From Leucobacter sp. 7(1) (lineage in GTDB: Bacteria > Actinomycetota > Actinomycetes > Actinomycetales > Microbacteriaceae), in NCBI RefSeq assembly GCF_900163635.1, contig NZ_FUID01000066.1:62001-126000 (forward strand): 64,000 bases of DNA, in the 5' to 3' direction. Positions 1-64,000 of the stretch are shown here, piece by piece. Position 1 is the stretch's first letter, and each line of letters opens with the position of its first letter. A model generated the notes under the pieces. That model searched no databases and was not told where the DNA came from. It saw only the letters and a program-made list of their open reading frames with translations. Both the position numbers and the translations under genes were made by a program.

Positions 1-1
1 A

Positions 2-673
2 CGTGACTCCTGGCCTGCCACTATCCCCGCTGTGGGCCAGATTCTCGATCAGGGGCTTGATTTTTCGCCTCTGACGGTGTTTGTGGGCGAGAACGGTGCT
101 GGCAAATCAACGATCGTCGAAGCGATTGCCGAGGCCTACGGGCTGGGAGTCGAAGGCGGAACCAGAAACTCGCTCCACCGAACCCAGCACACCGAATCAG
201 GACTTGCCGACCACCTGCAACTCGTGCGCGGCGCAGGAAGCACCCGCCAGGGAGTATTCCTGCGAGCAGAGACGATGCACGGCCACTTTTCCTATCTCGA
301 TGACGTGGGCATCTCTGGGAGGCACAACTTCCAAAGCCACGGCGAGTCCTTCATCGAGTTTTTCACCACTCGATCCCGGATCGGTGGCCTGTGGGTGTTC
401 GATGAGGCCGAGTCTGCTCTGTCGTTCAACGGATGCCTCGTGTTGCTGGCGCACATTCGTGAACTCCTGGCAAGCGGTGCGCAGGTGATCATGTCCACTC
501 ATTCGCCGATCCTCGCCTCCCTTCCCGAAGCGAAGCTCCTTGAAGTAGGCGAATGGGGGCTCCGAGCCAGCGAATACGACGAACTCGACATGGTGCAGAG
601 CTGGCGATCATTTCTTGATGCACCTGGCCGTTATCTGCGCCACCTGACTACTGACAGCAGGCTGGACAACTGA
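2..673 (+). CDS. AAA-family ATPase, 5' end cut by window edge
   Basis: Small SMC/RecF-like AAA ATPase of the kind that binds and hydrolyses ATP next to a nuclease or defence partner. The frame is open to the first base, so the start lies outside the window; a GTG at 32 exists but has no ribosome site. Visible: Walker A GENGAGKST near residue 30, Walker B with FDEAES near residue 130, and an H-loop STHSPI near residue 160. It is compact (at least 220 residues) with no nuclease domain. Nothing upstream can be seen, so partner and role are unknown. Family call is firm; function is not. Confidence 0.75.
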   Translation, partial: RDSWPATIPAVGQILDQGLDFSPLTVFVGENGAGKSTIVEAIAEAYGLGVEGGTRNSLHRTQHTESGLADHLQLVRGAGSTRQGVFLRAETMHGHFSYLDDVGISGRHNFQSHGESFIEFFTTRSRIGGLWVFDEAESALSFNGCLVLLAHIRELLASGAQVIMSTHSPILASLPEAKLLEVGEWGLRASEYDELDMVQSWRSFLDAPGRYLRHLTTDSRLDN

Positions 674-809
674 CTTGATTTGTCGCTGACGGGGAAAGCA
701 CATCTCGTTCGCTTCTGCTCGATCCCTAGTGTGTGAAGGGCCACCTAAAGCGAGTGCGCTCGGCGGCGGCATTCGGGTTGCAGTGAGGAGGTATCGGTAG
801 CCTGAGAGT

Positions 810-1721
810 ATGGGTGTTCGTGGATTTGCGCGTCGGTCGAATGATCCGAGCAGTGTCGTGCACGGAGTCGTCTCGACGGGGCTGGTTGCAGCGCTGGCGC
901 TGGTTGAGCCGCGGAAACTCACCACCGGTCGCCGCCTTGGCTACCGGGTCGGGGTTGCCGCGGTGGCGGCGTGGACGATGTGGGTAAGCCTTCGCACCAG
1001 CAAGAACACCGGCCCCGATCTGCTCGGTCCTGTCGGACGTGTGGCGGTGACTACGGGAGCGGCGGGTGCGGTCTTTGGGTTTGCCGAAGCTGGTGAAGCC
1101 ATTGATGCGCGTCTTCACGATGGGCTTGTGCGCGTTGGCGCGAGAAGGCCCAGACTTTGGCTCGCCGCAGGTGAAGCGGCGCTCTCCGCGTTGGCGTGGT
1201 GGATGGGTCGTGTGAGCGATCGCGCTGGCGTCGATGATCTGGACGACTTCGAGGAACCGGAGCGCGCACTGATCGATATGCCTGCTGGTCTTCGAGAGAT
1301 GGCGTCGCATGTGCTGTCTGCGACGGATGGGCACGGTGCACCGGAGTTGCGGGAACAGCTTGCCGGGGCGCGTGTGGTCAGTTTTGGCGACGGGGCGCTC
1401 GATATATCGTTTGCGCAGTTCGACACGCCGAAGGGTCTGCCGCGGGCTGTGCCTGGGGATGCGACGTTCCCGGCTATCGGGGGCTTCCGCGCACTCGGAA
1501 ACCGCACCTTCGATATCCGCATCTTCGTTGAGGACGGCCGGTTGGAGAGCATCCGCATAGACGAGGGCGCGGACTGGTCAGACGAAGCACGAGACAGCTG
1601 GAACAACACCGGACGCGATCTGAGCGAGCTTATGGGGTGGCCTGCCCCAGGAGATATCGAGTTGCTCATCGAAACCGCCACAGGCTACAAACCGGTGACG
1701 AACCGACGGGATCCTCGATGA
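810..1721 (+). CDS. Hypothetical membrane-anchored protein, first gene of a four-gene operon
   Basis: Not recognised as a named family. Residues ~15-35, ~45-65, ~75-95 and ~115-130 are hydrophobic, so the N-terminal half looks like several membrane spans; the C-terminal half (~150-303) is soluble and acidic. Its stop overlaps the next start as ATGA, indicating translational coupling with the 158-residue protein downstream. ATG at 810 is chosen because it gives the full hydrophobic N-terminus. The operon context (membrane protein, two soluble proteins, lipoprotein) could fit an envelope-associated immunity or accessory system, which is inference only. Confidence 0.6.
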   Translation: MGVRGFARRSNDPSSVVHGVVSTGLVAALALVEPRKLTTGRRLGYRVGVAAVAAWTMWVSLRTSKNTGPDLLGPVGRVAVTTGAAGAVFGFAEAGEAIDARLHDGLVRVGARRPRLWLAAGEAALSALAWWMGRVSDRAGVDDLDDFEEPERALIDMPAGLREMASHVLSATDGHGAPELREQLAGARVVSFGDGALDISFAQFDTPKGLPRAVPGDATFPAIGGFRALGNRTFDIRIFVEDGRLESIRIDEGADWSDEARDSWNNTGRDLSELMGWPAPGDIELLIETATGYKPVTNRRDPR

Positions 1722-2194
1722 ACGAAGATAGGACACGCATCATGGAGATGCTTCTGGCCGGTCCTCGTGGGCGACGGTTGCTGCTCGAGTTCGCGCTCGC
1801 ATCTGAGCGTCAACGCGACCCCGAGTATCGGGAGGAATCACTGACTGCGGGAGTGTTCCTCGCCTCGTACCATCTCGACCCGGGCAAGGGCACCTCGGTG
1901 CAACTGTTTGGTGACGTTGGTGCGGAGACTCAGGAAATCAGTCCCGCCGAGATCGCATCCCGTATGGGGGCCGTCCCGCTGGTTGAGGTGACGCCGGAGC
2001 TACTGCGCGACTGCGTCGCTGAATCAGTGAGTGGTGCGAGGTACTGGCAAGAACCCGACGGCACAGACATCCTTGCGGGAATGCCCGAACTGGCTGCGTC
2101 ACTGCGTCGTGTCGCAGCACACCTTGCCGCGTCGCCGCACACCGCTTGGTGGAGTGCTCCGGTGGAGGAACGTTTGCAATGGCAGGTCGAATAG
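1718..2194 (+). CDS. Hypothetical soluble protein
   Basis: 158-residue protein of unknown function. The frame is open upstream, but ATG at 1718 overlaps the upstream stop in the ATGA arrangement, which is the best start. It is acidic and has no signal peptide or membrane span. The C-terminus contains a tryptophan-rich stretch (TAWWSAPVEERLQW). It sits second in an operon of four co-directional genes and probably works with them. Confidence 0.6.
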   Translation: MNEDRTRIMEMLLAGPRGRRLLLEFALASERQRDPEYREESLTAGVFLASYHLDPGKGTSVQLFGDVGAETQEISPAEIASRMGAVPLVEVTPELLRDCVAESVSGARYWQEPDGTDILAGMPELAASLRRVAAHLAASPHTAWWSAPVEERLQWQVE

Positions 2195-2215
2195 GATGGA
2201 GCACCACCCCGCACC

Positions 2216-2833
2216 GTGCTCGAAGACCCGCTCTCGAGGCTCCGACACGTGCAGGATGAGGTTCTGGCAGAAGAACTCACCGCTCGCCGTGAACGTCCTA
2301 CCGACCCGGCGGCGAGTTGGAGCGGGAGCTGGTGGTCGAGACCACCGTGGGAACTGCCCTCATCAACCCGCGCACTGCCTGACGGTGCTCCTGCTGGGCT
2401 GTGGTTCGTGGAAGATACTCTCGGGTGGGAACACGCGACCACGAGACGGGTCGGGATACCTGCGGGGTTGCGCATCTTCGAGATCGACACCGCAGAAGCC
2501 TGGGCATCGTTGTGCCGCCGGTTCCCGATCGAGGTGACCGCACAGAAGCGGCACGACTGGTATCGCACCACCGGCCGAGACGGGAGTTGGGTGATCCCGG
2601 ACTGGGCGAAAGTCGCAGAGCACTACGACGCCGTGCACCTGTGCACGCTGACGTACCCGTCTGCCGCAAGCACGGCGATCCCGGTCGATAACGAAACGGC
2701 GAGTGTGATCGCCGGGTGGGGGCCGGACGAAACCTACTGGTTCACGCCCCGCGTCAGATACGTAGACGAACCCATCAGGTGGGCGCTACACGACGACGGC
2801 GAAGACAATACCTGGGTGAGAGAAGAATCATGA
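2216..2833 (+). CDS. Hypothetical tryptophan-rich soluble protein
   Basis: 205 residues, start GTG at 2216, 21 bases after the previous stop. Tryptophans and aromatic residues are abundant across the whole length (GLWFVEDTLGWEH, WVIPDWAKVAEHYD, TYWFTPRVRYVD). No signal peptide or membrane span. The ending overlaps the start of the lipoprotein gene by ATGA. I do not recognise the family. It is probably a small globular cytoplasmic protein co-produced with its neighbours. Confidence 0.6.
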   Translation: MLEDPLSRLRHVQDEVLAEELTARRERPTDPAASWSGSWWSRPPWELPSSTRALPDGAPAGLWFVEDTLGWEHATTRRVGIPAGLRIFEIDTAEAWASLCRRFPIEVTAQKRHDWYRTTGRDGSWVIPDWAKVAEHYDAVHLCTLTYPSAASTAIPVDNETASVIAGWGPDETYWFTPRVRYVDEPIRWALHDDGEDNTWVREES

Positions 2834-3552
2834 AACACAACGCACGGAAACGCATTTTGGTGCCGCTGGCGGCAGGCGTGCTAGCGACGCTGCTGCTTGC
2901 CGGATGCACCCAGCCCGCAACGACCACCACGACAGACGCCGATGGAAACACGGTCACGATCGACTGGGTCGACTACCCCGCCAACGCGGGCATCCCCGCA
3001 AGCGACGTGCTCGCCTTGCCCATGGCCGAAGAGGTGGAAGCTCGCGCGAACCAACTCATCAGCGAAGTGAAGGATGCCCTCGAAGCCGAATACGGGATCA
3101 CCGAATGGACCACATCGAACGAAGGCGGATGGTTCCCTGAAGAAGGCAACGGGTACGGTGGCACCTCGCTGCTCACCACCTACAACTCCGCCAGCTACGG
3201 AGCAGAAATCCGTATCCCTGTCGAGCAATGGGACGACGTGATCGACACGGTGCGAACAATCACACAAAAGTACGAGATCTCTGAGGAGAGGAACGAAACG
3301 TACATCGAGGAGTACCCAGAGTGGATGCGATTCGGAGGCTTCTATCGCGGGACAGAGTCGTTCGACATCATGGTCCAGGACGACACACTCAACCCTGAAC
3401 ACGCAACCAGCGACAGTGACGACGAGCTAGTGACCGGTGTCTCGCTGCTCTATGTCATCACCACCATCAGCAAGGGCGACCGCGACGAGTTCATCCAGCG
3501 CGCAGCCCCATATGAAGGACTCAGACTCCCCGAAGCGACAACCTCAGACTGA
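2830..3552 (+). CDS. Secreted lipoprotein, possibly LppA-like
   Basis: 240 residues starting at ATG 2830, coupled to the upstream gene by ATGA. A classic lipoprotein signal is visible: basic N-terminus (MKHNARKR), hydrophobic core, and lipobox LLAGC with the lipidated Cys near residue 22. The mature part is acidic and would face outward on the membrane surface. Its size and its C-terminus (RDEFIQRAAPYEG) recall LppA-type actinobacterial lipoproteins, but that similarity is from memory and uncertain. Last gene of the operon; an intrinsic terminator follows directly. Confidence 0.7.
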   Translation: MKHNARKRILVPLAAGVLATLLLAGCTQPATTTTTDADGNTVTIDWVDYPANAGIPASDVLALPMAEEVEARANQLISEVKDALEAEYGITEWTTSNEGGWFPEEGNGYGGTSLLTTYNSASYGAEIRIPVEQWDDVIDTVRTITQKYEISEERNETYIEEYPEWMRFGGFYRGTESFDIMVQDDTLNPEHATSDSDDELVTGVSLLYVITTISKGDRDEFIQRAAPYEGLRLPEATTSD

Positions 3553-3598
3553 TCCAACGGTCCCGCCACGGTGGCGGCACCGACGGATCAGGGGTTTT
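3549..3598 (+). terminator. Intrinsic terminator after the lipoprotein operon
   Basis: Outer arms CTGATCC (3549-3555) and GGATCAG (3585-3591) enclose an inner GCCAC/GTGGC pairing, followed by GGGTTTTGC. It begins inside the stop codon region of the lipoprotein gene. Confidence 0.6.
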
Positions 3599-3619
3599 GC
3601 TATTTCGGAGTGAACCGGC

Positions 3620-3736
3620 TCATCGCAGATGAGGGCGTAGGTGCTTCCTGAACCCGCCGGTTTCGAGTAGCGATCGGGTGATGTAGTTCGTCGAGTTCCG
3701 GAACCCCAAAGCCGAACCGCGGAGGTGCTCGGTACC
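3620..3736 (-). pseudogene. Remnant: C-terminus of an ISL3-family transposase
   Basis: Reading the minus strand gives about 38 codons containing HLRGSALGFRNSTNY and SLLETGGFRK before a stop at 3620. This matches the conserved C-terminal end of ISL3 transposases (LRG-ALGFRN-NY-RSLL). Upstream on the same strand the frame meets a stop and nothing else of the transposase is visible, nor terminal inverted repeats. It is therefore a truncated relic, indicating past IS insertion and deletion at the edge of the mobile element. Confidence 0.65.
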
Positions 3737-3789
3737 TCATTTCGTCTCTCAAGACGTAGGTACGTTTACCTCCCCACGGGTCGCCGCGC

Positions 3790-4211
3790 TCAGGGCTGCA
3801 CAGTGACGGTCACCTCCCCTGGGTCACCGCACTGCTCGCTACTGCCGACACTCACCCACTCCGCCGTGATCTCCGCCTCGGAAATGCAAGGTGCCGTCGC
3901 GGGTGAGCGTACGCACCGTGAAGCGCTCCAGCCGCGTCATGCCGACCGAGAACGTCCACGAGTCCCCGTCCTGACCTTCGACCGAGGCGAACCCGAGCGG
4001 CCCCGCCATGTCCACGTCCTCAGTCGGGGCGCAGCCCTCGTCGGTGCAGATCTGCACCTGATCGACGGCCGAGGTGTCACCGTCGAGCTGGATGACGATG
4101 GTGTTCGCGCGGCCCGCTCACCGGGCACGCGAACGGGACACAGCCCGTCAGATCCATCGCGGTCACCGGCCCGGCCACGGCCGCGATCCCCGCCCGCCGT
4201 CTCCTCGTCAT
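3790..4211 (-). pseudogene. Frameshifted lipoprotein gene
   Basis: Minus strand. ATG at 4211 begins a basic, hydrophobic N-terminus ending in LTGC, a weak lipobox, then the frame breaks near 4110. A second frame continues with NTIVIQLDGDTSAVDQVQIC and TRLERFTVRTLTRDGT, and near 3885 it shifts again into SEAEITAEWVSVGSSEQCG, ending VTVTVQP and a stop at 3790. Two shifts of frame with protein-like sequence on both sides indicate a decayed gene for a ~135-residue cysteine-containing secreted lipoprotein. Sequencing error at both points is less likely but possible. Confidence 0.6.
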
Positions 4212-4330
4212 CCTCACCAAGCCCGCACCATCCGATCCTGCTTCCATCTCGACGCTACGGACCGATCCTCCGATCGTCCCGCTCTCTGGACCTCACAGAG
4301 CTCTCACGCTCTCTTCCGAATGGACGTATG

Positions 4331-4379
4331 CTACCGTGGTAGATACATCAGTTTCTATACAAGAAACATCAGGCGGTGA
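4331..4379 (+). promoter_or_regulatory. Promoter/operator and ribosome site of the relaxase gene
   Basis: Two short inverted repeats sit just upstream of the relaxase: CTACC-GT-GGTAG (4331-4342) and GTTTC-7 nt-GAAAC (4351-4367). The region is AT-richer than its surroundings. AGGCGGTGA at 4371-4379 is a good ribosome site for ATG 4385, which decides the start over the upstream GTG at 4376. The repeats could be operators for the element's XRE regulator; this is inferred. Confidence 0.45.
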
Positions 4380-4384
4380 TTCAT

Positions 4385-7300
4385 ATGCGCGGCGGGGTGA
4401 TCCTGTTCCGGGGAACCGGGGCCGATGCGCGCCGCTATGTCGAGGCCGACCGTTCCCGCGCCGATGACTACTACCTCGGCGCAGAGACTTCCGTGGCGGA
4501 GTTCACCGCGCTCGACGGTGCCGGGAACGTGACCGCCACACTCGGACTGGAACCAGAGGTGTACGCGGGCTGGGTGGACTGGACGAACCCGGTCACGGGT
4601 GAGTCGATGGGCAAGCCACGATTGCCGGGGGAAGGGCGGCAGGGCTCGCCCAGGTTTGCGGAGATGGTGGTGAACGCCCCGAAGTCGCTCTCGATCGCCG
4701 CCGCGCTCCACCCCGAAGTCTCTGATGCTTTCGAACTGGCGCAGCAGGACGCCGTGGGCGAGATTCAACGGTGGCTCGCACAGCACTCTGTGACCCGTGT
4801 CGGGCCGCGCGGCAAGCAGGAGGTTGTGCCCGTCGAGCAGTTGCAGGCGGTAGCGGTGTCGCACCGCAGCAGTCGGGCGGGTGATCCGCACCGGCATATC
4901 CACTTCCAGATCGGCACACGAGTATGGGCGGCAGGGAAGTGGCGGGCGCTGGACACGGCGGCGCTGTTCAAGCAGCAAGGCGCGATCCGCGCCCTCGGCA
5001 CCGCCGTCATCGCCGCGCACCCGGAGCTTGCGGAGGTGCTGGATCGGCACGGCCTCACCCTCGATCCGGTATCGGGCGAGGTGGTCGAGATCGAGCGGTT
5101 CAACGGTGTGATGAGCAAGCGGGGCGAGCAAGTACGCAAGCATCTCGAACGGCTCGAAGCGGAGTGGGAGGCGGCGCATCCGGGCGAGGCGATGGGGCCG
5201 GTCGTCTCCGCCCGGCTCGCGGCGAAAGCGTGGGCGTATGAGCGGCCAGCGAAGAAGCCCACCACCCTCCGCGAAGAACACGCCTGGGTGACCGAGCTAC
5301 GCGACGCCGGCTACGACCCCGAGACCTTGCGCCGGCCTGTGCGTCGTGTGCCGGCGTCGCTGGATGACCTCTCCGTGCAGACCGTCGCAAGCAGGGCGCT
5401 GGATCGCTGCGCGGCAGGGGGTTCGGCGTGGACGCGGCACACGGTGCAGGAGCACGCGACCCGGATCATGACCGAGTACGGCGTGCAAGCAGCACCCGAA
5501 GAGATACGCGAGTTCCTGCGCATCGCAACCGCCCTGGCGATGGAGGATTGCCTCTCGATCCTCCCGCACGGCGCACCGACGCCGGAGCATGTGGCGCACC
5601 TCACGTCGCTCAGGGTGGTGCAGGCCGAGACGGAACTGCGCGACATCCTGACCGCACGAGTGCCGAAGCGGGAGCCGAGGCACCCGGACGTGCGCGACGC
5701 GGCAAGGGCGCGGGGTCTCGATGCGGGGCAGGAGCGCGCCGCCGCAGCGGTCGCATCGAGTGATCCGCTCGTGATCGTGGAGGGCGCAGCCGGGGCGGGC
5801 AAGACCACCATGCTCGGCGTCGCAATCGAGGTCGCGGCGCAGCATGGGCGGGCGTCGCGGGTGGTTGCGCCGACGTTGCGCGCCGCTCAGGTCGCGCACG
5901 ATGAACTCGGGGTGCCCGCGACCAGTGTTGCGGCGCTCGTGCATGCCCACGGGTGGCGGTGGAACAGCGACGGCGTATGGACGCGCCTCGTACCGGGCGA
6001 CACCGACTCGGAGACGGGGCGCACCTATCGCGGCCCGTCCAAGGACGCACGGCTCGCGCGGGGTGAGCGGGTGATCGTGGACGAGGCCGGGATGCTCGAC
6101 CAAGACACCGCAATCGCCCTCCTGACCGTCACCGCCGAGGCGGGCGCGACGGTCGCACTGGTCGGGGATCGCGCGCAGCTCGCCGCAGTTGGTCGTGGCG
6201 GGGTGCTCGATATGGCCGCGCACATTCGGGGGCGCACGTTCGATATGGCCGAGGTGCACCGCTTCACCGACCCCGCCTACGCCGAGGTCACGCTACGGAT
6301 GCGCGACGGACGCGACCCCGGCGAGGTGTTCGACCAGCTCGCCAGCCTCGGGCTGATCCGTCTGCACGAGAGCGGCGACGAGGCGCGCGAGCATATCGCC
6401 CAGGAGCGGCAGGATGGCGAGGCCGTCACCGTCAGCACGAACGATGAGGCCCGTACTATCAACGCCCGCATCCGCGAGGAGCGAGTCTCGCAAGGTGTCG
6501 TCGACGACACGACGACCGTGTACGGGAACGACGGCCTGCCTATCGGGGCCGGGGATGTGATTCAGACGCGGAAGAACAACGCCGATGTGGGGGTGGCGAA
6601 TCGGCAGCAATGGGTCGTGCAGCGCGTCGAGGACGACGGCGCGGTCTCCGTGCGCGAGGCCGGGAGCGGGCGGAAGCGGCAGCGCACCGTCAGGCTCCCC
6701 GCTGAGTATGTGGCCGAGCACGCGCACCTGTCGTATGCGGTGACCGCCTACGGGGTGCAGGGCGCAACCGTCGCGGGGTCGCACACGATCCTCACCGATG
6801 CCACCAGTGCCGCAGGTGTGTACGTCGGCATGACCCGCGGGCGAGAGTCGAACGTGCTGCATGTCGTCGCCGGGAACCTGACCGACGCCAGGGCGCAGTT
6901 CATCGAGGCGATGGAGCGCGACCGCGCCGACCGCGGACTTGCCGACGCTACCCGCCGAGCCGTCGAGGAAGTGGCCGGGTTGGTCGAGAACGGCCCCGTG
7001 CGGTTCGTGAGCGACGAGATAGCGGCGCTCGACAAGCGTGCGGCAACGGCTGAGGCGCAGGCGGCACGCTGGCAACAGGTCAGCGCCGCCCTTGCCGACC
7101 TCAGCGACCGCGAGACGGCACTACGCGAGAACGCACGCGCCACCGAGCAGACCGCGCGGCAGCGTTCCGAGCAGGTGCGCGCCGAGGTGACCGCGCCCCT
7201 CGTCTCCGCGGCGAGAGCGGCACTCACCGAGTGGGAGCAGGCCGACGCCGCCGAGCAGGCGGCAGGCGAGCAGGTGCGGGCGGTGTCATGGTTCGGGAAG

Positions 7301-7837
7301 CGCCGCGCCCGCGACGAGCACGAGAACGCCCAGGCCCGAACCCGCGAAGCGCGCCAGCAGTTGACGAACGAGTGGGGTGAGCCGCCGAAGTGGAACGAAC
7401 GTGCCGACGCCTGGGTGGAGCGAGTCACCCGGCCCCGGATCGAGAACGACCCGCGTGTGATCGACGCCGAGCAGGAGCACCGGGCGGCACGCGACGCGAT
7501 GCTGAGCAGACCAGAGCGAGCGCAGACCGCACGACTCGCGGCGTTCGCGCGGGTGTTCGGTGCGGAGACGGTGAGCCGCAATCGGCAGGCGTACCTCGGT
7601 ACGAACTCTGCACGACAGGCCGCAAGCGCGGCGCAGACGGCGAGGCGAGCGCGCAAGGAAGCCGAGCTGCTGCGCTCCCTCACGCCTGCCGAGGCAGTCG
7701 GGAGGATCGAGCAGACCCGCGCAGCACAGGCCGCACGCGAGGCCCAGCGGGTGGAGCGGGAACGCGCCAGGCTGCATGACTTCGACCAGCAGCATCGCAG
7801 TGCACCTCGACAAGACGGCCCGGCGCGCGGCTTGTAA
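4385..7837 (+). CDS. MobF-type relaxase-helicase (TrwC/TraA-like)
   Basis: About 1150 residues. The N-terminal TrwC-type relaxase domain nicks the transfer origin and stays covalently bound to DNA through a tyrosine (candidates: the YY at residues ~26-27). The metal-binding three-histidine motif is in GDPHRHIHFQIGT near residues 165-178. A superfamily-1 helicase follows, with Walker A GAAGAGKTT near 467, Walker B VDEAGM near 565 and motif VGDRAQLAAVGRGG near 595. The C-terminus from ~850 is a long Arg/Ala/Gln/Glu-rich coiled coil. No type IV secretion genes lie nearby, so transfer probably needs a helper element. Confidence 0.9.
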   Translation: MRGGVILFRGTGADARRYVEADRSRADDYYLGAETSVAEFTALDGAGNVTATLGLEPEVYAGWVDWTNPVTGESMGKPRLPGEGRQGSPRFAEMVVNAPKSLSIAAALHPEVSDAFELAQQDAVGEIQRWLAQHSVTRVGPRGKQEVVPVEQLQAVAVSHRSSRAGDPHRHIHFQIGTRVWAAGKWRALDTAALFKQQGAIRALGTAVIAAHPELAEVLDRHGLTLDPVSGEVVEIERFNGVMSKRGEQVRKHLERLEAEWEAAHPGEAMGPVVSARLAAKAWAYERPAKKPTTLREEHAWVTELRDAGYDPETLRRPVRRVPASLDDLSVQTVASRALDRCAAGGSAWTRHTVQEHATRIMTEYGVQAAPEEIREFLRIATALAMEDCLSILPHGAPTPEHVAHLTSLRVVQAETELRDILTARVPKREPRHPDVRDAARARGLDAGQERAAAAVASSDPLVIVEGAAGAGKTTMLGVAIEVAAQHGRASRVVAPTLRAAQVAHDELGVPATSVAALVHAHGWRWNSDGVWTRLVPGDTDSETGRTYRGPSKDARLARGERVIVDEAGMLDQDTAIALLTVTAEAGATVALVGDRAQLAAVGRGGVLDMAAHIRGRTFDMAEVHRFTDPAYAEVTLRMRDGRDPGEVFDQLASLGLIRLHESGDEAREHIAQERQDGEAVTVSTNDEARTINARIREERVSQGVVDDTTTVYGNDGLPIGAGDVIQTRKNNADVGVANRQQWVVQRVEDDGAVSVREAGSGRKRQRTVRLPAEYVAEHAHLSYAVTAYGVQGATVAGSHTILTDATSAAGVYVGMTRGRESNVLHVVAGNLTDARAQFIEAMERDRADRGLADATRRAVEEVAGLVENGPVRFVSDEIAALDKRAATAEAQAARWQQVSAALADLSDRETALRENARATEQTARQRSEQVRAEVTAPLVSAARAALTEWEQADAAEQAAGEQVRAVSWFGKRRARDEHENAQARTREARQQLTNEWGEPPKWNERADAWVERVTRPRIENDPRVIDAEQEHRAARDAMLSRPERAQTARLAAFARVFGAETVSRNRQAYLGTNSARQAASAAQTARRARKEAELLRSLTPAEAVGRIEQTRAAQAAREAQRVERERARLHDFDQQHRSAPRQDGPARGL

Positions 7838-7884
7838 GCCAGCACGGTCGGGCTGCCGCGGGCTTGTCGCGCCCTTGCCCTCGG

Positions 7885-8673
7885 CTACCGTCCGAGGCTC
7901 GGGCCGCTACGCCCGCTGCCAGGCGAGTCGTCGTGTCCGAACGCATCTGGCGGAGGCAGGGTGCGGCGGTGTTCGCGGGCGGCGTCCAGCTCGTGGTCGA
8001 GCAGGGCAGGGTCGCGGGTGCTCTGACGTGTCGTGAAACCCTGGGCGTGCTCGTCCAGCAGCCCCATCAGCCGGTCGTGCTGTTCGGCGTCCTGGACGGT
8101 GACGAGGTTTGGGCGGAGCAGCGCGTCCAGGCCTGAGTGGTCTTGAACGATGGCGAGGGTGCGGGCGTGGGCGAACACGTCGCCGGGAATCTGCGACCAG
8201 TCGATCACCCATCCGGCATTGCGGGCGAGTTGGTTGAAGAAGACGTGCTGGCTTCTTGTGTTCACGTCGCGGGTCGCGTGGATCGAGGTCGTCTCGCCCC
8301 ACACCCAGGCGAGCCCGTCGGAGAACGCATCGGCGTCGAGGCCGCGCAGGTGGTCGCGGGCGGCGAGCTGTCCGAAGACGCGCTCGGCCTCGCCGACGAT
8401 GAACTGCGGGCGGCAGTGGATGATGCCGGTGCCGCCGGGGTGGGTGTCGGTATCTCTGATCTCGCCCGCCCAGTCGTACAGGTCGCGGGTCAGGTGCCGA
8501 TGGATCGCGAGCAGATGAGGGAGGTCGTAGCTGCCGGGGATCGGGTGTTCGCGGAGTTCACCCATGCGCTGGCCGATGACCTCGGTTTCCACGAACTTCC
8601 AGTGCTCATAGTCCGTGATGCCGAGCTTGTTGACCAGAACATCAGAGCCCGGATAGGTGTAGTGATCCGGCAT
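7885..8673 (-). CDS. Fic-domain protein with a degenerate active-site motif
   Basis: 262 residues, convergent with the relaxase gene. Fic enzymes usually transfer AMP from ATP to target proteins through the motif HPFx(D/E)GNGRxxR. Here residues 132-143 read HATRDVNTRSQH. The catalytic His, acidic residue, Asn and first Arg are kept. Pro, Phe, both Gly and the second Arg (now His143) are changed. The following helix (VFFNQLARNAGW) is typical of Fic proteins. The C-terminal ~60 residues are charged and probably disordered. It lies 9 bases after a VbhA-like antitoxin gene. Activity may be altered or lost. Confidence 0.8.
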   Translation of the reverse strand: MPDHYTYPGSDVLVNKLGITDYEHWKFVETEVIGQRMGELREHPIPGSYDLPHLLAIHRHLTRDLYDWAGEIRDTDTHPGGTGIIHCRPQFIVGEAERVFGQLAARDHLRGLDADAFSDGLAWVWGETTSIHATRDVNTRSQHVFFNQLARNAGWVIDWSQIPGDVFAHARTLAIVQDHSGLDALLRPNLVTVQDAEQHDRLMGLLDEHAQGFTTRQSTRDPALLDHELDAAREHRRTLPPPDAFGHDDSPGSGRSGPSLGR

Positions 8674-8682
8674 GAGCGCGAG

Positions 8683-8886
8683 CTACCGCGCAGGAGCGAA
8701 ACGAGCCTCGGCCCGTGCGATCACCTCGGCCACAGCCTCGTCAGCGGTGACCTCGCCCCGCACCTGCCGCGCCAGCAGTTCCAGGCCCTCGGGCGACATT
8801 GCCTCTCCAGCGGTCTGCTGCCCGGCCTGCACTTCCGCGAGGACGCGCTGAACGTGCGCCTCGGATACGCGAGTCTTCGTAGCCAT
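8683..8886 (-). CDS. VbhA-like Fic antitoxin
   Basis: 67 residues. ATG 8886 is chosen because AAGGAGG lies 7 bases upstream; an earlier in-frame start at 8943 has none. VbhA antitoxins bind Fic toxins and insert a glutamate of the motif (S/T)xxxE(G/N) to block ATP. The C-terminal half (RGEVTADEAVAEVIARAEAR) matches the VbhA family pattern GE-x-T-x-DEA. An ungapped alignment by eye to Bartonella VbhA, recalled from memory, puts GQQTAG at the inhibitory motif, so the Ser and Glu positions are Gly and Ala. The gene precedes the Fic gene in the same transcript. Confidence 0.7.
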   Translation of the reverse strand: MATKTRVSEAHVQRVLAEVQAGQQTAGEAMSPEGLELLARQVRGEVTADEAVAEVIARAEARFAPAR

Positions 8887-8997
8887 GCGGGTGCCTCCTT
8901 GTGGTCGGCGTTCTTGGGCTAGTTTACGGCGCTTGGCCGACATTCACATGGAAGCAGGGCACGGGGGTGCCGATTCGGCACAACGGGCGATGGAGCA

Positions 8998-9228
8998 TCA
9001 GGACTCGCTGCTCTCGCTCGGGGCGCTGGTGAAGAGTGCGAGGAACTTCTCTCGCGGGATCACGATGCGCCGCCCGAGCTTGACGTGCGGGATGGTGCCC
9101 TCGTTGATGCTCGTGGTGATCGTGCGGGGATCGACGCCGAGGGCTTCGGCGGCTTCCTTGCGGGTGATGACGAGGCTGCGCCGCTTGCGGAGGTCGTCCA
9201 TGTCGAGGGTGCTCTGCCGCATCATCAC
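8998..9228 (-). CDS. Excisionase-like helix-turn-helix protein
   Basis: 76 residues with a MerR/Xis-type winged helix: RKEAAEALGVDPRTITTSIN followed by GTIPHVKLGRRIVIPREKF. Such proteins bind att DNA and steer tyrosine integrases toward excision, or act as small regulators. The first codon is GTG at 9228 with two ATGs directly after; the exact start is not decided because no strong ribosome site is present. It is transcribed divergently from the XRE regulator and lies close to the integrase, supporting an excision role. Confidence 0.7.
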   Translation of the reverse strand: MMMRQSTLDMDDLRKRRSLVITRKEAAEALGVDPRTITTSINEGTIPHVKLGRRIVIPREKFLALFTSAPSESSES

Positions 9229-9269
9229 ACCGTCCGTTCGTGTCAGCGCCGAGAAATGTGGTTCTTTAC

Positions 9270-9315
9270 ACCGTAGAGAATCACACTTGCGTTGTCAAGT
9301 ATCGCACTGTAGATT
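9270..9315. promoter_or_regulatory. Divergent promoters between xis-like gene and XRE regulator
   Basis: Minus strand: a perfect TTGACA -35 (9293-9298), 17-base spacer, and TACGGT as -10 (9270-9275), reading into the excisionase-like gene. Plus strand: TTGCGT (9288-9293), 17-base spacer, TAGATT (9310-9315), placing the start of transcription at about the ATG of the XRE gene, so its mRNA may be leaderless. GTAGA-TT-TCTAC (9309-9320) overlaps the plus -10 and could be an autoregulatory operator. Confidence 0.45.
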
Positions 9316-9321
9316 TCTACT

Positions 9322-9975
9322 ATGGAAAGAGAAAGAGTGCGGGGCAACCCCGCAGGGACCACGAACGCGCACGTCGCGCAGAACATCCGCGCGGCTCGCC
9401 AAGCGATCGGCATGGACTTGCGCACCATGTCCGAGGGCCTGAAAGCGGCCGGGCGCAAGCTCTCCACCTCGGGCATCAGCAAGTTGGAGGCCGGGGATCG
9501 CCGCGTGGACGTGGACGACCTGACCGTGATCGCCCATCTGCTGCGCACCACCCCGGCCGCGCTCTTGACGCCCCCGGACGAGCAGACAACGCTCACGGGC
9601 GTACCGGAGGGGTACGAGCCGGAAGAGATCGACAGGTGGATGCGCGGGGAACTCGTGCTCACCGATGAGGGGCTGTTCAACTACTGGCAGCAGGAATGGG
9701 TGATCTGCACCGACCGCATCCACTACCTCGAAACCACGCTCGCGGGCATGACCGCTCCCGACCCGGACGACCCCGAGAAGCCGCGAGCGAACCCCAAGAC
9801 CATCGCCGCCTACACCGAGCGGCTACAGACCGCCAGGGCGCGCGAGCAGGTGATCCGCGAGCGGGGCGTGCAGATCGACCCGACCGGGCGCGTGTTCAAC
9901 GCCAAGGACTACACCGAGAACTACGCCGACACCCACCAGCCCGGACAGACCACCGCAAGGAGCACCCTGTCATGA
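9322..9975 (+). CDS. XRE-family transcriptional regulator of the mobile element
   Basis: 217 residues. The N-terminal ~75 residues form a Cro/C1-type helix-turn-helix (NIRAARQAIGMDLRTMSEGL ... STSGISKLEAGDRRVDVDDL). The rest (~90-217) is charged and helical, probably for oligomerisation or sensing. No ribosome site precedes ATG 9322 and the candidate -10 is 7 bases upstream, so translation is probably leaderless. The stop overlaps the integrase start by ATGA, making this regulator and the integrase one coupled unit. Confidence 0.8.
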   Translation: MERERVRGNPAGTTNAHVAQNIRAARQAIGMDLRTMSEGLKAAGRKLSTSGISKLEAGDRRVDVDDLTVIAHLLRTTPAALLTPPDEQTTLTGVPEGYEPEEIDRWMRGELVLTDEGLFNYWQQEWVICTDRIHYLETTLAGMTAPDPDDPEKPRANPKTIAAYTERLQTARAREQVIRERGVQIDPTGRVFNAKDYTENYADTHQPGQTTARSTLS

Positions 9976-11231
9976 CCACGAAGCAGCCCGAGCACAGCGG
10001 CGGGGGTGAGAAGCAGCAGCGGCGTTCGCGCTCCCGGCAGCCCGGCTCGATCCAGGCCTACGACACCGACAAGGGCAGACGGTGGCGGTTCCAGATCTAC
10101 GTCCTGAAAGACCCCGAGTACCCCGAGATGGGATCGCGCAGGCTCACCCGCTCCGGGTTCACCAGCACCGACGAAGCGAACGACGCCTTGCAGGAGGCGT
10201 TGAAGCAGCGCAAGCAGAACGAGAAGTTCGGCAACAAGGTACCCACACTCGGCGTCTACGCCGACGAGTGGGCGGCAGGGTTGAAGCTCGCGGCCTCCAC
10301 GATCAAGGGGTACAAGAAGATCATCCGCAACCACATCCGCCCGCAGCTCGGCACGATCCGGCTCGACAAGCTCACCGCCACCAGGATCGCCCGCCACTAT
10401 CGCGACTTGGAGAAGTCGGGCCGCAAGGACACCTACGGCAAGGGCAAACCGCTCTCTGCGAACTCGGTTCACAAGGTGCATGTCGTGTTGGGTGCGATCC
10501 TCGATGCGGCGATGGACGAGGGGCACTTGACGGTGAACCCGTCGAAGAAGAAGCGCACCGTCAAGCCTCCGACCACGAGCGAGGTGCGGGCGCAGAAACC
10601 TGAAATCGTCACTTGGACAGCCGAGCAGTTGCAGACGTTCCTCACCTGGAACCGCGACGAGTTGGAAGACGAGCTGTTTCCGCTGTGGCGGCTCATCGCC
10701 TACACCGGCATGCGCAGAAGCGAAGCCCTCGCCTTGAAGTGGAGCGACCTCAACACCAAGGCGATGCGCGTCAGCATCCGCCGCGCGGTCGATACCGACG
10801 ACTGGACGAAGACCAAGCCCCCGAAGACCGGCAACGCGCGCGTGATCGACGTAGACGAGGACACCCTGAAAGTGCTCGCCTCCTACAAGGTCGCCCGCGC
10901 GGAACTGGCATTCGAGCTTGCCAAGGCCGACGCCTACATCTTCGGCGACGACGACGGGAAGCTGCGCTCACCCGACGCGATGACGAGCCGCTGGGATCGC
11001 CGCATGAACTGGCTCACCACGAAGAACGACACCATGCACCGGGTCACGATCAAGGGGCTGCGTCACACCCACGCGACCCTGCTGCTCGAACTCGGCGAGC
11101 ATCCCAAGGTCGTCCAAGAGCGCCTTGGGCACTCAACGATCACGACGACGATGAACATCTACTCCCACGTCACCCCGACCATGCAGCGGTCGGCCGTGAC
11201 CCGCTTCGCTGCCCATCTCGGCCACGCTTAG
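9972..11231 (+). CDS. int: Tyrosine-family site-specific integrase
   Basis: 419 residues starting at ATG 9972 (ATGA overlap). The order is an N-terminal arm-binding region, a SAM-like core-binding domain (VYADEWAAGLKLAASTIKGY), then the catalytic domain. Catalytic residues are recognisable: Arg in YTGMRRSEAL, His-x-x-Arg region GLRHTHATLLLELG, RLGHS, and the Tyr in MNIYSHVT near the C-terminus. Such enzymes recombine attP with a chromosomal attB, often a tRNA 3' end; here tRNA-Leu lies 80 bases downstream with its 3' end facing the integrase. Confidence 0.92.
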   Translation: MTTKQPEHSGGGEKQQRRSRSRQPGSIQAYDTDKGRRWRFQIYVLKDPEYPEMGSRRLTRSGFTSTDEANDALQEALKQRKQNEKFGNKVPTLGVYADEWAAGLKLAASTIKGYKKIIRNHIRPQLGTIRLDKLTATRIARHYRDLEKSGRKDTYGKGKPLSANSVHKVHVVLGAILDAAMDEGHLTVNPSKKKRTVKPPTTSEVRAQKPEIVTWTAEQLQTFLTWNRDELEDELFPLWRLIAYTGMRRSEALALKWSDLNTKAMRVSIRRAVDTDDWTKTKPPKTGNARVIDVDEDTLKVLASYKVARAELAFELAKADAYIFGDDDGKLRSPDAMTSRWDRRMNWLTTKNDTMHRVTIKGLRHTHATLLLELGEHPKVVQERLGHSTITTTMNIYSHVTPTMQRSAVTRFAAHLGHA

Positions 11232-11345
11232 CACTTTTTCTAGCACTTCCGACGAAGACGACCCCCAACCTGGAGAACTAAATCCCAGGTCAGGGGCCAT
11301 TTCATTCGCGTGCGCGAGGGGGGACTTGAACCCCCACGCCCTTGC
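11230..11345. other. Candidate attachment-site region of the integrated element
   Basis: Between integrase and tRNA-Leu: two direct copies of TAGCACTT (11230-11237, 11242-11249), an inverted pair ACCTGG/CCAGGT (11269-11291), then the tRNA 3' end. By analogy with tyrosine-integrase elements the core would overlap the last ~35 bases of the tRNA. I could not find a second copy of the tRNA end within the window, so the other att site must be outside or too diverged. Confidence 0.35.
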
Positions 11346-11393
11346 GGGCACTGGCACCTGAAGCCAGCGCGTCTGCCATTCCGCCACTCGCGC
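11311..11393 (-). tRNA. tRNA-Leu (anticodon CAG)
   Basis: 83 bases on the minus strand with acceptor arms GCGCGAG/CTCGCGC, long variable arm, T-loop GGTTCAAGTCC, and anticodon loop TTCAGGT giving CAG, which reads CUG. CCA is not encoded. The long variable arm is normal for tRNA-Leu. The 3' end faces the integrase and is the probable insertion site. Confidence 0.93.
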
Positions 11394-11531
11394 GAGTTGT
11401 CGAGCTGAGCGTTTCCGCCCTGCCAACTCCACAACCTTAGCAGCACCATGCCCCTCACACCAAAGCGGGCTAAACTGAAACGAACCGTCATCGCGGATTC
11501 GCGGTGCAAACCGAAAGGGCGTCACCAACTC

Positions 11532-12422
11532 GTGGGCATTCTCGACAGCGTAGAGCGCGGGCTCGAACGCGCCGTCAACGGCGCATTCGCTCGCACCTTC
11601 CGCTCCGGCGTGCAACCGGTGGAGATCGCTTCGGCGCTCAAACGGGAGCTCGATATTGGCGCGGTGATTGTGGACCGGGACCGCGTGTTGGCCCCGAACC
11701 GCTTCACCGTGCGCGTGTCCACGAAGGACGCTGAGCGGCTGCAGAACTTGGGCACCGCACTCGAGCAGGAGCTGCGGGGAGTGGTGCTGAAGCACGCGAA
11801 GCGACAGAGCTATCAGCTGCTGGGCGAGCCCGACGTTGAAGTCCGCGCCGACGAATCCCTGACAACCGGCGTGTTGGAGATCGACGCCCTGCGTGTCGAG
11901 GGCTCCGTGGACTGGGTGGCCGCCATTGACGTCGACGGCACACGGCACGAACTCCCCCGCGGCACCACCACTGTGGGACGCGGCAGCGACTGCGGGATCC
12001 GCATCTCAGACACCGCCGCCTCGCGCAAGCACCTCGAGCTCATCTGGGATGGCTCCGCCGGCATCGCGCGGGATCTTGGCTCCACGAACGGATCAAAGAT
12101 CAACGGCCAGCGCTTCCGCGAGGCCGCCCTCGTGCAGGGCATCACGATCACGATTGGGCAGACCTCTCTGGTGTTCCAGATGGTGCCCTCCCGCGACGCC
12201 GCAGCGCAGCGCCGGCCGGCACCCCCGGCACCGGCTGCACCCACACGCCCTGCGCCGCCTGCGCGCCCGGCCGAGGCGCAGGTCCCGCCTGCAGCGGATC
12301 CCGGAAACTTCCCCCTCCCCAGCGCACGACGGGCGACGCCGCCCGCTTCAGCTCAGTCGGCGGGCGGACAGGCGGGCGGCGACACGCCCGGCATTGATGA
12401 GGACTTTTGGAGAGGCCTATGA
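11532..12422 (+). CDS. fhaA: FhaA-type protein (DUF3662 plus FHA)
   Basis: 296 residues, start GTG 11532 because the family begins MGILD-x-E; the frame is open upstream but that part is not family-like. The N-terminal ~120 residues are the DUF3662 domain (AFARTFRSGVQPVEIASALK). A Pro/Ala linker separates a phosphothreonine-binding FHA domain (TTVGRGSDCGIRISD, SRKHLEL, DLGSTNGSKING). In mycobacteria the homologue binds the phosphorylated MurJ pseudokinase domain and PBP, linking kinases to peptidoglycan synthesis. First gene of the seven-gene operon. Confidence 0.9.
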   Translation: MGILDSVERGLERAVNGAFARTFRSGVQPVEIASALKRELDIGAVIVDRDRVLAPNRFTVRVSTKDAERLQNLGTALEQELRGVVLKHAKRQSYQLLGEPDVEVRADESLTTGVLEIDALRVEGSVDWVAAIDVDGTRHELPRGTTTVGRGSDCGIRISDTAASRKHLELIWDGSAGIARDLGSTNGSKINGQRFREAALVQGITITIGQTSLVFQMVPSRDAAAQRRPAPPAPAAPTRPAPPARPAEAQVPPAADPGNFPLPSARRATPPASAQSAGGQAGGDTPGIDEDFWRGL

Positions 12423-13018
12423 GCGAGCTCACCCTCCTGGTCCTACGGATCGGGTTTCTACTGCTGCTGTGGCTGTTCATCTTCGCGATCGTTTACGCCC
12501 TCCGCAGCGATCTATTCGGGGCCCCCGTGCGCCGAATGCGCGGCGAGGGTGCCACGGGCGCCGGATCCGGCGGCGGCTCCCCCGTCGTCGCGCCCCACCC
12601 CACCCCGGTGCCAGTGGCAGCAGCCGCGGCACCGCCCGGGGGCGGAAGTCAGCCCACCTCCTCGGTCCCCCCGCTCACCCCCTCGGGTGGGGCGCTCCCC
12701 ACTGCCGGAGTCTCCCACTCGGGCGGACCGGCCGGAACGCTCGCGATCATCTCCGGCGTCGCCACGGGCACCACGATCCCACTCGACGAGGACTTTGTCA
12801 CGATCGGGCGCAGCGGAGATTCCACGCTCGTGATCGTGGATGAGTACACCTCGACCTATCACGCGCGACTTTCCCGCTCTGGCGATCAGTGGCTCCTCAC
12901 GGATCTCGACTCCACGAACGGCACGAAGCTGGGCGGGGAGCGTGTCACCAAGCCGGTCATCGTCCCGCTCTACACGCCGGTCACGATCGGCACGACGACG
13001 TTTGAGTTGAGGCCATAA
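12419..13018 (+). CDS. fhaB: FhaB-type membrane FHA protein
   Basis: 199 residues, ATGA overlap with fhaA. One N-terminal membrane span (residues ~5-27, LLLLWLFIFAIVYAL) followed by RSDLFGAPVRR, a Gly/Pro-rich linker, and a C-terminal FHA domain (ITIG-type core TIGRSGDSTLVIVDEY, STYHARL, DLDSTNGTKLGG). It recruits threonine-phosphorylated partners to the membrane; the mycobacterial FhaB/FipA acts in division. Confidence 0.9.
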   Translation: MSELTLLVLRIGFLLLLWLFIFAIVYALRSDLFGAPVRRMRGEGATGAGSGGGSPVVAPHPTPVPVAAAAAPPGGGSQPTSSVPPLTPSGGALPTAGVSHSGGPAGTLAIISGVATGTTIPLDEDFVTIGRSGDSTLVIVDEYTSTYHARLSRSGDQWLLTDLDSTNGTKLGGERVTKPVIVPLYTPVTIGTTTFELRP

Positions 13019-13020
13019 GC

Positions 13021-14289
13021 GTGACGGTTGCGTATGAGAGCGCCATCGGTTCCCACGTCGGAATGGTGCGCTCGAACAACCAGGATTCCGGGTACGCCGG
13101 GGATCACCTGTTCCTCGTTGCCGATGGCATGGGCGGACACGCGGGCGGCGATGTCGCCTCCGCAATCGCCGCCAAGGAGATGGCCGCGTTCGATGTCGCG
13201 CCGCTCGGCAGCCCCGAGGCGACAACAAATACACTGCGCACCGCGGTCCTGGAGACCAACGCGAAGCTCCGCGCTACCGTGCTCGACCGACCCGAGCTGG
13301 CCGGCATGGGCACCACGTTCACCGGTTTCATCACGGTCGGCGACAAGCTGGCCCTCGCCCATATCGGCGATTCCCGCCTCTACCTGCTCCGGGACGACGA
13401 GCTGCGTCAGGTCACCAAGGATCACACTTTTGTGCAGCGCCTCGTTGACAGCGGCAAGATCACAGAAGAAGAGGCCGCGGTGCACCCGCGGCGCTCTGTC
13501 CTGATGCGCGTACTTGGTGATGTTGATTCCTCCCCGCAGGTTGACACCCAGGTGCTCGAGACGCGCCCCGGAGACGTCTGGTTGCTCTGCTCTGACGGGC
13601 TCTGCGGCTACGTCGACGACCCGGACATCGAGAAAATCATGCGGCGGCGCACCTCGCTGCAGGGTGCAATCGACGGCCTGATCGACAAGAGCCTCTCGCA
13701 TGGCGCCCCGGACAACGTCACCGCGGTGCTCGTTGAAACCGTCGAAGCGCCGGATCGCGACCCGAACGAGACCCTCGAGCTTCCGGCCCCCAACCCCCGT
13801 TTCGCGGGATCCGCGGCCACGGCCCCGGCCCCGCGCGACGGGGCGGTGTCGACCGCGCGCAACCGAATCCTCAGCCGCCGCCCGGTGCGCCGCCCGCCGC
13901 TCATCGCGGAGAGCCACTTCGAGCCACGCGTCGACGAGTACCTCGCAGAACTCATGGCCGAAACACGGCGCCGCAACCGCCGTCGCCGCCTCCTGTGGGC
14001 GTTCGGCGGGGTCGCCGTGCTCGTCGCTATCGGTGGTGCGCTTCTGTTCGGGTATCAGTGGACGCAGACACGCTACTTTGTGGGCACCGACGGTGAGACC
14101 GTAATCATCTATCGCGGCGTACAACAGAACATCGGCTCTTTCCAGCTGCACTCCGTCGCCGAAGACACCGACATTCCAGTGTCCGAACTTGACGGGCTCG
14201 AACAGCGCCAGGTCGAGCGCACACTCGCGGCCGGATCCATCGAGGAGGCACGCGAGATCGTGCTCCGGTTGGGGGTGCATGGTGAGTAA
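13021..14289 (+). CDS. pstP: PP2C-type serine/threonine phosphatase PstP
   Basis: 422 residues, GTG start two bases after fhaB. The catalytic PP2C domain (~1-235) has the metal ligands in SHVGMVRSNNQD, VADGMGGHAGG, HIGDSRLYLL and CSDGLCGYVDD. A linker and one membrane span (~325-347, LLWAFGGVAVLVAIGGALLF) precede an external ~75-residue tail. It reverses phosphorylation by the two kinases encoded downstream. Overlaps rodA by 8 bases. Confidence 0.93.
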   Translation: MTVAYESAIGSHVGMVRSNNQDSGYAGDHLFLVADGMGGHAGGDVASAIAAKEMAAFDVAPLGSPEATTNTLRTAVLETNAKLRATVLDRPELAGMGTTFTGFITVGDKLALAHIGDSRLYLLRDDELRQVTKDHTFVQRLVDSGKITEEEAAVHPRRSVLMRVLGDVDSSPQVDTQVLETRPGDVWLLCSDGLCGYVDDPDIEKIMRRRTSLQGAIDGLIDKSLSHGAPDNVTAVLVETVEAPDRDPNETLELPAPNPRFAGSAATAPAPRDGAVSTARNRILSRRPVRRPPLIAESHFEPRVDEYLAELMAETRRRNRRRRLLWAFGGVAVLVAIGGALLFGYQWTQTRYFVGTDGETVIIYRGVQQNIGSFQLHSVAEDTDIPVSELDGLEQRQVERTLAAGSIEEAREIVLRLGVHGE

Positions 14290-15691
14290 CGCCCAGACGG
14301 GGAAGGACGAGCCCCGGACCTTCGAGAAGACCCGCACGAGTGAGACTGTGCTGCAGCGGATCACCGCGCTGCGCGCCCCCCGTCTGCTCATGGGCCTCGA
14401 ACTGTCACTGCTGCTGTTCGCGATCGCCGTGGGCGTTGCGGCCGTCATCATCATCGACCTGACCGTGAACGGGGCGGTGACGGCGACGCTACTCCCGTCC
14501 GGTGCCCTGTTCATCGTGTCGCTGCTCGCGCTGCACTTCACGATCCGCAAGGTCACCCCAGATGCGGACCCCCTGATCATGCCCATCGCCGCGTTCTTGA
14601 ACGTGATCGGCGTGGCAATGATTTACCGGATCGATCTCGCGAACGAGCTCACAGGCTGGGGTGCCGATTCGGTGCGGCAGCTCGTGTGGTCCACCGTCGC
14701 GGTTGTTGCCGCGATCGTGGTGCTCGCGCTGATCCGCAACCACATTGTGTTGTTCCGCTACACCTACCTCACCGGCCTCGCTGCCGTGATCCTGCTGCTC
14801 ATGCCCATGCTTCCGGGAATCGGCAAGACGATCAACGGCGCACGGGTCTGGATCCACATCGGCTCTTTCTCCTTCCAGCCTGGCGAGATCGCAAAGATCC
14901 TGCTCGCGATCTTCTTCGCGGGCTATCTTGTGCGCAACCGCGACTCGCTCGCGATGGTCGGGAAAAAGCTGCTCGGGATCCGTTTCCCGCGCGGCCGGGA
15001 CCTGGGCCCGCTGCTCGTGTTCTGGCTGGCCGCCATGAGCGTCCTCGTCTTCCAACGCGACCTTGGCACCTCGCTCCTCTACTTCGGCCTGTTCCTGTCG
15101 ATGTTGTATCTCGCGACGGGAAGGATCGGCTGGATCATCCTGGGCGTCGGGTTGTTCCTGGTCGGTGGTCTCGTCGCGAGTCAGACTCTCGAGTATGTGA
15201 ACCAGCGCTTTGAAAACTGGCTCAACCCCTTCGCGGACCCCTACGGGGTGAGCCACCAGATGGTGCAGGGCCTGTTCGGTATGGCCAATGGCGGCATGAC
15301 CGGCACGGGGCTGGGGCAGGGTTACCCGGCCGACACCCCGCTCGCGCAAAGCGACTACATCATCCCGAGTCTCGGCGAAGAACTCGGCCTGATCGGGCTG
15401 TTCGTGATCCTCGCCGCGTACCTGCTCCTCGTGGGTCGCGGCCTGCGCATCGGCTTCGCTGGCCAGGATGACTTCGGCAAGCTGCTCGCCGCTGGCCTTG
15501 CCTTCGCCATCGCGCTCCAGGTGTTCATCGTGGTCGGTGGCGTGACCCGACTGATCCCGCTGACCGGGTTGACGGCACCATTCCTCGCGGCCGGTGGTTC
15601 CTCGCTCGTGTCGAACTGGATCATCATCGCCCTGCTGATATTGCTGTCCAACTCCGTCCGCAATCGACCGAAGTTGGTGATCCGCGCATGA
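14282..15691 (+). CDS. rodA: FtsW/RodA/SpoVE-family peptidoglycan polymerase
   Basis: 469 residues from GTG 14282, which lies inside the pstP end. About ten hydrophobic spans. SEDS signatures are visible: GARVWIHIGSFSFQPGEIAK, the region FQRDLGTSLLYFG, and PSLGEELGLIGLF with GGSSLVSNW near the end. SEDS proteins polymerise lipid II glycan chains together with a class B PBP; here pbpA follows with an ATGA overlap, the usual pair. Confidence 0.92.
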   Translation: MSNAQTGKDEPRTFEKTRTSETVLQRITALRAPRLLMGLELSLLLFAIAVGVAAVIIIDLTVNGAVTATLLPSGALFIVSLLALHFTIRKVTPDADPLIMPIAAFLNVIGVAMIYRIDLANELTGWGADSVRQLVWSTVAVVAAIVVLALIRNHIVLFRYTYLTGLAAVILLLMPMLPGIGKTINGARVWIHIGSFSFQPGEIAKILLAIFFAGYLVRNRDSLAMVGKKLLGIRFPRGRDLGPLLVFWLAAMSVLVFQRDLGTSLLYFGLFLSMLYLATGRIGWIILGVGLFLVGGLVASQTLEYVNQRFENWLNPFADPYGVSHQMVQGLFGMANGGMTGTGLGQGYPADTPLAQSDYIIPSLGEELGLIGLFVILAAYLLLVGRGLRIGFAGQDDFGKLLAAGLAFAIALQVFIVVGGVTRLIPLTGLTAPFLAAGGSSLVSNWIIIALLILLSNSVRNRPKLVIRA

Positions 15692-17175
15692 ACAAGCAAC
15701 TGAAGTTCATAACCCGGACCGTGTTCGCGATGTTTATCGCGCTCTTTTTCGCGGTCACCATGATCCAGTTTGTGACCGCAGACGAACTGCGGGCGAACGA
15801 GCTCAACGGCCGAACAGTGAAAAACGGCTACAAAGTGGAGCGCGGCTCGATCCTCGTGGGCGGCGACCCCGTCGCGTTCTCCACGCCGACGGACGACTCG
15901 TTCCGCTACGTGCGGCAGTACTCCGCCGGGCCGCTCTACGCGCCGATCACGGGCTACTTCTCGCATTCACAGGGAATCTCCGGCCTCGAATTGGCGATGA
16001 ACCAGGAGCTTTCCGGTATCGGCAATGCCCAGTTCTTTACCCGCATCATGAATACGCTCAACGGGGTCGCCCCGCAGGGGAGCTCGGTCGAGACCACGAT
16101 CCAGGCCCGCGTGCAGGAGGCCGCCGCGGCCGCGATGTCGGAACAGGGCTTCGAAGGTGCCGTGGTCGCGATCGAGCCGAAGACCGGCAAGATCCTGGCA
16201 CTCGTGTCTACTCCGAGCTTCGATCCGAATCTGCTGTCCTCGAATAGCAACGCGGACATCATCACCAACTACAAGCAGCTGGAGGAGGATCCCACGCGGC
16301 CCCTCCAGAACCGTGCCATCGCCGGCGATCTGTACCATCCCGGTTCGGTGTACAAGCTGCTCGTCGCGGCCGCCGCGATCGAAAACGGCGACGCGAGCCC
16401 GAGCTCGGCGTTCCCGAACCCCGCGCAACTCACTCTGCCCCAGTCGTCCAGCGTGATGCAGAACGCCTCTCGAACCGCCTGCGGGCCGGATGAGAAAGCG
16501 ACCCTCGAGCAGGCGATTGTCCTCTCCTGCAATATTCCCATCGCCGAACTGGCGATGAAGCTGGACTCGGACGCGGTTTCTGAAATGGCGCGGGCCTTTG
16601 GATTCGAGCAGGATCTGACAATCCCGCTGCCCGTCACCCAGAGCGTCGCACCCACTCCGGAGAGTGATGCCGAGGCCGCGCTTTCCTCGATCGGGCAGCT
16701 CGACGTGCGCGCCACCCCACTGCAAATGGCGATGGTGTCCGCAGGGATCGCGAATGGCGGTACGGTTATGAAGCCGACCCTCGTTGAGCAGGTCATCACC
16801 CCGGATCTCCGGGTGGAGACGCAGGTGAGCCCGACGGAGTTCAGCAAGCCCATTTCTTCGAAAACCGCTGACGCGGTGACCGGGATGATGGAGAAGGGCG
16901 TCTCCTCCACGGAGGGGCTCGCGCAGAAGTCTGCGATCCCGGGCGTTCGCGTCGCGGGGAAGACGGGCACCGCAGAGAACGGCACTAACGCCGAAGGGAA
17001 TGACCTTCCCTTTACGCTGTGGTACACAGGGTTCGCTCCAGTGGACGACCCGAAGGTTGCCGTCGCCGTTGTGGTCGAAGATGGTGGCGGAGAAGCATAC
17101 GGTTATGTGGGGTCGTCGTACGACATTCCCACGGCCGTCGGAAAACGAGTAATGGAAGCGGTGTTGAGCGAATGA
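15688..17175 (+). CDS. pbpA: Class B penicillin-binding protein PbpA (transpeptidase)
   Basis: 495 residues. One N-terminal membrane anchor (residues ~8-30), a dimerisation region, then the transpeptidase domain. Active-site boxes: SxxK as PGSVYKLL near 222, SxN as LSCNIPIAELA near 276, and KTGT in VAGKTGTAEN near 429. It cross-links peptidoglycan and partners the SEDS protein encoded upstream. ATGA overlap with the kinase gene downstream as well. Confidence 0.92.
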   Translation: MNKQLKFITRTVFAMFIALFFAVTMIQFVTADELRANELNGRTVKNGYKVERGSILVGGDPVAFSTPTDDSFRYVRQYSAGPLYAPITGYFSHSQGISGLELAMNQELSGIGNAQFFTRIMNTLNGVAPQGSSVETTIQARVQEAAAAAMSEQGFEGAVVAIEPKTGKILALVSTPSFDPNLLSSNSNADIITNYKQLEEDPTRPLQNRAIAGDLYHPGSVYKLLVAAAAIENGDASPSSAFPNPAQLTLPQSSSVMQNASRTACGPDEKATLEQAIVLSCNIPIAELAMKLDSDAVSEMARAFGFEQDLTIPLPVTQSVAPTPESDAEAALSSIGQLDVRATPLQMAMVSAGIANGGTVMKPTLVEQVITPDLRVETQVSPTEFSKPISSKTADAVTGMMEKGVSSTEGLAQKSAIPGVRVAGKTGTAENGTNAEGNDLPFTLWYTGFAPVDDPKVAVAVVVEDGGGEAYGYVGSSYDIPTAVGKRVMEAVLSE

Positions 17176-18947
17176 GACCAGCAGCAGGGATCACATTCGG
17201 CGGACGCTACGAGCTCAGCTCGAGGATCGCCGTCGGGGGCATGGGCGAGGTATGGAACGCTACCGACAGCATTATCGGTCGCACCGTCGCCATCAAGATC
17301 CTCAAAGACGAGTACATGGGGGACCCCGGCTTCCTCGAGCGCTTCCGCGCCGAGGCCCGGCACGCCGCACTCGTCAACCACGAGGGCATCGCCAACGTCT
17401 TCGACTACGGCGAGGAACAGGGCTCCGCATACATCGTCATGGAGCTCGTTCCCGGCGAACCGCTTTCCGCGATCATCGAGCGAGAGGGGCGGCTCCCACC
17501 GAACCGTGTGCTCGGCATCGTCGCGCAGACCGCGACGTCGCTGCAGGCCGCTCACGACGCTGGTCTCGTGCACCGCGACATCAAGCCGGGCAACCTGCTG
17601 ATCACGCCTGAGGGGCGCGTCAAGATCACCGACTTCGGGATCGCCCGTATCGCCGACCAGGTTCCCCTCACCGCGACCGGTCAGGTCATGGGCACCGTGC
17701 AGTACCTCGCACCCGAGCAGGCCAGCGGCCACACGGCCACCTCGACGACCGACATCTACTCGCTCGGCGTTGTCGCCTACGAGTGCCTCGCGGGCCGGCG
17801 CCCGTTCACCGGCGAATCACAGGTCGCGATCGCGATGGCGCAGATCAACGACACCCCGCCGGATCTGCCGAGCGACATTCCGGAGCCCGTGCGCAACCTC
17901 GTCTACGCGTGCCTCGCGAAGGACGCTGCCGGGCGCCCGCAGACCGCAGCAAAGCTTGCGCAGGCCGCAACGGCACTGCACCGCGGCGACGTGCAGCTCG
18001 CGGCGAGCTATGTGCCGCAGGTACTGGGTCAGACTGAGCCTGCAACCACGGTCATGGCCGAGCAAACGGCGGGCATGGACGCCGCCACCACGGCGCTGCC
18101 CCGGACGACCGCACTGCCCGGGCAGGCCGCAAACACTGCGGTCCTCGGCGAAGACGGTCTTGACGGCGAAGTCGAAGAGACTCCGAAAAAGAAGAAGAGC
18201 GCCTGGACGTGGCCGCTGATCACGCTGCTCGCGCTACTTCTGCTTATCGGCGGCGGCACGGCATACGCCATACTGAGCGGAAACTCGGGCGATCCGAAGC
18301 CGACATCTTCCGCCCCCAAGCCGTCAAAGACCACGAAGCCGCCCACGACTACAACGCCGCCGCCCGTCACCACGGGCGTGGTGGACGACGGCCAGCTCGT
18401 TGGTATGAACATCGATGAGGCCGTCGGGTACCTGCAGGGCCTCGGCTTCTCGAACGTGAAGCCGCAGCCGGGCAACCAGGCCCCCGACGATCAGCTCAAC
18501 ATCGTCACCTCGGTCAACCCCACCGGTGACCGTGTGCCGTTCGACCAGCTCATTACCCTCACCTACAACGTGCCCTACGGGGAGGTGACTCAGCCCTCCG
18601 CGCCGACGGCCAGCCCCGCCAGCGTCAACTCCGGCGGCGTCTCCAACGTCAGCTGGGGCGTCGCGAGCTGCCCGACCGGACTCACGCTGCAGGCGTACAA
18701 CGTCACGATTGGCGGCGACGGAACCGGTCCGGGCTCCGTGCAGTCACCGAACGTGGCGGTTACCGCGAACGAGCTCGCCGCCGGCGCAAGCGACGGCACC
18801 ATTACGGTCAGCTACTCCGTGACGTGTGGCAACGGTTCCTCCGTGACGCGCACGTCGCCGGTGTCAGAGGCCACCACGATCACGGTGAAGGCGCCCGCGG
18901 CACCGAAGCCGGACCCGGAAAAGCCCGAGCAGGGGTCCGGCGACTAA
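17172..18947 (+). CDS. pknA: PknA-like serine/threonine kinase with PASTA and an extra C-terminal domain
   Basis: 591 residues, ATG 17172 (ATGA with pbpA). Kinase domain ~10-275: Gly loop RIAVGGMGEVW, VAIKIL, catalytic HRDIKPGN, DFG in KITDFGIA. A Pro/Thr linker and one membrane span (~345-368) lead outside to a single PASTA repeat (~410-475) and then a ~105-residue Ser/Thr/Val-rich, beta-sandwich-like module with two cysteines. Mycobacterial PknA has no such extracellular module. Phosphorylates division and cell-wall proteins. Confidence 0.88.
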   Translation: MRPAAGITFGGRYELSSRIAVGGMGEVWNATDSIIGRTVAIKILKDEYMGDPGFLERFRAEARHAALVNHEGIANVFDYGEEQGSAYIVMELVPGEPLSAIIEREGRLPPNRVLGIVAQTATSLQAAHDAGLVHRDIKPGNLLITPEGRVKITDFGIARIADQVPLTATGQVMGTVQYLAPEQASGHTATSTTDIYSLGVVAYECLAGRRPFTGESQVAIAMAQINDTPPDLPSDIPEPVRNLVYACLAKDAAGRPQTAAKLAQAATALHRGDVQLAASYVPQVLGQTEPATTVMAEQTAGMDAATTALPRTTALPGQAANTAVLGEDGLDGEVEETPKKKKSAWTWPLITLLALLLLIGGGTAYAILSGNSGDPKPTSSAPKPSKTTKPPTTTTPPPVTTGVVDDGQLVGMNIDEAVGYLQGLGFSNVKPQPGNQAPDDQLNIVTSVNPTGDRVPFDQLITLTYNVPYGEVTQPSAPTASPASVNSGGVSNVSWGVASCPTGLTLQAYNVTIGGDGTGPGSVQSPNVAVTANELAAGASDGTITVSYSVTCGNGSSVTRTSPVSEATTITVKAPAAPKPDPEKPEQGSGD

Positions 18948-19007
18948 TCCTCGCCGCCCGCCTACCGCCTGACCCCGCCCGATCCCGATAAACTTGGAGA
19001 CAGTCCC

Positions 19008-20723
19008 ATGAGCACGGAAGAGGTGACCATGCCCGATACGGCAGACAACGGCGAGCAGCGCATTCTCGCCGGGCGCTACGCCATCGGGGAGTTCGTCGGG
19101 CAGGGCGGCATGGCGACCGTCTACCGCGGCACCGATACGAAGCTTGGACGCCAGGTCGCCATCAAGGTGATGAAGGCTGATCTTGCGGGTGACGAGCAGT
19201 TCCGCTCACGGTTCCGGCAGGAGGCGCAGTCCGCCTCACGGATGGCGCATCCCACTGTGGTGCGCGTCTTCGATGCCGGCGACGACCTCATCCAGACCGC
19301 GGACGGTCCGAAGCGGCTCCCGTTCATCGTCATGGAGTACGTCGAGGGACGGAACCTGCGCGAGATCACCGCGGAGCGCAAACTCTCGTCGGCGGAGGCG
19401 TGCCGCATTGTCGACTCGGTGCTGACGGCGCTCGAGTACTCGCACCGTGCCGGAATCGTGCATCGCGACATCAAACCCGCGAACATCATGGTGACGCAGA
19501 GCGGCCAGGTCAAAGTCATGGACTTCGGCATCGCTCGTGCGGTGTCCGAGACCTCGTCGACGCTGCAGCAGACTACCGCGATCCTTGGCACCGCCGCCTA
19601 CTTCTCTCCGGAGCAGGCAAAGGGTGAGGCGATCGATGCTCGGACTGACCTGTACTCGACCGCGGTACTGCTGTTCGAGCTCCTCACCGGCGTGGTGCCG
19701 TTCCGCGGTGATAGCGCTGTGGCTGTTGCGTACCAGCACGTCAGCGAGCGCCCGAAGCCGCCGAGCGAACAGAACCCCGAGGTCTCCCCAGAACTCGACC
19801 GCGTCGTGCTCTATGGGCTTGCGAAGGACCGCGCCAAGCGGTTCCAGTCCGCCTCGGAGTTCCGTGAGGCCCTGCGCCTCGCCGCGAACGGCACGATGCC
19901 GAAGCTGGATCTGCAGCAGCAGGACACCGTGCTGTTCTCGGGTGGTGAAGAGGTGTCCGAGTCGGATCTCGCACTGCGCCAGCTCGCCGAGGGTGGCGGC
20001 GGATCGCGCACGCAGAGCCGGCCCCCCGTGATGTGGACGTGGGCGGCGATCCTCACCATCGGTGCCGTCATCATCGCCGTCGTGTTCTGGCTCGTCACGC
20101 TCGCTCCCAAGCAGTTCCTCCCGGATTCCTCCCGCGAGATCCCGGCGCTCGTGGATCTGGAGCGCGGCGAGGCAATCGAATTGCTGCGTTCGAAGGATCT
20201 TGTGGCACTGCCTGTCGAACAGACCAGTGACAAGACCGCCGCCGGCCACGTCATTTCTTCCGACCCCGAGACTGGCATTGTGCTGAGCCCGGGCGACGCG
20301 GTGACGATCTATATCTCGACGGGCCCCGAGTCCGCGAAGATCCCGGATTTCTCCCGGATGTCGCTCGACGACTACACGAAGGCGATCGAAGATCTGGGGC
20401 TCACGATTGGGGTGGTGACAACTGAGGACAACCCGCTCGAGGCGGAGGGCCGCGTGCTTGGTGTCTCGCCCGAGGTGGGATCTCAGCTCGAGTCAGGCAA
20501 GAGCGTGGACCTCACCGTGTCAAGCGGGCTTGTGCTCGTGCCGGATATCACCGGCCAACCGATGGACGTGGCGAGCTCTCTAATCGACGGGCTCGGGCTA
20601 AGCATCACGCAGACTCCGATCAACAGCTGCCCGGCGCAGGCCGGCTACCCGATCCTCGAGCAGTCCGTTGTCGGTCAGCAGGCGCAGGGATCGGCGCTCG
20701 AAATGAAGTACTGCACTGGCTAA
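19008..20723 (+). CDS. pknB: PknB-like serine/threonine kinase with three PASTA repeats
   Basis: 571 residues. ATG 19008 has GGAG upstream; ATG 19029 has a better site (GGAAGAGG), so the true start could be 7 codons later. Kinase domain ~20-290 with GQGGMATVYRG, VAIKVM, HRDIKPANI and VMDFGIA. One membrane span (~345-367) precedes three PASTA repeats (~375-571), which bind muropeptides or lipid II. Ends the fhaA operon, 60 bases after pknA. Confidence 0.92.
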   Translation: MSTEEVTMPDTADNGEQRILAGRYAIGEFVGQGGMATVYRGTDTKLGRQVAIKVMKADLAGDEQFRSRFRQEAQSASRMAHPTVVRVFDAGDDLIQTADGPKRLPFIVMEYVEGRNLREITAERKLSSAEACRIVDSVLTALEYSHRAGIVHRDIKPANIMVTQSGQVKVMDFGIARAVSETSSTLQQTTAILGTAAYFSPEQAKGEAIDARTDLYSTAVLLFELLTGVVPFRGDSAVAVAYQHVSERPKPPSEQNPEVSPELDRVVLYGLAKDRAKRFQSASEFREALRLAANGTMPKLDLQQQDTVLFSGGEEVSESDLALRQLAEGGGGSRTQSRPPVMWTWAAILTIGAVIIAVVFWLVTLAPKQFLPDSSREIPALVDLERGEAIELLRSKDLVALPVEQTSDKTAAGHVISSDPETGIVLSPGDAVTIYISTGPESAKIPDFSRMSLDDYTKAIEDLGLTIGVVTTEDNPLEAEGRVLGVSPEVGSQLESGKSVDLTVSSGLVLVPDITGQPMDVASSLIDGLGLSITQTPINSCPAQAGYPILEQSVVGQQAQGSALEMKYCTG

Positions 20724-20737
20724 ACACCCCGCTGAAT

Positions 20738-20777
20738 CGCGAAGGGCCGGACACCGTGTGGTGTCCGGCCCTTCGCG
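20738..20777. terminator. Bidirectional hairpin terminator between pknB and pabA
   Basis: An 18-bp perfect stem starting CGCGAAGGGCC and closing with GGCCCTTCGCG around a GTGT loop separates two convergent genes. There is no T-run, as is common in high-GC actinobacteria. Confidence 0.75.
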
Positions 20778-20794
20778 GTTCTGGCGTGCGGCCC

Positions 20795-21427
20795 TCAGCG
20801 CATGAGCGGGGTGAGCGAGCGCGCGATTTCGGCGGCGTTGGGCAGCCCTACGGTGCCGAGCCAGTTGCCGAGCTGCTGGTAGCCCCCCTCGGTGAGCACG
20901 GATTCCGGATGGTACTGCACGCCGTAGATCGGCAACTCTTGGTGGCGCAGCGCCATCACGATCCCGCCTGCAGTCTCCGCCGTCACCACGAGGGTCTCCG
21001 GAACCGTGTCACGGACCACAGCGAGCGAGTGGTATCGGGTGGCGTTGAACTCTTCGGGGACCCCCTGGAAGAAGGCGTCGCCCGCGTGCCGCACGCGCGA
21101 CACCTTGCCGTGCATCAGTTCCTCCGCGTGGGTCACCGTGGCGCCCAGGGCCTCAGCGATGGCCTGATGGCCGAGGCACACCCCGAGTACCGGAATACCG
21201 GTGCGCAGCGCGATCCCGACCATCGCAATCGACACCCCCGCGTCACTGGGAGTTCCCGGCCCGGGCGAGATCAGCACGCCATCGAACTCGGTGAGAAGCT
21301 GTTCGAGCTCACCGGCGGAGACCTCGTCGTTGCGGATCACTCGAGTCGTTGCCCCGAGCTGCTGCAAGTAGCCGTTCAGGGTGTAGACGAAACTGTCGTA
21401 GTTGTCGATAACGAGGATGCGGGTCAT
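20795..21427 (-). CDS. pabA: Glutamine amidotransferase of anthranilate/aminodeoxychorismate synthase (PabA/TrpG)
   Basis: 210 residues, start ATG 21427 (ATGA with the small membrane gene). Supplies ammonia from glutamine to a chorismate-using synthase for folate or tryptophan. Motifs: ILVIDNYDSFVYTL at the N-terminus, oxyanion loop SPGPGTPSDAG, nucleophile Cys in GVCLGHQAIAE near residue 80, and the His/Glu pair in VQYHPESVLT. No TrpE or PabB partner is nearby, so which pathway it serves is open. Confidence 0.88.
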   Translation of the reverse strand: MTRILVIDNYDSFVYTLNGYLQQLGATTRVIRNDEVSAGELEQLLTEFDGVLISPGPGTPSDAGVSIAMVGIALRTGIPVLGVCLGHQAIAEALGATVTHAEELMHGKVSRVRHAGDAFFQGVPEEFNATRYHSLAVVRDTVPETLVVTAETAGGIVMALRHQELPIYGVQYHPESVLTEGGYQQLGNWLGTVGLPNAAEIARSLTPLMR

Positions 21428-21582
21428 GTTCCCACCGTAACTTCCTGTGCGGGGAGCTGCAGCGCAACCCAGGGGTATACATATGTGATGAGCGCGTACA
21501 CGACAGCCGCTAGGGCAACGAGCAACACGAGGACCCGGAGCCACGCGGGGCCGGGGAAAAACCGCCAGAGGATCGAGAACAC
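21424..21582 (-). CDS. Small single-span membrane protein
   Basis: 52 residues, GTG 21582. It shares one base with the sortase stop (TAGTG) and its own stop overlaps the pabA start (ATGA), so it is tightly coupled on both sides. After a short aromatic N-terminus (FSILWRFFPGPAWL) comes one hydrophobic span (VLVLLVALAAVVYALITYV) and a short tail. I do not know its function. The tight coupling supports a real gene and a role near the sortase. Confidence 0.6.
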   Translation of the reverse strand: MFSILWRFFPGPAWLRVLVLLVALAAVVYALITYVYPWVALQLPAQEVTVGT

Positions 21583-22340
21583 TAGCTCGCAGCTCCCTTC
21601 AGTGCCGGATTCAGTTCGAGCAGCTCCGCGGGCGGGCCATCGGCGCGCGCTTGGAAGCCTTCGAACACGGAGTACGCGATTGCGCGTTCGTCACTGCCCG
21701 CCCACTTCGGGTGACAGGTCGTGAGGGTGAGGATCTGATCTACACCCGGCTGACCTTCCAGCCTGGGGAACGGGTTCAGCACGTCGGTCTCATCGGGGAG
21801 CACGTATTCGATCGACCGGAAGCGGTACGAATACCAACCGTCGGCGGTTTCCACGAACATCGGATCCCCGACGCGCAGATTCATCACCTCGCGGAAGGAG
21901 TTGATCAGGGGTCCGGACCTGTGGCCCGCAAGCGCGACGTTCCCGGGCTCGCCGGGAAGCTGGGTCATCTCGTAGTGCCCCACACCCATTTCATCGAGGT
22001 TGAGGACAGTCCACCAGTCGGTGGTCTCCCCGATTCGATTCGCGTAGGTGGTCCCGAAGGCTGGCGCGTGCAGCACAGCGAACGCCTCGGACGGCGCGGG
22101 CTTGGGGGGCACAGGGATGCCGTCCGTTTGCAGCGGCCGCGCCTCCGCATCCCACTTCGCAGAGTCGCTCGCGGAGAGCTCCGATTGCTTCGCGGTGACA
22201 GTCACGCCCGTGTGCCAGGGCTGCCACACAATGAAACCGAGCACCCCGAGTCCCGCGACGAGCAGCAGCTCGCCGATCACGGTCAATGGGCTCAGGCGCG
22301 CTCTGCGACGGCGACGGCGGCCGCCTCGAGTCTGGGACAT
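21582..22340 (-). CDS. Class E sortase
   Basis: 252 residues. Basic N-terminus (GGRRRRRRARLS), one membrane span (~20-40), then an extracellular sortase domain. The catalytic His is in NVALAGHRSG, the Cys in ILTLTTCHPKW, and the Arg in SDERAIAYSVF. Class E sortases attach LAxTG-type surface proteins to peptidoglycan in high-GC Gram-positives. No sortase substrate is encoded next to it. Divergent from crgA. Confidence 0.9.
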   Translation of the reverse strand: MSQTRGGRRRRRRARLSPLTVIGELLLVAGLGVLGFIVWQPWHTGVTVTAKQSELSASDSAKWDAEARPLQTDGIPVPPKPAPSEAFAVLHAPAFGTTYANRIGETTDWWTVLNLDEMGVGHYEMTQLPGEPGNVALAGHRSGPLINSFREVMNLRVGDPMFVETADGWYSYRFRSIEYVLPDETDVLNPFPRLEGQPGVDQILTLTTCHPKWAGSDERAIAYSVFEGFQARADGPPAELLELNPALKGAAS

Positions 22341-22397
22341 GCTGACATTCTAGATTGCGAGCCTGAGTCTCCCCGCGGTTCCGGCTAGAATCGAGCC

Positions 22398-22673
22398 ATG
22401 GCAGCAGCAGGGAAAAACGTAAGCAAGCGTCAGTCGGGCGAACTCGAGCGCGATCGGGCAGAACGTGCTGCCGCGCGCAAGGAGGCACCGAACCCAGTGT
22501 GGTTCAAGCCCGTCATGTTCGGGTTCATGCTCCTCGGCCTGATCTGGATCGTGCTGTACTACATCACGAGTGGCAGCATGCAGCTCCCCGTTCCGGCCCT
22601 CGGCCAGGCAAACATCTTCGTCGGCTTTGGTCTGGTGCTCGTGGGCTTCTTGATGACCCCCTGGTGGAAGTAA
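22398..22673 (+). CDS. crgA: Cell division protein CrgA
   Basis: 91 residues. Charged N-terminus, then two membrane spans (~38-56 and ~70-88) with the family signature NPVWFKPVMFG and the end GFLMTPWWK. CrgA bridges FtsZ, FtsQ, FtsI and Wag31 at the septum. Its position beside the kinase/PBP operon and sortase is conserved in actinobacteria. Start ATG 22398. Confidence 0.93.
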   Translation: MAAAGKNVSKRQSGELERDRAERAAARKEAPNPVWFKPVMFGFMLLGLIWIVLYYITSGSMQLPVPALGQANIFVGFGLVLVGFLMTPWWK

Positions 22674-22788
22674 CCGCAGCCGCGGCGTTTTCCACATGGA
22701 ATCACACCGGTGTAATTCCTCCCCAGGCTGGGGACAAGGCTGTGGATAACTTTCCCTCACGCTCGATCACGGGACCTGGTTCCCAGTG

Positions 22789-22832
22789 AGTACACGAATG
22801 CCCCCTCCAAGCGGAGGGGGCATTCGTGTACT
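22789..22832. terminator. Bidirectional hairpin terminator between crgA and the rhomboid gene
   Basis: A 20-bp perfect stem with arms starting AGTACACGAATGCC and closing GGCATTCGTGTACT, loop AAGC, between convergent genes. Confidence 0.78.
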
Positions 22833-22841
22833 TCAGCAGAA

Positions 22842-23783
22842 CTAGAAGATCGCGGGCATCACGACAAGGTAGCCGCAGGCGAGCGCCGCAAGCACCACCC
22901 CGATACCCACGAGGGCCACGATCCGCGCGGTGCGGCGGCGCGGACCGCGGGTTGCGAGCAAGACGCCCATTGTGGCGGCACCGACGAGCATGCCGCCGAG
23001 ATGCGCCTGCCAGGAAATATTCGCCCCGGGCAAGAAGCCGATACCCACATTGATCGCGAGCAGTACCGCCAAGGAGGTCACGTTGACCCGTGCGGCGCGG
23101 AACGCGACGAGGGTTGCTGCCAGCACGCCGAAAATCGCACCCGACGCCCCCACAGTGGGGACGTTGATCGTCTCCGGCGAAACGTACGCCCAGTACATGA
23201 CCCCGAGGGAGCCGCCGACACCCGCGAACAGGTACAGCGCAAGGTAAGCCACGCGTCCGATCATCTGCTCCAGGTTGCGCCCAAAGAGCCACAGCGCATA
23301 CATGTTGAACAGGATGTGGAAGATGAACCCGGTGGAGTGGGTAAACATCGCCGTGAACAACCGCCACGGCTCGAAACCCAGATCGGCGGGCAGCACGTCG
23401 GCGGGCAACGAATACAGCGGGGCGTACCACAGGGTGCGCGTGACTTCGTTGGCGCCAAAGTAGGAGCTGATCAGCTGCAGAACAAACACGACCGCACAGG
23501 CGATCATGATGCCGTAGGTCACCGGGGTATCCGAGGCTGCGATCCGGCGCCCGGTCACTCGTGAGGCACGCGCCGCCCGCTTCGCTGTACTCGGCTGCGT
23601 CTGCTTGGTGCACTCTGGGCACAGCACGCCCACGGCCGACACCACCTGGCACTCCGGGCAGATGGTGCGGCCGCAACGCTGACACAGCGTGAAGCTGTGC
23701 ACGCGCGGGTGGCGATAGCAGACGTCATTCGGTCCGTATTCGACGCGCTCGCCGAACGCGGGCCCCGATCCGCTCGCCACCAT
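22842..23783 (-). CDS. Rhomboid-family intramembrane serine protease
   Basis: 313 residues. The N-terminus is a zinc-ribbon/B-box-like segment with CxxC pairs (CQRCGRTICPEC, LCPECTKQ). Six or seven membrane spans follow. The catalytic serine is in GASGAIFGVLA and the catalytic His in SWQAHLGGMLVG; the HN motif is HILFNMYALW. Such enzymes cut transmembrane proteins inside the bilayer; the substrate is not apparent. It lies just after the cyclophilin gene, same strand. Confidence 0.9.
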   Translation of the reverse strand: MVASGSGPAFGERVEYGPNDVCYRHPRVHSFTLCQRCGRTICPECQVVSAVGVLCPECTKQTQPSTAKRAARASRVTGRRIAASDTPVTYGIMIACAVVFVLQLISSYFGANEVTRTLWYAPLYSLPADVLPADLGFEPWRLFTAMFTHSTGFIFHILFNMYALWLFGRNLEQMIGRVAYLALYLFAGVGGSLGVMYWAYVSPETINVPTVGASGAIFGVLAATLVAFRAARVNVTSLAVLLAINVGIGFLPGANISWQAHLGGMLVGAATMGVLLATRGPRRRTARIVALVGIGVVLAALACGYLVVMPAIF

Positions 23784-23788
23784 GCTGC

Positions 23789-24298
23789 TTAGGCCTCGAC
23801 GATGTCGACGCCGGTCATCACGACGTCCTCAACGGGGCGATCCATCGCGCCGGTCTGCACGGCCGAGATCGCGTCAACAACAGCCTTCGACGCATCGTCA
23901 GCGACCTCGCCGAAGATCGTGTGCTTGCCGTTGAGCCAGTCCGGAGCAATCGTGGTGATGAAGAACTGCGAACCGTTGGTGCCCGCGAGACGCCCGGTCA
24001 TGTCGGGACGCTTACCCGCGTTCGCCATGGCCAGCTGGTACGGCTGGGTGAAGCCGAGCTCCGGGTGGATCTCGTCATCAAAGTTGTAGCCGGGGCCGCC
24101 GGTGCCCGTGCCCGTGGGGTCGCCACCCTGGATCATGAAGTTCGGGATAATGCGGTGGAAGATCACGCCGTCGTAGAAGCCCTTCTGGGACAGCTCAACG
24201 AAGTTCTTCACAGTCTTCGGGGCGTGATCCCCGAACAGGTTGATGACGATATCGCCGTGGTTGGTGTGGATAGTTGCTACCGAGGTGTGAGTGGTCAT
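23789..24298 (-). CDS. ppiA: Cyclophilin-type peptidyl-prolyl isomerase
   Basis: 169 residues, start ATG 24298; the frame is open upstream but family proteins begin near here. It speeds cis-trans proline isomerisation during folding. Cyclophilin core features: [20 protein letters not shown] with the catalytic Arg, [17 protein letters not shown], and GSQFFITT. No signal peptide, so cytoplasmic. Confidence 0.93.
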
Positions 24299-24483
24299 GG
24301 GTCCTAGTCTAGGCGGGGCCCTCAGAGACCCCTGAGCACTCGCCGTGCGGATTCTCAGCGTCTTCACCGGACCATTTTCCCAGGCAGAGTGTGGCGAGTC
24401 TCCAAAATCCCAGGTCTCTCGGTGTAGCGTGGGAGGGAGCAGAGCACTCACGCTCACCGCCTCGCCAAGCTAGGAGGACCGTA

Positions 24484-24990
24484 ATGAATCTCTCACGCAA
24501 GCGCCGCCGCGAACTGCGCAGCCTACGGGGCAATGCGCAGGAGCTGCTCGATCAGCAGCGCGTCGTACTCAGCCAGGCCGGCGATGTACTCAGCCAGGCC
24601 GGCCATCAGGCCAAGCTCCTGAGCGACGAGCACCTCGCGCCTCGCGTCGAAGAAACTCTCGACGCTGTGCGTCCCACGGTTGATCGAGGCGTCGCCTCGG
24701 CACGGCGCGCAGCAGACAGCGTGCGTCGTGTCACCACCCCGTTCGTAGCGAATGCCCTCGCACGGACAATCCGCACACTTGATGAGCTCGACAACGACGA
24801 CGCCGCCGCGAAGGTGCGGGGCTTCGGTGAGCGCGCGGGGTACCTCGCGCCGATCAAGACCAAGAAAAAGGGCCGCGTCGGCGGTTTCATCGCGCTCGGC
24901 CTCGGTGTCGCGGCTGCAGCTGGCGTGGGATACGCCCTGTGGCAGGCATTCCGCACCGATGACGAGCTGTGGGTCGCCCCCGAGCACTAG
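24484..24990 (+). CDS. Hypothetical protein with C-terminal membrane anchor
   Basis: 168 residues. AGGAGG ten bases before ATG 24484 decides the start. A basic, helical N-terminus includes a 7-residue tandem repeat (VLSQAGD/VLSQAGH). The middle is helical and charged (RPTVDRGVASARRAADSVRR), resembling apolipoprotein- or YtxH-like segments. A single C-terminal span (~138-158) carries a short acidic end. Conserved-looking in Microbacteriaceae, function unknown; perhaps an envelope-stress membrane protein. Confidence 0.7.
   Translation: MNLSRKRRRELRSLRGNAQELLDQQRVVLSQAGDVLSQAGHQAKLLSDEHLAPRVEETLDAVRPTVDRGVASARRAADSVRRVTTPFVANALARTIRTLDELDNDDAAAKVRGFGERAGYLAPIKTKKKGRVGGFIALGLGVAAAAGVGYALWQAFRTDDELWVAPEH
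24564..24603 (+). repeat. Two 18-base direct repeats in coding sequence
   Basis: GTACTCAGCCAGGCCGGC occurs at 24565-24582 and 24586-24603, period 21 bases, giving the VLSQAG peptide twice in frame. Confidence 0.85.
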
Positions 24991-25023
24991 CTCCCCGCGC
25001 TGCCCCGCTACCGGGCAGCCAAT

Positions 25024-25058
25024 CGAAGCCGCTGATCCCCCTGGGGTCGGCGGCTTCG
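25024..25058. terminator. Hairpin terminator between convergent genes
   Basis: CGAAGCCG (25024-25031) pairs with CGGCTTCG (25051-25058), with a further ATCCCC/GGGGT pairing inside. A second small hairpin, GCTGCCC/GGGCAGC, precedes it. Confidence 0.65.
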
Positions 25059-25643
25059 CTATTCGGTGGAGTCTTGGGTGGGCTTTGCTCGCTGGCCGCC
25101 GGACTTCCCGCCCTTTGCGGCGGGCTTGCTCTGCTTCGCCGCGGTCTTCCCACCGCGCTGCGACGGCTTACCGCCCTTGCCCGCGTTCTTGCCCTGGCCT
25201 TTGCCGCCCCGCGCTGGGGCACGACGGGAGATTCCCGCCATCCGTAGCCCTGTTTGCACGAGCGAGAGCGTCCGCAGTGAACCGAGATCCTTGATCGGGA
25301 CCCAGCGCGCCTCGTCGGAGGAGCCATCGACCTCGTTCTGCAGCGGACCGTCCTTGACCGAGGCCCGATAGACGATCCGGATCGTGTGCAGCTCCGGATC
25401 GCTGCCAGCCGGGACTTCTTCACGGACCATCACGCGGGAGTCAACTCCGAGGAGCTTCCCGACGCGGGCCTCCAACCCGGTCTCCTCCATCACTTCCCGA
25501 ACGACCGCAACGCGCGGGTCCTCACCGTCCTCAAGACCACCGCCCGGCAGGGTCCACCCGTGCAGGTGACCGCGGCGCCAGTGCGTGAGCAGGATCTTGC
25601 CGCGGCGCTCTACCACCGCGTAGGCGGCCACTCGAAGATCCAT
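25059..25643 (-). CDS. NUDIX hydrolase with a lysine-rich tail
   Basis: 194 residues. The NUDIX box is complete: G in GGLEDGED, then REVMEETGL near residues 35-57. It cleaves nucleoside diphosphates linked to another moiety, but the substrate cannot be read from sequence. From ~140 the protein turns into a Gly/Lys/Ala-rich basic tail (KGQGKNAGKGGKPSQRGG), probably disordered and able to bind nucleic acid. Sits directly after the alpha/beta hydrolase gene on the same strand. Confidence 0.88.
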   Translation of the reverse strand: MDLRVAAYAVVERRGKILLTHWRRGHLHGWTLPGGGLEDGEDPRVAVVREVMEETGLEARVGKLLGVDSRVMVREEVPAGSDPELHTIRIVYRASVKDGPLQNEVDGSSDEARWVPIKDLGSLRTLSLVQTGLRMAGISRRAPARGGKGQGKNAGKGGKPSQRGGKTAAKQSKPAAKGGKSGGQRAKPTQDSTE

Positions 25644-25653
25644 GTCCCCGAGC

Positions 25654-26712
25654 CTACTCCGTTGGGCCCGCGTGGCCCGTCGCCGCCCCGAGGGAGCGCG
25701 GGCTTCCCCACTGCGCCCGCCAACCGATCAGCCACCGTTCCAGGCGGGCGTATGCATCGGCGCGCGGTCCCTCTGCGGACAGGAAGAGGTCATGGAGCCC
25801 GCCATTCACCCGATCCACTGTCACCGAGGACCCCAGTCTGAGCGCGGCCTTCGCCACTTCCTCGACGTCAAGAACGGTGTCAGCCCGGGTCAGGTCATCG
25901 TTCCACCGGAGCGGCAACGCCGAACGTGCAGACAACAGCACCCCGATGGGTGCCTCGATGCCAAGCCCATGACTGACCTGCTCATGCCCGGCGAGAATCG
26001 CGCGCAACCAGCCCGTCGAGACCGCGTGACTCCGCTCAGGACGCCACCGCGGATCGATCGCCGCGAGCTCGGCTTGCGGGCCAACCTCATGTTGCGCGCG
26101 CGAGTAGAAGCCATAGTCGAGCTGCGGCGCGACGTCCTTCGGTTTGAACCGCGCGCCCAGCGTGACAAGCGGCGCGATCAGCTGCCGGCCTGCGGTCGTG
26201 AACTGGAATTCCAACCACGGGCTGTTGAGCACGAGTCCGTCCGCCCGCCCCGGATGCCGACCGGCCCAGAGACTCAGTACCAAGCCGCCAGTTGAGTGCC
26301 CGCAGAGCACAAGCTTCCGAGTGGGGTCGCTCTCTCCGGCCTCGGCGATGAGCTCGAGCGCTCGCCCGATCTCCGCGTCGTACTCTTCCAAATTGTCGAT
26401 GTAGCCCGCAGTTTGCCCCTCGCGCAGACTGCGGCCATACTTTCGCAGATCGAGGGCGAAGAACCTGGCACCACGGACCGTCCAGAACTCCGCGAGTTCC
26501 CGCTGAAAGAAGTAGTCCGACCAGCCGTGAACGTAGAGCACGTCTACCCCTTCGAGCAGACGCCGCTGTCCCCAGATCCGGGCCCAGAGGTGCCGCTGCG
26601 GCGGGTCCGACCGGACCAGCGTCGCGCTCAGCGGCCCCTCCTCATCGGCACCAAGGTCGATGTCAGTGCACACATACCCCGGTCCCAGGATGTCTTCTCG
26701 CCACACCGTCAT
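25654..26712 (-). CDS. Alpha/beta hydrolase (serine aminopeptidase/lysophospholipase type)
   Basis: 352 residues. Features of the S33/hydrolase_4 fold: oxyanion region VLYVHGWSDYF, DLRKYGRS, and nucleophile elbow LCGHSTGGLV near residue 167. The catalytic Asp/His lie in the C-terminal third (HDLFLSAEG contains the likely His). No signal peptide, so a cytoplasmic esterase or lysophospholipase is likely. Only ten bases from the NUDIX gene, so co-transcribed with it. Confidence 0.85.
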   Translation of the reverse strand: MTVWREDILGPGYVCTDIDLGADEEGPLSATLVRSDPPQRHLWARIWGQRRLLEGVDVLYVHGWSDYFFQRELAEFWTVRGARFFALDLRKYGRSLREGQTAGYIDNLEEYDAEIGRALELIAEAGESDPTRKLVLCGHSTGGLVLSLWAGRHPGRADGLVLNSPWLEFQFTTAGRQLIAPLVTLGARFKPKDVAPQLDYGFYSRAQHEVGPQAELAAIDPRWRPERSHAVSTGWLRAILAGHEQVSHGLGIEAPIGVLLSARSALPLRWNDDLTRADTVLDVEEVAKAALRLGSSVTVDRVNGGLHDLFLSAEGPRADAYARLERWLIGWRAQWGSPRSLGAATGHAGPTE

Positions 26713-27056
26713 GGGGCCAGTCTATGTCGGCACGGGAGTTCGATCAGTGGCCGGGGCGCAGCGTGAGCTCGCCCATGCTCACCTCCGCGGAAATCCGGTA
26801 GGGCGAGTCCGCGGCAGTCCGGAGGTCGTTCCGAACCTCCCCGATACTGGATCTTGTCTGCACAACGTAGCTCTCATCCGGAAGTTCAAGCGTCACGCTC
26901 CCGATCCCCACCTCCACATCGATTGTGGTGGGTGCGTCTCCGCGCAGGCGCGCGTCGAGATCCCCCATCGACACCTCGAAATCCGCGGCCTGAACCCCGG
27001 TGAACTCACCCGTGAACTTTCCCACTCCGACAGTGATGTCGAGCTCCCGCGCCTCA

Positions 27057-27158
27057 CCGGTGACGGAGGCCACCCTCGAGGTGACCGGCCCGCGCGCGGA
27101 TCAGTGGCGTCTGAGCCGTGACGAGGAGAGCCTCGTGGTGACAAGTCCGCGAGGCGTC
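27057..27158. repeat. 102-bp perfect inverted repeat, left copy
   Basis: Reverse complement of 27261-27362, identical at all 102 positions when compared base by base. This copy is antisense relative to the gene it lies in, so it is the derived one. The spacer between copies (27159-27260) is also 102 bases. Confidence 0.92.
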
Positions 27159-27260
27159 CACGTCAAGCGCACGGGTGGCGAATTCCTGCGGCAGCGTAAG
27201 CGTTCCTACCGTGGACGTGCCGCGATCCGGCGGGCAGAATCCAAACCAGCAGCTCCCTCC

Positions 27261-27362
27261 GACGCCTCGCGGACTTGTCACCACGAGGCTCTCCTCGTCA
27301 CGGCTCAGACGCCACTGATCCGCGCGCGGGCCGGTCACCTCGAGGGTGGCCTCCGTCACCGG
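27261..27362. repeat. 102-bp perfect inverted repeat, right copy
   Basis: Sense-oriented (parental) copy within the DUF4097-like gene, coding the VTEATLEVTGP...VTSPRG segment on the minus strand. Confidence 0.92.
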
Positions 27363-27612
27363 GCCATAGGCGAGCGTGAACTCGGCTGTGTTGATGTCCA
27401 GGTCGAGCTCGGTGATTCCCTGCGCAGACGCCGTGTTGGACCCGCCCGAGGCACCACTCACCGTGGCCCCGACGGCGGCTGAGGCCGCTGAGGCACCGAT
27501 CCCGAGGATCATCAAGCCACCAACTGCGGCGGTGCTCCACAGGATGGCGGATCCGGCGGCGCTGCGGCCGGTACGTTCGGTGGGCGTGGGCTGCTGTGGC
27601 TGAGTCATGAGG

Positions 27613-28305
27613 TCACACTCCAGTCTGGGGGTTCGGAAAGGTCTGCGGAGGCACCGCACCGGTGCTCTCCAGGTGCGCGATCGCGGCCAGGACGCGGCGA
27701 TTGCCCGCTTCGTCCGGGCTTAACCCGAGCTTCTGAAAGATCGCGGTGATGTGCTTTTCAACGCTGGCCTCCGAGAGGAAGAGCAGCCCGGCAATCGCCT
27801 GGTTTGAGCGGCCCTCGGCCAGCGCGGCAAGGACAGTACGCTCGCGATCCGTGAGCGCCGCCATACGGTCGCCCCGGCCCCTCCGGTTGAGCAGCTGCGC
27901 CACGACCTCTGGATCCAGCACGGTCGCCCCGCCCGCGATTCGTTCAACCGCATCGATAAAGTCGGCCACATCGGCCACACGATCTTTGAGGAGATAGCCG
28001 AACGCCCCGCCCTGCGCGGCGATCAATTCGCTCGCGTAGCGCTCCTCAACGTACTGCGAGAGCACGAGCACGGGGAGTTGCGGGTGGGCCGCGCGGAGTT
28101 CCCGCGCCAGGCGGATCCCCTCGTCGGTGAACGTGGGCGGCAGCCGCACGTCGAGGATGCACAGCTCCGGGACCTCCCGGCGCACGGCCTCGGCCACCCC
28201 ATCTGTGTCCGGGAGGGCCGCCACGACCTCGTGGCCCGAGTGTTCGAGCAGCCGGACCAGCCCCTCGCGGAGCAAAACGGAGTCTTCGCAGATCAGGATG
28301 CGCAC
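27613..28305 (-). CDS. NarL/LuxR-family response regulator
   Basis: 230 residues. Receiver domain (~1-120) with acidic pocket ICEDS, phospho-acceptor Asp in ELCILDVRLPP near residue 54, and Lys in YLLKDRVADV. The C-terminal LuxR helix-turn-helix is LTDRERTVLAALAEGRSNQAI with SEASVEKHITAIFQKLGL. It overlaps the sensor kinase gene by 13 bases and is followed 4 bases on by the broken DUF4097-like gene, an arrangement like LiaFSR-type envelope-stress systems. Confidence 0.93.
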   Translation of the reverse strand: MRILICEDSVLLREGLVRLLEHSGHEVVAALPDTDGVAEAVRREVPELCILDVRLPPTFTDEGIRLARELRAAHPQLPVLVLSQYVEERYASELIAAQGGAFGYLLKDRVADVADFIDAVERIAGGATVLDPEVVAQLLNRRGRGDRMAALTDRERTVLAALAEGRSNQAIAGLLFLSEASVEKHITAIFQKLGLSPDEAGNRRVLAAIAHLESTGAVPPQTFPNPQTGV

Positions 28306-29567
28306 GGGACACTCACCTCCAAGGACGTCGGCCCGCCCTGCGGGCTATCGATACGGACCGTACCGCCGGCCGCCTGGATCCGGTTCGTGATGCCATCGAG
28401 GCCACCGCCCGGGAGCACGCGTGCCCCGCCGATGCCGTTGTCTTCGACCCGCGCCCACAGCGTGTTCTCGTCCCGCAGTCGCACAACCACGCGGCACTCG
28501 CTCGCCCGAGAATGCTTCGCGGCATTGGTGAGTGACTCGGCGATCGCGAAGTACACGGCCGTTTCCGCCTCGCGACTGCAGCGACCCTGCAAGCGCACAT
28601 CGAGCACCACGGGGATGTGCGAGCGCCCGGCCAGCGCCGAGAGTGCGGCGTCCAGGCCCCGGTCGTCGAGAACGGAGGCATGGATCCCGCGCGCCAACTG
28701 ACGCAGCTCGGTGATCGCCGCCTTCGTCGAGGTGTGTGCCTCCGCGATGAGCGCCTTCGCTCCCGCGGGATCCGCGTCGATCTGCTGCTGCGCCAGGCCA
28801 AGCGTCATCCCCACCGACACGAGGCGCGGTTGCACCCCATCGTGGAGGTCCCGCTCGATCCTGGTGCGCTCAACCTCGGCCGCGCGCACGGCCCCGGCAC
28901 GCTGCTGGACCGACGCCTGCACCTGCCGGGTCAGCTGCTGCGCTTTTGCACCGGCGGTCGCGAGTGGGATTGTAATGAGACGGTGCAGGAGCGCAATTCC
29001 GACGGCCAACGCGAGACTGATCAGGGCGCTCAGGATCCCCCACAGCGGAGTGTCCAGAGTCGCGAGAAGTCCCACGATCGAGGTGTCCTGTGGCAGGGTG
29101 CGGAGGTTACCGCCGAACAGCAGCACGATCCCCGTCACCACCGACCACAGGAAGCTCTGCACAAACGTCAGCATGATGACACCCAGCACGCACGTGATCA
29201 GGAAGCTTGAGACCGCGCGCCACATCCGGCCGTCCACGAACTGCCACCACACGGTGCGCAGGTAACCGGCGAAGCCAGGCTCCTGCCGCCTCACGGGCTG
29301 CAGCTCGGGGAGCTCCAAACGGTAGAGGGCACCGACCCGCACAATCTCGAACCAGCCCACACCAAACAGCGAGTACACAAGTCCAATGAGCGGGAAGATA
29401 CCGATGCCCAGCAAAATGATCGTGCCGAGACCGACGCCTAGCAGCGCGCAGAATATCGCGACAACGACCCATCCCATCACGCCGATCGCGGCGAGATGCA
29501 GGATTGTCAGGAAGATGCGAAGTGGGGGCCGCGGTGTGGCCGCCGGTGCGCTCGGAGAACTGCTCAT
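28293..29567 (-). CDS. Sensor histidine kinase (HisKA_3 type) with membrane sensor domain
   Basis: 424 residues. The N-terminal ~200 residues contain four membrane spans with little external sequence, like the PF13796 sensor domain of envelope-stress kinases. The dimerisation helix has the phospho-His in RIERDLHDGVQPRLV near 240. The ATPase has N-box-like NAAKHSRASEC and G-boxes VEDNGIGGA and GGGLDGITNR. It phosphorylates the overlapping response regulator. Confidence 0.92.
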   Translation of the reverse strand: MSSSPSAPAATPRPPLRIFLTILHLAAIGVMGWVVVAIFCALLGVGLGTIILLGIGIFPLIGLVYSLFGVGWFEIVRVGALYRLELPELQPVRRQEPGFAGYLRTVWWQFVDGRMWRAVSSFLITCVLGVIMLTFVQSFLWSVVTGIVLLFGGNLRTLPQDTSIVGLLATLDTPLWGILSALISLALAVGIALLHRLITIPLATAGAKAQQLTRQVQASVQQRAGAVRAAEVERTRIERDLHDGVQPRLVSVGMTLGLAQQQIDADPAGAKALIAEAHTSTKAAITELRQLARGIHASVLDDRGLDAALSALAGRSHIPVVLDVRLQGRCSREAETAVYFAIAESLTNAAKHSRASECRVVVRLRDENTLWARVEDNGIGGARVLPGGGLDGITNRIQAAGGTVRIDSPQGGPTSLEVSVPCAS

Positions 29568-29636
29568 ACCCCTACGGTAGAGCGCTCCGGACGCCCGCGG
29601 CAGCCGGGAGGCCGGAGACTCGCGTTCCGGGTTTCC

Positions 29637-30050
29637 CTACTCTGGGTGCCCGGCGGCCACCATATCGATCACCGGCGCAGTCGCCACGGCGAAGCGCGGG
29701 GCCCTCGGGGGCCGGCGCGCATCGGACTCCCCAGCGAGGGTGCCGTCGGGGGCGATATGGCTAAACATGTGCTCGACAACCGCGAGAATGTGCGGATCTT
29801 CGATCCGGTACAGTTGGCGCCGCCCATCGCGCCGCGACGCAACCATTCCTGCCGCCCGCAGTTTCGCGAGATGCTGGCTTGTGGTGGGCACGGTCGCCCC
29901 CGTGCGTTCCGCAAGCGTCGTAACGTCGTACTCCCCCTCTGAGAGCAGCCACACGATGTGGAGGCGATTCGGCGTCGACAGCATATCGAAGGTGCCCGCG
30001 GCCGCAGCCAGCTGGGCGTCGGTCACCATCGGTTCAGGGGGAAGGTCCAT
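29637..30050 (-). CDS. ArsR/SmtB-family regulator with an alpha-5-type metal site
   Basis: 137 residues, start ATG 30050 with GGAGG about 11 bases upstream. Winged helix ~15-85: AGTFDMLSTPNRLHIVWLL, then recognition helix TVPTTSQHLAKLRAAGMV. No cysteines. Helix 5 reads DPHILAVVEHMFSH: an Asp-x-His pair and a His 11 residues later line up with D84, H86 and H97 of CzrA-type zinc/cobalt sensors; the fourth ligand (H100) is replaced by Pro, with His or Asp nearby. It is divergent from the ABC importer genes, which it probably represses. Confidence 0.82.
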   Translation of the reverse strand: MDLPPEPMVTDAQLAAAAGTFDMLSTPNRLHIVWLLSEGEYDVTTLAERTGATVPTTSQHLAKLRAAGMVASRRDGRRQLYRIEDPHILAVVEHMFSHIAPDGTLAGESDARRPPRAPRFAVATAPVIDMVAAGHPE

Positions 30051-30074
30051 ACCTCTATGATCCTCCGTTCTGTA

Positions 30075-30131
30075 ACTTGCGCAAGTCAATGCATATTCGA
30101 ACTATGCTGGCGGGGGCGCTGCCCCGCCAGC
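30075..30131. promoter_or_regulatory. Palindromes and leader hairpin between ArsR gene and ABC importer
   Basis: Perfect 12-bp palindrome ACTTGCGCAAGT (30075-30086); GCATA-7 nt-TATGC around TTCGAA (30091-30107); and a strong hairpin GCTGGCGGGG/CCCCGCCAGC (30106-30115, 30122-30131, 6-base loop). The palindromes are good candidates for ArsR operators covering both promoters. The hairpin would fold in the importer's 5' leader and has no T-run, so it is more likely a stability or attenuation element than a terminator. Confidence 0.5.
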
Positions 30132-30192
30132 AGCACACCCCTCTGGCCGGGCGTCCGCAGCGCATCCCCGAGCGGAGAAGAGGAACCCCGAC

Positions 30193-31941
30193 GTGACTCC
30201 CCCGCTCTCCGGTCCCCTCAGCGGGGTCGACGGGGTGCTGCGCGTCCGCAAACGTCGCATCGCAGACATCGTGGTGATCCTCGCCGTGGCCGTATCGTTC
30301 TGGCTCCTCATCGAGCTCGGTCAGGGGTTCACGGACCCCTTCGACCCGGAGGTGGCACCCGAGAGCGTATCGACGGATCCCGCGCAGCTCCCGGCCTACG
30401 CTGGGCGCTCGCTCCTGCGCATGTTCCTCGCGCTCGGCGCTTCCACTGTGTGCGCTCTGGTGGTGGCGACCGCGGCTGCGCGGCTCCCCCGGGCCGGCCG
30501 TGTGATTCTCCCCGCTCTGGACGTGCTGCAGTCCGTGCCCGTTCTCGGGTTTCTCTCGGTGACAATTGGGCTGTGGCTCGTACTGTTCCCCGGGACCGCA
30601 CTCGGGCTCGAGCTCGCGGCGATCTTCGCGATCTTCACGAGCCAGGTGTGGAACATGACCTTTGCCTACTACCAGTCGCTCATCACCCAACCGCGGGATC
30701 TGGCCGAGGCTGCCCACACGCTCCGGCTCACCCGGTGGCAACGGTTTTGGGTCCTCGACGCCCCTCACGGTGCCTTCCCGCTCGTGTGGAACGGCATGAT
30801 GAGCTTTGGCGGGGGCTGGTTCTTTCTCATTGCTTCCGAAGTGATCACTGTCAACCACCGCACGTTGGCGCTGCCCGGCATCGGTTCCTACGCTGCTGCT
30901 GCTGCAGAACGGGCAGAACCCGGGCGTCTCCTCCTCGCCGCCAGCGTGATGGTGATGGTGATCCTCGGCGTCAATGTCCTCTTCTGGCGCCCCCTCACCG
31001 CCTGGGCGGAACGCTTCCGCACCGGCGACACCAACACCGCCGCCCCGCAACGCAGCCTGGTCCTGGACCTGCTGCGCCGCTCCGCGGTGCCCCAGCTCCT
31101 CCGGCGCAGCTGGGAACCGCTGGGTGACCTACTCGACCGAGTCACCCGAGGATTCGGACTGTCGGACCGGCCCCACCGAACCAGCCCTCGCCGCCGCCGA
31201 GCCGCGGACATCGCCTTCGGGCTCGTGGTGACCGGCCTCCTCGGTTGGGGTCTTATCGCCATGCTCAGATTCATCACGGCGGAGTCCGGGCTGGAGCAGT
31301 TCGCGGTGGCCGCCGGTCTGGGAGTATTGACCTTCGCCCGCGTTATTGTTCTCCTCATTCTCGGCACGCTCGTGTGGGTGCCCGTCGGCGTGTGGATCGG
31401 CTTGAACCCGCGCGTAACGCGCATTGCGCAGCCCCTCGTGCAAGTACTCGCAAGCTTTCCGGCAAACTTCCTGTTCCCCTTCGCGGCGCTCCTATTGCTC
31501 TCGACAGGGATCAGCCTGGACATCGGTGGAATCCTGCTGATGTCGCTCGGTGCGCAGTGGTACATCCTGTTCAACGTCATCGCGGGTGCCGCTGCGATCC
31601 CCATCGATCTCCGGGACGCAGCCCAGACAATGCGATTGTCGCGCTGGATGACGTGGCGCCAGCTGCTGCTCCCTGCGGTGTTCGGTTCCTGGGTTACCGG
31701 TGCCCTCACCGCCGCGGGAGGCGCGTGGAACGCCTCCATCGTCGCCGAGATCGTGAGTTATGGCGGCACCACGTTGACCGCCCACGGTCTCGGAGCGTAC
31801 ATCGCGGATGCGACACGCCACGGTGAACTCGGGAACGTTCTTGTCGGCGTTCTGGTGATGAGCGTGTGTGTTGTCGTGCTGAACCGGGTGCTGTGGCGGC
31901 GCCTCTACGCGCTGGCCGAGTCACGCTACGCTCTCAACTAG
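30193..31941 (+). CDS. ABC importer permease, two fused permease domains
   Basis: 582 residues, about twelve membrane spans in two BPD-type permease halves. Each half carries an EAA loop that docks to the ATPase: EAAHTLRLTRWQRFWVLDAP near residue 175 and DAAQTMRLSRWMTWRQLLLP near 475. The second half resembles NitT/TauT (nitrate, sulfonate, bicarbonate) permeases. Fusion of two permeases in one chain is typical of a subset with an AAA-associated C-terminal ATPase. Substrate unknown; the neighbouring metal-type ArsR gene hints at a metal or metal complex. Confidence 0.87.
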   Translation: MTPPLSGPLSGVDGVLRVRKRRIADIVVILAVAVSFWLLIELGQGFTDPFDPEVAPESVSTDPAQLPAYAGRSLLRMFLALGASTVCALVVATAAARLPRAGRVILPALDVLQSVPVLGFLSVTIGLWLVLFPGTALGLELAAIFAIFTSQVWNMTFAYYQSLITQPRDLAEAAHTLRLTRWQRFWVLDAPHGAFPLVWNGMMSFGGGWFFLIASEVITVNHRTLALPGIGSYAAAAAERAEPGRLLLAASVMVMVILGVNVLFWRPLTAWAERFRTGDTNTAAPQRSLVLDLLRRSAVPQLLRRSWEPLGDLLDRVTRGFGLSDRPHRTSPRRRRAADIAFGLVVTGLLGWGLIAMLRFITAESGLEQFAVAAGLGVLTFARVIVLLILGTLVWVPVGVWIGLNPRVTRIAQPLVQVLASFPANFLFPFAALLLLSTGISLDIGGILLMSLGAQWYILFNVIAGAAAIPIDLRDAAQTMRLSRWMTWRQLLLPAVFGSWVTGALTAAGGAWNASIVAEIVSYGGTTLTAHGLGAYIADATRHGELGNVLVGVLVMSVCVVVLNRVLWRRLYALAESRYALN

Positions 31942-31961
31942 TTCACCTGCGGAGACCAGAT

Positions 31962-33326
31962 ATGAATCTCACCTCACCAGAATCCGACCCGATCGAGCTG
32001 ATTCGCGCAGACCGGGTATCGCTGTCATTCCCTGCAGCCGACGGGGGTGTGTTTGAGGTGCTCTCCGATGTGAGCCTCACCTTGCGCCCTGGTGAGATCG
32101 TCGCACTGCTGGGTCGATCAGGCTCCGGCAAGTCCACGCTCCTCCGGCTCCTGGCGGGGCTCCTTGACCCTTCGGCCGGGTCCGTGTCCTATCGGGGAAC
32201 CCCGCTTGCTGGCGCAAACCCGGGTACCGCGATGGTGTTCCAGTCCTTCGCGCTCATGCCGTGGCTCACGGTGCTCGACAACGTGGAACTGGGCCTTCGG
32301 GGTGCCGGGATCCCGCGCAAGCTGCGCCGGGAACGGGCGCTGGCGGCGATCGACGCGATCGGCCTTGACGGATTCGAGTCCGCCTACCCTCGCGAGCTCT
32401 CTGGTGGCATGCGGCAGCGTGTCGGATTCGCGCGCGCCTTTGTGCAACAGCCGGACGTGCTGCTCATGGACGAGCCGTTCTCCGCGCTCGACGTACTCAC
32501 GGCCGAGAACCTCCGCGCAGAGCTGATTTCGATGTGGGAGGCCCCAGGCTTCCCGACACGGTCAATTTGCATCGTGACACACAATATCGACGAGGCGGTG
32601 CTGCTCGCCGATCGCGTGCTCGTATTGGGTGGTGCCCCGGCACGCATCACCGCTGAAGTACCGATCCTGGTCCCCCGCCCGCGCGATCGCCGCAGCCCCA
32701 CGTTTGAGGCCGCAGTTGACCATCTCTACGCCCTTCTTACTGGGCAGGACAAAACCACCACCCGCTCGGGAGGCACCCCCGGCCCGCTCACCCATCCGCT
32801 CCCCGCGGCGACTGTCGGCGGGCTAGCGGGGCTCGTCCAGATTGTTGTCTCGCATGACGGGCAAACCGATCTTCCCGATCTCGCGGACGAACTCGCCTTC
32901 GACGTCGACGATCTGTTGCCGCTCGTGGATGCCGCGCAGATGCTGGGGCTCCTCGAGGTTGAAGGTGCGCAGGCCTTCCTCACCGAAATCGGCTGGGCCT
33001 GGCAGTCCGCGGATATTCAGGCAAGCAAGCGGCTCTTCGCCGAGCTTGCCGTGGCGCGCGCCCCACTCGTGGGCACGATCGTGCGGGCGCTGGAGCACAG
33101 CAACGAGGGCGCGCTGCGTGATGATTTCTTCCGCGATGTGCTTCGCCGGGCGTACGGTGCCGACGACGCGCAGAAACAGCTCGATCTCGCCATCGATTGG
33201 GGGCGGTACGGCGAGCTGTTCGACTACGACGCCGACTCCGGAGAGATCGTGCTCACCGAACTTGCCGCGGGCTTCACGGAACTCCTCCGAGGGGACGACA
33301 CTGCTCCGGGCGGGGAGCCGCTGTAG
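31962..33326 (+). CDS. ABC importer ATPase with AAA-associated C-terminal domain
   Basis: 454 residues, ATG 31962 after a GGAGA site. ATPase domain ~10-240: Walker A GRSGSGKSTLL, Q-loop VFQSFALMPW, signature LSGGMRQRVGFARA, Walker B LLMDEPFSALD, switch His in IVTHNIDEAV. The extra ~150-residue C-terminal region (GLAGLVQIVVSHDGQTDLPD onward) matches the AAA-associated C-terminal domain found in NitT/TauT-type importers, thought to be regulatory. Pairs with the fused permease 20 bases upstream. No substrate-binding protein gene is present. Confidence 0.9.
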   Translation: MNLTSPESDPIELIRADRVSLSFPAADGGVFEVLSDVSLTLRPGEIVALLGRSGSGKSTLLRLLAGLLDPSAGSVSYRGTPLAGANPGTAMVFQSFALMPWLTVLDNVELGLRGAGIPRKLRRERALAAIDAIGLDGFESAYPRELSGGMRQRVGFARAFVQQPDVLLMDEPFSALDVLTAENLRAELISMWEAPGFPTRSICIVTHNIDEAVLLADRVLVLGGAPARITAEVPILVPRPRDRRSPTFEAAVDHLYALLTGQDKTTTRSGGTPGPLTHPLPAATVGGLAGLVQIVVSHDGQTDLPDLADELAFDVDDLLPLVDAAQMLGLLEVEGAQAFLTEIGWAWQSADIQASKRLFAELAVARAPLVGTIVRALEHSNEGALRDDFFRDVLRRAYGADDAQKQLDLAIDWGRYGELFDYDADSGEIVLTELAAGFTELLRGDDTAPGGEPL

Positions 33327-33356
33327 CCGTTCCCGCCCGGAACTGCCATCGCGTCG

Positions 33357-34247
33357 CTAACGCAGCTGGCCTGCGCGCTTCACTGTGTAGATCGGAATCA
33401 CAGCGAGGCAGAACACCCCGATGATCTGGACCCATGCGGAGTACGGCCAGCTCAACTCGGGCATCACCTCGAAGTTCTGCCCGTACCAGTTGATGAGGGT
33501 CGACCCCGGGATGAGGATCGCCCACAACACGGTGAAGATCTTGACAACGTTCAGGTCACTCGTCGAGATCTGCTGCGCGGTGCCGCGAGCGTGGAAGCGA
33601 TGCCGTTCCACGAGGAACTCCACGCGCCCCGCAAGGGCATCCCCCTGCTGAATCAGCGCGTCAAGTTCTTCCCGCGGGAGCACGCTCTCACCCTCCGCGG
33701 CCTGCCGCCGGAGAAGCCGGCCCAGCTGCGTGAGGCGGCCCACGGAATACGACACCTGGGAGAGCACCGCGTCGATGTCAGTGAGTACGGAGTTGACGCT
33801 CGGGAGGTCGCTGACGCTGATGCCCCGGGTGTCTCCGGCGTCCTCCGCGAGCACCGCAACGGAGCTGCGGACCCGACGAATGTCAGACTCGATGCGCCCG
33901 AGACTCTCGGCGTTCGCTTGGAAGCCGGCCCGCACGATCGCCAGACCCACGCCTCCCGTGCCGCGATCCTGCGCATCATCCCAGTGCAGCTGCGCCTCCA
34001 CGTCCTGCAGGAGTGGCACCCCGTTCCCGGGTTCGATCGTGATGATCTCGTCGCGCCCCAGGAGGACAGTGGCCTCGCTGACCGTCGCTCCGGCGGGATC
34101 GGGAGTGACGAACCGGACAGGGAAGCGGATTCCCGCTTCCGATCCGTCACTGACGGTGGTGCCCAGTAGTTCTGCTCGCTCGAGCTCCTCGGGGCCCGTC
34201 ACCATCACTCGGGTCCAGCTGCGGTGTGTCAGGGTACGCAAGCTCAT
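33357..34247 (-). CDS. CorA-like channel protein with GQN in place of GMN (paralog 1)
   Basis: 296 residues, ATG 34247 (ATGA with paralog 2). Long charged helical cytoplasmic domain, then two C-terminal spans. CorA pentamers normally carry YGMNF at the pore mouth for hydrated Mg2+ selection; this protein has INWYGQNFEVMPEL near residue 257. The C-terminus is VKRAGQLR, the basic end expected after the second span. Last gene of the M-box-controlled operon; convergent with the ABC ATPase gene. Ion selectivity cannot be predicted. Confidence 0.8.
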   Translation of the reverse strand: MSLRTLTHRSWTRVMVTGPEELERAELLGTTVSDGSEAGIRFPVRFVTPDPAGATVSEATVLLGRDEIITIEPGNGVPLLQDVEAQLHWDDAQDRGTGGVGLAIVRAGFQANAESLGRIESDIRRVRSSVAVLAEDAGDTRGISVSDLPSVNSVLTDIDAVLSQVSYSVGRLTQLGRLLRRQAAEGESVLPREELDALIQQGDALAGRVEFLVERHRFHARGTAQQISTSDLNVVKIFTVLWAILIPGSTLINWYGQNFEVMPELSWPYSAWVQIIGVFCLAVIPIYTVKRAGQLR

Positions 34248-35197
34248 CGCAGCCATCCCTTCCGCTTGATGTAGGCGAGCGGAACGAGCGCAAAGATCGC
34301 GGTCGTCCCCATGACAAACCATTCCCCCCACGGCAGCGCGAGCTCGGGCATGTTGGCGAAGTTCTGCCCGTAGTACGCGGCGATCAGGGTGGGCGGCGTG
34401 AACACCGCGGTGACCACTGTGAACACCTTGATGATCTGGTTCTGCTTGAGATCGAGCGTGGTCATCAGCGACTGCTGTACATTCCGCACCTTTGCGTGCT
34501 GGAACCGCGCGTGACGCCGCCCACCCTGGATATCCGAGAGGAGGGTTGAGTAGTCCTGTTCAGCGTGGCCACTGGATCGACGCACGCGCCGAGCCGCCCG
34601 CTCCAGCATGAGCTGACCCTGCACCGTGCGGGCGATCAGTTCCTCCGCACCACCAAGCGACACCGCCGTCTGCGCAATATCCGCGACGCCAACCTGGCGC
34701 CCCTCCATCTTGAATCCCCCGCTGCTATCGACGGCATCGTCCGCCAGGCGGTTCAGCACGAGGGAGATGCGGTCCACTGTCTGCTGCATCGCGTCGTTCA
34801 GGCCCTCAATGATGATCAAGAGGGCTTCACGGCTCGTCGCGGACTCCGGAAGCCGTGCCACACGCTCCTGCGCCGTCGCGAACGCCTCTACCGGGTGATC
34901 CGGCTCAACAGTGATGAGCAGATCGTCATTCAGTGCGATCAGGATCGGCGCGCCGGTGAAAACGGTCTCGGATGCCGATGCCGGCGCGTCAGGCAGCGGG
35001 AGATCCACGGGCAGCACCGCGAAGTTCTGCTCATAGATCGGATGTCGCACTTCGCGGTTCAGCGACAGGCCGTATTGGCGGTGAATGTTGGCGAGCATCG
35101 CCCGGTCGGAGGCGCGCACTCGGAGCCAGCCGCTGCGGGGCAGATCTGCCGCAGTCAGCTCCTCAGTGTGTACAGTCTGGGATGTCTTCTCAGTCAT
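34244..35197 (-). CDS. CorA-like channel protein with GQN in place of GMN (paralog 2)
   Basis: 317 residues, ATG 35197; the open frame upstream is not family-like. Same layout as paralog 1: N-terminal alpha/beta cytoplasmic domain, long helix with LDLKQNQIIKVFTVVTAVF, then AAYYGQNFANMPEL at the pore-mouth position and the end YIKRKGWLR. The KQNQIIK segment is standard in CorA. Preceded 68 bases upstream by a single-span microprotein gene; coupled to paralog 1 downstream. Confidence 0.83.
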   Translation of the reverse strand: MTEKTSQTVHTEELTAADLPRSGWLRVRASDRAMLANIHRQYGLSLNREVRHPIYEQNFAVLPVDLPLPDAPASASETVFTGAPILIALNDDLLITVEPDHPVEAFATAQERVARLPESATSREALLIIIEGLNDAMQQTVDRISLVLNRLADDAVDSSGGFKMEGRQVGVADIAQTAVSLGGAEELIARTVQGQLMLERAARRVRRSSGHAEQDYSTLLSDIQGGRRHARFQHAKVRNVQQSLMTTLDLKQNQIIKVFTVVTAVFTPPTLIAAYYGQNFANMPELALPWGEWFVMGTTAIFALVPLAYIKRKGWLR

Positions 35198-35265
35198 GTC
35201 GAACGTCTTTTCTTCTGGGGTCGGGGGCTCGTGTGTGGCCCCCGACCAGACATGTGGGGCTCGGG

Positions 35266-35505
35266 TTACCCGAGGGTGAGGCCGTAGAGGTGCAGGCCCG
35301 CGAAGCAGGCAATAATGCCGGCGTACAGCACCACCACTGCCCAAATGATCTCTTTCTCGATCTTGGAGGTCTGCGCGCGGACAGGCTCGTTCTTCGCGAG
35401 CGAGCGCTCGGTGCCGGGCGCATCAGTGCCCAGGTTGTTGAGCTCAAGGCGTGAGCTCCACACATTGGGTGAGGTGCTTGAGGTCTGCAGGTTCTTGGTC
35501 GACAT
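35266..35505 (-). CDS. Single-span membrane microprotein B
   Basis: 79 residues, ATG 35505 chosen for GAAGGA seven bases upstream. The N-terminal ~50 residues are polar and Ser/Thr/Asn-rich. One span follows (WAVVVLYAGIIACFAGLHLY) and the protein ends YGLTLG. The G-L-H...Y-G-L segment also occurs in microprotein A at 36570-36899, so the two are probably paralogs. It sits between CorA-like paralogs 3 and 2 in the same direction, suggesting an accessory or regulatory subunit. No known family recognised. Confidence 0.62.
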   Translation of the reverse strand: MSTKNLQTSSTSPNVWSSRLELNNLGTDAPGTERSLAKNEPVRAQTSKIEKEIIWAVVVLYAGIIACFAGLHLYGLTLG

Positions 35506-35580
35506 GTTCGTGTCCTTCGGGTTGCGGTTCGTCATTCAGGTCGCGCCGCGCGGGCGGCAAGGAGCGGGTGCGCGCGGGCC

Positions 35581-36531
35581 TTAGCGCAGCCATCCGCGAC
35601 GGCGCACGTAGATCAGCGGCAGCATCGCGAACACGAAGCTCAGCACGATGATCATCGGCTCGGCGTAGGTCCAGCTCAGGATCGGCATGAGCTCGAAGTT
35701 CATGCTGTAGTAGGTCGAGAGCAGCATCACCGGGAGGAACACGGCGGTGACCACAGAGAAGACCTTGATGATTTGGTTCTGCTTCACGTTGAGCGCCAGG
35801 TTGTTGGTCTGCTGCAACAACCGGACCCGGTCGTGGACGAAGTCGATATGCGGCTCAATCGCTTCAATGTCCTCGATCAGCCGAGCCAAGTCGGCGCGGT
35901 TGTCCCAGTCGCGCCCGCGCGTCAGCGTCCGCAGGTGACGTGCCGCCTCGGCAAGAACGAGCTGACTCTCCATGCAGTGGGACAGGAGCTCTTCCATGTC
36001 CGTCAGTTCTTGCTGGGTGGTGGTGACGTCGCTCACCCCGAACTCCCGCGCCTTTTTTGTCTCCAAGCTCCGCAAGATGGCGCTCGTCTGCGTCATCATG
36101 CGCTCGCTGCTCATACTGAGGTTCGTGACAAGTTCGTCGGTGGTGTCCGCGATGCTTTCCAGAATGCTTGCGGCGATTTCGATGGGGCTGTCGCCCTCGC
36201 GGCCGTCTCGGTCCATACGGGCGAGTGCCAGATCGATGGGGGCACACCCGGTCAACGGCTCGAGCGTGATCACAACGTCACGGCCGACGGCAATCACGAT
36301 GCTCGTCTCACGGTAGGCGTTTGCGTCACGGTCAACAAAGGTGACGGCGAGGGTGACGAAGGCGCCACCGTCCCGAAACGGGGTGGCCGCCGCCTCGCGC
36401 AGGTCAGCACCCGTGTCCTCTCGGAGGCGCTCAAGCAGCTGGGGGTCGCCGCCGAGGACGCGCTGCCAGCGACCTCCGAGCATGGATTCGACGTGGCCGG
36501 AACGGGCGACGTGCGGTGGGGTCATAGTCAT
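35581..36531 (-). CDS. CorA-like channel protein with SMN in place of GMN (paralog 3)
   Basis: 316 residues, ATG 36531 with GGAAAGAGA upstream. Same cytoplasmic domain and NVKQNQIIKVFSVVTAVF helix as paralog 2. The pore-mouth motif is STYYSMNFELMPIL, so the first Gly of GMN is Ser while Met and Asn remain. It ends YVRRRGWLR. Preceded 38 bases upstream by microprotein A. Of the three it is closest to a normal CorA at the selectivity motif. Confidence 0.83.
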   Translation of the reverse strand: MTMTPPHVARSGHVESMLGGRWQRVLGGDPQLLERLREDTGADLREAAATPFRDGGAFVTLAVTFVDRDANAYRETSIVIAVGRDVVITLEPLTGCAPIDLALARMDRDGREGDSPIEIAASILESIADTTDELVTNLSMSSERMMTQTSAILRSLETKKAREFGVSDVTTTQQELTDMEELLSHCMESQLVLAEAARHLRTLTRGRDWDNRADLARLIEDIEAIEPHIDFVHDRVRLLQQTNNLALNVKQNQIIKVFSVVTAVFLPVMLLSTYYSMNFELMPILSWTYAEPMIIVLSFVFAMLPLIYVRRRGWLR

Positions 36532-36569
36532 TGTGTCTCTTTCCGGTGGGAGTAAACGCGCACGCGCGC

Positions 36570-36899
36570 TCATTCACCGTCCTTGTAGAAGGTGCTGTGT
36601 GTACCCGAGGTCGACGAGGTGCGAGTTTCAAGGCCGTAGTTCGCCACGTGCAACCCCAGCGTCACGCCGAAGGTAATGCAGGCGCTCAAGAGCACCATTC
36701 GCGTCGTGAACTTCTCGTAGCGGGTCGCGCGGCGTCTGGTCCGCTGCGGTGCCGCGGCCGCAAACACTTGGCTGTGCCACGCGCGCTGGGGCGGGTGTGA
36801 CTTCGGGCCGCTCGGGCCGTGTGAGGCGCCGTCGCGGATCTGCACGGGTGGCGTAAAGACTTGCCAGAACAGAATGGGTTCATGGATCGCTGCAGGCAT
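36570..36899 (-). CDS. Single-span membrane microprotein A
   Basis: 109 residues, ATG 36899 with GAGAGGAAG upstream. The N-terminal ~65 residues are polar and basic. One span (MVLLSACITFGVTLGLHVAN) is followed by YGLETRTSS and a short hydrophilic tail. Shares G-L-H...Y-G-L with microprotein B. First gene after the M-box riboswitch and directly upstream of CorA-like paralog 3. Unrecognised family; a small partner protein of the channel is inferred from position only. Confidence 0.62.
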   Translation of the reverse strand: MPAAIHEPILFWQVFTPPVQIRDGASHGPSGPKSHPPQRAWHSQVFAAAAPQRTRRRATRYEKFTTRMVLLSACITFGVTLGLHVANYGLETRTSSTSGTHSTFYKDGE

Positions 36900-36950
36900 G
36901 GCTGAGCTTCCTCTCACGCCTCACTGAGACGATTCGGGGATCGTGGACAT

Positions 36951-37107
36951 GCGCTTCCATGTCAGAGCTTCGGCATTGCGTGACGTAGCCAAATGGCAGC
37001 CACTTGGGGCACCCCCTTAAGCCGAGGGAACCTGTCCTGATCTTGAACATCTCTCGATGCCGTCAGATCAGTGGCCTGTGTTCACGTAAGAGCCTCACCG
37101 AACGAAG
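36951..37107 (-). promoter_or_regulatory. M-box (ykoK) magnesium riboswitch
   Basis: Reading the minus strand, the leader begins CTTCGTTCGGTGAGGCTC, continues TTACGTGAACACAGGCC, and ends AATGCCGAAGCTCTGACATG GAAG. The first segment matches the M-box start (CTTCGTTAGGTGAGGCTC in Bacillus mgtE), and the last matches its conserved close (AGTGCTAAAGCTC...GAAG). The order and spacing (~155 bases) fit. M-box RNAs fold when Mg2+ is high and shut off Mg2+ transport genes. The first gene, microprotein A, starts ~50 bases downstream. Confidence 0.85.
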
Positions 37108-37117
37108 CGCAAGCTCA

Positions 37118-37150
37118 ACAGTACCAATATTCAATCATTTGCGCAAATGA
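37118..37150 (-). promoter_or_regulatory. Promoter of the M-box operon with overlapping palindrome
   Basis: TCATTTGCGCAAATGA (37135-37150) is a perfect 16-bp palindrome. On the minus strand its TTGCGC could be a -35, followed after 17 bases by TACTGT as a weak -10, about 15 bases before the riboswitch. The centre TTGCGCAA also occurs in the ArsR-gene palindrome at 30075-30086. Confidence 0.4.
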
Positions 37151-37198
37151 CGCATGAATAGCGATTCTGTCTCGTCAGCTCCACAGCCCTAAAAATCA

Positions 37199-37231
37199 AA
37201 AAAGCCCGGTCAGATTTCTCTGACCGGGCTT
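37199..37231 (-). terminator. Intrinsic terminator downstream of tRNA-Ala
   Basis: AGCCCGGTCAGA (37203-37214) pairs with TCTGACCGGGCT (37219-37230), loop of four, and a run of T on the minus strand just after the stem. Confidence 0.85.
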
Positions 37232-37235
37232 GCGG

Positions 37236-37308
37236 TGGATCCTGGGAGAATCGAACTCCCGACATCCTGCTTGCAAAGCAGGCACTCTACCAACTGAGTT
37301 AAGGACCC
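37236..37308 (-). tRNA. tRNA-Ala (anticodon TGC)
   Basis: 73 bases with acceptor arms GGGTCCT/AGGATCC, D-loop CAGTTGGTAGA, anticodon loop TTTGCAA giving TGC, and T-loop GTTCGATTC. CCA is not fully encoded. Confidence 0.95.
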
Positions 37309-37471
37309 GTCTGGAACTTCACTTGCGTGAACTTCGCTGGGAACTCGGTATTTCTCCGAAGCAATTCGCACCCTGCGGTGCGTTTCCTTCCCGACTGAAT
37401 AACTATATCCAGGCACCCACACGCACGCAAATCCGGCGTGTCGCGGGTCTCGGAGTAGACCGGGAAAAGCA

Positions 37472-37505
37472 CTGAAGGGCAGTCGATTTCTCGACTGCCC
37501 TTCAG
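37472..37505. terminator. Hairpin between tRNA-Ile and tRNA-Ala
   Basis: CTGAAGGGCAGTCGA pairs over 15 bp with TCGACTGCCCTTCAG, loop TTTC, located downstream of tRNA-Ile on the minus strand. Confidence 0.75.
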
Positions 37506-37513
37506 GTTTTTGG

Positions 37514-37587
37514 TGGGGCTACCAGGACTTGAACCTGGGACCTCTTCATTATCAGTGAAGCGCTCTAACCACCTGAGCTATAGCCCC
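37514..37587 (-). tRNA. tRNA-Ile (anticodon GAT)
   Basis: 74 bases with acceptor arms GGGGCTA/TAGCCCC, anticodon loop CTGATAA giving GAT, and T-loop GTTCAAGTC. CCA is encoded (37511-37513). tRNA-Ile and tRNA-Ala next to gyrA is a common actinobacterial arrangement. Confidence 0.95.
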
Positions 37588-37720
37588 TTGACCAAGAAAT
37601 GACTCTACCGGAAGACCGCGCGAAATCGAAATCGAAATCGCAGCTCGGGCGCGTTCCCCTTAGATCAGGGCGCATTTTGAGGTTTTGCTTCGCCTTTTGC
37701 GTCCGACACGCCCGGAAACA

Positions 37721-37753
37721 CGAGTGCCCGATCCAATCAGGATCGGGCACTCG
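37721..37753. terminator. Terminator downstream of the gyrB-gyrA-DUF3566 unit
   Basis: CGAGTGCCCGATCC and GGATCGGGCACTCG pair over 14 bp with a five-base loop, 14 bases after the DUF3566 stop on the minus strand. Confidence 0.75.
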
Positions 37754-37766
37754 CGGAGCTCCGAAG

Positions 37767-38166
37767 CTAGTTGCTCGTGAAACCGAGCTGGAAGCCGCCG
37801 AGCACGCGAACCAGCAGGTTGTACACGAGTGAACCGATTGCGCCCAGGGCAGTGCCCACGATGACGTTCAGGATGCCCACGACAACTGAGAGACCCATCA
37901 CCTGCGGGAAGCCGATGATCTTCATCAGGCTGTTCTCTTCGCCCACGATGTCCATGAAGAGCTCGTCGACCTTACCGAACACACCGGTCTGCAGCAGGAC
38001 GGTGTAGATCAGGATCGTGGCGACGACACCGACGATCGCGAGACAGATCGATACGAGGAACGAGAACTTCACAGAGGACCAGAAGTCGACGTACACGAGC
38101 TTCAGGCGGACCTGCTTTGCAGGTGCCTTCTTTCGGGTTTTCTTGGCGAGCTTGTCTGCGACGGTA

Positions 38167-38174
<8 letters not shown>
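37767..38174 (-). CDS. DUF3566 membrane protein
   Basis: 135 residues. Basic N-terminus ([16 protein letters not shown]), two membrane spans (~38-62 and ~92-118), with the family's [15 protein letters not shown] start of the domain. Overlaps gyrA by 8 bases. This gene accompanies gyrA across actinobacteria, sometimes together with tRNA-Ile/Ala; its function is not established. Confidence 0.9.
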
Positions 38175-42757
<4,583 letters not shown>

Positions 42758-42901
42758 TCAGAGCGCTTTTTCACCCCGGATACTTCCGCACACCAGTCTA
42801 TCAAGTTTGCGCGTTGTGGCGGGGGATTACGGGCGCGTGGGGATAAGTTTCCAGTCGGGGTCCTCCCCCGCCGCGGCTGGGGAGGCGGCTCGCTCGGCGA
42901 T

Positions 42902-43393
42902 CTACCCGTAGGTGTCCCGTGGACCCCGGCCGGGAACGCTCCGCGGACCGTGGCGCCAACTTGGCGCCCCGGGCGCCAGGAACCGAAGGTCACGGATCTC
43001 CGCGCCGGGATACTCCCGGAGGATTCTGGTTAACATCTCTGCTCGCAGGCGCCGCAATTCGGTTGCCCAGGTCGTTGAGTCGCACTGAATCTGGAGTACG
43101 CCGTGACTGATTCCAATCACCTGGGTGTGTTCCGCAGTGGCTTCGCCAGCAAACTCGGCCCACTCCCCCAACAAACGCGCTTGCTCGAGCTCACCACTCC
43201 ACCCCATATCGCCCGCCATAGTGATGAGTACATCGCCGAGGGTCTTGGGGTCACGGCCCAAGCCAAATGCCTGGCCCCCGGGACTGTCCGTCGTCACGCG
43301 ACGACGGCGCCGAGACGGCTGCCCCTTCCATACGGACTTGGCATGCAAATATGCTTCGCTCGCAAAGCCGAGTTCCGCGGAACTCTCGGTCAC
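42902..43393 (-). CDS. dciA: DciA-family (DUF721) helicase-loading protein
   Basis: 163 residues, coupled to recF by ATGA. Basic N-terminus (SRRRRRVTTDSPGGQ) and a KH-like DUF721 core (LLGEWAEFAGEATAEHTQV, LQIQCDSTTWATELR). DciA proteins load the replicative helicase DnaB in bacteria without DnaC/DnaI. The C-terminal ~20 residues are Gly/Pro/Arg-rich. 171 bases separate it from gyrB. Confidence 0.9.
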   Translation of the reverse strand: MTESSAELGFASEAYLHAKSVWKGQPSRRRRRVTTDSPGGQAFGLGRDPKTLGDVLITMAGDMGWSGELEQARLLGEWAEFAGEATAEHTQVIGISHGVLQIQCDSTTWATELRRLRAEMLTRILREYPGAEIRDLRFLAPGAPSWRHGPRSVPGRGPRDTYG

Positions 43394-44598
43394 GTGCCAC
43401 TTCCCTCAGATTGGCGGCTGAATATCTGGTCCGCTGCCTCGTCCAGGATCCTTCCGGAATCAATCCGAACCCGGTGCCAGGATACTTCGTCAGGAACGTC
43501 TCCCTCAACAGCAGCGGTGACAATGACCTGCTCAAATCCCTGCACTGCTGCCATCAGTCTTCCGCGACGCTGCACATCAAGCTCCGCAAACACGTCGTCC
43601 AAGATAATCACCGGATCCCCTGCGGCAGACTCCGCGCGCAGGAGGGAGGCGAGTGCGAGCTTGAGGGAGAGCGCGAAAGACCAGGACTCCCCGTGACTCG
43701 CATAGCCCTTGACGGGAAGCTTGTTCAATTGCAGGCCGAGATCATCTCGGTGTGGCCCAATGAGAGTCACGCCTCGCTCCTGCTCCCTCCGGCGGGACCG
43801 AGTGATCGCCTCACGGAACTGCTCGGCGAGTGTTTCACGTGAAACCTCGGCGCCAAGGGAGCGGGGAGGCGATGTTTCACGTGGAACGTTCGACATCAAT
43901 AGCGTTTCTTCCATTGACTCGACGAGAGTGAGGAGTGGGCCGTGGTCAGAAGAGACGAGAGCTTCGTAACTCTCGGCAAGTGGCGCTTGAAGATCGCGAA
44001 CGAGTTCTCGTCGAGCAAGCATGATCTGGGTCCCGAAATTGACCAACTGGTCATCCCAGACCGCGAGGAGAGACTCGGGGGCGCCGCCACGCCCTCGATG
44101 CGCTTTGAGGAGCGCGGTCCGCTGCCGAACAACGCGATCGTAGTCAGCGAGGGCGCCCGCGGCCACTGGGTGCCGTGCAACCAGAGCGTCGTCGAGGAAC
44201 CGGCGCCGAACGGTAGGCTCTCCACGAACGATCGTGAGATCTTCGGGGACAAACGCAACGGAAGAGAACCAACGCGTCACTTCTCGTGGCCGAACCGCAT
44301 TCCCGTTGACCTGAGCACGGTTGGCACGATCGCGATGAATCTGAAGCTCGAGCACAACTTCACGAGAAGCCCCAACCACACGCATGCGTGCGATGGCAGA
44401 CTCGGCGCCAGCGCGCACCAGCGCGGTATCCCCGGATACACGGTGGGATCGCAGTGATGAGAAATAGGCAATGGCCTCGACCAGGTTTGTCTTCCCTTGG
44501 CCGTTGCGGCCGATCAGGAGGTTCGGCCCCGGCGCCAGTGCGAGCTCAGCGGTACGGTAGTTCCGGAAGTCGCCGAGCGAAAGATGCGCGACTCGCAC
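43390..44598 (-). CDS. recF: DNA repair and recombination protein RecF
   Basis: 402 residues. SMC-like ATPase: LSLGDFRNYRTAEL at the N-terminus, Walker A GRNGQGKTNLVEA near residue 30, signature and Walker B near the end with VIILDDVFAELD. Helps load RecA onto gapped DNA. Two parS-like sites sit inside its coding sequence. Nine bases from dnaN. Confidence 0.94.
   Translation of the reverse strand: MRVAHLSLGDFRNYRTAELALAPGPNLLIGRNGQGKTNLVEAIAYFSSLRSHRVSGDTALVRAGAESAIARMRVVGASREVVLELQIHRDRANRAQVNGNAVRPREVTRWFSSVAFVPEDLTIVRGEPTVRRRFLDDALVARHPVAAGALADYDRVVRQRTALLKAHRGRGGAPESLLAVWDDQLVNFGTQIMLARRELVRDLQAPLAESYEALVSSDHGPLLTLVESMEETLLMSNVPRETSPPRSLGAEVSRETLAEQFREAITRSRRREQERGVTLIGPHRDDLGLQLNKLPVKGYASHGESWSFALSLKLALASLLRAESAAGDPVIILDDVFAELDVQRRGRLMAAVQGFEQVIVTAAVEGDVPDEVSWHRVRIDSGRILDEAADQIFSRQSEGSGT
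43831..43887. promoter_or_regulatory. Pair of parS centromere sites inside recF
   Basis: TGTTTCACGTGAAAC (43831-43845) carries the exact 14-base palindrome GTTTCACGTGAAAC; TGTTTCACGTGGAAC (43873-43887) differs by one base. ParB, encoded at 51821, binds this sequence. Confidence 0.85.
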
Positions 44599-44607
44599 CG
44601 CAGTCCC

Positions 44608-45750
44608 CTATCGCAGCAGCAGATTTGGCTGCAGCAGGTACTTGAAGCTTTCCTCGTCGACCTCGTCCTTGCTGCGCTGGCTCGTAATGAGCACCGGGCC
44701 AGGCTTGCCGGGGTTGTCCGTCCGAGTGAAGGCGATCCGAGCGAACTCAGAGTGGGTTGACCGCAAGCCATCAAGCAGGAACTGGGGCTTGAGCGACACG
44801 ACCATGTCATCCCCCACGAGATGCGCATCAACGGTCTCCACGGCCTGTGCGGACTCGGTGCCTGCAGCTTCAAGTGTCACGGTCCCCTCAGCGAAGGAGA
44901 ACCGCAGAGCGGCCTCACGCTCGAGGACCAGGCCAACGCGACCGACGGCCTCGACGAGCTCCGCAGTGTTCACCACGGCGTAGTTGTCAACGCTCTCGGG
45001 GAAGAGCCGGCCTACGGGCGGATAGTTGCCCTTAATCAGCAGGGAGGTCACCGTCTTAGAGGCGCCAGTAAACGCAACGAGCTCCCGCTCGCCGTCCTTG
45101 ATAATTGAAACCTGCACCTGCCCATCACCTGAGAAGGTCTTCCCGACTTCCGTCACGATCTTTGACGGCACGAGAGCGGTCAGCGCGCTCTGGGCGCCGA
45201 CGTGTTCCCAGTCGATGCCCCGGGTGGCAACCCGGTAGCGATCTGTTGCAGTCAGCGTGAGGGAATTCTCATTGATCTCAAACTGCACGCCGGTGATTAC
45301 GGGCGTGACGTCGTCTTTTGACGCCGCAAGGGAGACCTGGGCGATCGCGTCCGCAAACACATCCGCGGGGACGGCGCCGGATACTTCGTCGACACGGGGA
45401 ACCTGCGGATACTCCTCAACGGGCATAGCCGGGAGGCTAAAAGAAGCTGAGCCACAACGGACCTCGACGCGACTCTCAATGAGAGAAACCTCGACGTCGG
45501 CGTGGGGCAGCCGCTGAGCGATCTCGCTCAGGAGGCGCCCGGAAACAAGAGCACGACCGGCCTGGCTCACCTGAGCGAGGACATGCGTTCGAGCGGACAC
45601 CTCATAGTCAAATGAGGAGACTGTGAGCTGTTCCCCATCAGCTTCGATGAGGGCGCCACTGAGCAGTGGCTGAGTGGGACGCTGCGGAAGCAGCTTCACC
45701 GCAAACGATACCGCCTCGCTGAATACGTCACGGTTGACGGTGAATCGCAT
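44608..45750 (-). CDS. dnaN: DNA polymerase III beta sliding clamp
   Basis: 380 residues from ATG 45750; upstream open frame is not family-like. Three repeated clamp domains form a ring on DNA that tethers the polymerase. Typical: MRFTVNRDVFSEAVSF at the start and PQFLLDGL near residue 325. The usual end is slightly altered (KYLLQPNLLLR rather than a plain PVR-type end), suggesting a short tail variation. Downstream of dnaA across oriC. Confidence 0.95.
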   Translation of the reverse strand: MRFTVNRDVFSEAVSFAVKLLPQRPTQPLLSGALIEADGEQLTVSSFDYEVSARTHVLAQVSQAGRALVSGRLLSEIAQRLPHADVEVSLIESRVEVRCGSASFSLPAMPVEEYPQVPRVDEVSGAVPADVFADAIAQVSLAASKDDVTPVITGVQFEINENSLTLTATDRYRVATRGIDWEHVGAQSALTALVPSKIVTEVGKTFSGDGQVQVSIIKDGERELVAFTGASKTVTSLLIKGNYPPVGRLFPESVDNYAVVNTAELVEAVGRVGLVLEREAALRFSFAEGTVTLEAAGTESAQAVETVDAHLVGDDMVVSLKPQFLLDGLRSTHSEFARIAFTRTDNPGKPGPVLITSQRSKDEVDEESFKYLLQPNLLLR

Positions 45751-46134
45751 GTGGCTTCTCCTCCCGCCCCGCAAGCGTGGCTGTTTCGTTGGCTTCACAA
45801 TCTTTGCACACTCAGCGGTGTGGGGCATCAGTGAGCCCCAGAACCGGACTTTTCCCCAGTTCGGAGTGCGTGATCGAGTGCCCCATAAAGATAAGAGAAT
45901 TTGTTAACAGTGTTAACGGCTGTGGATACTGTGGATAACTCGGTACTTCCCTGCTGTTCATTGAGAACTACAGCCATGTGAGTTGTTGGTGAGTTCTGGA
46001 TAGTGTGGGTCTGGCGTAATCACGCGAAATTTCTGTGGCGCCGCTTCTGCACAGGCGCCAGGAATTCCTCCACAGAAACGCCCGGGTTCTCCCCAGCTAT
46101 CCACACCCACCCCACAATCTGTGGATAACTCGAG
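45751..46134. other. oriC region between dnaN and dnaA
   Basis: About 380 non-coding bases with clustered DnaA-box-like sequences: TGTGGATAC (45921-45929), TGTGGATAA (45930-45938), TATCCACAC (46098-46106), TGTGGATAA (46120-46128). TTGTTAACAGTGTTAAC at 45901-45917 is AT-rich and repeat-like, a candidate unwinding element. Position between dnaA and dnaN is the usual actinobacterial origin. Part of it also serves as dnaN promoter. Confidence 0.8.
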
Positions 46135-47583
46135 CTAGCGGGTTCCCTGCTTGATGCGCGTGGTGAGCTCGGTGACCTGGTTGTAAATCGAGCGACGCTC
46201 CGCGATGAGCTGGGAGATCTTCTTGTGTGCGTACATCACAGTCGTGTGATCGCGACCTCCGAAAAGCTGCCCGATCTTGGGGAGTGAAAGCGGAGTGAGT
46301 TCACGACAGAGGTACATCGCGATCTGTCGGGCCGTTGCGATTTGCTGGGCGCGTGTTGGGCCGTACAGGTCGTCGACTGAAAGGTCGAAGTACTCTGCGG
46401 TGCGACTGATGATGTCCGAGGGGAGTACCTCGTTGTCGGCGTCAAGCGTGATGAGGTCTTTCAGGACCGTGTGCACGAGTGGCATGTCAATTCGCTGCTG
46501 ATTGAGGCTCGCATACGCCGTCACGCGAATCAGCGTCCCCTCAAGCTCACGGATGTTCGAAGAGAACTTGCTCGCGATGAACTCGAGAATGCTGTGGTCG
46601 ATCTCGAGGTTCTCGCGCTGTGCCTTTTTCCGGAGAATTGCAATTCGGGTCTCAAGGTCGGGGACCTGAATATCGGTGAGGAGTCCCCACTCGAACCGGG
46701 AGAGCATCCGCTCCTCGAATCCACGGAGCTGCTTGGGCTGCACATCACTCGTAATCACGACCTGCTTGTTGTGGTCATGCAGGGTGTTGAACGTGTGGAA
46801 AAACGCCTCCTGGGTTTCCACCTTGTCTTCAAGGAACTGAATATCGTCCACGAGCAAGATGTCAACGCTCCGGTAGCGGGCGTGGAACGCGGCGCCTTGA
46901 TTATTCGCAATGGAATTAATGAAGTCGTTCGTGAAGTCCTCAGAGCTAACGTAACGAACACGCACATCTGGGAATAGTTCCCGCGCATAGTGACCAATGG
47001 CGTGCAACAGGTGGGTCTTCCCAAGTCCTGAATCACCGTAAATGAAGAGGGGGTTGTACGCACGCGCTGGCGCCTCGGCCACAGCAACAGCCGCGGCATG
47101 AGCGAAGCGGTTGGACTGCCCGATCACGAAGCTGTCGAAGCGGTACTTCTCGTTCAGTCGGCTATCCCCCGCGTCATCGCCGCCGTGACGGCCGCGAGGC
47201 TCAATGAGCGGACGGGTGGGCTCGGGGCGCGGCGGGACACCGTCATCAAAACTCGATGTGCCACTCGCGGTACTGACCGTCGCTGGGGCCTGCGGCTCCG
47301 GCTCGATATCGGGGTGGGCGTCTTCATCGACGATCACCACAAAGTTCTGGATTTCCTGAGCCTCCGGGATCGCGGCGATCGCCTGCATGATCGCGGGGCG
47401 GAGCCGGTTCTCCAGAAGCTTGAGGGTGAACTCGAGCTGCACCGCGAGATACAGCGTCCCCGCGGCGATTCCGCGCGGCAACGCGAGCGCCAACTGGGCG
47501 CCAACGGCGGGTCCTACTGCGGGATCCTGCATTACCGATTGGGTAACGCGGTCCCAGACCTCTTGTACTTCGTCCTCTGTCAC
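46135..47583 (-). CDS. dnaA: Chromosomal replication initiator DnaA
   Basis: 482 residues. Domain I ~1-90, a Pro/Gly-rich linker, AAA+ domain III with Walker A GDSGLGKTHLLHA and Walker B ILLVDDIQFLED, and domain IV with the DNA-binding signature FGGRDHTTVMYAHKKI. Binds DnaA boxes on both sides of its gene and opens the origin. 482 residues is within the actinobacterial range (domain II length varies). Confidence 0.97.
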   Translation of the reverse strand: MTEDEVQEVWDRVTQSVMQDPAVGPAVGAQLALALPRGIAAGTLYLAVQLEFTLKLLENRLRPAIMQAIAAIPEAQEIQNFVVIVDEDAHPDIEPEPQAPATVSTASGTSSFDDGVPPRPEPTRPLIEPRGRHGGDDAGDSRLNEKYRFDSFVIGQSNRFAHAAAVAVAEAPARAYNPLFIYGDSGLGKTHLLHAIGHYARELFPDVRVRYVSSEDFTNDFINSIANNQGAAFHARYRSVDILLVDDIQFLEDKVETQEAFFHTFNTLHDHNKQVVITSDVQPKQLRGFEERMLSRFEWGLLTDIQVPDLETRIAILRKKAQRENLEIDHSILEFIASKFSSNIRELEGTLIRVTAYASLNQQRIDMPLVHTVLKDLITLDADNEVLPSDIISRTAEYFDLSVDDLYGPTRAQQIATARQIAMYLCRELTPLSLPKIGQLFGGRDHTTVMYAHKKISQLIAERRSIYNQVTELTTRIKQGTR

Positions 47584-47935
47584 GCAGGTACCCGGCTCGA
47601 TCGTGGTGGGCTGTGGGGAATGTTATACCCAATCTTATCCACAAGGCGAACCGCGCGAATATGCGGTAAAACCTGCTGGGTAGGTCGGTGTGGGTACGTC
47701 TGAGGACACGTTAGTCACAGATTTGTCCACAGGCAAGTCTCCTGGTCACCCGGGCCAAGTTGGAGACGCGCACGAGCGGCGCCTGTGAGTGGGGGCCCAC
47801 CGCCCTTTTGACGGGAAGCGAGATAGGGCGTAGAGTAAATACCTTGTATGGGTGAACTGTCGCCCGTCCCAGATCCGACTTCCTCGACGACACTGAGCTT
47901 CGGGGATCAGTTCCATAAGTCACGGAGTCTTCAAC
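47584..47935. promoter_or_regulatory. dnaA-rpmH intergenic region
   Basis: 352 bases with two strong DnaA boxes, TTATCCACA (47635-47643) and TTGTCCACA (47723-47731), suited to autoregulation of dnaA and origin function. The right part should hold the rpmH promoter and leader. No open frame looks coding. Confidence 0.65.
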
Positions 47936-48073
47936 ATGAGCAAGCGTACTTTCCAGCCCAACAACCGCCGTCGCGCCAAGGTGCACGGCTTCCGTGCCCG
48001 CATGCGCACCCGCGCCGGCCGCGCAATTGTTGCTGCGCGCCGCGGCAAGGGCCGCAGCAAGCTCACCGCATAA
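47936..48073 (+). CDS. rpmH: Large ribosomal subunit protein bL34
   Basis: 45 residues, highly basic: [19 protein letters not shown], then [18 protein letters not shown]. Textbook L34 of normal length; a 50S component. Starts the rpmH-rnpA-yidD-yidC-jag-rsmG-parA-parB series on the plus strand. Confidence 0.97.
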
Positions 48074-48094
48074 TTCGTTCGTCCCAGGAGTACC

Positions 48095-48457
48095 ATGCCT
48101 GCCCAGCGGCACCGCGTTACTCGGGGCGATGATTATCGACGGGTCGTTCGATCCGGCTACCGCGTGGGTGGTGCATTTTGCATCACCCACGCGGTTTTGC
48201 GTGAAGCGGGGGAACCTGCCCGCTTTGGCTTCATCGTGTCGAAGGCCGTCGGCAATGCAGTGCAGCGAAATCTCGTGAGGCGCCGTCTCAAAACGATTGC
48301 GGAGCGACGAATCGCTGCTGGAATGAGTGGCCTCGACATCGTCTTTCGAGCCCTTCCGGCAATCCTGGACCCAGAGTTCGCGGATCTCGAGCGTGAAGTC
48401 AATCGCGCGCTCACCCGCGTCGAGGCGCGTCTGGCCCCCGATCAAGGCCCATCATGA
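48095..48457 (+). CDS. rnpA: Ribonuclease P protein component
   Basis: 120 residues. Family signature RFGFIVSKAVGNAVQRNLVR near residues 43-62, binding the RNA subunit that trims tRNA 5' ends. Starts 22 bases after rpmH and overlaps yidD by ATGA. Confidence 0.95.
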   Translation: MPAQRHRVTRGDDYRRVVRSGYRVGGAFCITHAVLREAGEPARFGFIVSKAVGNAVQRNLVRRRLKTIAERRIAAGMSGLDIVFRALPAILDPEFADLEREVNRALTRVEARLAPDQGPS

Positions 48458-48762
48458 TTCGCCTGTTGTCGGAGCTTTGGTTCGCACCGCGAAATCTCGC
48501 GATTGCCATCATGCTCGGATATCGTCGGCTCATCTCCCCCTTGTACGGGCAAGTGTGCAGGTATTATCCATCGTGTTCCCGGTACTCTATGGAGGCCTAC
48601 CAACACTTTGGGCTGACCGCAGGACTGGCACTGACAGTCTGGCGCCTGTTGCGCTGCAATCCTTTTACCTCGGGTGGAATCGATGACGTTCCCACTCGGA
48701 AACACGAGAACTTTGTGATTAACTCGCGCGGCTTTGTCCGCCCCATCGAGCGAAAGGCCTAA
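48454..48762 (+). CDS. yidD: Membrane protein insertion efficiency factor YidD
   Basis: 102 residues with the conserved YRRLISPLYGQVCRYYPSCS and SRYSMEAYQHFG segments, including the three family cysteines. Membrane-associated helper of YidC-dependent insertion, encoded directly before yidC. Confidence 0.95.
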   Translation: MIRLLSELWFAPRNLAIAIMLGYRRLISPLYGQVCRYYPSCSRYSMEAYQHFGLTAGLALTVWRLLRCNPFTSGGIDDVPTRKHENFVINSRGFVRPIERKA

Positions 48763-48766
48763 CGCG

Positions 48767-49714
48767 GTGGATTTCTTCGAGACAATACTCTGGCCACTGC
48801 GATGGCTCGTTGAGCTCGTTCTTGCGGTGTGGCACCAGGCGCTCACCTGGCTGGGCATGGAGGCCGCTTCCGGGCTCACCTGGGTGCTTTCCATCGTTGG
48901 ACTCGTGATCGTGGTGCGGTCCGCGCTCATTCCGGTGACGGTGCGGCAGATCAAGTCGCAGCGCCGCATGATGGACCTGGCACCGGAAATGAAGAAGGTC
49001 CAGGACAAATACAAGAACAAGAAGGACCAGTACTCTCGCGAGGCCATGAGCCGCGAGACGATGGCGCTGTACAAGAAGCACGGGACCAACCCGTTTGCGT
49101 CGTGTCTGCCCATGCTGATCCAGATGCCCGTCTTCTTCTCGTTGTTCTACGTGCTCCGCCACGCCTCGGAGAATAAGACCGGCATTGGCTTCATGACAAA
49201 GGATCTGACCCAGAGCTTCAATGAGGCCTCTGTGTTTGGCGCTCCGCTGAAAATGAACTTCACCCAGGGCTGGGAGACCGGAAACTGGGTGGTCGTGATC
49301 CTGCTCGGGATCATTGTCGTCTTCATGATTGCATCGCAGTTCTTCACGCAGCTGCAGATCATGTCGAAGAATGTCTCCGACGAGACCAAGAACTCCCCGA
49401 TGTACCGCCAGCAGCGCATCCTGCTCTACATCATCCCCTTCGCGTTCCTGTTCTCCGGCGTCACCTTCCCGCTCGCCCTGAACGTCTACTGGATGACCTC
49501 GAACGTGTGGACCATGGGCCAGCAGTTCATCGTGATTCGCAACATGCCCACGCCCGGAAGTGAGGCGTGGCGGGCTCGCCAGGCTCGTCTCAAGGCCAAG
49601 GGGAAGCTGACCGACGAAGAGGTCCGTGTACTCGACGCACAGACGCCGACCAAGGCTGAGGGCCAGCGGCAGCAGCCGGTCAGCTCGAAGCGCGCGAAGA
49701 AGAAGGGCAAGTGA
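48767..49714 (+). CDS. yidC: Membrane protein insertase YidC
   Basis: 315 residues from GTG 48767 after AAAGG. Five membrane spans; conserved RSALIPVTVRQIKSQRRM with the functional Arg near residue 64, and GTNPFASCLPMLIQMPVFFS in the middle. Inserts membrane proteins with or without Sec. C-terminus is lysine-rich (SSKRAKKKGK), fitting ribosome contact. Coupled to jag by GTGA. Confidence 0.95.
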   Translation: MDFFETILWPLRWLVELVLAVWHQALTWLGMEAASGLTWVLSIVGLVIVVRSALIPVTVRQIKSQRRMMDLAPEMKKVQDKYKNKKDQYSREAMSRETMALYKKHGTNPFASCLPMLIQMPVFFSLFYVLRHASENKTGIGFMTKDLTQSFNEASVFGAPLKMNFTQGWETGNWVVVILLGIIVVFMIASQFFTQLQIMSKNVSDETKNSPMYRQQRILLYIIPFAFLFSGVTFPLALNVYWMTSNVWTMGQQFIVIRNMPTPGSEAWRARQARLKAKGKLTDEEVRVLDAQTPTKAEGQRQQPVSSKRAKKKGK

Positions 49715-50223
49715 TCTCACCCGTGAGCACCGAACACGACACCCCCGTTGCTGAGGGTGACCTCAGCCTCGCAGAACTCGAATCCGACGGCGATCTCGCG
49801 GCTGACTATGTCGAGGGCCTCCTCGACATCGCGGATCTCGACGGCGACATCGATATTGATGTGGCAAACGGCCGCGCCTATGTCTCGGTAACCGGCGGCG
49901 GCGACGAGCTCGATCGCCTCGCTGCTCCCGACACAGTCCAGGCCCTGCAGGATCTGACGCGCCTCGCTGTGCAGGCCAAGACCGGCCGATTCTCACGACT
50001 CATTATTGATGTCGGTGGATCACGCGATGCCCGGGCGATCGAACTCAAGGGAATGGTCGACGCCGCGGTTGCACAGATCGCCGCAGGCCGCACCGAGGTG
50101 GAACTCGAGCCGATGTCCTCATACGAGCGCAAGTTGGTGCACGACGAGGTTGCGGAACGGGGCTACCTTTCGGAGTCGCGTGGCGAGGGCCGTGATCGGC
50201 GCCTCGTGATCAGTCGGGCGTGA
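49711..50223 (+). CDS. jag: Jag/KhpB-type KH-R3H RNA-binding protein
   Basis: 170 residues. Acidic N-terminus, KH-like middle (QALQDLTRLAVQAKTGRFSR), and C-terminal R3H domain (SYERKLVHDEVAERGYLS with the following basic segment). Binds RNA and affects cell-wall and division gene expression in Gram-positives. GTG start overlaps yidC by four bases. Confidence 0.92.
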   Translation: MISPVSTEHDTPVAEGDLSLAELESDGDLAADYVEGLLDIADLDGDIDIDVANGRAYVSVTGGGDELDRLAAPDTVQALQDLTRLAVQAKTGRFSRLIIDVGGSRDARAIELKGMVDAAVAQIAAGRTEVELEPMSSYERKLVHDEVAERGYLSESRGEGRDRRLVISRA

Positions 50224-50239
50224 GGCCTTGAATGAACCG

Positions 50240-50253
50240 GTTTCACGTGAAAC
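50240..50253. promoter_or_regulatory. parS site upstream of rsmG
   Basis: Exact palindrome GTTTCACGTGAAAC, lying between jag and the preferred rsmG start, within 700 bases of parA. Confidence 0.88.
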
Positions 50254-50269
50254 TCCCGGGGTGCACACG

Positions 50270-50923
50270 ATGACTACTTCCGATCACCCCACGGTGGAAC
50301 TCGAGCCGAGCGCCGCGATCGACATCGCGGGCGACCGTATTGAGCCGCTCCGCGCATTCGCGGCTGATCTGGCAGAGCGCGGTGAGGAGCTCGGGCTCAT
50401 TGGGCCGCTTGAACTTCCGCGACTCTGGACCCGGCACCTGCTGAACAGTGCCGTACTCGCCCCCCTCGTTCGTGAGGGTGGGCGGGTCGCCGATATCGGG
50501 ACAGGGGGCGGTATGCCCGGTCTCGTCCTCGCAATCATCCGCCCGGACGCGCGCTTCTTGTTGATTGAACCGATGGAGCGTCGGTGCAACTGGCTGACCG
50601 AGCAGATCCAGCGACTGGGACTCGACAACGCTGAGGTGCGCCGTGGCCGCGCCGAAGAATTTCACGACGCCTTCGAGGTGGACCAGGTCACCGCTCGCGC
50701 GGTCACCGCGCTGCGCAAGCTTGTCCCCATCACGGCACCGTTGCTCCGAGACGGGGGCGAGATGCTGTTCCTGAAGGGCCTTTCGGTGGAGACCGAGATT
50801 GAGGCTGCGGCGAAGGTGCTCCGGAAGCACCGCGCCAGCGATATCCGGGTCGAAGAACTCGGTGCGGGCCAGCTTGCAGAGACGACGCGGGTGTTTCGGG
50901 CTACGATCAGAAGCCATGACTGA
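50270..50923 (+). CDS. rsmG: 16S rRNA (guanine-527-N7) methyltransferase RsmG
   Basis: 217 residues from ATG 50270. A TTG start at 50228 would add 14 codons but those would translate the parS palindrome, so the ATG is preferred. SAM-binding motif ADIGTGGGMPGLVLAI near residue 75. Methylates G527 of 16S rRNA; its loss gives low-level streptomycin resistance in many bacteria. Overlaps parA by 8 bases. Confidence 0.92.
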   Translation: MTTSDHPTVELEPSAAIDIAGDRIEPLRAFAADLAERGEELGLIGPLELPRLWTRHLLNSAVLAPLVREGGRVADIGTGGGMPGLVLAIIRPDARFLLIEPMERRCNWLTEQIQRLGLDNAEVRRGRAEEFHDAFEVDQVTARAVTALRKLVPITAPLLRDGGEMLFLKGLSVETEIEAAAKVLRKHRASDIRVEELGAGQLAETTRVFRATIRSHD

Positions 50924-51821
50924 TTCAGAGAAGTCGTTAGTCGGCGATCACCTCGTCGACAAGATTCGGCGACGCCGCAAACTCGCCGAAACGGTATCCC
51001 CGCTCCCCTCGGAGACGCGGATCATCACGGTGTCGAATCAAAAGGGCGGCGTGGGGAAGACCACGACGACAGTCAACCTCGCCGCGGCACTTGCCCGTCG
51101 CGGGGCTCGCGTGTTGGTGATCGACCTTGACCCACAGGGGAACGCCTCAACTGCGCTCGGTGTGCTACACCGCCCCGAAGTCACAAGTGTGTATGACGTG
51201 CTCCTGGGCGACAGTGGCCTAGCGGACGCGCTGCAGCCCACGACGGACCATGAGAACCTGTGGTGCGTTCCCTCGACGATTAATCTCGCGGGCGCGGAGA
51301 TCGAGCTCGTTTCGTTGGTGGCGCGTGAACAACGGCTACGCACTGCACTGCAGAGCTTCCTCGACGAGGCCGAAGAGATGTACCACTATGTGTTCATCGA
51401 TTGCCCGCCGTCACTCGGGCTGCTTACCGTCAACGCATTCGTCGCGGCGAATGAGGTGTTGATCCCGATCCAGTGCGAGTATTACGCGCTGGAAGGCCTC
51501 AGCCAGCTCCTCGGAAATATCCAGCTGATCCAGAAGCATCTGAATCCCGGACTGGACATCTCGACGATTCTGCTGACGATGTACGATGCGCGGACGAACC
51601 TGGCTCAGGAAGTCGCCAGAGAAGTGCGCACACACTTCCCAGAAAAGGTGTTGAGTGCTGTAATTCCCCGGTCCGTGCGAATTTCCGAAGCACCCAGCTA
51701 CGGCCAAACCGTCCACGCATATGACGGCGCCTCCATTGGGGCGTTGGCGTATCTCGAAGCCGCGGCAGAAGTCGCCGAGCGCGGCGCAGATGTTGGATCT
51801 TCGACAGAGAGGCGCGATTGA
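50916..51821 (+). CDS. parA: Chromosome-partitioning ATPase ParA
   Basis: 301 residues, ATG 50916. Deviant Walker A SNQKGGVGKTTTTVNLA, then VIDLDPQGNASTALG and FIDCPPSLGLLT. Moves ParB-bound origins along the nucleoid. The ~45-residue N-terminal lead is charged. Stop shares a base with the parB start. Confidence 0.95.
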   Translation: MTDSEKSLVGDHLVDKIRRRRKLAETVSPLPSETRIITVSNQKGGVGKTTTTVNLAAALARRGARVLVIDLDPQGNASTALGVLHRPEVTSVYDVLLGDSGLADALQPTTDHENLWCVPSTINLAGAEIELVSLVAREQRLRTALQSFLDEAEEMYHYVFIDCPPSLGLLTVNAFVAANEVLIPIQCEYYALEGLSQLLGNIQLIQKHLNPGLDISTILLTMYDARTNLAQEVAREVRTHFPEKVLSAVIPRSVRISEAPSYGQTVHAYDGASIGALAYLEAAAEVAERGADVGSSTERRD

Positions 51822-52822
51822 TGGCAACGAAGAAGCGAAGCGGCCTGGGCCGCGGTATTGGGGCACTCATTCCCGAAGCCCCCACCACCGGGGAACGCCC
51901 CGTAGATGTATTCTTCCCGGCGGCCACCCCGGCGGACGCCCCGGCGGGCGTCTCTGCGGACGCTGACACCGCCGCGGATGCCACTACCGAGCCGGCACTG
52001 CAGGAGGTGCCCGGAGCGCGACTGACCAGGCTCGCGCTCGGGGACATCATGCCCAACCGCGTGCAACCGCGTACCGAGTTTGACGAGGAAGCTCTCGCCG
52101 AGCTCACCCACAGCGTCCGCGAGTTCGGTGTGTTCCAGCCGATTGTCGTCCGTGAGATTGAACCCGCGCCGAAATCAGGTCCGCGCTACGAGATCATCAT
52201 GGGTGAGCGCCGTTTCCGCGCGTCAACCCAGGCCGGCCTCGACACGATTCCCGCGATCATTCGCAGCACCGCCGACGAGCACATGTTGCGCGACGCGCTG
52301 CTTGAGAACCTGCACCGCGCCCAGCTGAATCCGTTGGAAGAGGCCTCAGCCTACCAACAGCTCCTCGCCGACTTTGGGATCACCCAGGAACAGCTGGCTG
52401 AGCGCATTGGCCGCTCGCGCCCGCAGATCTCGAACACGATCCGGCTCCTGCGACTGCCGGAACCCGTGCAAGCGCGGGTCGCGGCGGGCGTGCTCACTGC
52501 CGGCCATGCGCGAGCGATCCTCTCCCACGACGGCGATGGCGACTCGATGCAGCGCCTGGCCGACAAGATCGTGAACGAGGGACTCTCCGTGCGGGCGGCT
52601 GAGGCCGCCGCCGCTGAGGGGGCGGCCCGGAAGAGCCCGAAGGCGCGTGCCGGCGGCGTGCAGGCCCAGCTCGGCGAGATCGCCGATCGGCTCGGCGATC
52701 GCTTTGATACTCGGGTGGCGGTGAAGCTGGGCGCGAAGAAGGGACAGATTGTCATCGACTTCGCGACGATTGCGGATCTGAAGCGCATCCTTTCAGAGCT
52801 CGGCGACCCGGGATTTAGCTGA
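51821..52822 (+). CDS. parB: Chromosome-partitioning protein ParB
   Basis: 333 residues, ATG 51821 (TGATG overlap). Begins KKRSGLGRGIGALIPE, the ParA-interacting end. CTP-binding/ParB-N core with box II region LLENLHRAQLNPLEEA, then the helix-turn-helix GITQEQLAERIGRSRPQISN that reads parS, and a C-terminal dimer domain. At least three parS-like sites are nearby. Confidence 0.95.
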   Translation: MATKKRSGLGRGIGALIPEAPTTGERPVDVFFPAATPADAPAGVSADADTAADATTEPALQEVPGARLTRLALGDIMPNRVQPRTEFDEEALAELTHSVREFGVFQPIVVREIEPAPKSGPRYEIIMGERRFRASTQAGLDTIPAIIRSTADEHMLRDALLENLHRAQLNPLEEASAYQQLLADFGITQEQLAERIGRSRPQISNTIRLLRLPEPVQARVAAGVLTAGHARAILSHDGDGDSMQRLADKIVNEGLSVRAAEAAAAEGAARKSPKARAGGVQAQLGEIADRLGDRFDTRVAVKLGAKKGQIVIDFATIADLKRILSELGDPGFS

Positions 52823-52885
52823 GCTACCTCACAGCGGTAGGCCCGAGACGTGGCGGTGCGCCATCGGCTGTGATTGACTGGCGCC

Positions 52886-53356
52886 ATGAGCGACGCCCCT
52901 CGAATCATCAGCGCGGAACGTCTCGTGGCCGCGCGCCCGACAACCCTGTTCGCCCTCATCGCTGATCCGTCCCAGCAGCCTCGCTGGGACGGCAACGAGA
53001 ATCTTGCGCGGGCCGCCCCCGGGCAGCGAGTACACGCGGTTGGCGACGTGTTTGTGATGACAAACGTCGGCGACCGGGTGCGAGAAAATCGCATCGTTGA
53101 GTTCGTGGAGGGTGAGCGCATCGCCTGGCTCCCCTCACCCGTCGGTGAAGCGGCGCCGGGACACCTGTGGCGGTGGGAACTTGAAACAACGGCCGGTGGC
53201 ACCCTGGTGCGGCACACATATGACTGGAGTGGGCTCACCGACACCACCCGTTTTGCTCGGGCTCAGGCGAACACTGTCGAGGGGTTGGCAGCCTCGATCG
53301 ACAGGCTCGCCGCTCTCGCGGAGCAGCTTGAGACAGGGCAGTCCGCGGCAGGCTAG
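52886..53356 (+). CDS. SRPBCC-family protein
   Basis: 156 residues, ATG 52886. START/polyketide-cyclase-like fold: begins with ISAERLVAARPTTLFALIAD and ends with a long helix (NTVEGLAASIDRLAALAEQL); WRWELETTAGGTLV and VRHTYDWSGL are typical strands. Binds an unknown hydrophobic ligand. Stands alone between parB and a terminator. Confidence 0.82.
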   Translation: MSDAPRIISAERLVAARPTTLFALIADPSQQPRWDGNENLARAAPGQRVHAVGDVFVMTNVGDRVRENRIVEFVEGERIAWLPSPVGEAAPGHLWRWELETTAGGTLVRHTYDWSGLTDTTRFARAQANTVEGLAASIDRLAALAEQLETGQSAAG

Positions 53357-53363
53357 AACGTGC

Positions 53364-53400
53364 GAAGGGCCGGCGGATCCACTGGATCCGCCGGCCCTTC
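53364..53400. terminator. Bidirectional terminator between SRPBCC gene and trxA
   Basis: GAAGGGCCGGCGGATCC and GGATCCGCCGGCCCTTC form a 17-bp perfect stem around a three-base loop, between convergent genes. Confidence 0.8.
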
Positions 53401-53415
53401 ACACGCGTGTGTTGC

Positions 53416-53739
53416 TTAGATAATCCCGGCGAGGTGCTCCTCGATCATCGGCTTTGGCATAGCGCCGATGATCTCACGGACCTCTTCGCCGCCCTTGAAC
53501 ACCTTCATCGCGGGGATCGAGGTGATTCGGTACTGCGCAGCGAGGTTCGGGTTCTCGTCGACGTTGAGCTTGACGATTCGAATCTTGCCGTCCTGCTCAG
53601 CGGCAATCTGATCGAGGATCGGCGCCACCGCGCGGCAGGGGCCGCACCAGGCTGCCCAGAAGTCCACGAGGACGGGGATATCGCTCTGCAGTACGACCTT
53701 CTCGAAGGTCTGCTCGTCGACGTTAATGGGTTCGGTCAT
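53416..53739 (-). CDS. trxA: Thioredoxin
   Basis: 107 residues with active-site WCGPC in VDFWAAWCGPCRAVAP and cis-Pro region ITSIPAMKVFKGG. Reduces disulfides in cytoplasmic proteins; recharged by the thioredoxin reductase encoded 38 bases upstream. Confidence 0.96.
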   Translation of the reverse strand: MTEPINVDEQTFEKVVLQSDIPVLVDFWAAWCGPCRAVAPILDQIAAEQDGKIRIVKLNVDENPNLAAQYRITSIPAMKVFKGGEEVREIIGAMPKPMIEEHLAGII

Positions 53740-53777
53740 GATGACTCCTTCAGGCGTGCGAGATATGAATGGGTGGC

Positions 53778-54731
53778 TTATGCCGAGGCCAGGGCCGCGG
53801 TCTGTGCCTGCTCGAGTGCGGCGAGGTAGTGCTCCGCGTCGAGGGCGGCAACGGTGCCTGATGCGGCCGCAGTGACCGCCTGGCGGTAGTTCGGGTCGGT
53901 GACGTCACCAGCAGCGAAGACGCCGGCCGCGGAGGTCCGCGAGCTACGCCCCTCGACTGCAATGGTGCCCTCGTCGGTCAGGTCAAGCTTGCCGTGCACC
54001 AGGTGGGTCCGCGGATCGTTGCCGATTGCCACGAACAGACCGGACAGTTCGAGCTCACGCTCGGTGCCATCAACGGTATCGCGGAGCGTCAGTCCGGACA
54101 CCTCGGTCTCACCGTGGATCGCGGTGACCTCAGAGTTCCACACGAACTCGATCTTCTCGTTATCGAAGGCTCGCTGCTGCATGATCTTCGAGGCCTTGAG
54201 CTCGTCGCGGCGATGAATCACGTAGACCTTGTCGGCGAAGCGCGTGAGGAAGGTCGCCTCCTCCATTGCGGAGTCGCCGCCGCCGACCACGGCGATTGTC
54301 TTCTCACGGAAGAAGAAACCGTCGCAGGTAGCGCACCACGACACCCCGTGTCCGGCGAGACGATCCTCGTCAGCCAGTCCGATCTTGCGGTAGGCCGAGC
54401 CCGTTGCGTAGATCACGGTGAGTGCCTCGTGGACGGATCCGTCGCCAGCCGTGACGCGCTTGACGTCGCCCGAGAAATCAACCTCGGTGATGTCGTCGTA
54501 GCGCACTTCGGTACCGAAACGCTCGGCCTGCTCCTGCATCCGCTGCATGAGTTCCGGCCCCTGGATTCCCTCGGGGAAACCGGGGAAGTTTTCAACCTCG
54601 GTCGTGTTCATCAGCTCGCCACCGACCTCCACCGAGCTCGCGAACAGCACGGGCTTCAGGCCCGCGCGTGCAGCGTAAATGGCGGCGGTGAACCCGGCCG
54701 GGCCGGAACCGATGATGATGATCTGCTGCAT
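53778..54731 (-). CDS. trxB: Thioredoxin reductase (NADPH)
   Basis: 317 residues from ATG 54731 with AAGGAG upstream. FAD motif IIIGSGPAGFTAAIYAARAG, redox pair CATCDG near residue 137, NADPH motif VVGGGDSAMEEA, and C-terminal FAD motif GVFAAGDVTD. Passes electrons from NADPH to thioredoxin. Same transcript as trxA. Confidence 0.96.
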   Translation of the reverse strand: MQQIIIIGSGPAGFTAAIYAARAGLKPVLFASSVEVGGELMNTTEVENFPGFPEGIQGPELMQRMQEQAERFGTEVRYDDITEVDFSGDVKRVTAGDGSVHEALTVIYATGSAYRKIGLADEDRLAGHGVSWCATCDGFFFREKTIAVVGGGDSAMEEATFLTRFADKVYVIHRRDELKASKIMQQRAFDNEKIEFVWNSEVTAIHGETEVSGLTLRDTVDGTERELELSGLFVAIGNDPRTHLVHGKLDLTDEGTIAVEGRSSRTSAAGVFAAGDVTDPNYRQAVTAAASGTVAALDAEHYLAALEQAQTAALASA

Positions 54732-54806
54732 GAGGCTCCTTGCACGCATCGCGGGTGATGCGGCCAGGGAGGCCGCATGGTGGGTATAACCCATCCTAGG
54801 CGTGTG

Positions 54807-57050
54807 CTATTCCTGTGCGGGGGATCGGGTGCTCAGGGTTTCCGCAGGGTCCTGAAGACGGAGCGCTTCTGCGTCGGGATCGGGGACCGTGTCGTCCCCG
54901 CGCCGCTTCCGGCGGAGGCTTCGCCAGATCCCGAATCCGAGCAGCAACGCGGCAAGACCGCCCAATACCCAGAGGCCAATCGCTTCGACGGAGCTGCGAA
55001 TGGAGATGGGGAGTGTTCCAGTGAACACCGTTGGTTCGCCAGACGCGGCAGCGACGCTCACAATGATCCCGGACTCGCCAGAGGAGACGCGGCTGTGCAC
55101 GGGCACCAGCACGCGCTGGTTGGCTTCCGCGGGGACCGCAATGTTCTCGTATGTGCGCTCGCTGATGGAGAGCCCCGCGGAAGACGGCTCGACGCGGACC
55201 TGCACCCGGGCGTCGAACGGGAGGGCATTCTGCAGTTGCACGGGGACCCGCGTGGAGGTGCCCACAAGCTGGGTGTGCTCGGTGCTGATTGCCCGGACCC
55301 CGGTGAGAAGCTCGGCGTCGCGTTCGCGATAGGCGGCAGCGATCTCCGTGAAATCGACGCCAGGCGAGGCGAAGCGCGTGGCAAAGAGTTCCAGGAGCCG
55401 CGTCCGCTGGTATCCACTCAGATACTCAGGGTGCACAAGCACGGCGCCGAGCGCATTGACCGAGGATTCGCGTCCTGCTGAGGAACGCAGCAGCTCGCGA
55501 CGATCCTCAAGCGTGTCACCGGCGCGGAGCATGGCCCGCCCCTCAGGGAGGGCCGCGATCGGGGTGGGTTGGGCCCAATCGAGTGATTCGATGAGCTGGA
55601 GCACACTTCCGGGCTCTGCGGCCGACGCGACCGCGCCGCGATCGAGGCCGAGCAGCAGACCGGGTGAGCCGTCCTGGGCCGCGACTGCAAGCTCGGCGCT
55701 GAGGTGCGCGGCACCGAGTGCGCGCTCGGCAGCTGTGTCCGCGCCGAGTGCTGCCTGAGCGGCCGCGCCAAGCGCCGCGTCGGTGACCAGTGCGCCGCCC
55801 GTCCCCAGCGTGGCTCTGGGAGCCGTCGCTCCGGTGACGTTTCCCGAGTCGAGGACTACCGTCCGGATGCCGCTGGCCTCGAGGAGATCGAGGGTTGCCT
55901 GATCAACCGCGCCTTCCGCGGGCCAGGCCACGGGCTGCGCATCGGCCCACTGCATGAGCTCACGAAGCGTAGGGAGCGTGGGGGTCGCGGGATCAGGTGA
56001 CGGCGTGCTCGGGGATCCAGCCGTAGGCGTCTCGGTTGCGGGCGCTGCCGGCTCCGGCACGGCCTCCTCGGGATCTGCGGAATCCGACGGCACCGACCCT
56101 GCCGCGTCCGGATCGGTACCCGCGGGGAACTTCCCGAAGCGCGACACAAAATCGAGACTCGTTGGGGCGAGGAGCTGGGTGAAACCCAGGGCCGCCTGCG
56201 CGGCCGGGTCCGCGTCGGCGAACTGCAGCAGGAACGACGGGAGGTTGAGTGCCGACATCCGGGCCAGGAAATCCTGGGCGTGTGTTGGTGCCTCGGTACC
56301 GTATGCCCGGATCCCTGCAATGATGCGGGGATCGATCGCGAGGGTGGCATGGTGGGCGCGCGCTTCGGTCAGGAGTTGATCCCATCCCGGGGTGAGCTCG
56401 GACAGCTGCTGCCTGGTAGGGAGTGTGTGGACGTCGCTCGGGAAGACCAGAGGCACGATCATCCCAAGCGGCACCGTCGCAGGGGTGGTGCCAGATCCGC
56501 GCCACACGAGCGGAGCGCTCGCACGCAGCGGATCAGCCTCGTTCCCCTCGGTGTCGGCCTTCGGGGTGAACGAAGCCTCGACCAGGTGAGCCCCGAACGG
56601 GGCATCGGCTGCCAGGGGGATCCGATCGCGGGGCACCGAAATCGTGGTCGTCTGCTCCTCCCCCGCATCCGTCGTGCCGAATTCAGCCTCGGCAATGCGT
56701 GGACTGCCCGCGGCGAGCTCTGCCGTGATCCCTCCGCGATCCGGCACCGGAGTGATCCCGAAGCGGAGCTCGACGCGACCGCCCGGCAACGGTTCCGTGC
56801 CCGGGTTGCGCAGGAGAAGCGTGAACTCAACCTCGGTGGTGCCTGGGCGGATCACCGCGTCGGTGGGGGCCACGAGCAGTGTGGGAGGCGCCGCGTCGCT
56901 CTCGGCTTCGCCGGGCACGTCCGCTGTGTCCGTCGGGGCGTCGGCGCGTGCGGCCGGCGCATGCAGCGTCGCCGTGGTGAGGGCGCCGGCCACGAGGCCA
57001 AACGCCAACAGCGCCGCAGACAGGGCACGAAACCGGGGAGCGAGGGGCAT
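54807..57050 (-). CDS. DUF6049-type secreted membrane-anchored protein
   Basis: 747 residues from ATG 57050. Signal peptide (FRALSAALLAFGLVAGALTT, cleavage after AARADA), a large external Ala/Pro-rich region with a ~55-residue Pro/Thr/Ser insert near residue 330, and one C-terminal span (IGLWVLGGLAALLLGFGIW) before a basic cytoplasmic tail. Conserved next to the CCA-adding enzyme and murJ in many actinobacteria and presumed to act in envelope biogenesis; here no murJ follows. Confidence 0.8.
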   Translation of the reverse strand: MPLAPRFRALSAALLAFGLVAGALTTATLHAPAARADAPTDTADVPGEAESDAAPPTLLVAPTDAVIRPGTTEVEFTLLLRNPGTEPLPGGRVELRFGITPVPDRGGITAELAAGSPRIAEAEFGTTDAGEEQTTTISVPRDRIPLAADAPFGAHLVEASFTPKADTEGNEADPLRASAPLVWRGSGTTPATVPLGMIVPLVFPSDVHTLPTRQQLSELTPGWDQLLTEARAHHATLAIDPRIIAGIRAYGTEAPTHAQDFLARMSALNLPSFLLQFADADPAAQAALGFTQLLAPTSLDFVSRFGKFPAGTDPDAAGSVPSDSADPEEAVPEPAAPATETPTAGSPSTPSPDPATPTLPTLRELMQWADAQPVAWPAEGAVDQATLDLLEASGIRTVVLDSGNVTGATAPRATLGTGGALVTDAALGAAAQAALGADTAAERALGAAHLSAELAVAAQDGSPGLLLGLDRGAVASAAEPGSVLQLIESLDWAQPTPIAALPEGRAMLRAGDTLEDRRELLRSSAGRESSVNALGAVLVHPEYLSGYQRTRLLELFATRFASPGVDFTEIAAAYRERDAELLTGVRAISTEHTQLVGTSTRVPVQLQNALPFDARVQVRVEPSSAGLSISERTYENIAVPAEANQRVLVPVHSRVSSGESGIIVSVAAASGEPTVFTGTLPISIRSSVEAIGLWVLGGLAALLLGFGIWRSLRRKRRGDDTVPDPDAEALRLQDPAETLSTRSPAQE

Positions 57051-57103
57051 GCGCACCAGTCTAAAGACCAGGACTGAGCCTGCGGCCCAGGTACCCTTGT
57101 GGG

Positions 57104-58540
57104 ATGCCATCTCTTGCCGATTCCATGGACGCGTTGCGCGCAATTGCCGCTTCCGCACCCGTCGCAACCCTTGCCGAAGCATTTGCGGCCCGGGGGCACG
57201 AGTTCGCGTTGGTGGGTGGGCCTGTCCGTGATGCGCTATTGGGGCGCCGCGTCACGGATCTCGACTTCACGACCTCGGCACGGCCCGATGAGACGCGTGC
57301 AATTCTTGACGGGCTGACCTCGAACGTGTGGGACGTGGGACGGGACTTCGGCACGATCGCCGCGCGAGTGCGGGGCGAGGTTGTCGAGATCACCACGTAT
57401 CGTGCGGAGATCTACCGAGAGGACTCCCGGAAGCCGGTGGTGAGTTACGGGGACACGATCGAGGGTGATCTCGTGCGTCGCGACTTCACGATCAATGCCC
57501 TCGCGCTCATGCTGCCCGAAATGCGCCTCGTGGACGTTTCGGGTGGAGTTGACGACCTGTTGGCGGGCCGGATCCACACGCCCGGCGCCCCTGAATCCTC
57601 CTTCAGCGATGACCCGCTCCGAATGCTGCGCGCAGCGCGCTTCGCAGCCCAGCTCGAGTTCGAGGTGTCCCCGGAGACGCAGGGGGCGATGGTCAGCCTC
57701 GCTGAGCGCCTTGACATCATTTCCGCCGAACGCATCCGCGACGAGCTCGTGAAGCTGCTCGGCGCCCATGATCCCGTTCCGGGGATCCGCCTGCTCGTGG
57801 ATACGGGCCTCGCGGAGCGCTTCCTCCCCGAGCTGACTGCCCTGCAGACCACGCAGGACGATCACGGTCGACACAAAGATGTATACGAGCACAGCCTGAC
57901 GGTGTTGCAGCAAGCGATTGAGCTTGAGACCGCCCGGCGCGCGCCCGATCAGGAGGCACCGGATCTTGTGCTGCGGCTCGCGGCGCTGCTCCACGACATC
58001 GGGAAGCCGGCCACCCGGCGCTTCGAGCGTGGCGGTGTCACGTTCCACCACCACGATATGGTCGGTGCGAAATTGGCGCGGAAGCGGCTGCGGGAGCTGC
58101 GTTTCGATAACGAGACAATCAAGCGGGTGGCGCGGCTTGTGGAGCTGCACCTGCGCTTCTTCGGGTACAGCGATCAGCCCTGGACCGACTCGGCTGTGCG
58201 CCGGTACGTGCGGGACGCGGGGGGCGAACTGGAGCAGCTCCACATCCTGACACGCGCCGACGTGACGACGCGCAACCGCCGCAAAGCGGAGCGCCTGGAA
58301 CACGCGTACGACGACATCGAGCGCCGGATCGCGGAGCTTGCGGAAGCTGAGGAACTCGCGGCGGTGCGGCCCGAGCTCGACGGCGCTCAGATCATGGCAA
58401 TCCTGGAGATCCCGCCGGGGCCGCTCGTGGGCCAGGCCTACCAGTTTTTGCTCGAACTGCGACTTGACGAGGGGCCAATCGGGGCGGAAATTGCTGAGGC
58501 GCGCTTGCGCGATTGGTATGTGGCGCAGGGCGACGCGTGA
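57104..58540 (+). CDS. cca: CCA tRNA nucleotidyltransferase
   Basis: 478 residues. Class II polymerase-beta head: HEFALVGGPVRDALLGR with metal Asp pair in RVTDLDFTTSARP near residues 46-55, RRDFTINALAL, and DPLRMLRAARFAAQ. An HD phosphohydrolase domain (VYEHSLTVLQQA, LAALLHDIGKPA) follows. Adds the 3' CCA to tRNAs, needed here because tRNA-Leu and tRNA-Ala lack encoded CCA. Divergent from the DUF6049 gene. Confidence 0.94.
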   Translation: MPSLADSMDALRAIAASAPVATLAEAFAARGHEFALVGGPVRDALLGRRVTDLDFTTSARPDETRAILDGLTSNVWDVGRDFGTIAARVRGEVVEITTYRAEIYREDSRKPVVSYGDTIEGDLVRRDFTINALALMLPEMRLVDVSGGVDDLLAGRIHTPGAPESSFSDDPLRMLRAARFAAQLEFEVSPETQGAMVSLAERLDIISAERIRDELVKLLGAHDPVPGIRLLVDTGLAERFLPELTALQTTQDDHGRHKDVYEHSLTVLQQAIELETARRAPDQEAPDLVLRLAALLHDIGKPATRRFERGGVTFHHHDMVGAKLARKRLRELRFDNETIKRVARLVELHLRFFGYSDQPWTDSAVRRYVRDAGGELEQLHILTRADVTTRNRRKAERLEHAYDDIERRIAELAEAEELAAVRPELDGAQIMAILEIPPGPLVGQAYQFLLELRLDEGPIGAEIAEARLRDWYVAQGDA

Positions 58541-58590
58541 CCCCGACAACCGAAACCCCATCGCACGATTCACACACGGAGGAATTCACC

Positions 58591-59430
58591 ATGCAGGCAT
58601 CAAACGCGAGCACCTGGTTCCGTGGCACCCCGCGCGTCATGTTTGTGCATGCCCACCCCGACGACGAGACAATCACCACGGGCGGCACACTCGCCGGACT
58701 TGCCGCAGCGGGGCAGGAGCCACTGCTCGTTACGCTCACCCGTGGCGAGCGAGGTGAGGTGGTCCCGGGACCCTTCTCCGCGCTGCAGGGTACGGAGGGA
58801 CTCGCGCCCCATCGCCAGGCGGAGCTCGCGGCGGCACTGTTCATGCTGGGACTCGAGCGGCACGCCTTCCTCGGCGTCGAGCCCGCGCGATCCGAGGGTC
58901 TCTCCCCCGTGATCTATGAGGACTCGGGCATGGAATGGGGGCCGGATGGGCGCGCCGTTCCCGCCCCGAACGCCGGGCGGGACGCGCTCACGCAGGCGCC
59001 CGCTGTGGAAGCGCTGAACGATCTACTCGCCGCCGCGCATGACGCTGGCGCACAGGGCATCGTGAGCTACGACGACGGGGGCGGGTACGGACACCCCGAT
59101 CACGTATTCGCCCATCGGATCGCCCGTGCGGTGGCGCACGCGCTGGGCCTCCCCTTCTGGGAAATCGTGGCCGATCCGGCTGAGCTCGTGCCGGAACCGG
59201 TCGATTCGGAGCTCCCAGCCGACGCCGACTCCCCCGGCGCCGACTCCCCCGATGCCGATCGTGTTTCCGTGCACGACGTGACCCCGTGGCTCGACCGAAA
59301 AGTCGCCGCGCTTCGGGCGCACGCAACCCAGCTCACTGTGGATGGCGACGAAATCGTGCACGTCGGCGGGCAGCGCCAGGCCATCGGCGCACAGGAGGCA
59401 TTCCGGCTCCGTGAGAACCCGAGCGGGTAG
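58591..59430 (+). CDS. mshB: MshB-type PIG-L deacetylase
   Basis: 279 residues, ATG 58591 after ACGGAGGA. Zinc motif [15 protein letters not shown] with catalytic Asp, and the second His in [16 protein letters not shown]. MshB removes acetate from GlcNAc-inositol, the second step of mycothiol synthesis; a mycothiol conjugate amidase (Mca) role is the alternative. An Asp/Ser/Pro-rich linker lies near residue 210. Followed by ino1 and mshA, supporting the mycothiol call. Confidence 0.85.
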
Positions 59431-59497
59431 CGTCGCCGATGGCGGAGTAGACTGTGTCGTCGGGCGCGCCGGCGCCAGATCTGAGGACAGAGGTGCG

Positions 59498-60571
59498 ATG
59501 AGTGTGAAGGTGGCCCTCGCGGGCGTTGGCAACTGTGTGAGTTCGCTCGTACAGGGAGTCGAATACTATCGGGGGGCTGCCGACGACGAGCAGGTTCCCG
59601 GCCTGATGCATGTGCGGCTGGGCGGATACCACGTATCCGACCTTGAGTTTGTTGCGGCGTTTGAGGTTGACGCGGAGAAGGTGGGCCTCGATCTTGGCGC
59701 CGCCATCTGGGCTGGCCACAACAACACGATCAAGTTCTCGGACGTGCCGGAGCTCGGGGTGACCGTGCAGCGCGGTCCGACCCATGACGGTCTCGGTGAG
59801 TACTACCGTGACGCAGTCACCGAGTCCACGGCGGAACCGGTTGACGTGGCGCAGGCGCTGCGTGATTCCGGTGCTGAAGTGCTCGCGTGCTACCTGCCCG
59901 TCGGCAGTGACGACGCGGTGAAGTTCTACGCGCAGGCCGCACTTGACGCGGGCGTCGCCTTTGTCAACGCGGTCCCCGTGTTCGTGGCGAGCGACCCGGA
60001 ATGGGCTGCCAAGTTCACCGAGGCGGGACTCCCCATCGTGGGCGATGACATCAAGAGCCAGGTGGGTGCCACGATCACGCACCGCGTGCTCGCCCGCCTG
60101 ATGGAGAGCCGGGGTGTCGCGCTTGACCACACCTATCAGCTCAACGTCGGCGGCAACATGGACTTCAAGAACATGCTGGAGCGTAGCCGCCTGAAGTCGA
60201 AGAAGATCTCGAAGACCCAGGCCGTCACCTCGAACCTGGACGTGAACATGCACCCCGATGACGTGCACATCGGGCCGAGCGATCACGTGCCCTGGCTGGA
60301 AGACCGCAAGTTCGCGTTTGTGCGGCTCGAAGGCCGTGGCTTTGGTGATGTGCCGATGAGTATCGAGTACAAGCTCGAGGTCTGGGACTCCCCCAACTCG
60401 GCCGGAACCATGATTGACGCGATCCGGATGGCAAAGGTCGCGAAGGATCGCGGTCTCGGCGGTCCGGTCGAGGCGGCTTCGGCATACTTCATGAAGTCGC
60501 CGCCCGTGCAGAAGCCGGATCACGCGGCGCGCGAGGAACTCGAGGCCTTCCTCGAGGGGCCCACGGCGTAA
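59498..60571 (+). CDS. ino1: Inositol-3-phosphate synthase
   Basis: 357 residues from ATG 59498. NAD-binding start [20 protein letters not shown] and family motif [14 protein letters not shown] near residue 215. Turns glucose-6-phosphate into inositol-3-phosphate, precursor of phosphatidylinositol and the acceptor for MshA. Situated between mshB and mshA, 67 bases after mshB. Confidence 0.94.
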
Positions 60572-60620
60572 CGTCCCTGCATCCTCCGCTTCTCCGGCTC
60601 ACAACACCGGAGGAGCTACA

Positions 60621-60663
60621 CGAAAACCTCGGCCCTCATCCTTGATGCGGTCCGAGGTTTTCG
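60621..60663. terminator. Bidirectional terminator between ino1 and mshA
   Basis: CGAAAACCTCGG (60621-60632) and CCGAGGTTTTCG (60652-60663) form a 12-bp stem; T-rich arms serve both directions. Convergent genes lie on either side. Confidence 0.75.
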
Positions 60664-60725
60664 TCGATCTCCGTGGCGATGGTGGCTGTGTCGCAGTTGA
60701 GGGTGACGCGTGTCGCCGACACGCC

Positions 60726-61904
60726 TCAGCCCAGCGTGTCGTAGATCTCCAGCAGGTGCTGCGCGTGCGCGTCCCAGTTGTGAGCGAGCGCAAATGACCG
60801 GGCCACTCGGCCCAGCGTTGCGCGGTGCGCGGGATCCTGCAGCACTCCCGCGATCGCATCAGCCCAGACCTCGGGCTCACGCCCGGCAACCCGCAGCTCC
60901 GCGGTCGGCGGGGACGCCTCTAGGAGCCCCGTGTGGGCGGCGACGACGGCGGGCACCCCGCTCGCGGCGGCCTCGAGCGCGACGAGCCCGAATGACTCTG
61001 AGTGTGAGGGCACCACGACCACGCTGCTTTCGGCGAGCAGCCGGGCAGCGGCGATCCGGTCCTGGGCGGGGAGAAAGCGAACGCGATCGGCGATACCGCC
61101 ACGTTGCGCGAGGCTGCGCAGCGAGGCCGCGTAGTCTTCGGCGCCGGGGGTGGGCTCCCCCGCAATGATGAGCTCACACCGTGCCCACAGCGCGGGATCA
61201 CGTTCCGCCAGAGCGATCGCGGCGCGCACGGCGAGATCCTGTCCCTTGAGCGGCTGGACGCGGCCGAGCACGGTGATGCGCAGCGGGGCAGCTGCCGGTG
61301 CGGGCGCCGCCCGGGGATAAAAGAGCTCGGTATCGACTCCCGGGTGCACGATGGCGGCCGGCCGGGTCGGCGGGCCGTAGCCCTCGGTGATCCCCGCGAG
61401 CTCGCTCCGGCTGCACGCGATGATCTGGGCCCGGCTGGTGAGGGCGCGCTCCCCCGCGAGTCGCAGCACGGGCTCGGGACGATCGCCCGGAGCCAAGCGC
61501 GCGTTCTTTTGCGCGGCGACCGTGTGGAAGGTCACCGCGGGCGTGATCCGGCTCTGCTGCGCGAGCGGGAGCGCCGCGAGACCGCTGAGCCAGTAGTGTG
61601 CGTGCACCGCGTCGAACGGGCCGTGCGCAGCTAGCTGGGTGGCAAACTCCGGCACGAGCCCGGGCAGGAGGTCCTTGCGGAGCTTGGGATCCCCCACCGA
61701 GAGGGCGGTCAGCCGGACGCCAGCATCGAGCTCACTTGTTCCGGCAGGAAGATCAGAAGTCGCACGAGTAAAGGCTGTCACCTCGTGCCCCGCACGTACG
61801 AGGGCGCGTGCGGCGGCACCCATGACAACGTTCATGCCGCCAGCATCGCCGCTCCCCGGGACCGCGACGGGTGAGGTGTGGAGTGAAACGAGGGCGATCC
61901 GCAT
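60726..61904 (-). CDS. mshA: D-inositol-3-phosphate glycosyltransferase MshA-like
   Basis: 392 residues, GT4/GT-B fold. The diagnostic MshA start is present as SLHTSPVAVPGSGDAGGMNV; the C-terminal donor site has VVPSHSESFGLVALEAAASG. Transfers GlcNAc from UDP-GlcNAc to inositol-3-phosphate, the first mycothiol step. Convergent with ino1, whose product is its acceptor. Other GT4 sugar transfers cannot be fully excluded. Confidence 0.88.
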   Translation of the reverse strand: MRIALVSLHTSPVAVPGSGDAGGMNVVMGAAARALVRAGHEVTAFTRATSDLPAGTSELDAGVRLTALSVGDPKLRKDLLPGLVPEFATQLAAHGPFDAVHAHYWLSGLAALPLAQQSRITPAVTFHTVAAQKNARLAPGDRPEPVLRLAGERALTSRAQIIACSRSELAGITEGYGPPTRPAAIVHPGVDTELFYPRAAPAPAAAPLRITVLGRVQPLKGQDLAVRAAIALAERDPALWARCELIIAGEPTPGAEDYAASLRSLAQRGGIADRVRFLPAQDRIAAARLLAESSVVVVPSHSESFGLVALEAAASGVPAVVAAHTGLLEASPPTAELRVAGREPEVWADAIAGVLQDPAHRATLGRVARSFALAHNWDAHAQHLLEIYDTLG

Positions 61905-62036
61905 ACGCTCAGCCTACGGCGGCGTGGATCCTCGGACCGCGGCCCCATCGGACCAGCGGAGATGATAAGCTGTTCAGGTTGTCTGTGCGTGGCGTACTCT
62001 TCGCGACGCGCGGGCACGATGCACAAACACCCTCCT

Positions 62037-62055
62037 GCCACAGAAATCCTGTGGC
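62037..62055 (+). promoter_or_regulatory. Hairpin in the rpsF leader, S6:S18-type
   Basis: GCCACAG (62037-62043) and CTGTGGC (62049-62055) pair around a five-base loop, followed by CG and TGAAGTCCG just before the rpsF ribosome site. This resembles the S6:S18-binding leader known in front of rpsF, by which free S6-S18 represses translation. Confidence 0.6.
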
Positions 62056-62084
62056 CGTGAAGTCCGAAGGAGGTGGGTCAGTAC

Positions 62085-62444
62085 ATGCATCCGTACGAAC
62101 TCATGGTGATCCTCGATCCGGGTATCGACGAGCGCACCGTGGCTCCCAGCATGGAGAAGTTCCTTGGCGTCATCCGCAATGCGGGCGGCGAGATCGAGAA
62201 CGTCGACATCTGGGGCAAGCGTCGCCTCGCCTACGAGATCAACAAGCAGGCCGAAGGTATCTACGTTGTGGTGAACTTCACCGCGTCGCACGAGGCCACG
62301 GCAGAGCTCGATCGTCAGCTCGGCCTGTCCGAGGCAGTGCTCCGCACCAAGGTGCTGCGCTCTGACGAGCTCATCGCCCAGCGCGCAGCGCAGGCGAAGC
62401 ACGAGCAGGCAAAGGCTGCTCGCGCAGCGAAGGTGGGCGCGTAG
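62085..62444 (+). CDS. rpsF: Small ribosomal subunit protein bS6
   Basis: 119 residues. ATG 62085 is chosen because GAAGGAGGTG sits at 62066-62075; the upstream GTG is inside that site. [16 protein letters not shown], and [18 protein letters not shown], are standard S6. Binds 16S rRNA with S18 (rpsR), encoded downstream. C-terminus is Ala/Lys-rich. Confidence 0.96.
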
Positions 62445-62447
62445 CTC

Positions 62448-62990
62448 ATGGCCGGCGAGCCGCTGATCACTGTCGTCGGTAACCTTGTTGCCGACCCCGA
62501 GCCTCGCGTGAGCCAGGCCGGTAAGTCGTGGGTGACGTTCCGTATCGCCTCGACCCCGCGCGTGCGTGACCGCCAGTCGGGTGACTGGTCGGACGGCGAA
62601 CCGCTGTGGCTCGGTTGCCGCGCGTACGGTGAGTACGCCGACAACATCGCCGCGTCGTTGACGAAGGGCTCGCGCGTGATCGTGCAGGGCCGGTTGACCC
62701 AGCGCAGCTACACCGACAACCAGGGGCAGCAGCGGACCTCTCTCGACCTCGAGGTCGAAGAGATTGGCCCGTCGCTTCGCTTCGCGACAACCCAGATTTC
62801 TCGGGGACAGTCGCGCGGACAGGTTGGCGGTTTTGGCGGCGGCAGCGGTCAGCCCGCAGGGCAGAGCAGCTGGGGTCAGCCCGCAGCGCCTCAGCCGCAG
62901 CAGTCGCAGGACACTCCCTGGGGCGGCCAGCCGCAGCAGGGCGGTGCCGGTGACTTCGGCGGTGGCTTCGACGACGAGCAGCCTTTCTAG
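62448..62990 (+). CDS. ssb: Single-stranded DNA-binding protein
   Basis: 180 residues. OB fold (~1-115) beginning ITVVGNLVADPEPRVS, then a Gly/Gln/Pro-rich flexible linker, and the acidic partner-binding tip FDDEQPF (typical DDDIPF). Coats single-stranded DNA in replication and repair. Usual position between rpsF and rpsR. Confidence 0.95.
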   Translation: MAGEPLITVVGNLVADPEPRVSQAGKSWVTFRIASTPRVRDRQSGDWSDGEPLWLGCRAYGEYADNIAASLTKGSRVIVQGRLTQRSYTDNQGQQRTSLDLEVEEIGPSLRFATTQISRGQSRGQVGGFGGGSGQPAGQSSWGQPAAPQPQQSQDTPWGGQPQQGGAGDFGGGFDDEQPF

Positions 62991-63100
62991 GCAGCTTCAC
63001 TGTCGTGTAGCGCGGCAGGCACCCTCCCGTCCACTCAGACGGCGAGCATCAACTTTTTGTTTCGAGCGTGCTTGAGACATCACCAGAAAAGAGACCAACT

Positions 63101-63361
63101 ATGGCAGGCAAGTCCAGCGGCGCAGCCCGCAAGCCGGGTCGCGGCAAGAACGCAAAGGTCGTCGCACCCGCCAAGAAGCAGACCGTCGGCGTCATTGACT
63201 ACAAGGACGTCGCAACGCTTCGCAAGTTCATTTCCGAGCGTGGGAAGATCCGCGCGCGTCGGATCACCGGCGTTTCCGTGCAGGAGCAGCGACTGATCGC
63301 GAAGGCCGTGAAGAACGCCCGCGAGATGGCACTCCTCCCCTACGCCGGCTCTGGCCGCTAA
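63101..63361 (+). CDS. rpsR: Small ribosomal subunit protein bS18
   Basis: 86 residues, ATG 63101. Core [19 protein letters not shown] and the basic [19 protein letters not shown] are standard. Binds S6 in the 30S platform. No zinc-ligand cysteine set at the N-terminus, so the Zn-free form. Confidence 0.96.
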
Positions 63362-63375
63362 GGAGAACGAGAATC

Positions 63376-63825
63376 ATGGCGAAGGTAATTCTCACGAACG
63401 AGGTCCAGGGCCTCGGTTCCGCCGGCGACGTCGTTGACGTCAAGACCGGTTACGCACGCAACTACCTCGTGCCCCAGGGCTACGGGGTGCACTGGACCCG
63501 CGGTGGCGAGGCTCAGGTTGCTCAGCTCCGTGCCGCTCGCGACGCTCGTGCGCTCGCTTCGGTTGAGGACGCTCAGGCGCTCAAGGCCAAGCTCCAGGAG
63601 GGCAAGATCCGCCTCCAGGCGAAGACCGGCACCGGTGGCCGTCTCTTCGGTTCGGTGAAGCCGGCCGCTGTTGCTGCCGCAATCGCTGACGGTGGCCTCG
63701 GCCAGGTTGACAAGCGCAAGATCACGCTCCCCAGCATCAAGTCCACGGGTGAGTACAAGGCGACGGTGCACCTCCACGAGGGTGTCGACGCAGTGGTGAC
63801 CCTCCAGGTCATCTCGCAGCGCTAA
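63376..63825 (+). CDS. rplI: Large ribosomal subunit protein bL9
   Basis: 149 residues. N-terminal domain [20 protein letters not shown] with the conserved [11 protein letters not shown], a connecting helix and a C-terminal domain. Normal length. Ends the rpsF-ssb-rpsR-rplI operon. Confidence 0.96.
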
Positions 63826-63840
63826 GTCTGCTGCGCCCTG

Positions 63841-63882
63841 AACGGCGGGGTGGTGATTCTCGGATCACCGCCCCGCCGTTTT
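63841..63882 (+). terminator. Intrinsic terminator of the rpsF operon
   Basis: AACGGCGGGG/CCCCGCCGTT with an inner GGTGAT/ATCACC pairing, followed by TTGT. Starts 16 bases after the rplI stop. Nothing further is evident from 63883 to the window end. Confidence 0.85.
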
Positions 63883-64000
63883 GTCGTGTGTAGGGCGAAT
63901 TCGAGAGCATCACAGGGATGAACCGGGCGTGTCGGGGCGGCATCGCGGGCGTGTCGGATCTCGCTTGACAGCGCACCTAGCGCACGCTAGTTCTCCACAC

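Follow-up and report, generated by a model that had tools for sequence, protein, structure and literature searches.

Three CorA-like proteins and two microproteins behind an M-box riboswitch in Leucobacter: a recurrent module with a probable role in magnesium uptake

What does a magnesium riboswitch control when the genes behind it are CorA-like, depart from the signature motif of that family, and are interspersed with microproteins? The question arises at a locus of Leucobacter sp. 7(1), analyzed here in a stretch of 64,000 nucleotides (contig NZ_FUID01000066.1, positions 62,001 to 126,000 of the forward strand), hereafter called the window. An initial annotation, made from the letters alone, had placed an M-box on the minus strand in front of an operon of CorA-like genes and microproteins and had tied that operon to magnesium shortage. 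We characterized the leader and the genes behind it, their distribution, their magnesium context, and the readings of their function.

The M-box leader and the genes behind it

Searching the whole window with Rfam cmscan gave a match to the M-box model RF00380 (Table 1) of 126.3 bits (E = 6.2e-28; gathering score, 44 bits), which spans model positions 1 to 169 of 169 and is thus full length. The M-box that the initial annotation had put at 36951 to 37107 is therefore real, its range lying inside the match, and the covariance-model scan it had recommended as a check came out in its favor. Both conserved ends that it had pointed to are present; the P1 strands, GCGCTTC (37110-37104) and GAAGCGC (36957-36951), are complementary as read from the sequence; and its strand and distance hold as well, the M-box lying on the same strand as the first gene, micA, 48 nt 5' of the micA ATG. 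All seven named Leucobacter loci searched carry an M-box 5' of the same genes, at 123.8 to 130.4 bits. The match is not a chance one, since an M-box precedes the same genes in these 7/7 loci and at 10/10 corA1 matches in 54 genomes of the genus.

Table 1. Features of the leader and module in the window, and kinase and regulator regions behind the module in other loci
Feature	Position	Strand	Basis or remark
Promoter-like pair TTGCGC, 17 nt, TACTGT	37118..37146	-	TTGCGC-17-TANNNT shared among Leucobacter leaders
M-box magnesium riboswitch aptamer, RF00380	36948..37113	-	cmscan, model 1-169
Linker hairpin ACGAT...ATCGT	36929..36944	-	high-Mg fold models
Alpha element (GGCGT and flank)	36916..36928	-	duplex energies versus shuffles
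Ribosome binding site GAGAGGA, 9 nt 5' of ATG	36909..36915	-	TGAGAGGA
micA, 109 aa	36570..36899	-	one hydrophobic stretch read as membrane helix; conserved ETRTSSTSGTH after it
corA1, 316 aa, filter SMN	35581..36531	-	PF01544, E 3.3e-39
micB, 89 aa	35266..35535	-	one hydrophobic stretch (EIIWAVVVLYAGIIACFAGLHLYG) read as membrane helix
corA2, 317 aa, filter GQN	34244..35197	-	PF01544, E 1.8e-38
corA3, 296 aa, filter GQN in NWYGQNF	33357..34247	-	PF01544, E 1.9e-17
Histidine kinase and LuxR-type regulator region	L088:11965-13685		kinase and regulator by Pfam
Histidine kinase regions	L094:11963-13635, L097:14087-15780, L092:14103-15811		kinase by Pfam, regulator by resemblance
Histidine kinase and regulator region	L086:13288-14969		by resemblance

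A promoter-like pair lies upstream of the aptamer, separated from it by 4 nt in the window. The pattern TTGCGC-17-TANNNT occurs 3 to 4 nt 5' of the M-box in 8/8 Leucobacter leaders, one pair of which is nearly identical; a scan for the E. coli-type TTGACA/TATAAT consensus did not flag the pair in the window. On the other side, the Leucobacter leaders have 30 to 43 nt between the aptamer and TGAGAGGA, which is invariant in the seven aligned leaders, and then 8 to 9 nt to the ATG of a small open reading frame (ORF). The M-box of the window lies about 120 nt after a tRNA; in L. chromiireducens subsp. solipictus, where the site (L077:3119-8253) is remodeled relative to the window, about 4.6 kb separate a tRNA pair from the M-box.

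The five genes are listed in Table 1. CorA1, CorA2, and CorA3 score 135.4, 132.9, and 64 bits with PF01544, whose gathering score is 27; the Pfam runs used longer frames of the three corA genes, and micA was run against Pfam and NCBIfam on the longer frame 36570-36917. The NCBIfam corA equivalog TIGR00383 has a cut-off of 200.75 bits, which CorA1, CorA2, and CorA3 do not reach (103, 108.6, and 44.8 bits), but this shortfall does not single out the module, because a GMN-bearing Streptomyces CorA (L072; see below) likewise falls short, at 141.9 bits. Neither MicA nor MicB has a Pfam match at E values up to 1 or any NCBIfam match, and the membrane helix of each was read from the hydrophobic stretch in its sequence. 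corA1 could alternatively start at 36573, where it would overlap micA; corA3, as given, begins within an ATGA that also holds the corA2 stop, and could alternatively start at 34256. By Pfam, a convergent neighbor of the module (window 29637-33326) encodes a permease, an ABC ATPase carrying an AAA_assoc_C domain, and a regulator of the ArsR type; similar frames are seen by resemblance in other Leucobacter loci (L078, L079, L082, and L084).

CorA1 and CorA3 were also modeled with AlphaFold as single chains from 14-row alignments (mean pLDDT, 79.0 and 77.2). Both models have the CorA fold with a long stalk helix and two C-terminal membrane helices, and in Foldseek all of the best 50 rows were CorA structures, with T. 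maritima CorA first (best E, 2.1e-12 for CorA1 and 8.1e-10 for CorA3; query TM, 0.48 to 0.64 and 0.50 to 0.56). Sequence profiles also match CorA structures, across the membrane part.

Recurrence of the module and its fixed motifs

The genomes of 84,980 species were scanned with short peptide patterns of three CorA2 rows. Sixty-one stretches matched, and 21 of them encode a relative, a number that is a lower bound because the scan relies on short peptide patterns. The loci come from seven Leucobacter, Actinotalea caeni, three Alcaligenes, four Comamonas, two Pseudomonas, Bordetella trematum, an Enterobacterales, an Acinetobacter, and a Chloroflexi metagenome-assembled genome (MAG). The closest named one is L. 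chromiireducens subsp. solipictus, with a CorA2 92% identical to that of the window. None of the 21 loci lacks any of the five genes; micA fell below the tblastn cut-off in five proteobacterial loci (L085-L089), where it was recovered by its motif, and tblastn recovered the Chloroflexi micB, which the pattern had failed to detect. The order micA-corA1-micB-corA2-corA3 is kept in 20/21 loci, the exception being the Chloroflexi contig, where the genes are rotated: M-box, a 146-aa ORF with no Pfam match, mgtC, corA2, corA3, micA, corA1, and micB. When the window is counted with the 21 loci, corA2 and corA3 overlap in 22/22, and a 4-nt overlap joins micA to corA1 in 12/22, namely, 11 of the 12 proteobacterial loci and the Chloroflexi MAG; micB and corA2 overlap by 4 nt in 8/21. 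Such overlaps fit coupled synthesis of the products. Judged by gene content and order, the assembly is a recurrent five-gene module and not a local oddity. The microproteins reported downstream of the M-box are likewise borne out: there are two, and their origin by chance or misannotation is ruled out by the conservation of both between phyla.

The module is rare. Ten of the 54 genomes of the genus carry corA1 and corA2, and wider samples hold fewer. In a sample of the phylum, this genome alone among 396 matched at E 1e-40, and in a sample of the order, 4/297 genomes matched at 1e-14, this genome and Actinotalea with three matches and two further genomes with one each. A looser search of the family returned matches in 92/150 genomes, and the best 29 of those loci carry GMN.

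A plasmid-borne origin was considered and rejected: plasmid searches with CorA2 and CorA3 gave only a Serratia remnant and a single Streptomyces pair, and among the best 30 of the 123 records from the CorA1 plasmid search, most of them judged from the list of matches alone, H4 and H9 look by annotation like ordinary corA, and H2 is unannotated. The remnant, on Serratia marcescens IncI1 plasmid pET_W2 (L073:3971-5376), is a shortened corA2, 68% identical to that of the window over 162 columns, beside a corA3-like gene and near a transposase gene; no corA1 was found in the examined stretch of this plasmid. Single pairs of a microprotein and a CorA with intact GMN occur on a plasmid of Streptomyces sp. 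YIM 121038 (L072:7588-8924) and in actinobacterial genome G375 (L071:5398-6890). The small protein of these pairs resembles MicB, and a pair of this kind may be the ancestral unit.

The GMN motif of CorA has been called universally conserved, its Gly carbonyl and Asn side chain lining the pore mouth and holding the ion (PMC3629940, in the part available). GMN is present in 30/30 ordinary CorA loci (the best 29 of the family search and the fourth CorA of this genome) and in none of the three module proteins, whose filter motifs, SMN in CorA1 and GQN in both CorA2 and CorA3, are kept in 22/22 each (21 loci and the window). The gene finder required these motifs, yet it found the three corA genes throughout, and the requirement thus excluded none of the loci. 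The filter Asn is retained throughout; Gly is replaced by Ser in CorA1, and Met is replaced by Gln in CorA2 and CorA3. By motif, GQN is still within the wider GxN class that a review names (PMC9276622, in the part available), to which CorA2 and CorA3 conform, and SMN alone breaks it. The three proteins had been described as degenerate CorA paralogs; CorA they are, by three PF01544 matches, but "degenerate" is not borne out, given a motif fixed for each paralogue. The small proteins are conserved as well: TSST[SA][GA][ST]H follows the hydrophobic stretch of MicA in 22/22 loci, and the hydrophobic stretch of MicB, EIIWAVVVLYAGIIACFAGLHLYG, is conserved in 21 aligned rows.

We computed a tree for 70 proteins, leaving out the rows of L081, L087, L089, L091, and L093 and taking every second canonical locus. 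CorA1, CorA2, and CorA3 each form one side of a branch, with support of 99/100, 99/95, and 100/100; 16 canonical CorA proteins group separately, and the branch leading to the CorA3 group is long (2.97 changes per column). These clades indicate that the three paralogues are old and have traveled together, and since each paralogue has a clade of its own, a recent local duplication of corA is ruled out.

Magnesium context and control at the leader

Thirteen of the 54 genomes of the genus have an M-box. All 10 corA1 matches have one 404 to 490 nt upstream on the same strand (gene-by-gene checks of all five covered the window and the seven named Leucobacter loci), and the other 11 M-boxes of the genus each have an mgtA or mgtC sequence within 1.5 kb (11/11). 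The tie between the CorA-like operon and magnesium drawn in the initial annotation holds on these counts, and the Mg2+ link of the module is well supported. The second M-box of the window's genome (135.4 bits) heads mgtA, whose 911-aa product is a Mg2+-translocating P-type ATPase (TIGR01524, 1127.5 bits); mgtA is followed by an mgtC-like gene (NCBIfam E 3e-43, below the model cut-off).

In the family, 10/150 genomes have an M-box above the cut-off, and the genes near these M-boxes, that of the window aside, are mgtA, mgtC, an MgtE gene (by Pfam in L026 and by resemblance in L027), or an Nramp gene. L029:4821-7820 and L030:4776-7770 each hold an M-box, an Nramp-type gene, and then a gene for an MgtE_N/CBS/PRC protein (by Pfam in L029 and by resemblance in L030), an arrangement reminiscent of the NrmT case (PMC4072509, in the part available). 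The below-cut-off match L031 has no Mg2+-type gene adjoining it.

Beyond Leucobacter, the Chloroflexi MAG combines an M-box, mgtC (Pfam), and all five module genes. In Actinotalea, mgtA lies about 0.4 kb behind the module and is followed by mgtC. Neither the Actinotalea locus nor any of the six proteobacterial loci (of 12) searched for RNA families has an M-box above threshold, so the M-box does not accompany the module everywhere. The proteobacterial modules are repeatedly followed by genes for a histidine kinase and a response regulator of the LuxR type (Table 1). A histidine kinase lies there in Pseudomonas PS910, Bordetella, and CwR94, with a response regulator by Pfam in PS910, and the module of Acinetobacter is followed by a porin gene, mgtC, a histidine kinase gene (Pfam), and a response-regulator-like gene. 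Such a pair may replace the M-box as controller in Proteobacteria. Behind the module of Alcaligenes faecalis (L085:11999-13717), an ORF fuses Cation_ATPase_N and a partial E1-E2_ATPase to a porin domain (Pfam), and an ORF of Bordetella trematum (L092:11936-13702) looks, by resemblance, like the same P-type-ATPase-N/porin fusion.

How the leader would shut the operon off had been left unclear in the initial annotation, which saw no clear terminator between leader and gene. On that point it is sustained: a terminator scan of 33200-37500 found no intrinsic terminator between the M-box leader and micA. The scan gave two terminator-like sites, versus 2.2 in shuffles, and the sole one on the minus strand is the terminator of the upstream tRNA (37231-37202). 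As to a masked start, a masking hairpin is possible, its competing half pairing better than shuffles and its masking half not. An alpha element with a GCGT or GTGT core, just 5' of the ribosome site, can pair with either the 3' strand of P1 or the start region. Pairing of alpha with P1 was as low in energy in 2/1,000 shuffles for seven leaders and in 0/1,000 for nine distinct leaders, counts that are not true probabilities because the controls are letter shuffles of related leaders; the pairing in the window itself is among the weakest (4 bp, -5.4). Pairing of alpha with the start region was not better than shuffles (as low in 233/1,000 and 270/1,000).

Fold models of eight leaders were computed with the P1 strand free or taken (low and high Mg). 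The predicted start codon opens in the expected direction in four (L077, L080, L082, and L084), is nearly flat in L079 and L081, which have identical linkers, and goes the opposite way in two, strongly in L078 and slightly in the window; mean openness is 0.38 at low Mg and 0.33 at high Mg. A linker hairpin forms in 7/8 high-Mg models, being absent in L078, and differs in sequence in most leaders. A simple two-state fold switch, with the expected direction in only 4/8 leaders, was not adopted and is kept as a possibility. A translational switch, in which the aptamer competes with a hairpin that masks the start codon, is plausible; of its two halves, the tests favor the competitor pairing, weakly so in the window leader, whose own folding does not reproduce the switch, and it has a direct precedent in the M-box of M. 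tuberculosis pe20, where a translational platform is coupled to Rho-dependent termination on a small upstream ORF (PMC12810186, in the part available).

Possible functions of the module and known relatives

Our main reading, to which we assign a probability of roughly 0.55, is that the module encodes an M-box-controlled importer of mixed CorA type, induced by Mg2+ starvation and including two single-helix subunits. The M-box would keep the operon off while cytoplasmic Mg2+ suffices and permit expression when it is scarce. CorA1 (SMN), CorA2 (GQN), and CorA3 (GQN) would then assemble as a mixed CorA-like pentamer that scavenges Mg2+. MicA and MicB would be single-helix subunits, with the N terminus inside, as the basic residues before the helix suggest, and the helices packed beside the pore mouth, where the conserved Thr/Ser/His-rich outer segment of MicA would also lie. 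Control would act at translation start, with P1 competing for an element able to cover the start codon, possibly together with Rho.

One complex is the best account of the joint inheritance of three divergent paralogues with position-specific filters, two microproteins, and gene overlaps; the mixing of subunits is suggested by co-conservation. The M-box points to the signal, and the recurrent neighbors point to the pathway. What we observe is the aptamer, its constant position ahead of the module in Leucobacter, five conserved genes with their position-specific motifs, and the magnesium context; a response of this RNA to Mg2+, assembly of the five products into one complex, inward conduction of Mg2+, and control at translation start are inferred. 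Conduction of Mg2+ cannot be taken for granted, as the filter is altered in all three CorA subunits. The broader proposal, of a hetero-oligomeric bacterial CorA channel with a composite Ser/Gln-containing filter and two single-helix subunits that spread between phyla as a unit under the Mg2+ sensor of each host (for Leucobacter and one Chloroflexi, the M-box; for Proteobacteria, probably two-component regulation), strikes us as tentative, falling just short of even odds.

Departure from GMN in all three filters would also suit an accessory or regulatory complex, in which the altered CorA proteins serve as Mg2+ sensors or plugs that govern MgtA, MgtC, or canonical CorA in starvation. The genome retains a canonical GMN CorA and the M-box before mgtA and the mgtC-like gene, and the module has mgtC beside it in Actinotalea, Acinetobacter, and the Chloroflexi MAG, and in Actinotalea mgtA as well. 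We consider this unlikely, as all three paralogues retain the filter Asn, the MPxL segment, and the pattern of the pore helix, no tblastn match to MgtA or MgtC lies in the examined stretch of 14/21 loci, and the targets of M-boxes are almost always Mg2+ transporter genes (PMC4072509, in the part available).

CorA is described as a homopentamer (PMC9276622, in the part available), and the three proteins could accordingly form separate, co-expressed homopentameric channels of differing ion preference, each with or without a small partner. The single microprotein-CorA(GMN) pairs of Streptomyces sp. YIM 121038 and G375 and the Serratia plasmid, with its shortened corA2 and full-length corA3-like gene and no corA1 in the examined stretch, are compatible with such an arrangement. 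Independent channels would not need strict joint inheritance of three divergent paralogues, however, and none of the 21 loci found through CorA2, in a search with strict patterns, lacks any of the three; we hold separate channels to be rather improbable.

CorA proteins also transport Co2+ and Ni2+. A module that is merely wired to Mg2+ status by a real M-box and moves another divalent ion (Mn2+, Co2+, or Ni2+) would fit this breadth and the Nramp genes behind family M-boxes (L029 by Pfam, L030 by resemblance), but it is quite improbable against recurring neighbors that are mgtA and mgtC and M-box-linked Nramp-related proteins that proved to be Mg2+ importers by complementation (PMC4072509, in the part available).

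The mixed importer thus remains our preferred reading, and the module is probably a previously undescribed, multi-part Mg2+ uptake system switched on by magnesium shortage. No paper on a module of three CorA proteins and two microproteins was found in the open-licence PMC literature, a weak negative given that some searches were uninformative. By keeping three altered-filter paralogues and two microproteins over three phyla, the module offers a natural experiment on the function of GMN, and if the reading is true, it would be, as far as we found, the first sign of a multi-subunit CorA in bacteria. For experiments, the M-box is a ready starting point, in that it supplies a likely ion, an inducing condition, and a reporter.

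The M-box itself is of a known kind, and the module is CorA-like yet lacks GMN. Like other members of the M-box (ykoK leader) family RF00380, the RNA has a full aptamer and stands before Mg2+ transport-type genes, as do the other copies in the genus by mgtA and mgtC; it differs in the three-CorA/two-microprotein module downstream, the lack of an intrinsic terminator, and the short linker (30 to 43 nt) before the ribosome site. With CorA/Mrs2 (2-TM-GxN, PF01544), the module proteins share the Pfam match, the predicted fold, the membrane helices, and an Asn-F-xx-MP loop; they differ in being three co-inherited divergent paralogues with SMN, GQN, and GQN in place of GMN (22/22) and in having two constant microprotein neighbors. 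In yeast mitochondria, the CorA-type paralogues Mrs2 and Lpe10 share one mixed channel, a precedent for paralogue mixing, although that channel is mitochondrial and has two subunits and no microproteins. The M. tuberculosis pe20 M-box, reported in 2026, is likewise an actinobacterial M-box before a small conserved ORF, and ours is a further one before a small ORF without an intrinsic terminator; a translational platform with Rho has been shown there and is only proposed here, and the pe20 ORF is mycobacteria specific and precedes pe/ppe genes, whereas micA looks membrane-protein-like and precedes corA (PMC12810186, in the part available). The Nramp-related NrmT transporters belong to an unrelated protein family, and transport was shown for them and is inferred here, but the logic is shared, a riboswitch being the pointer to a Mg2+ importer that was not expected (PMC4072509, in the part available).
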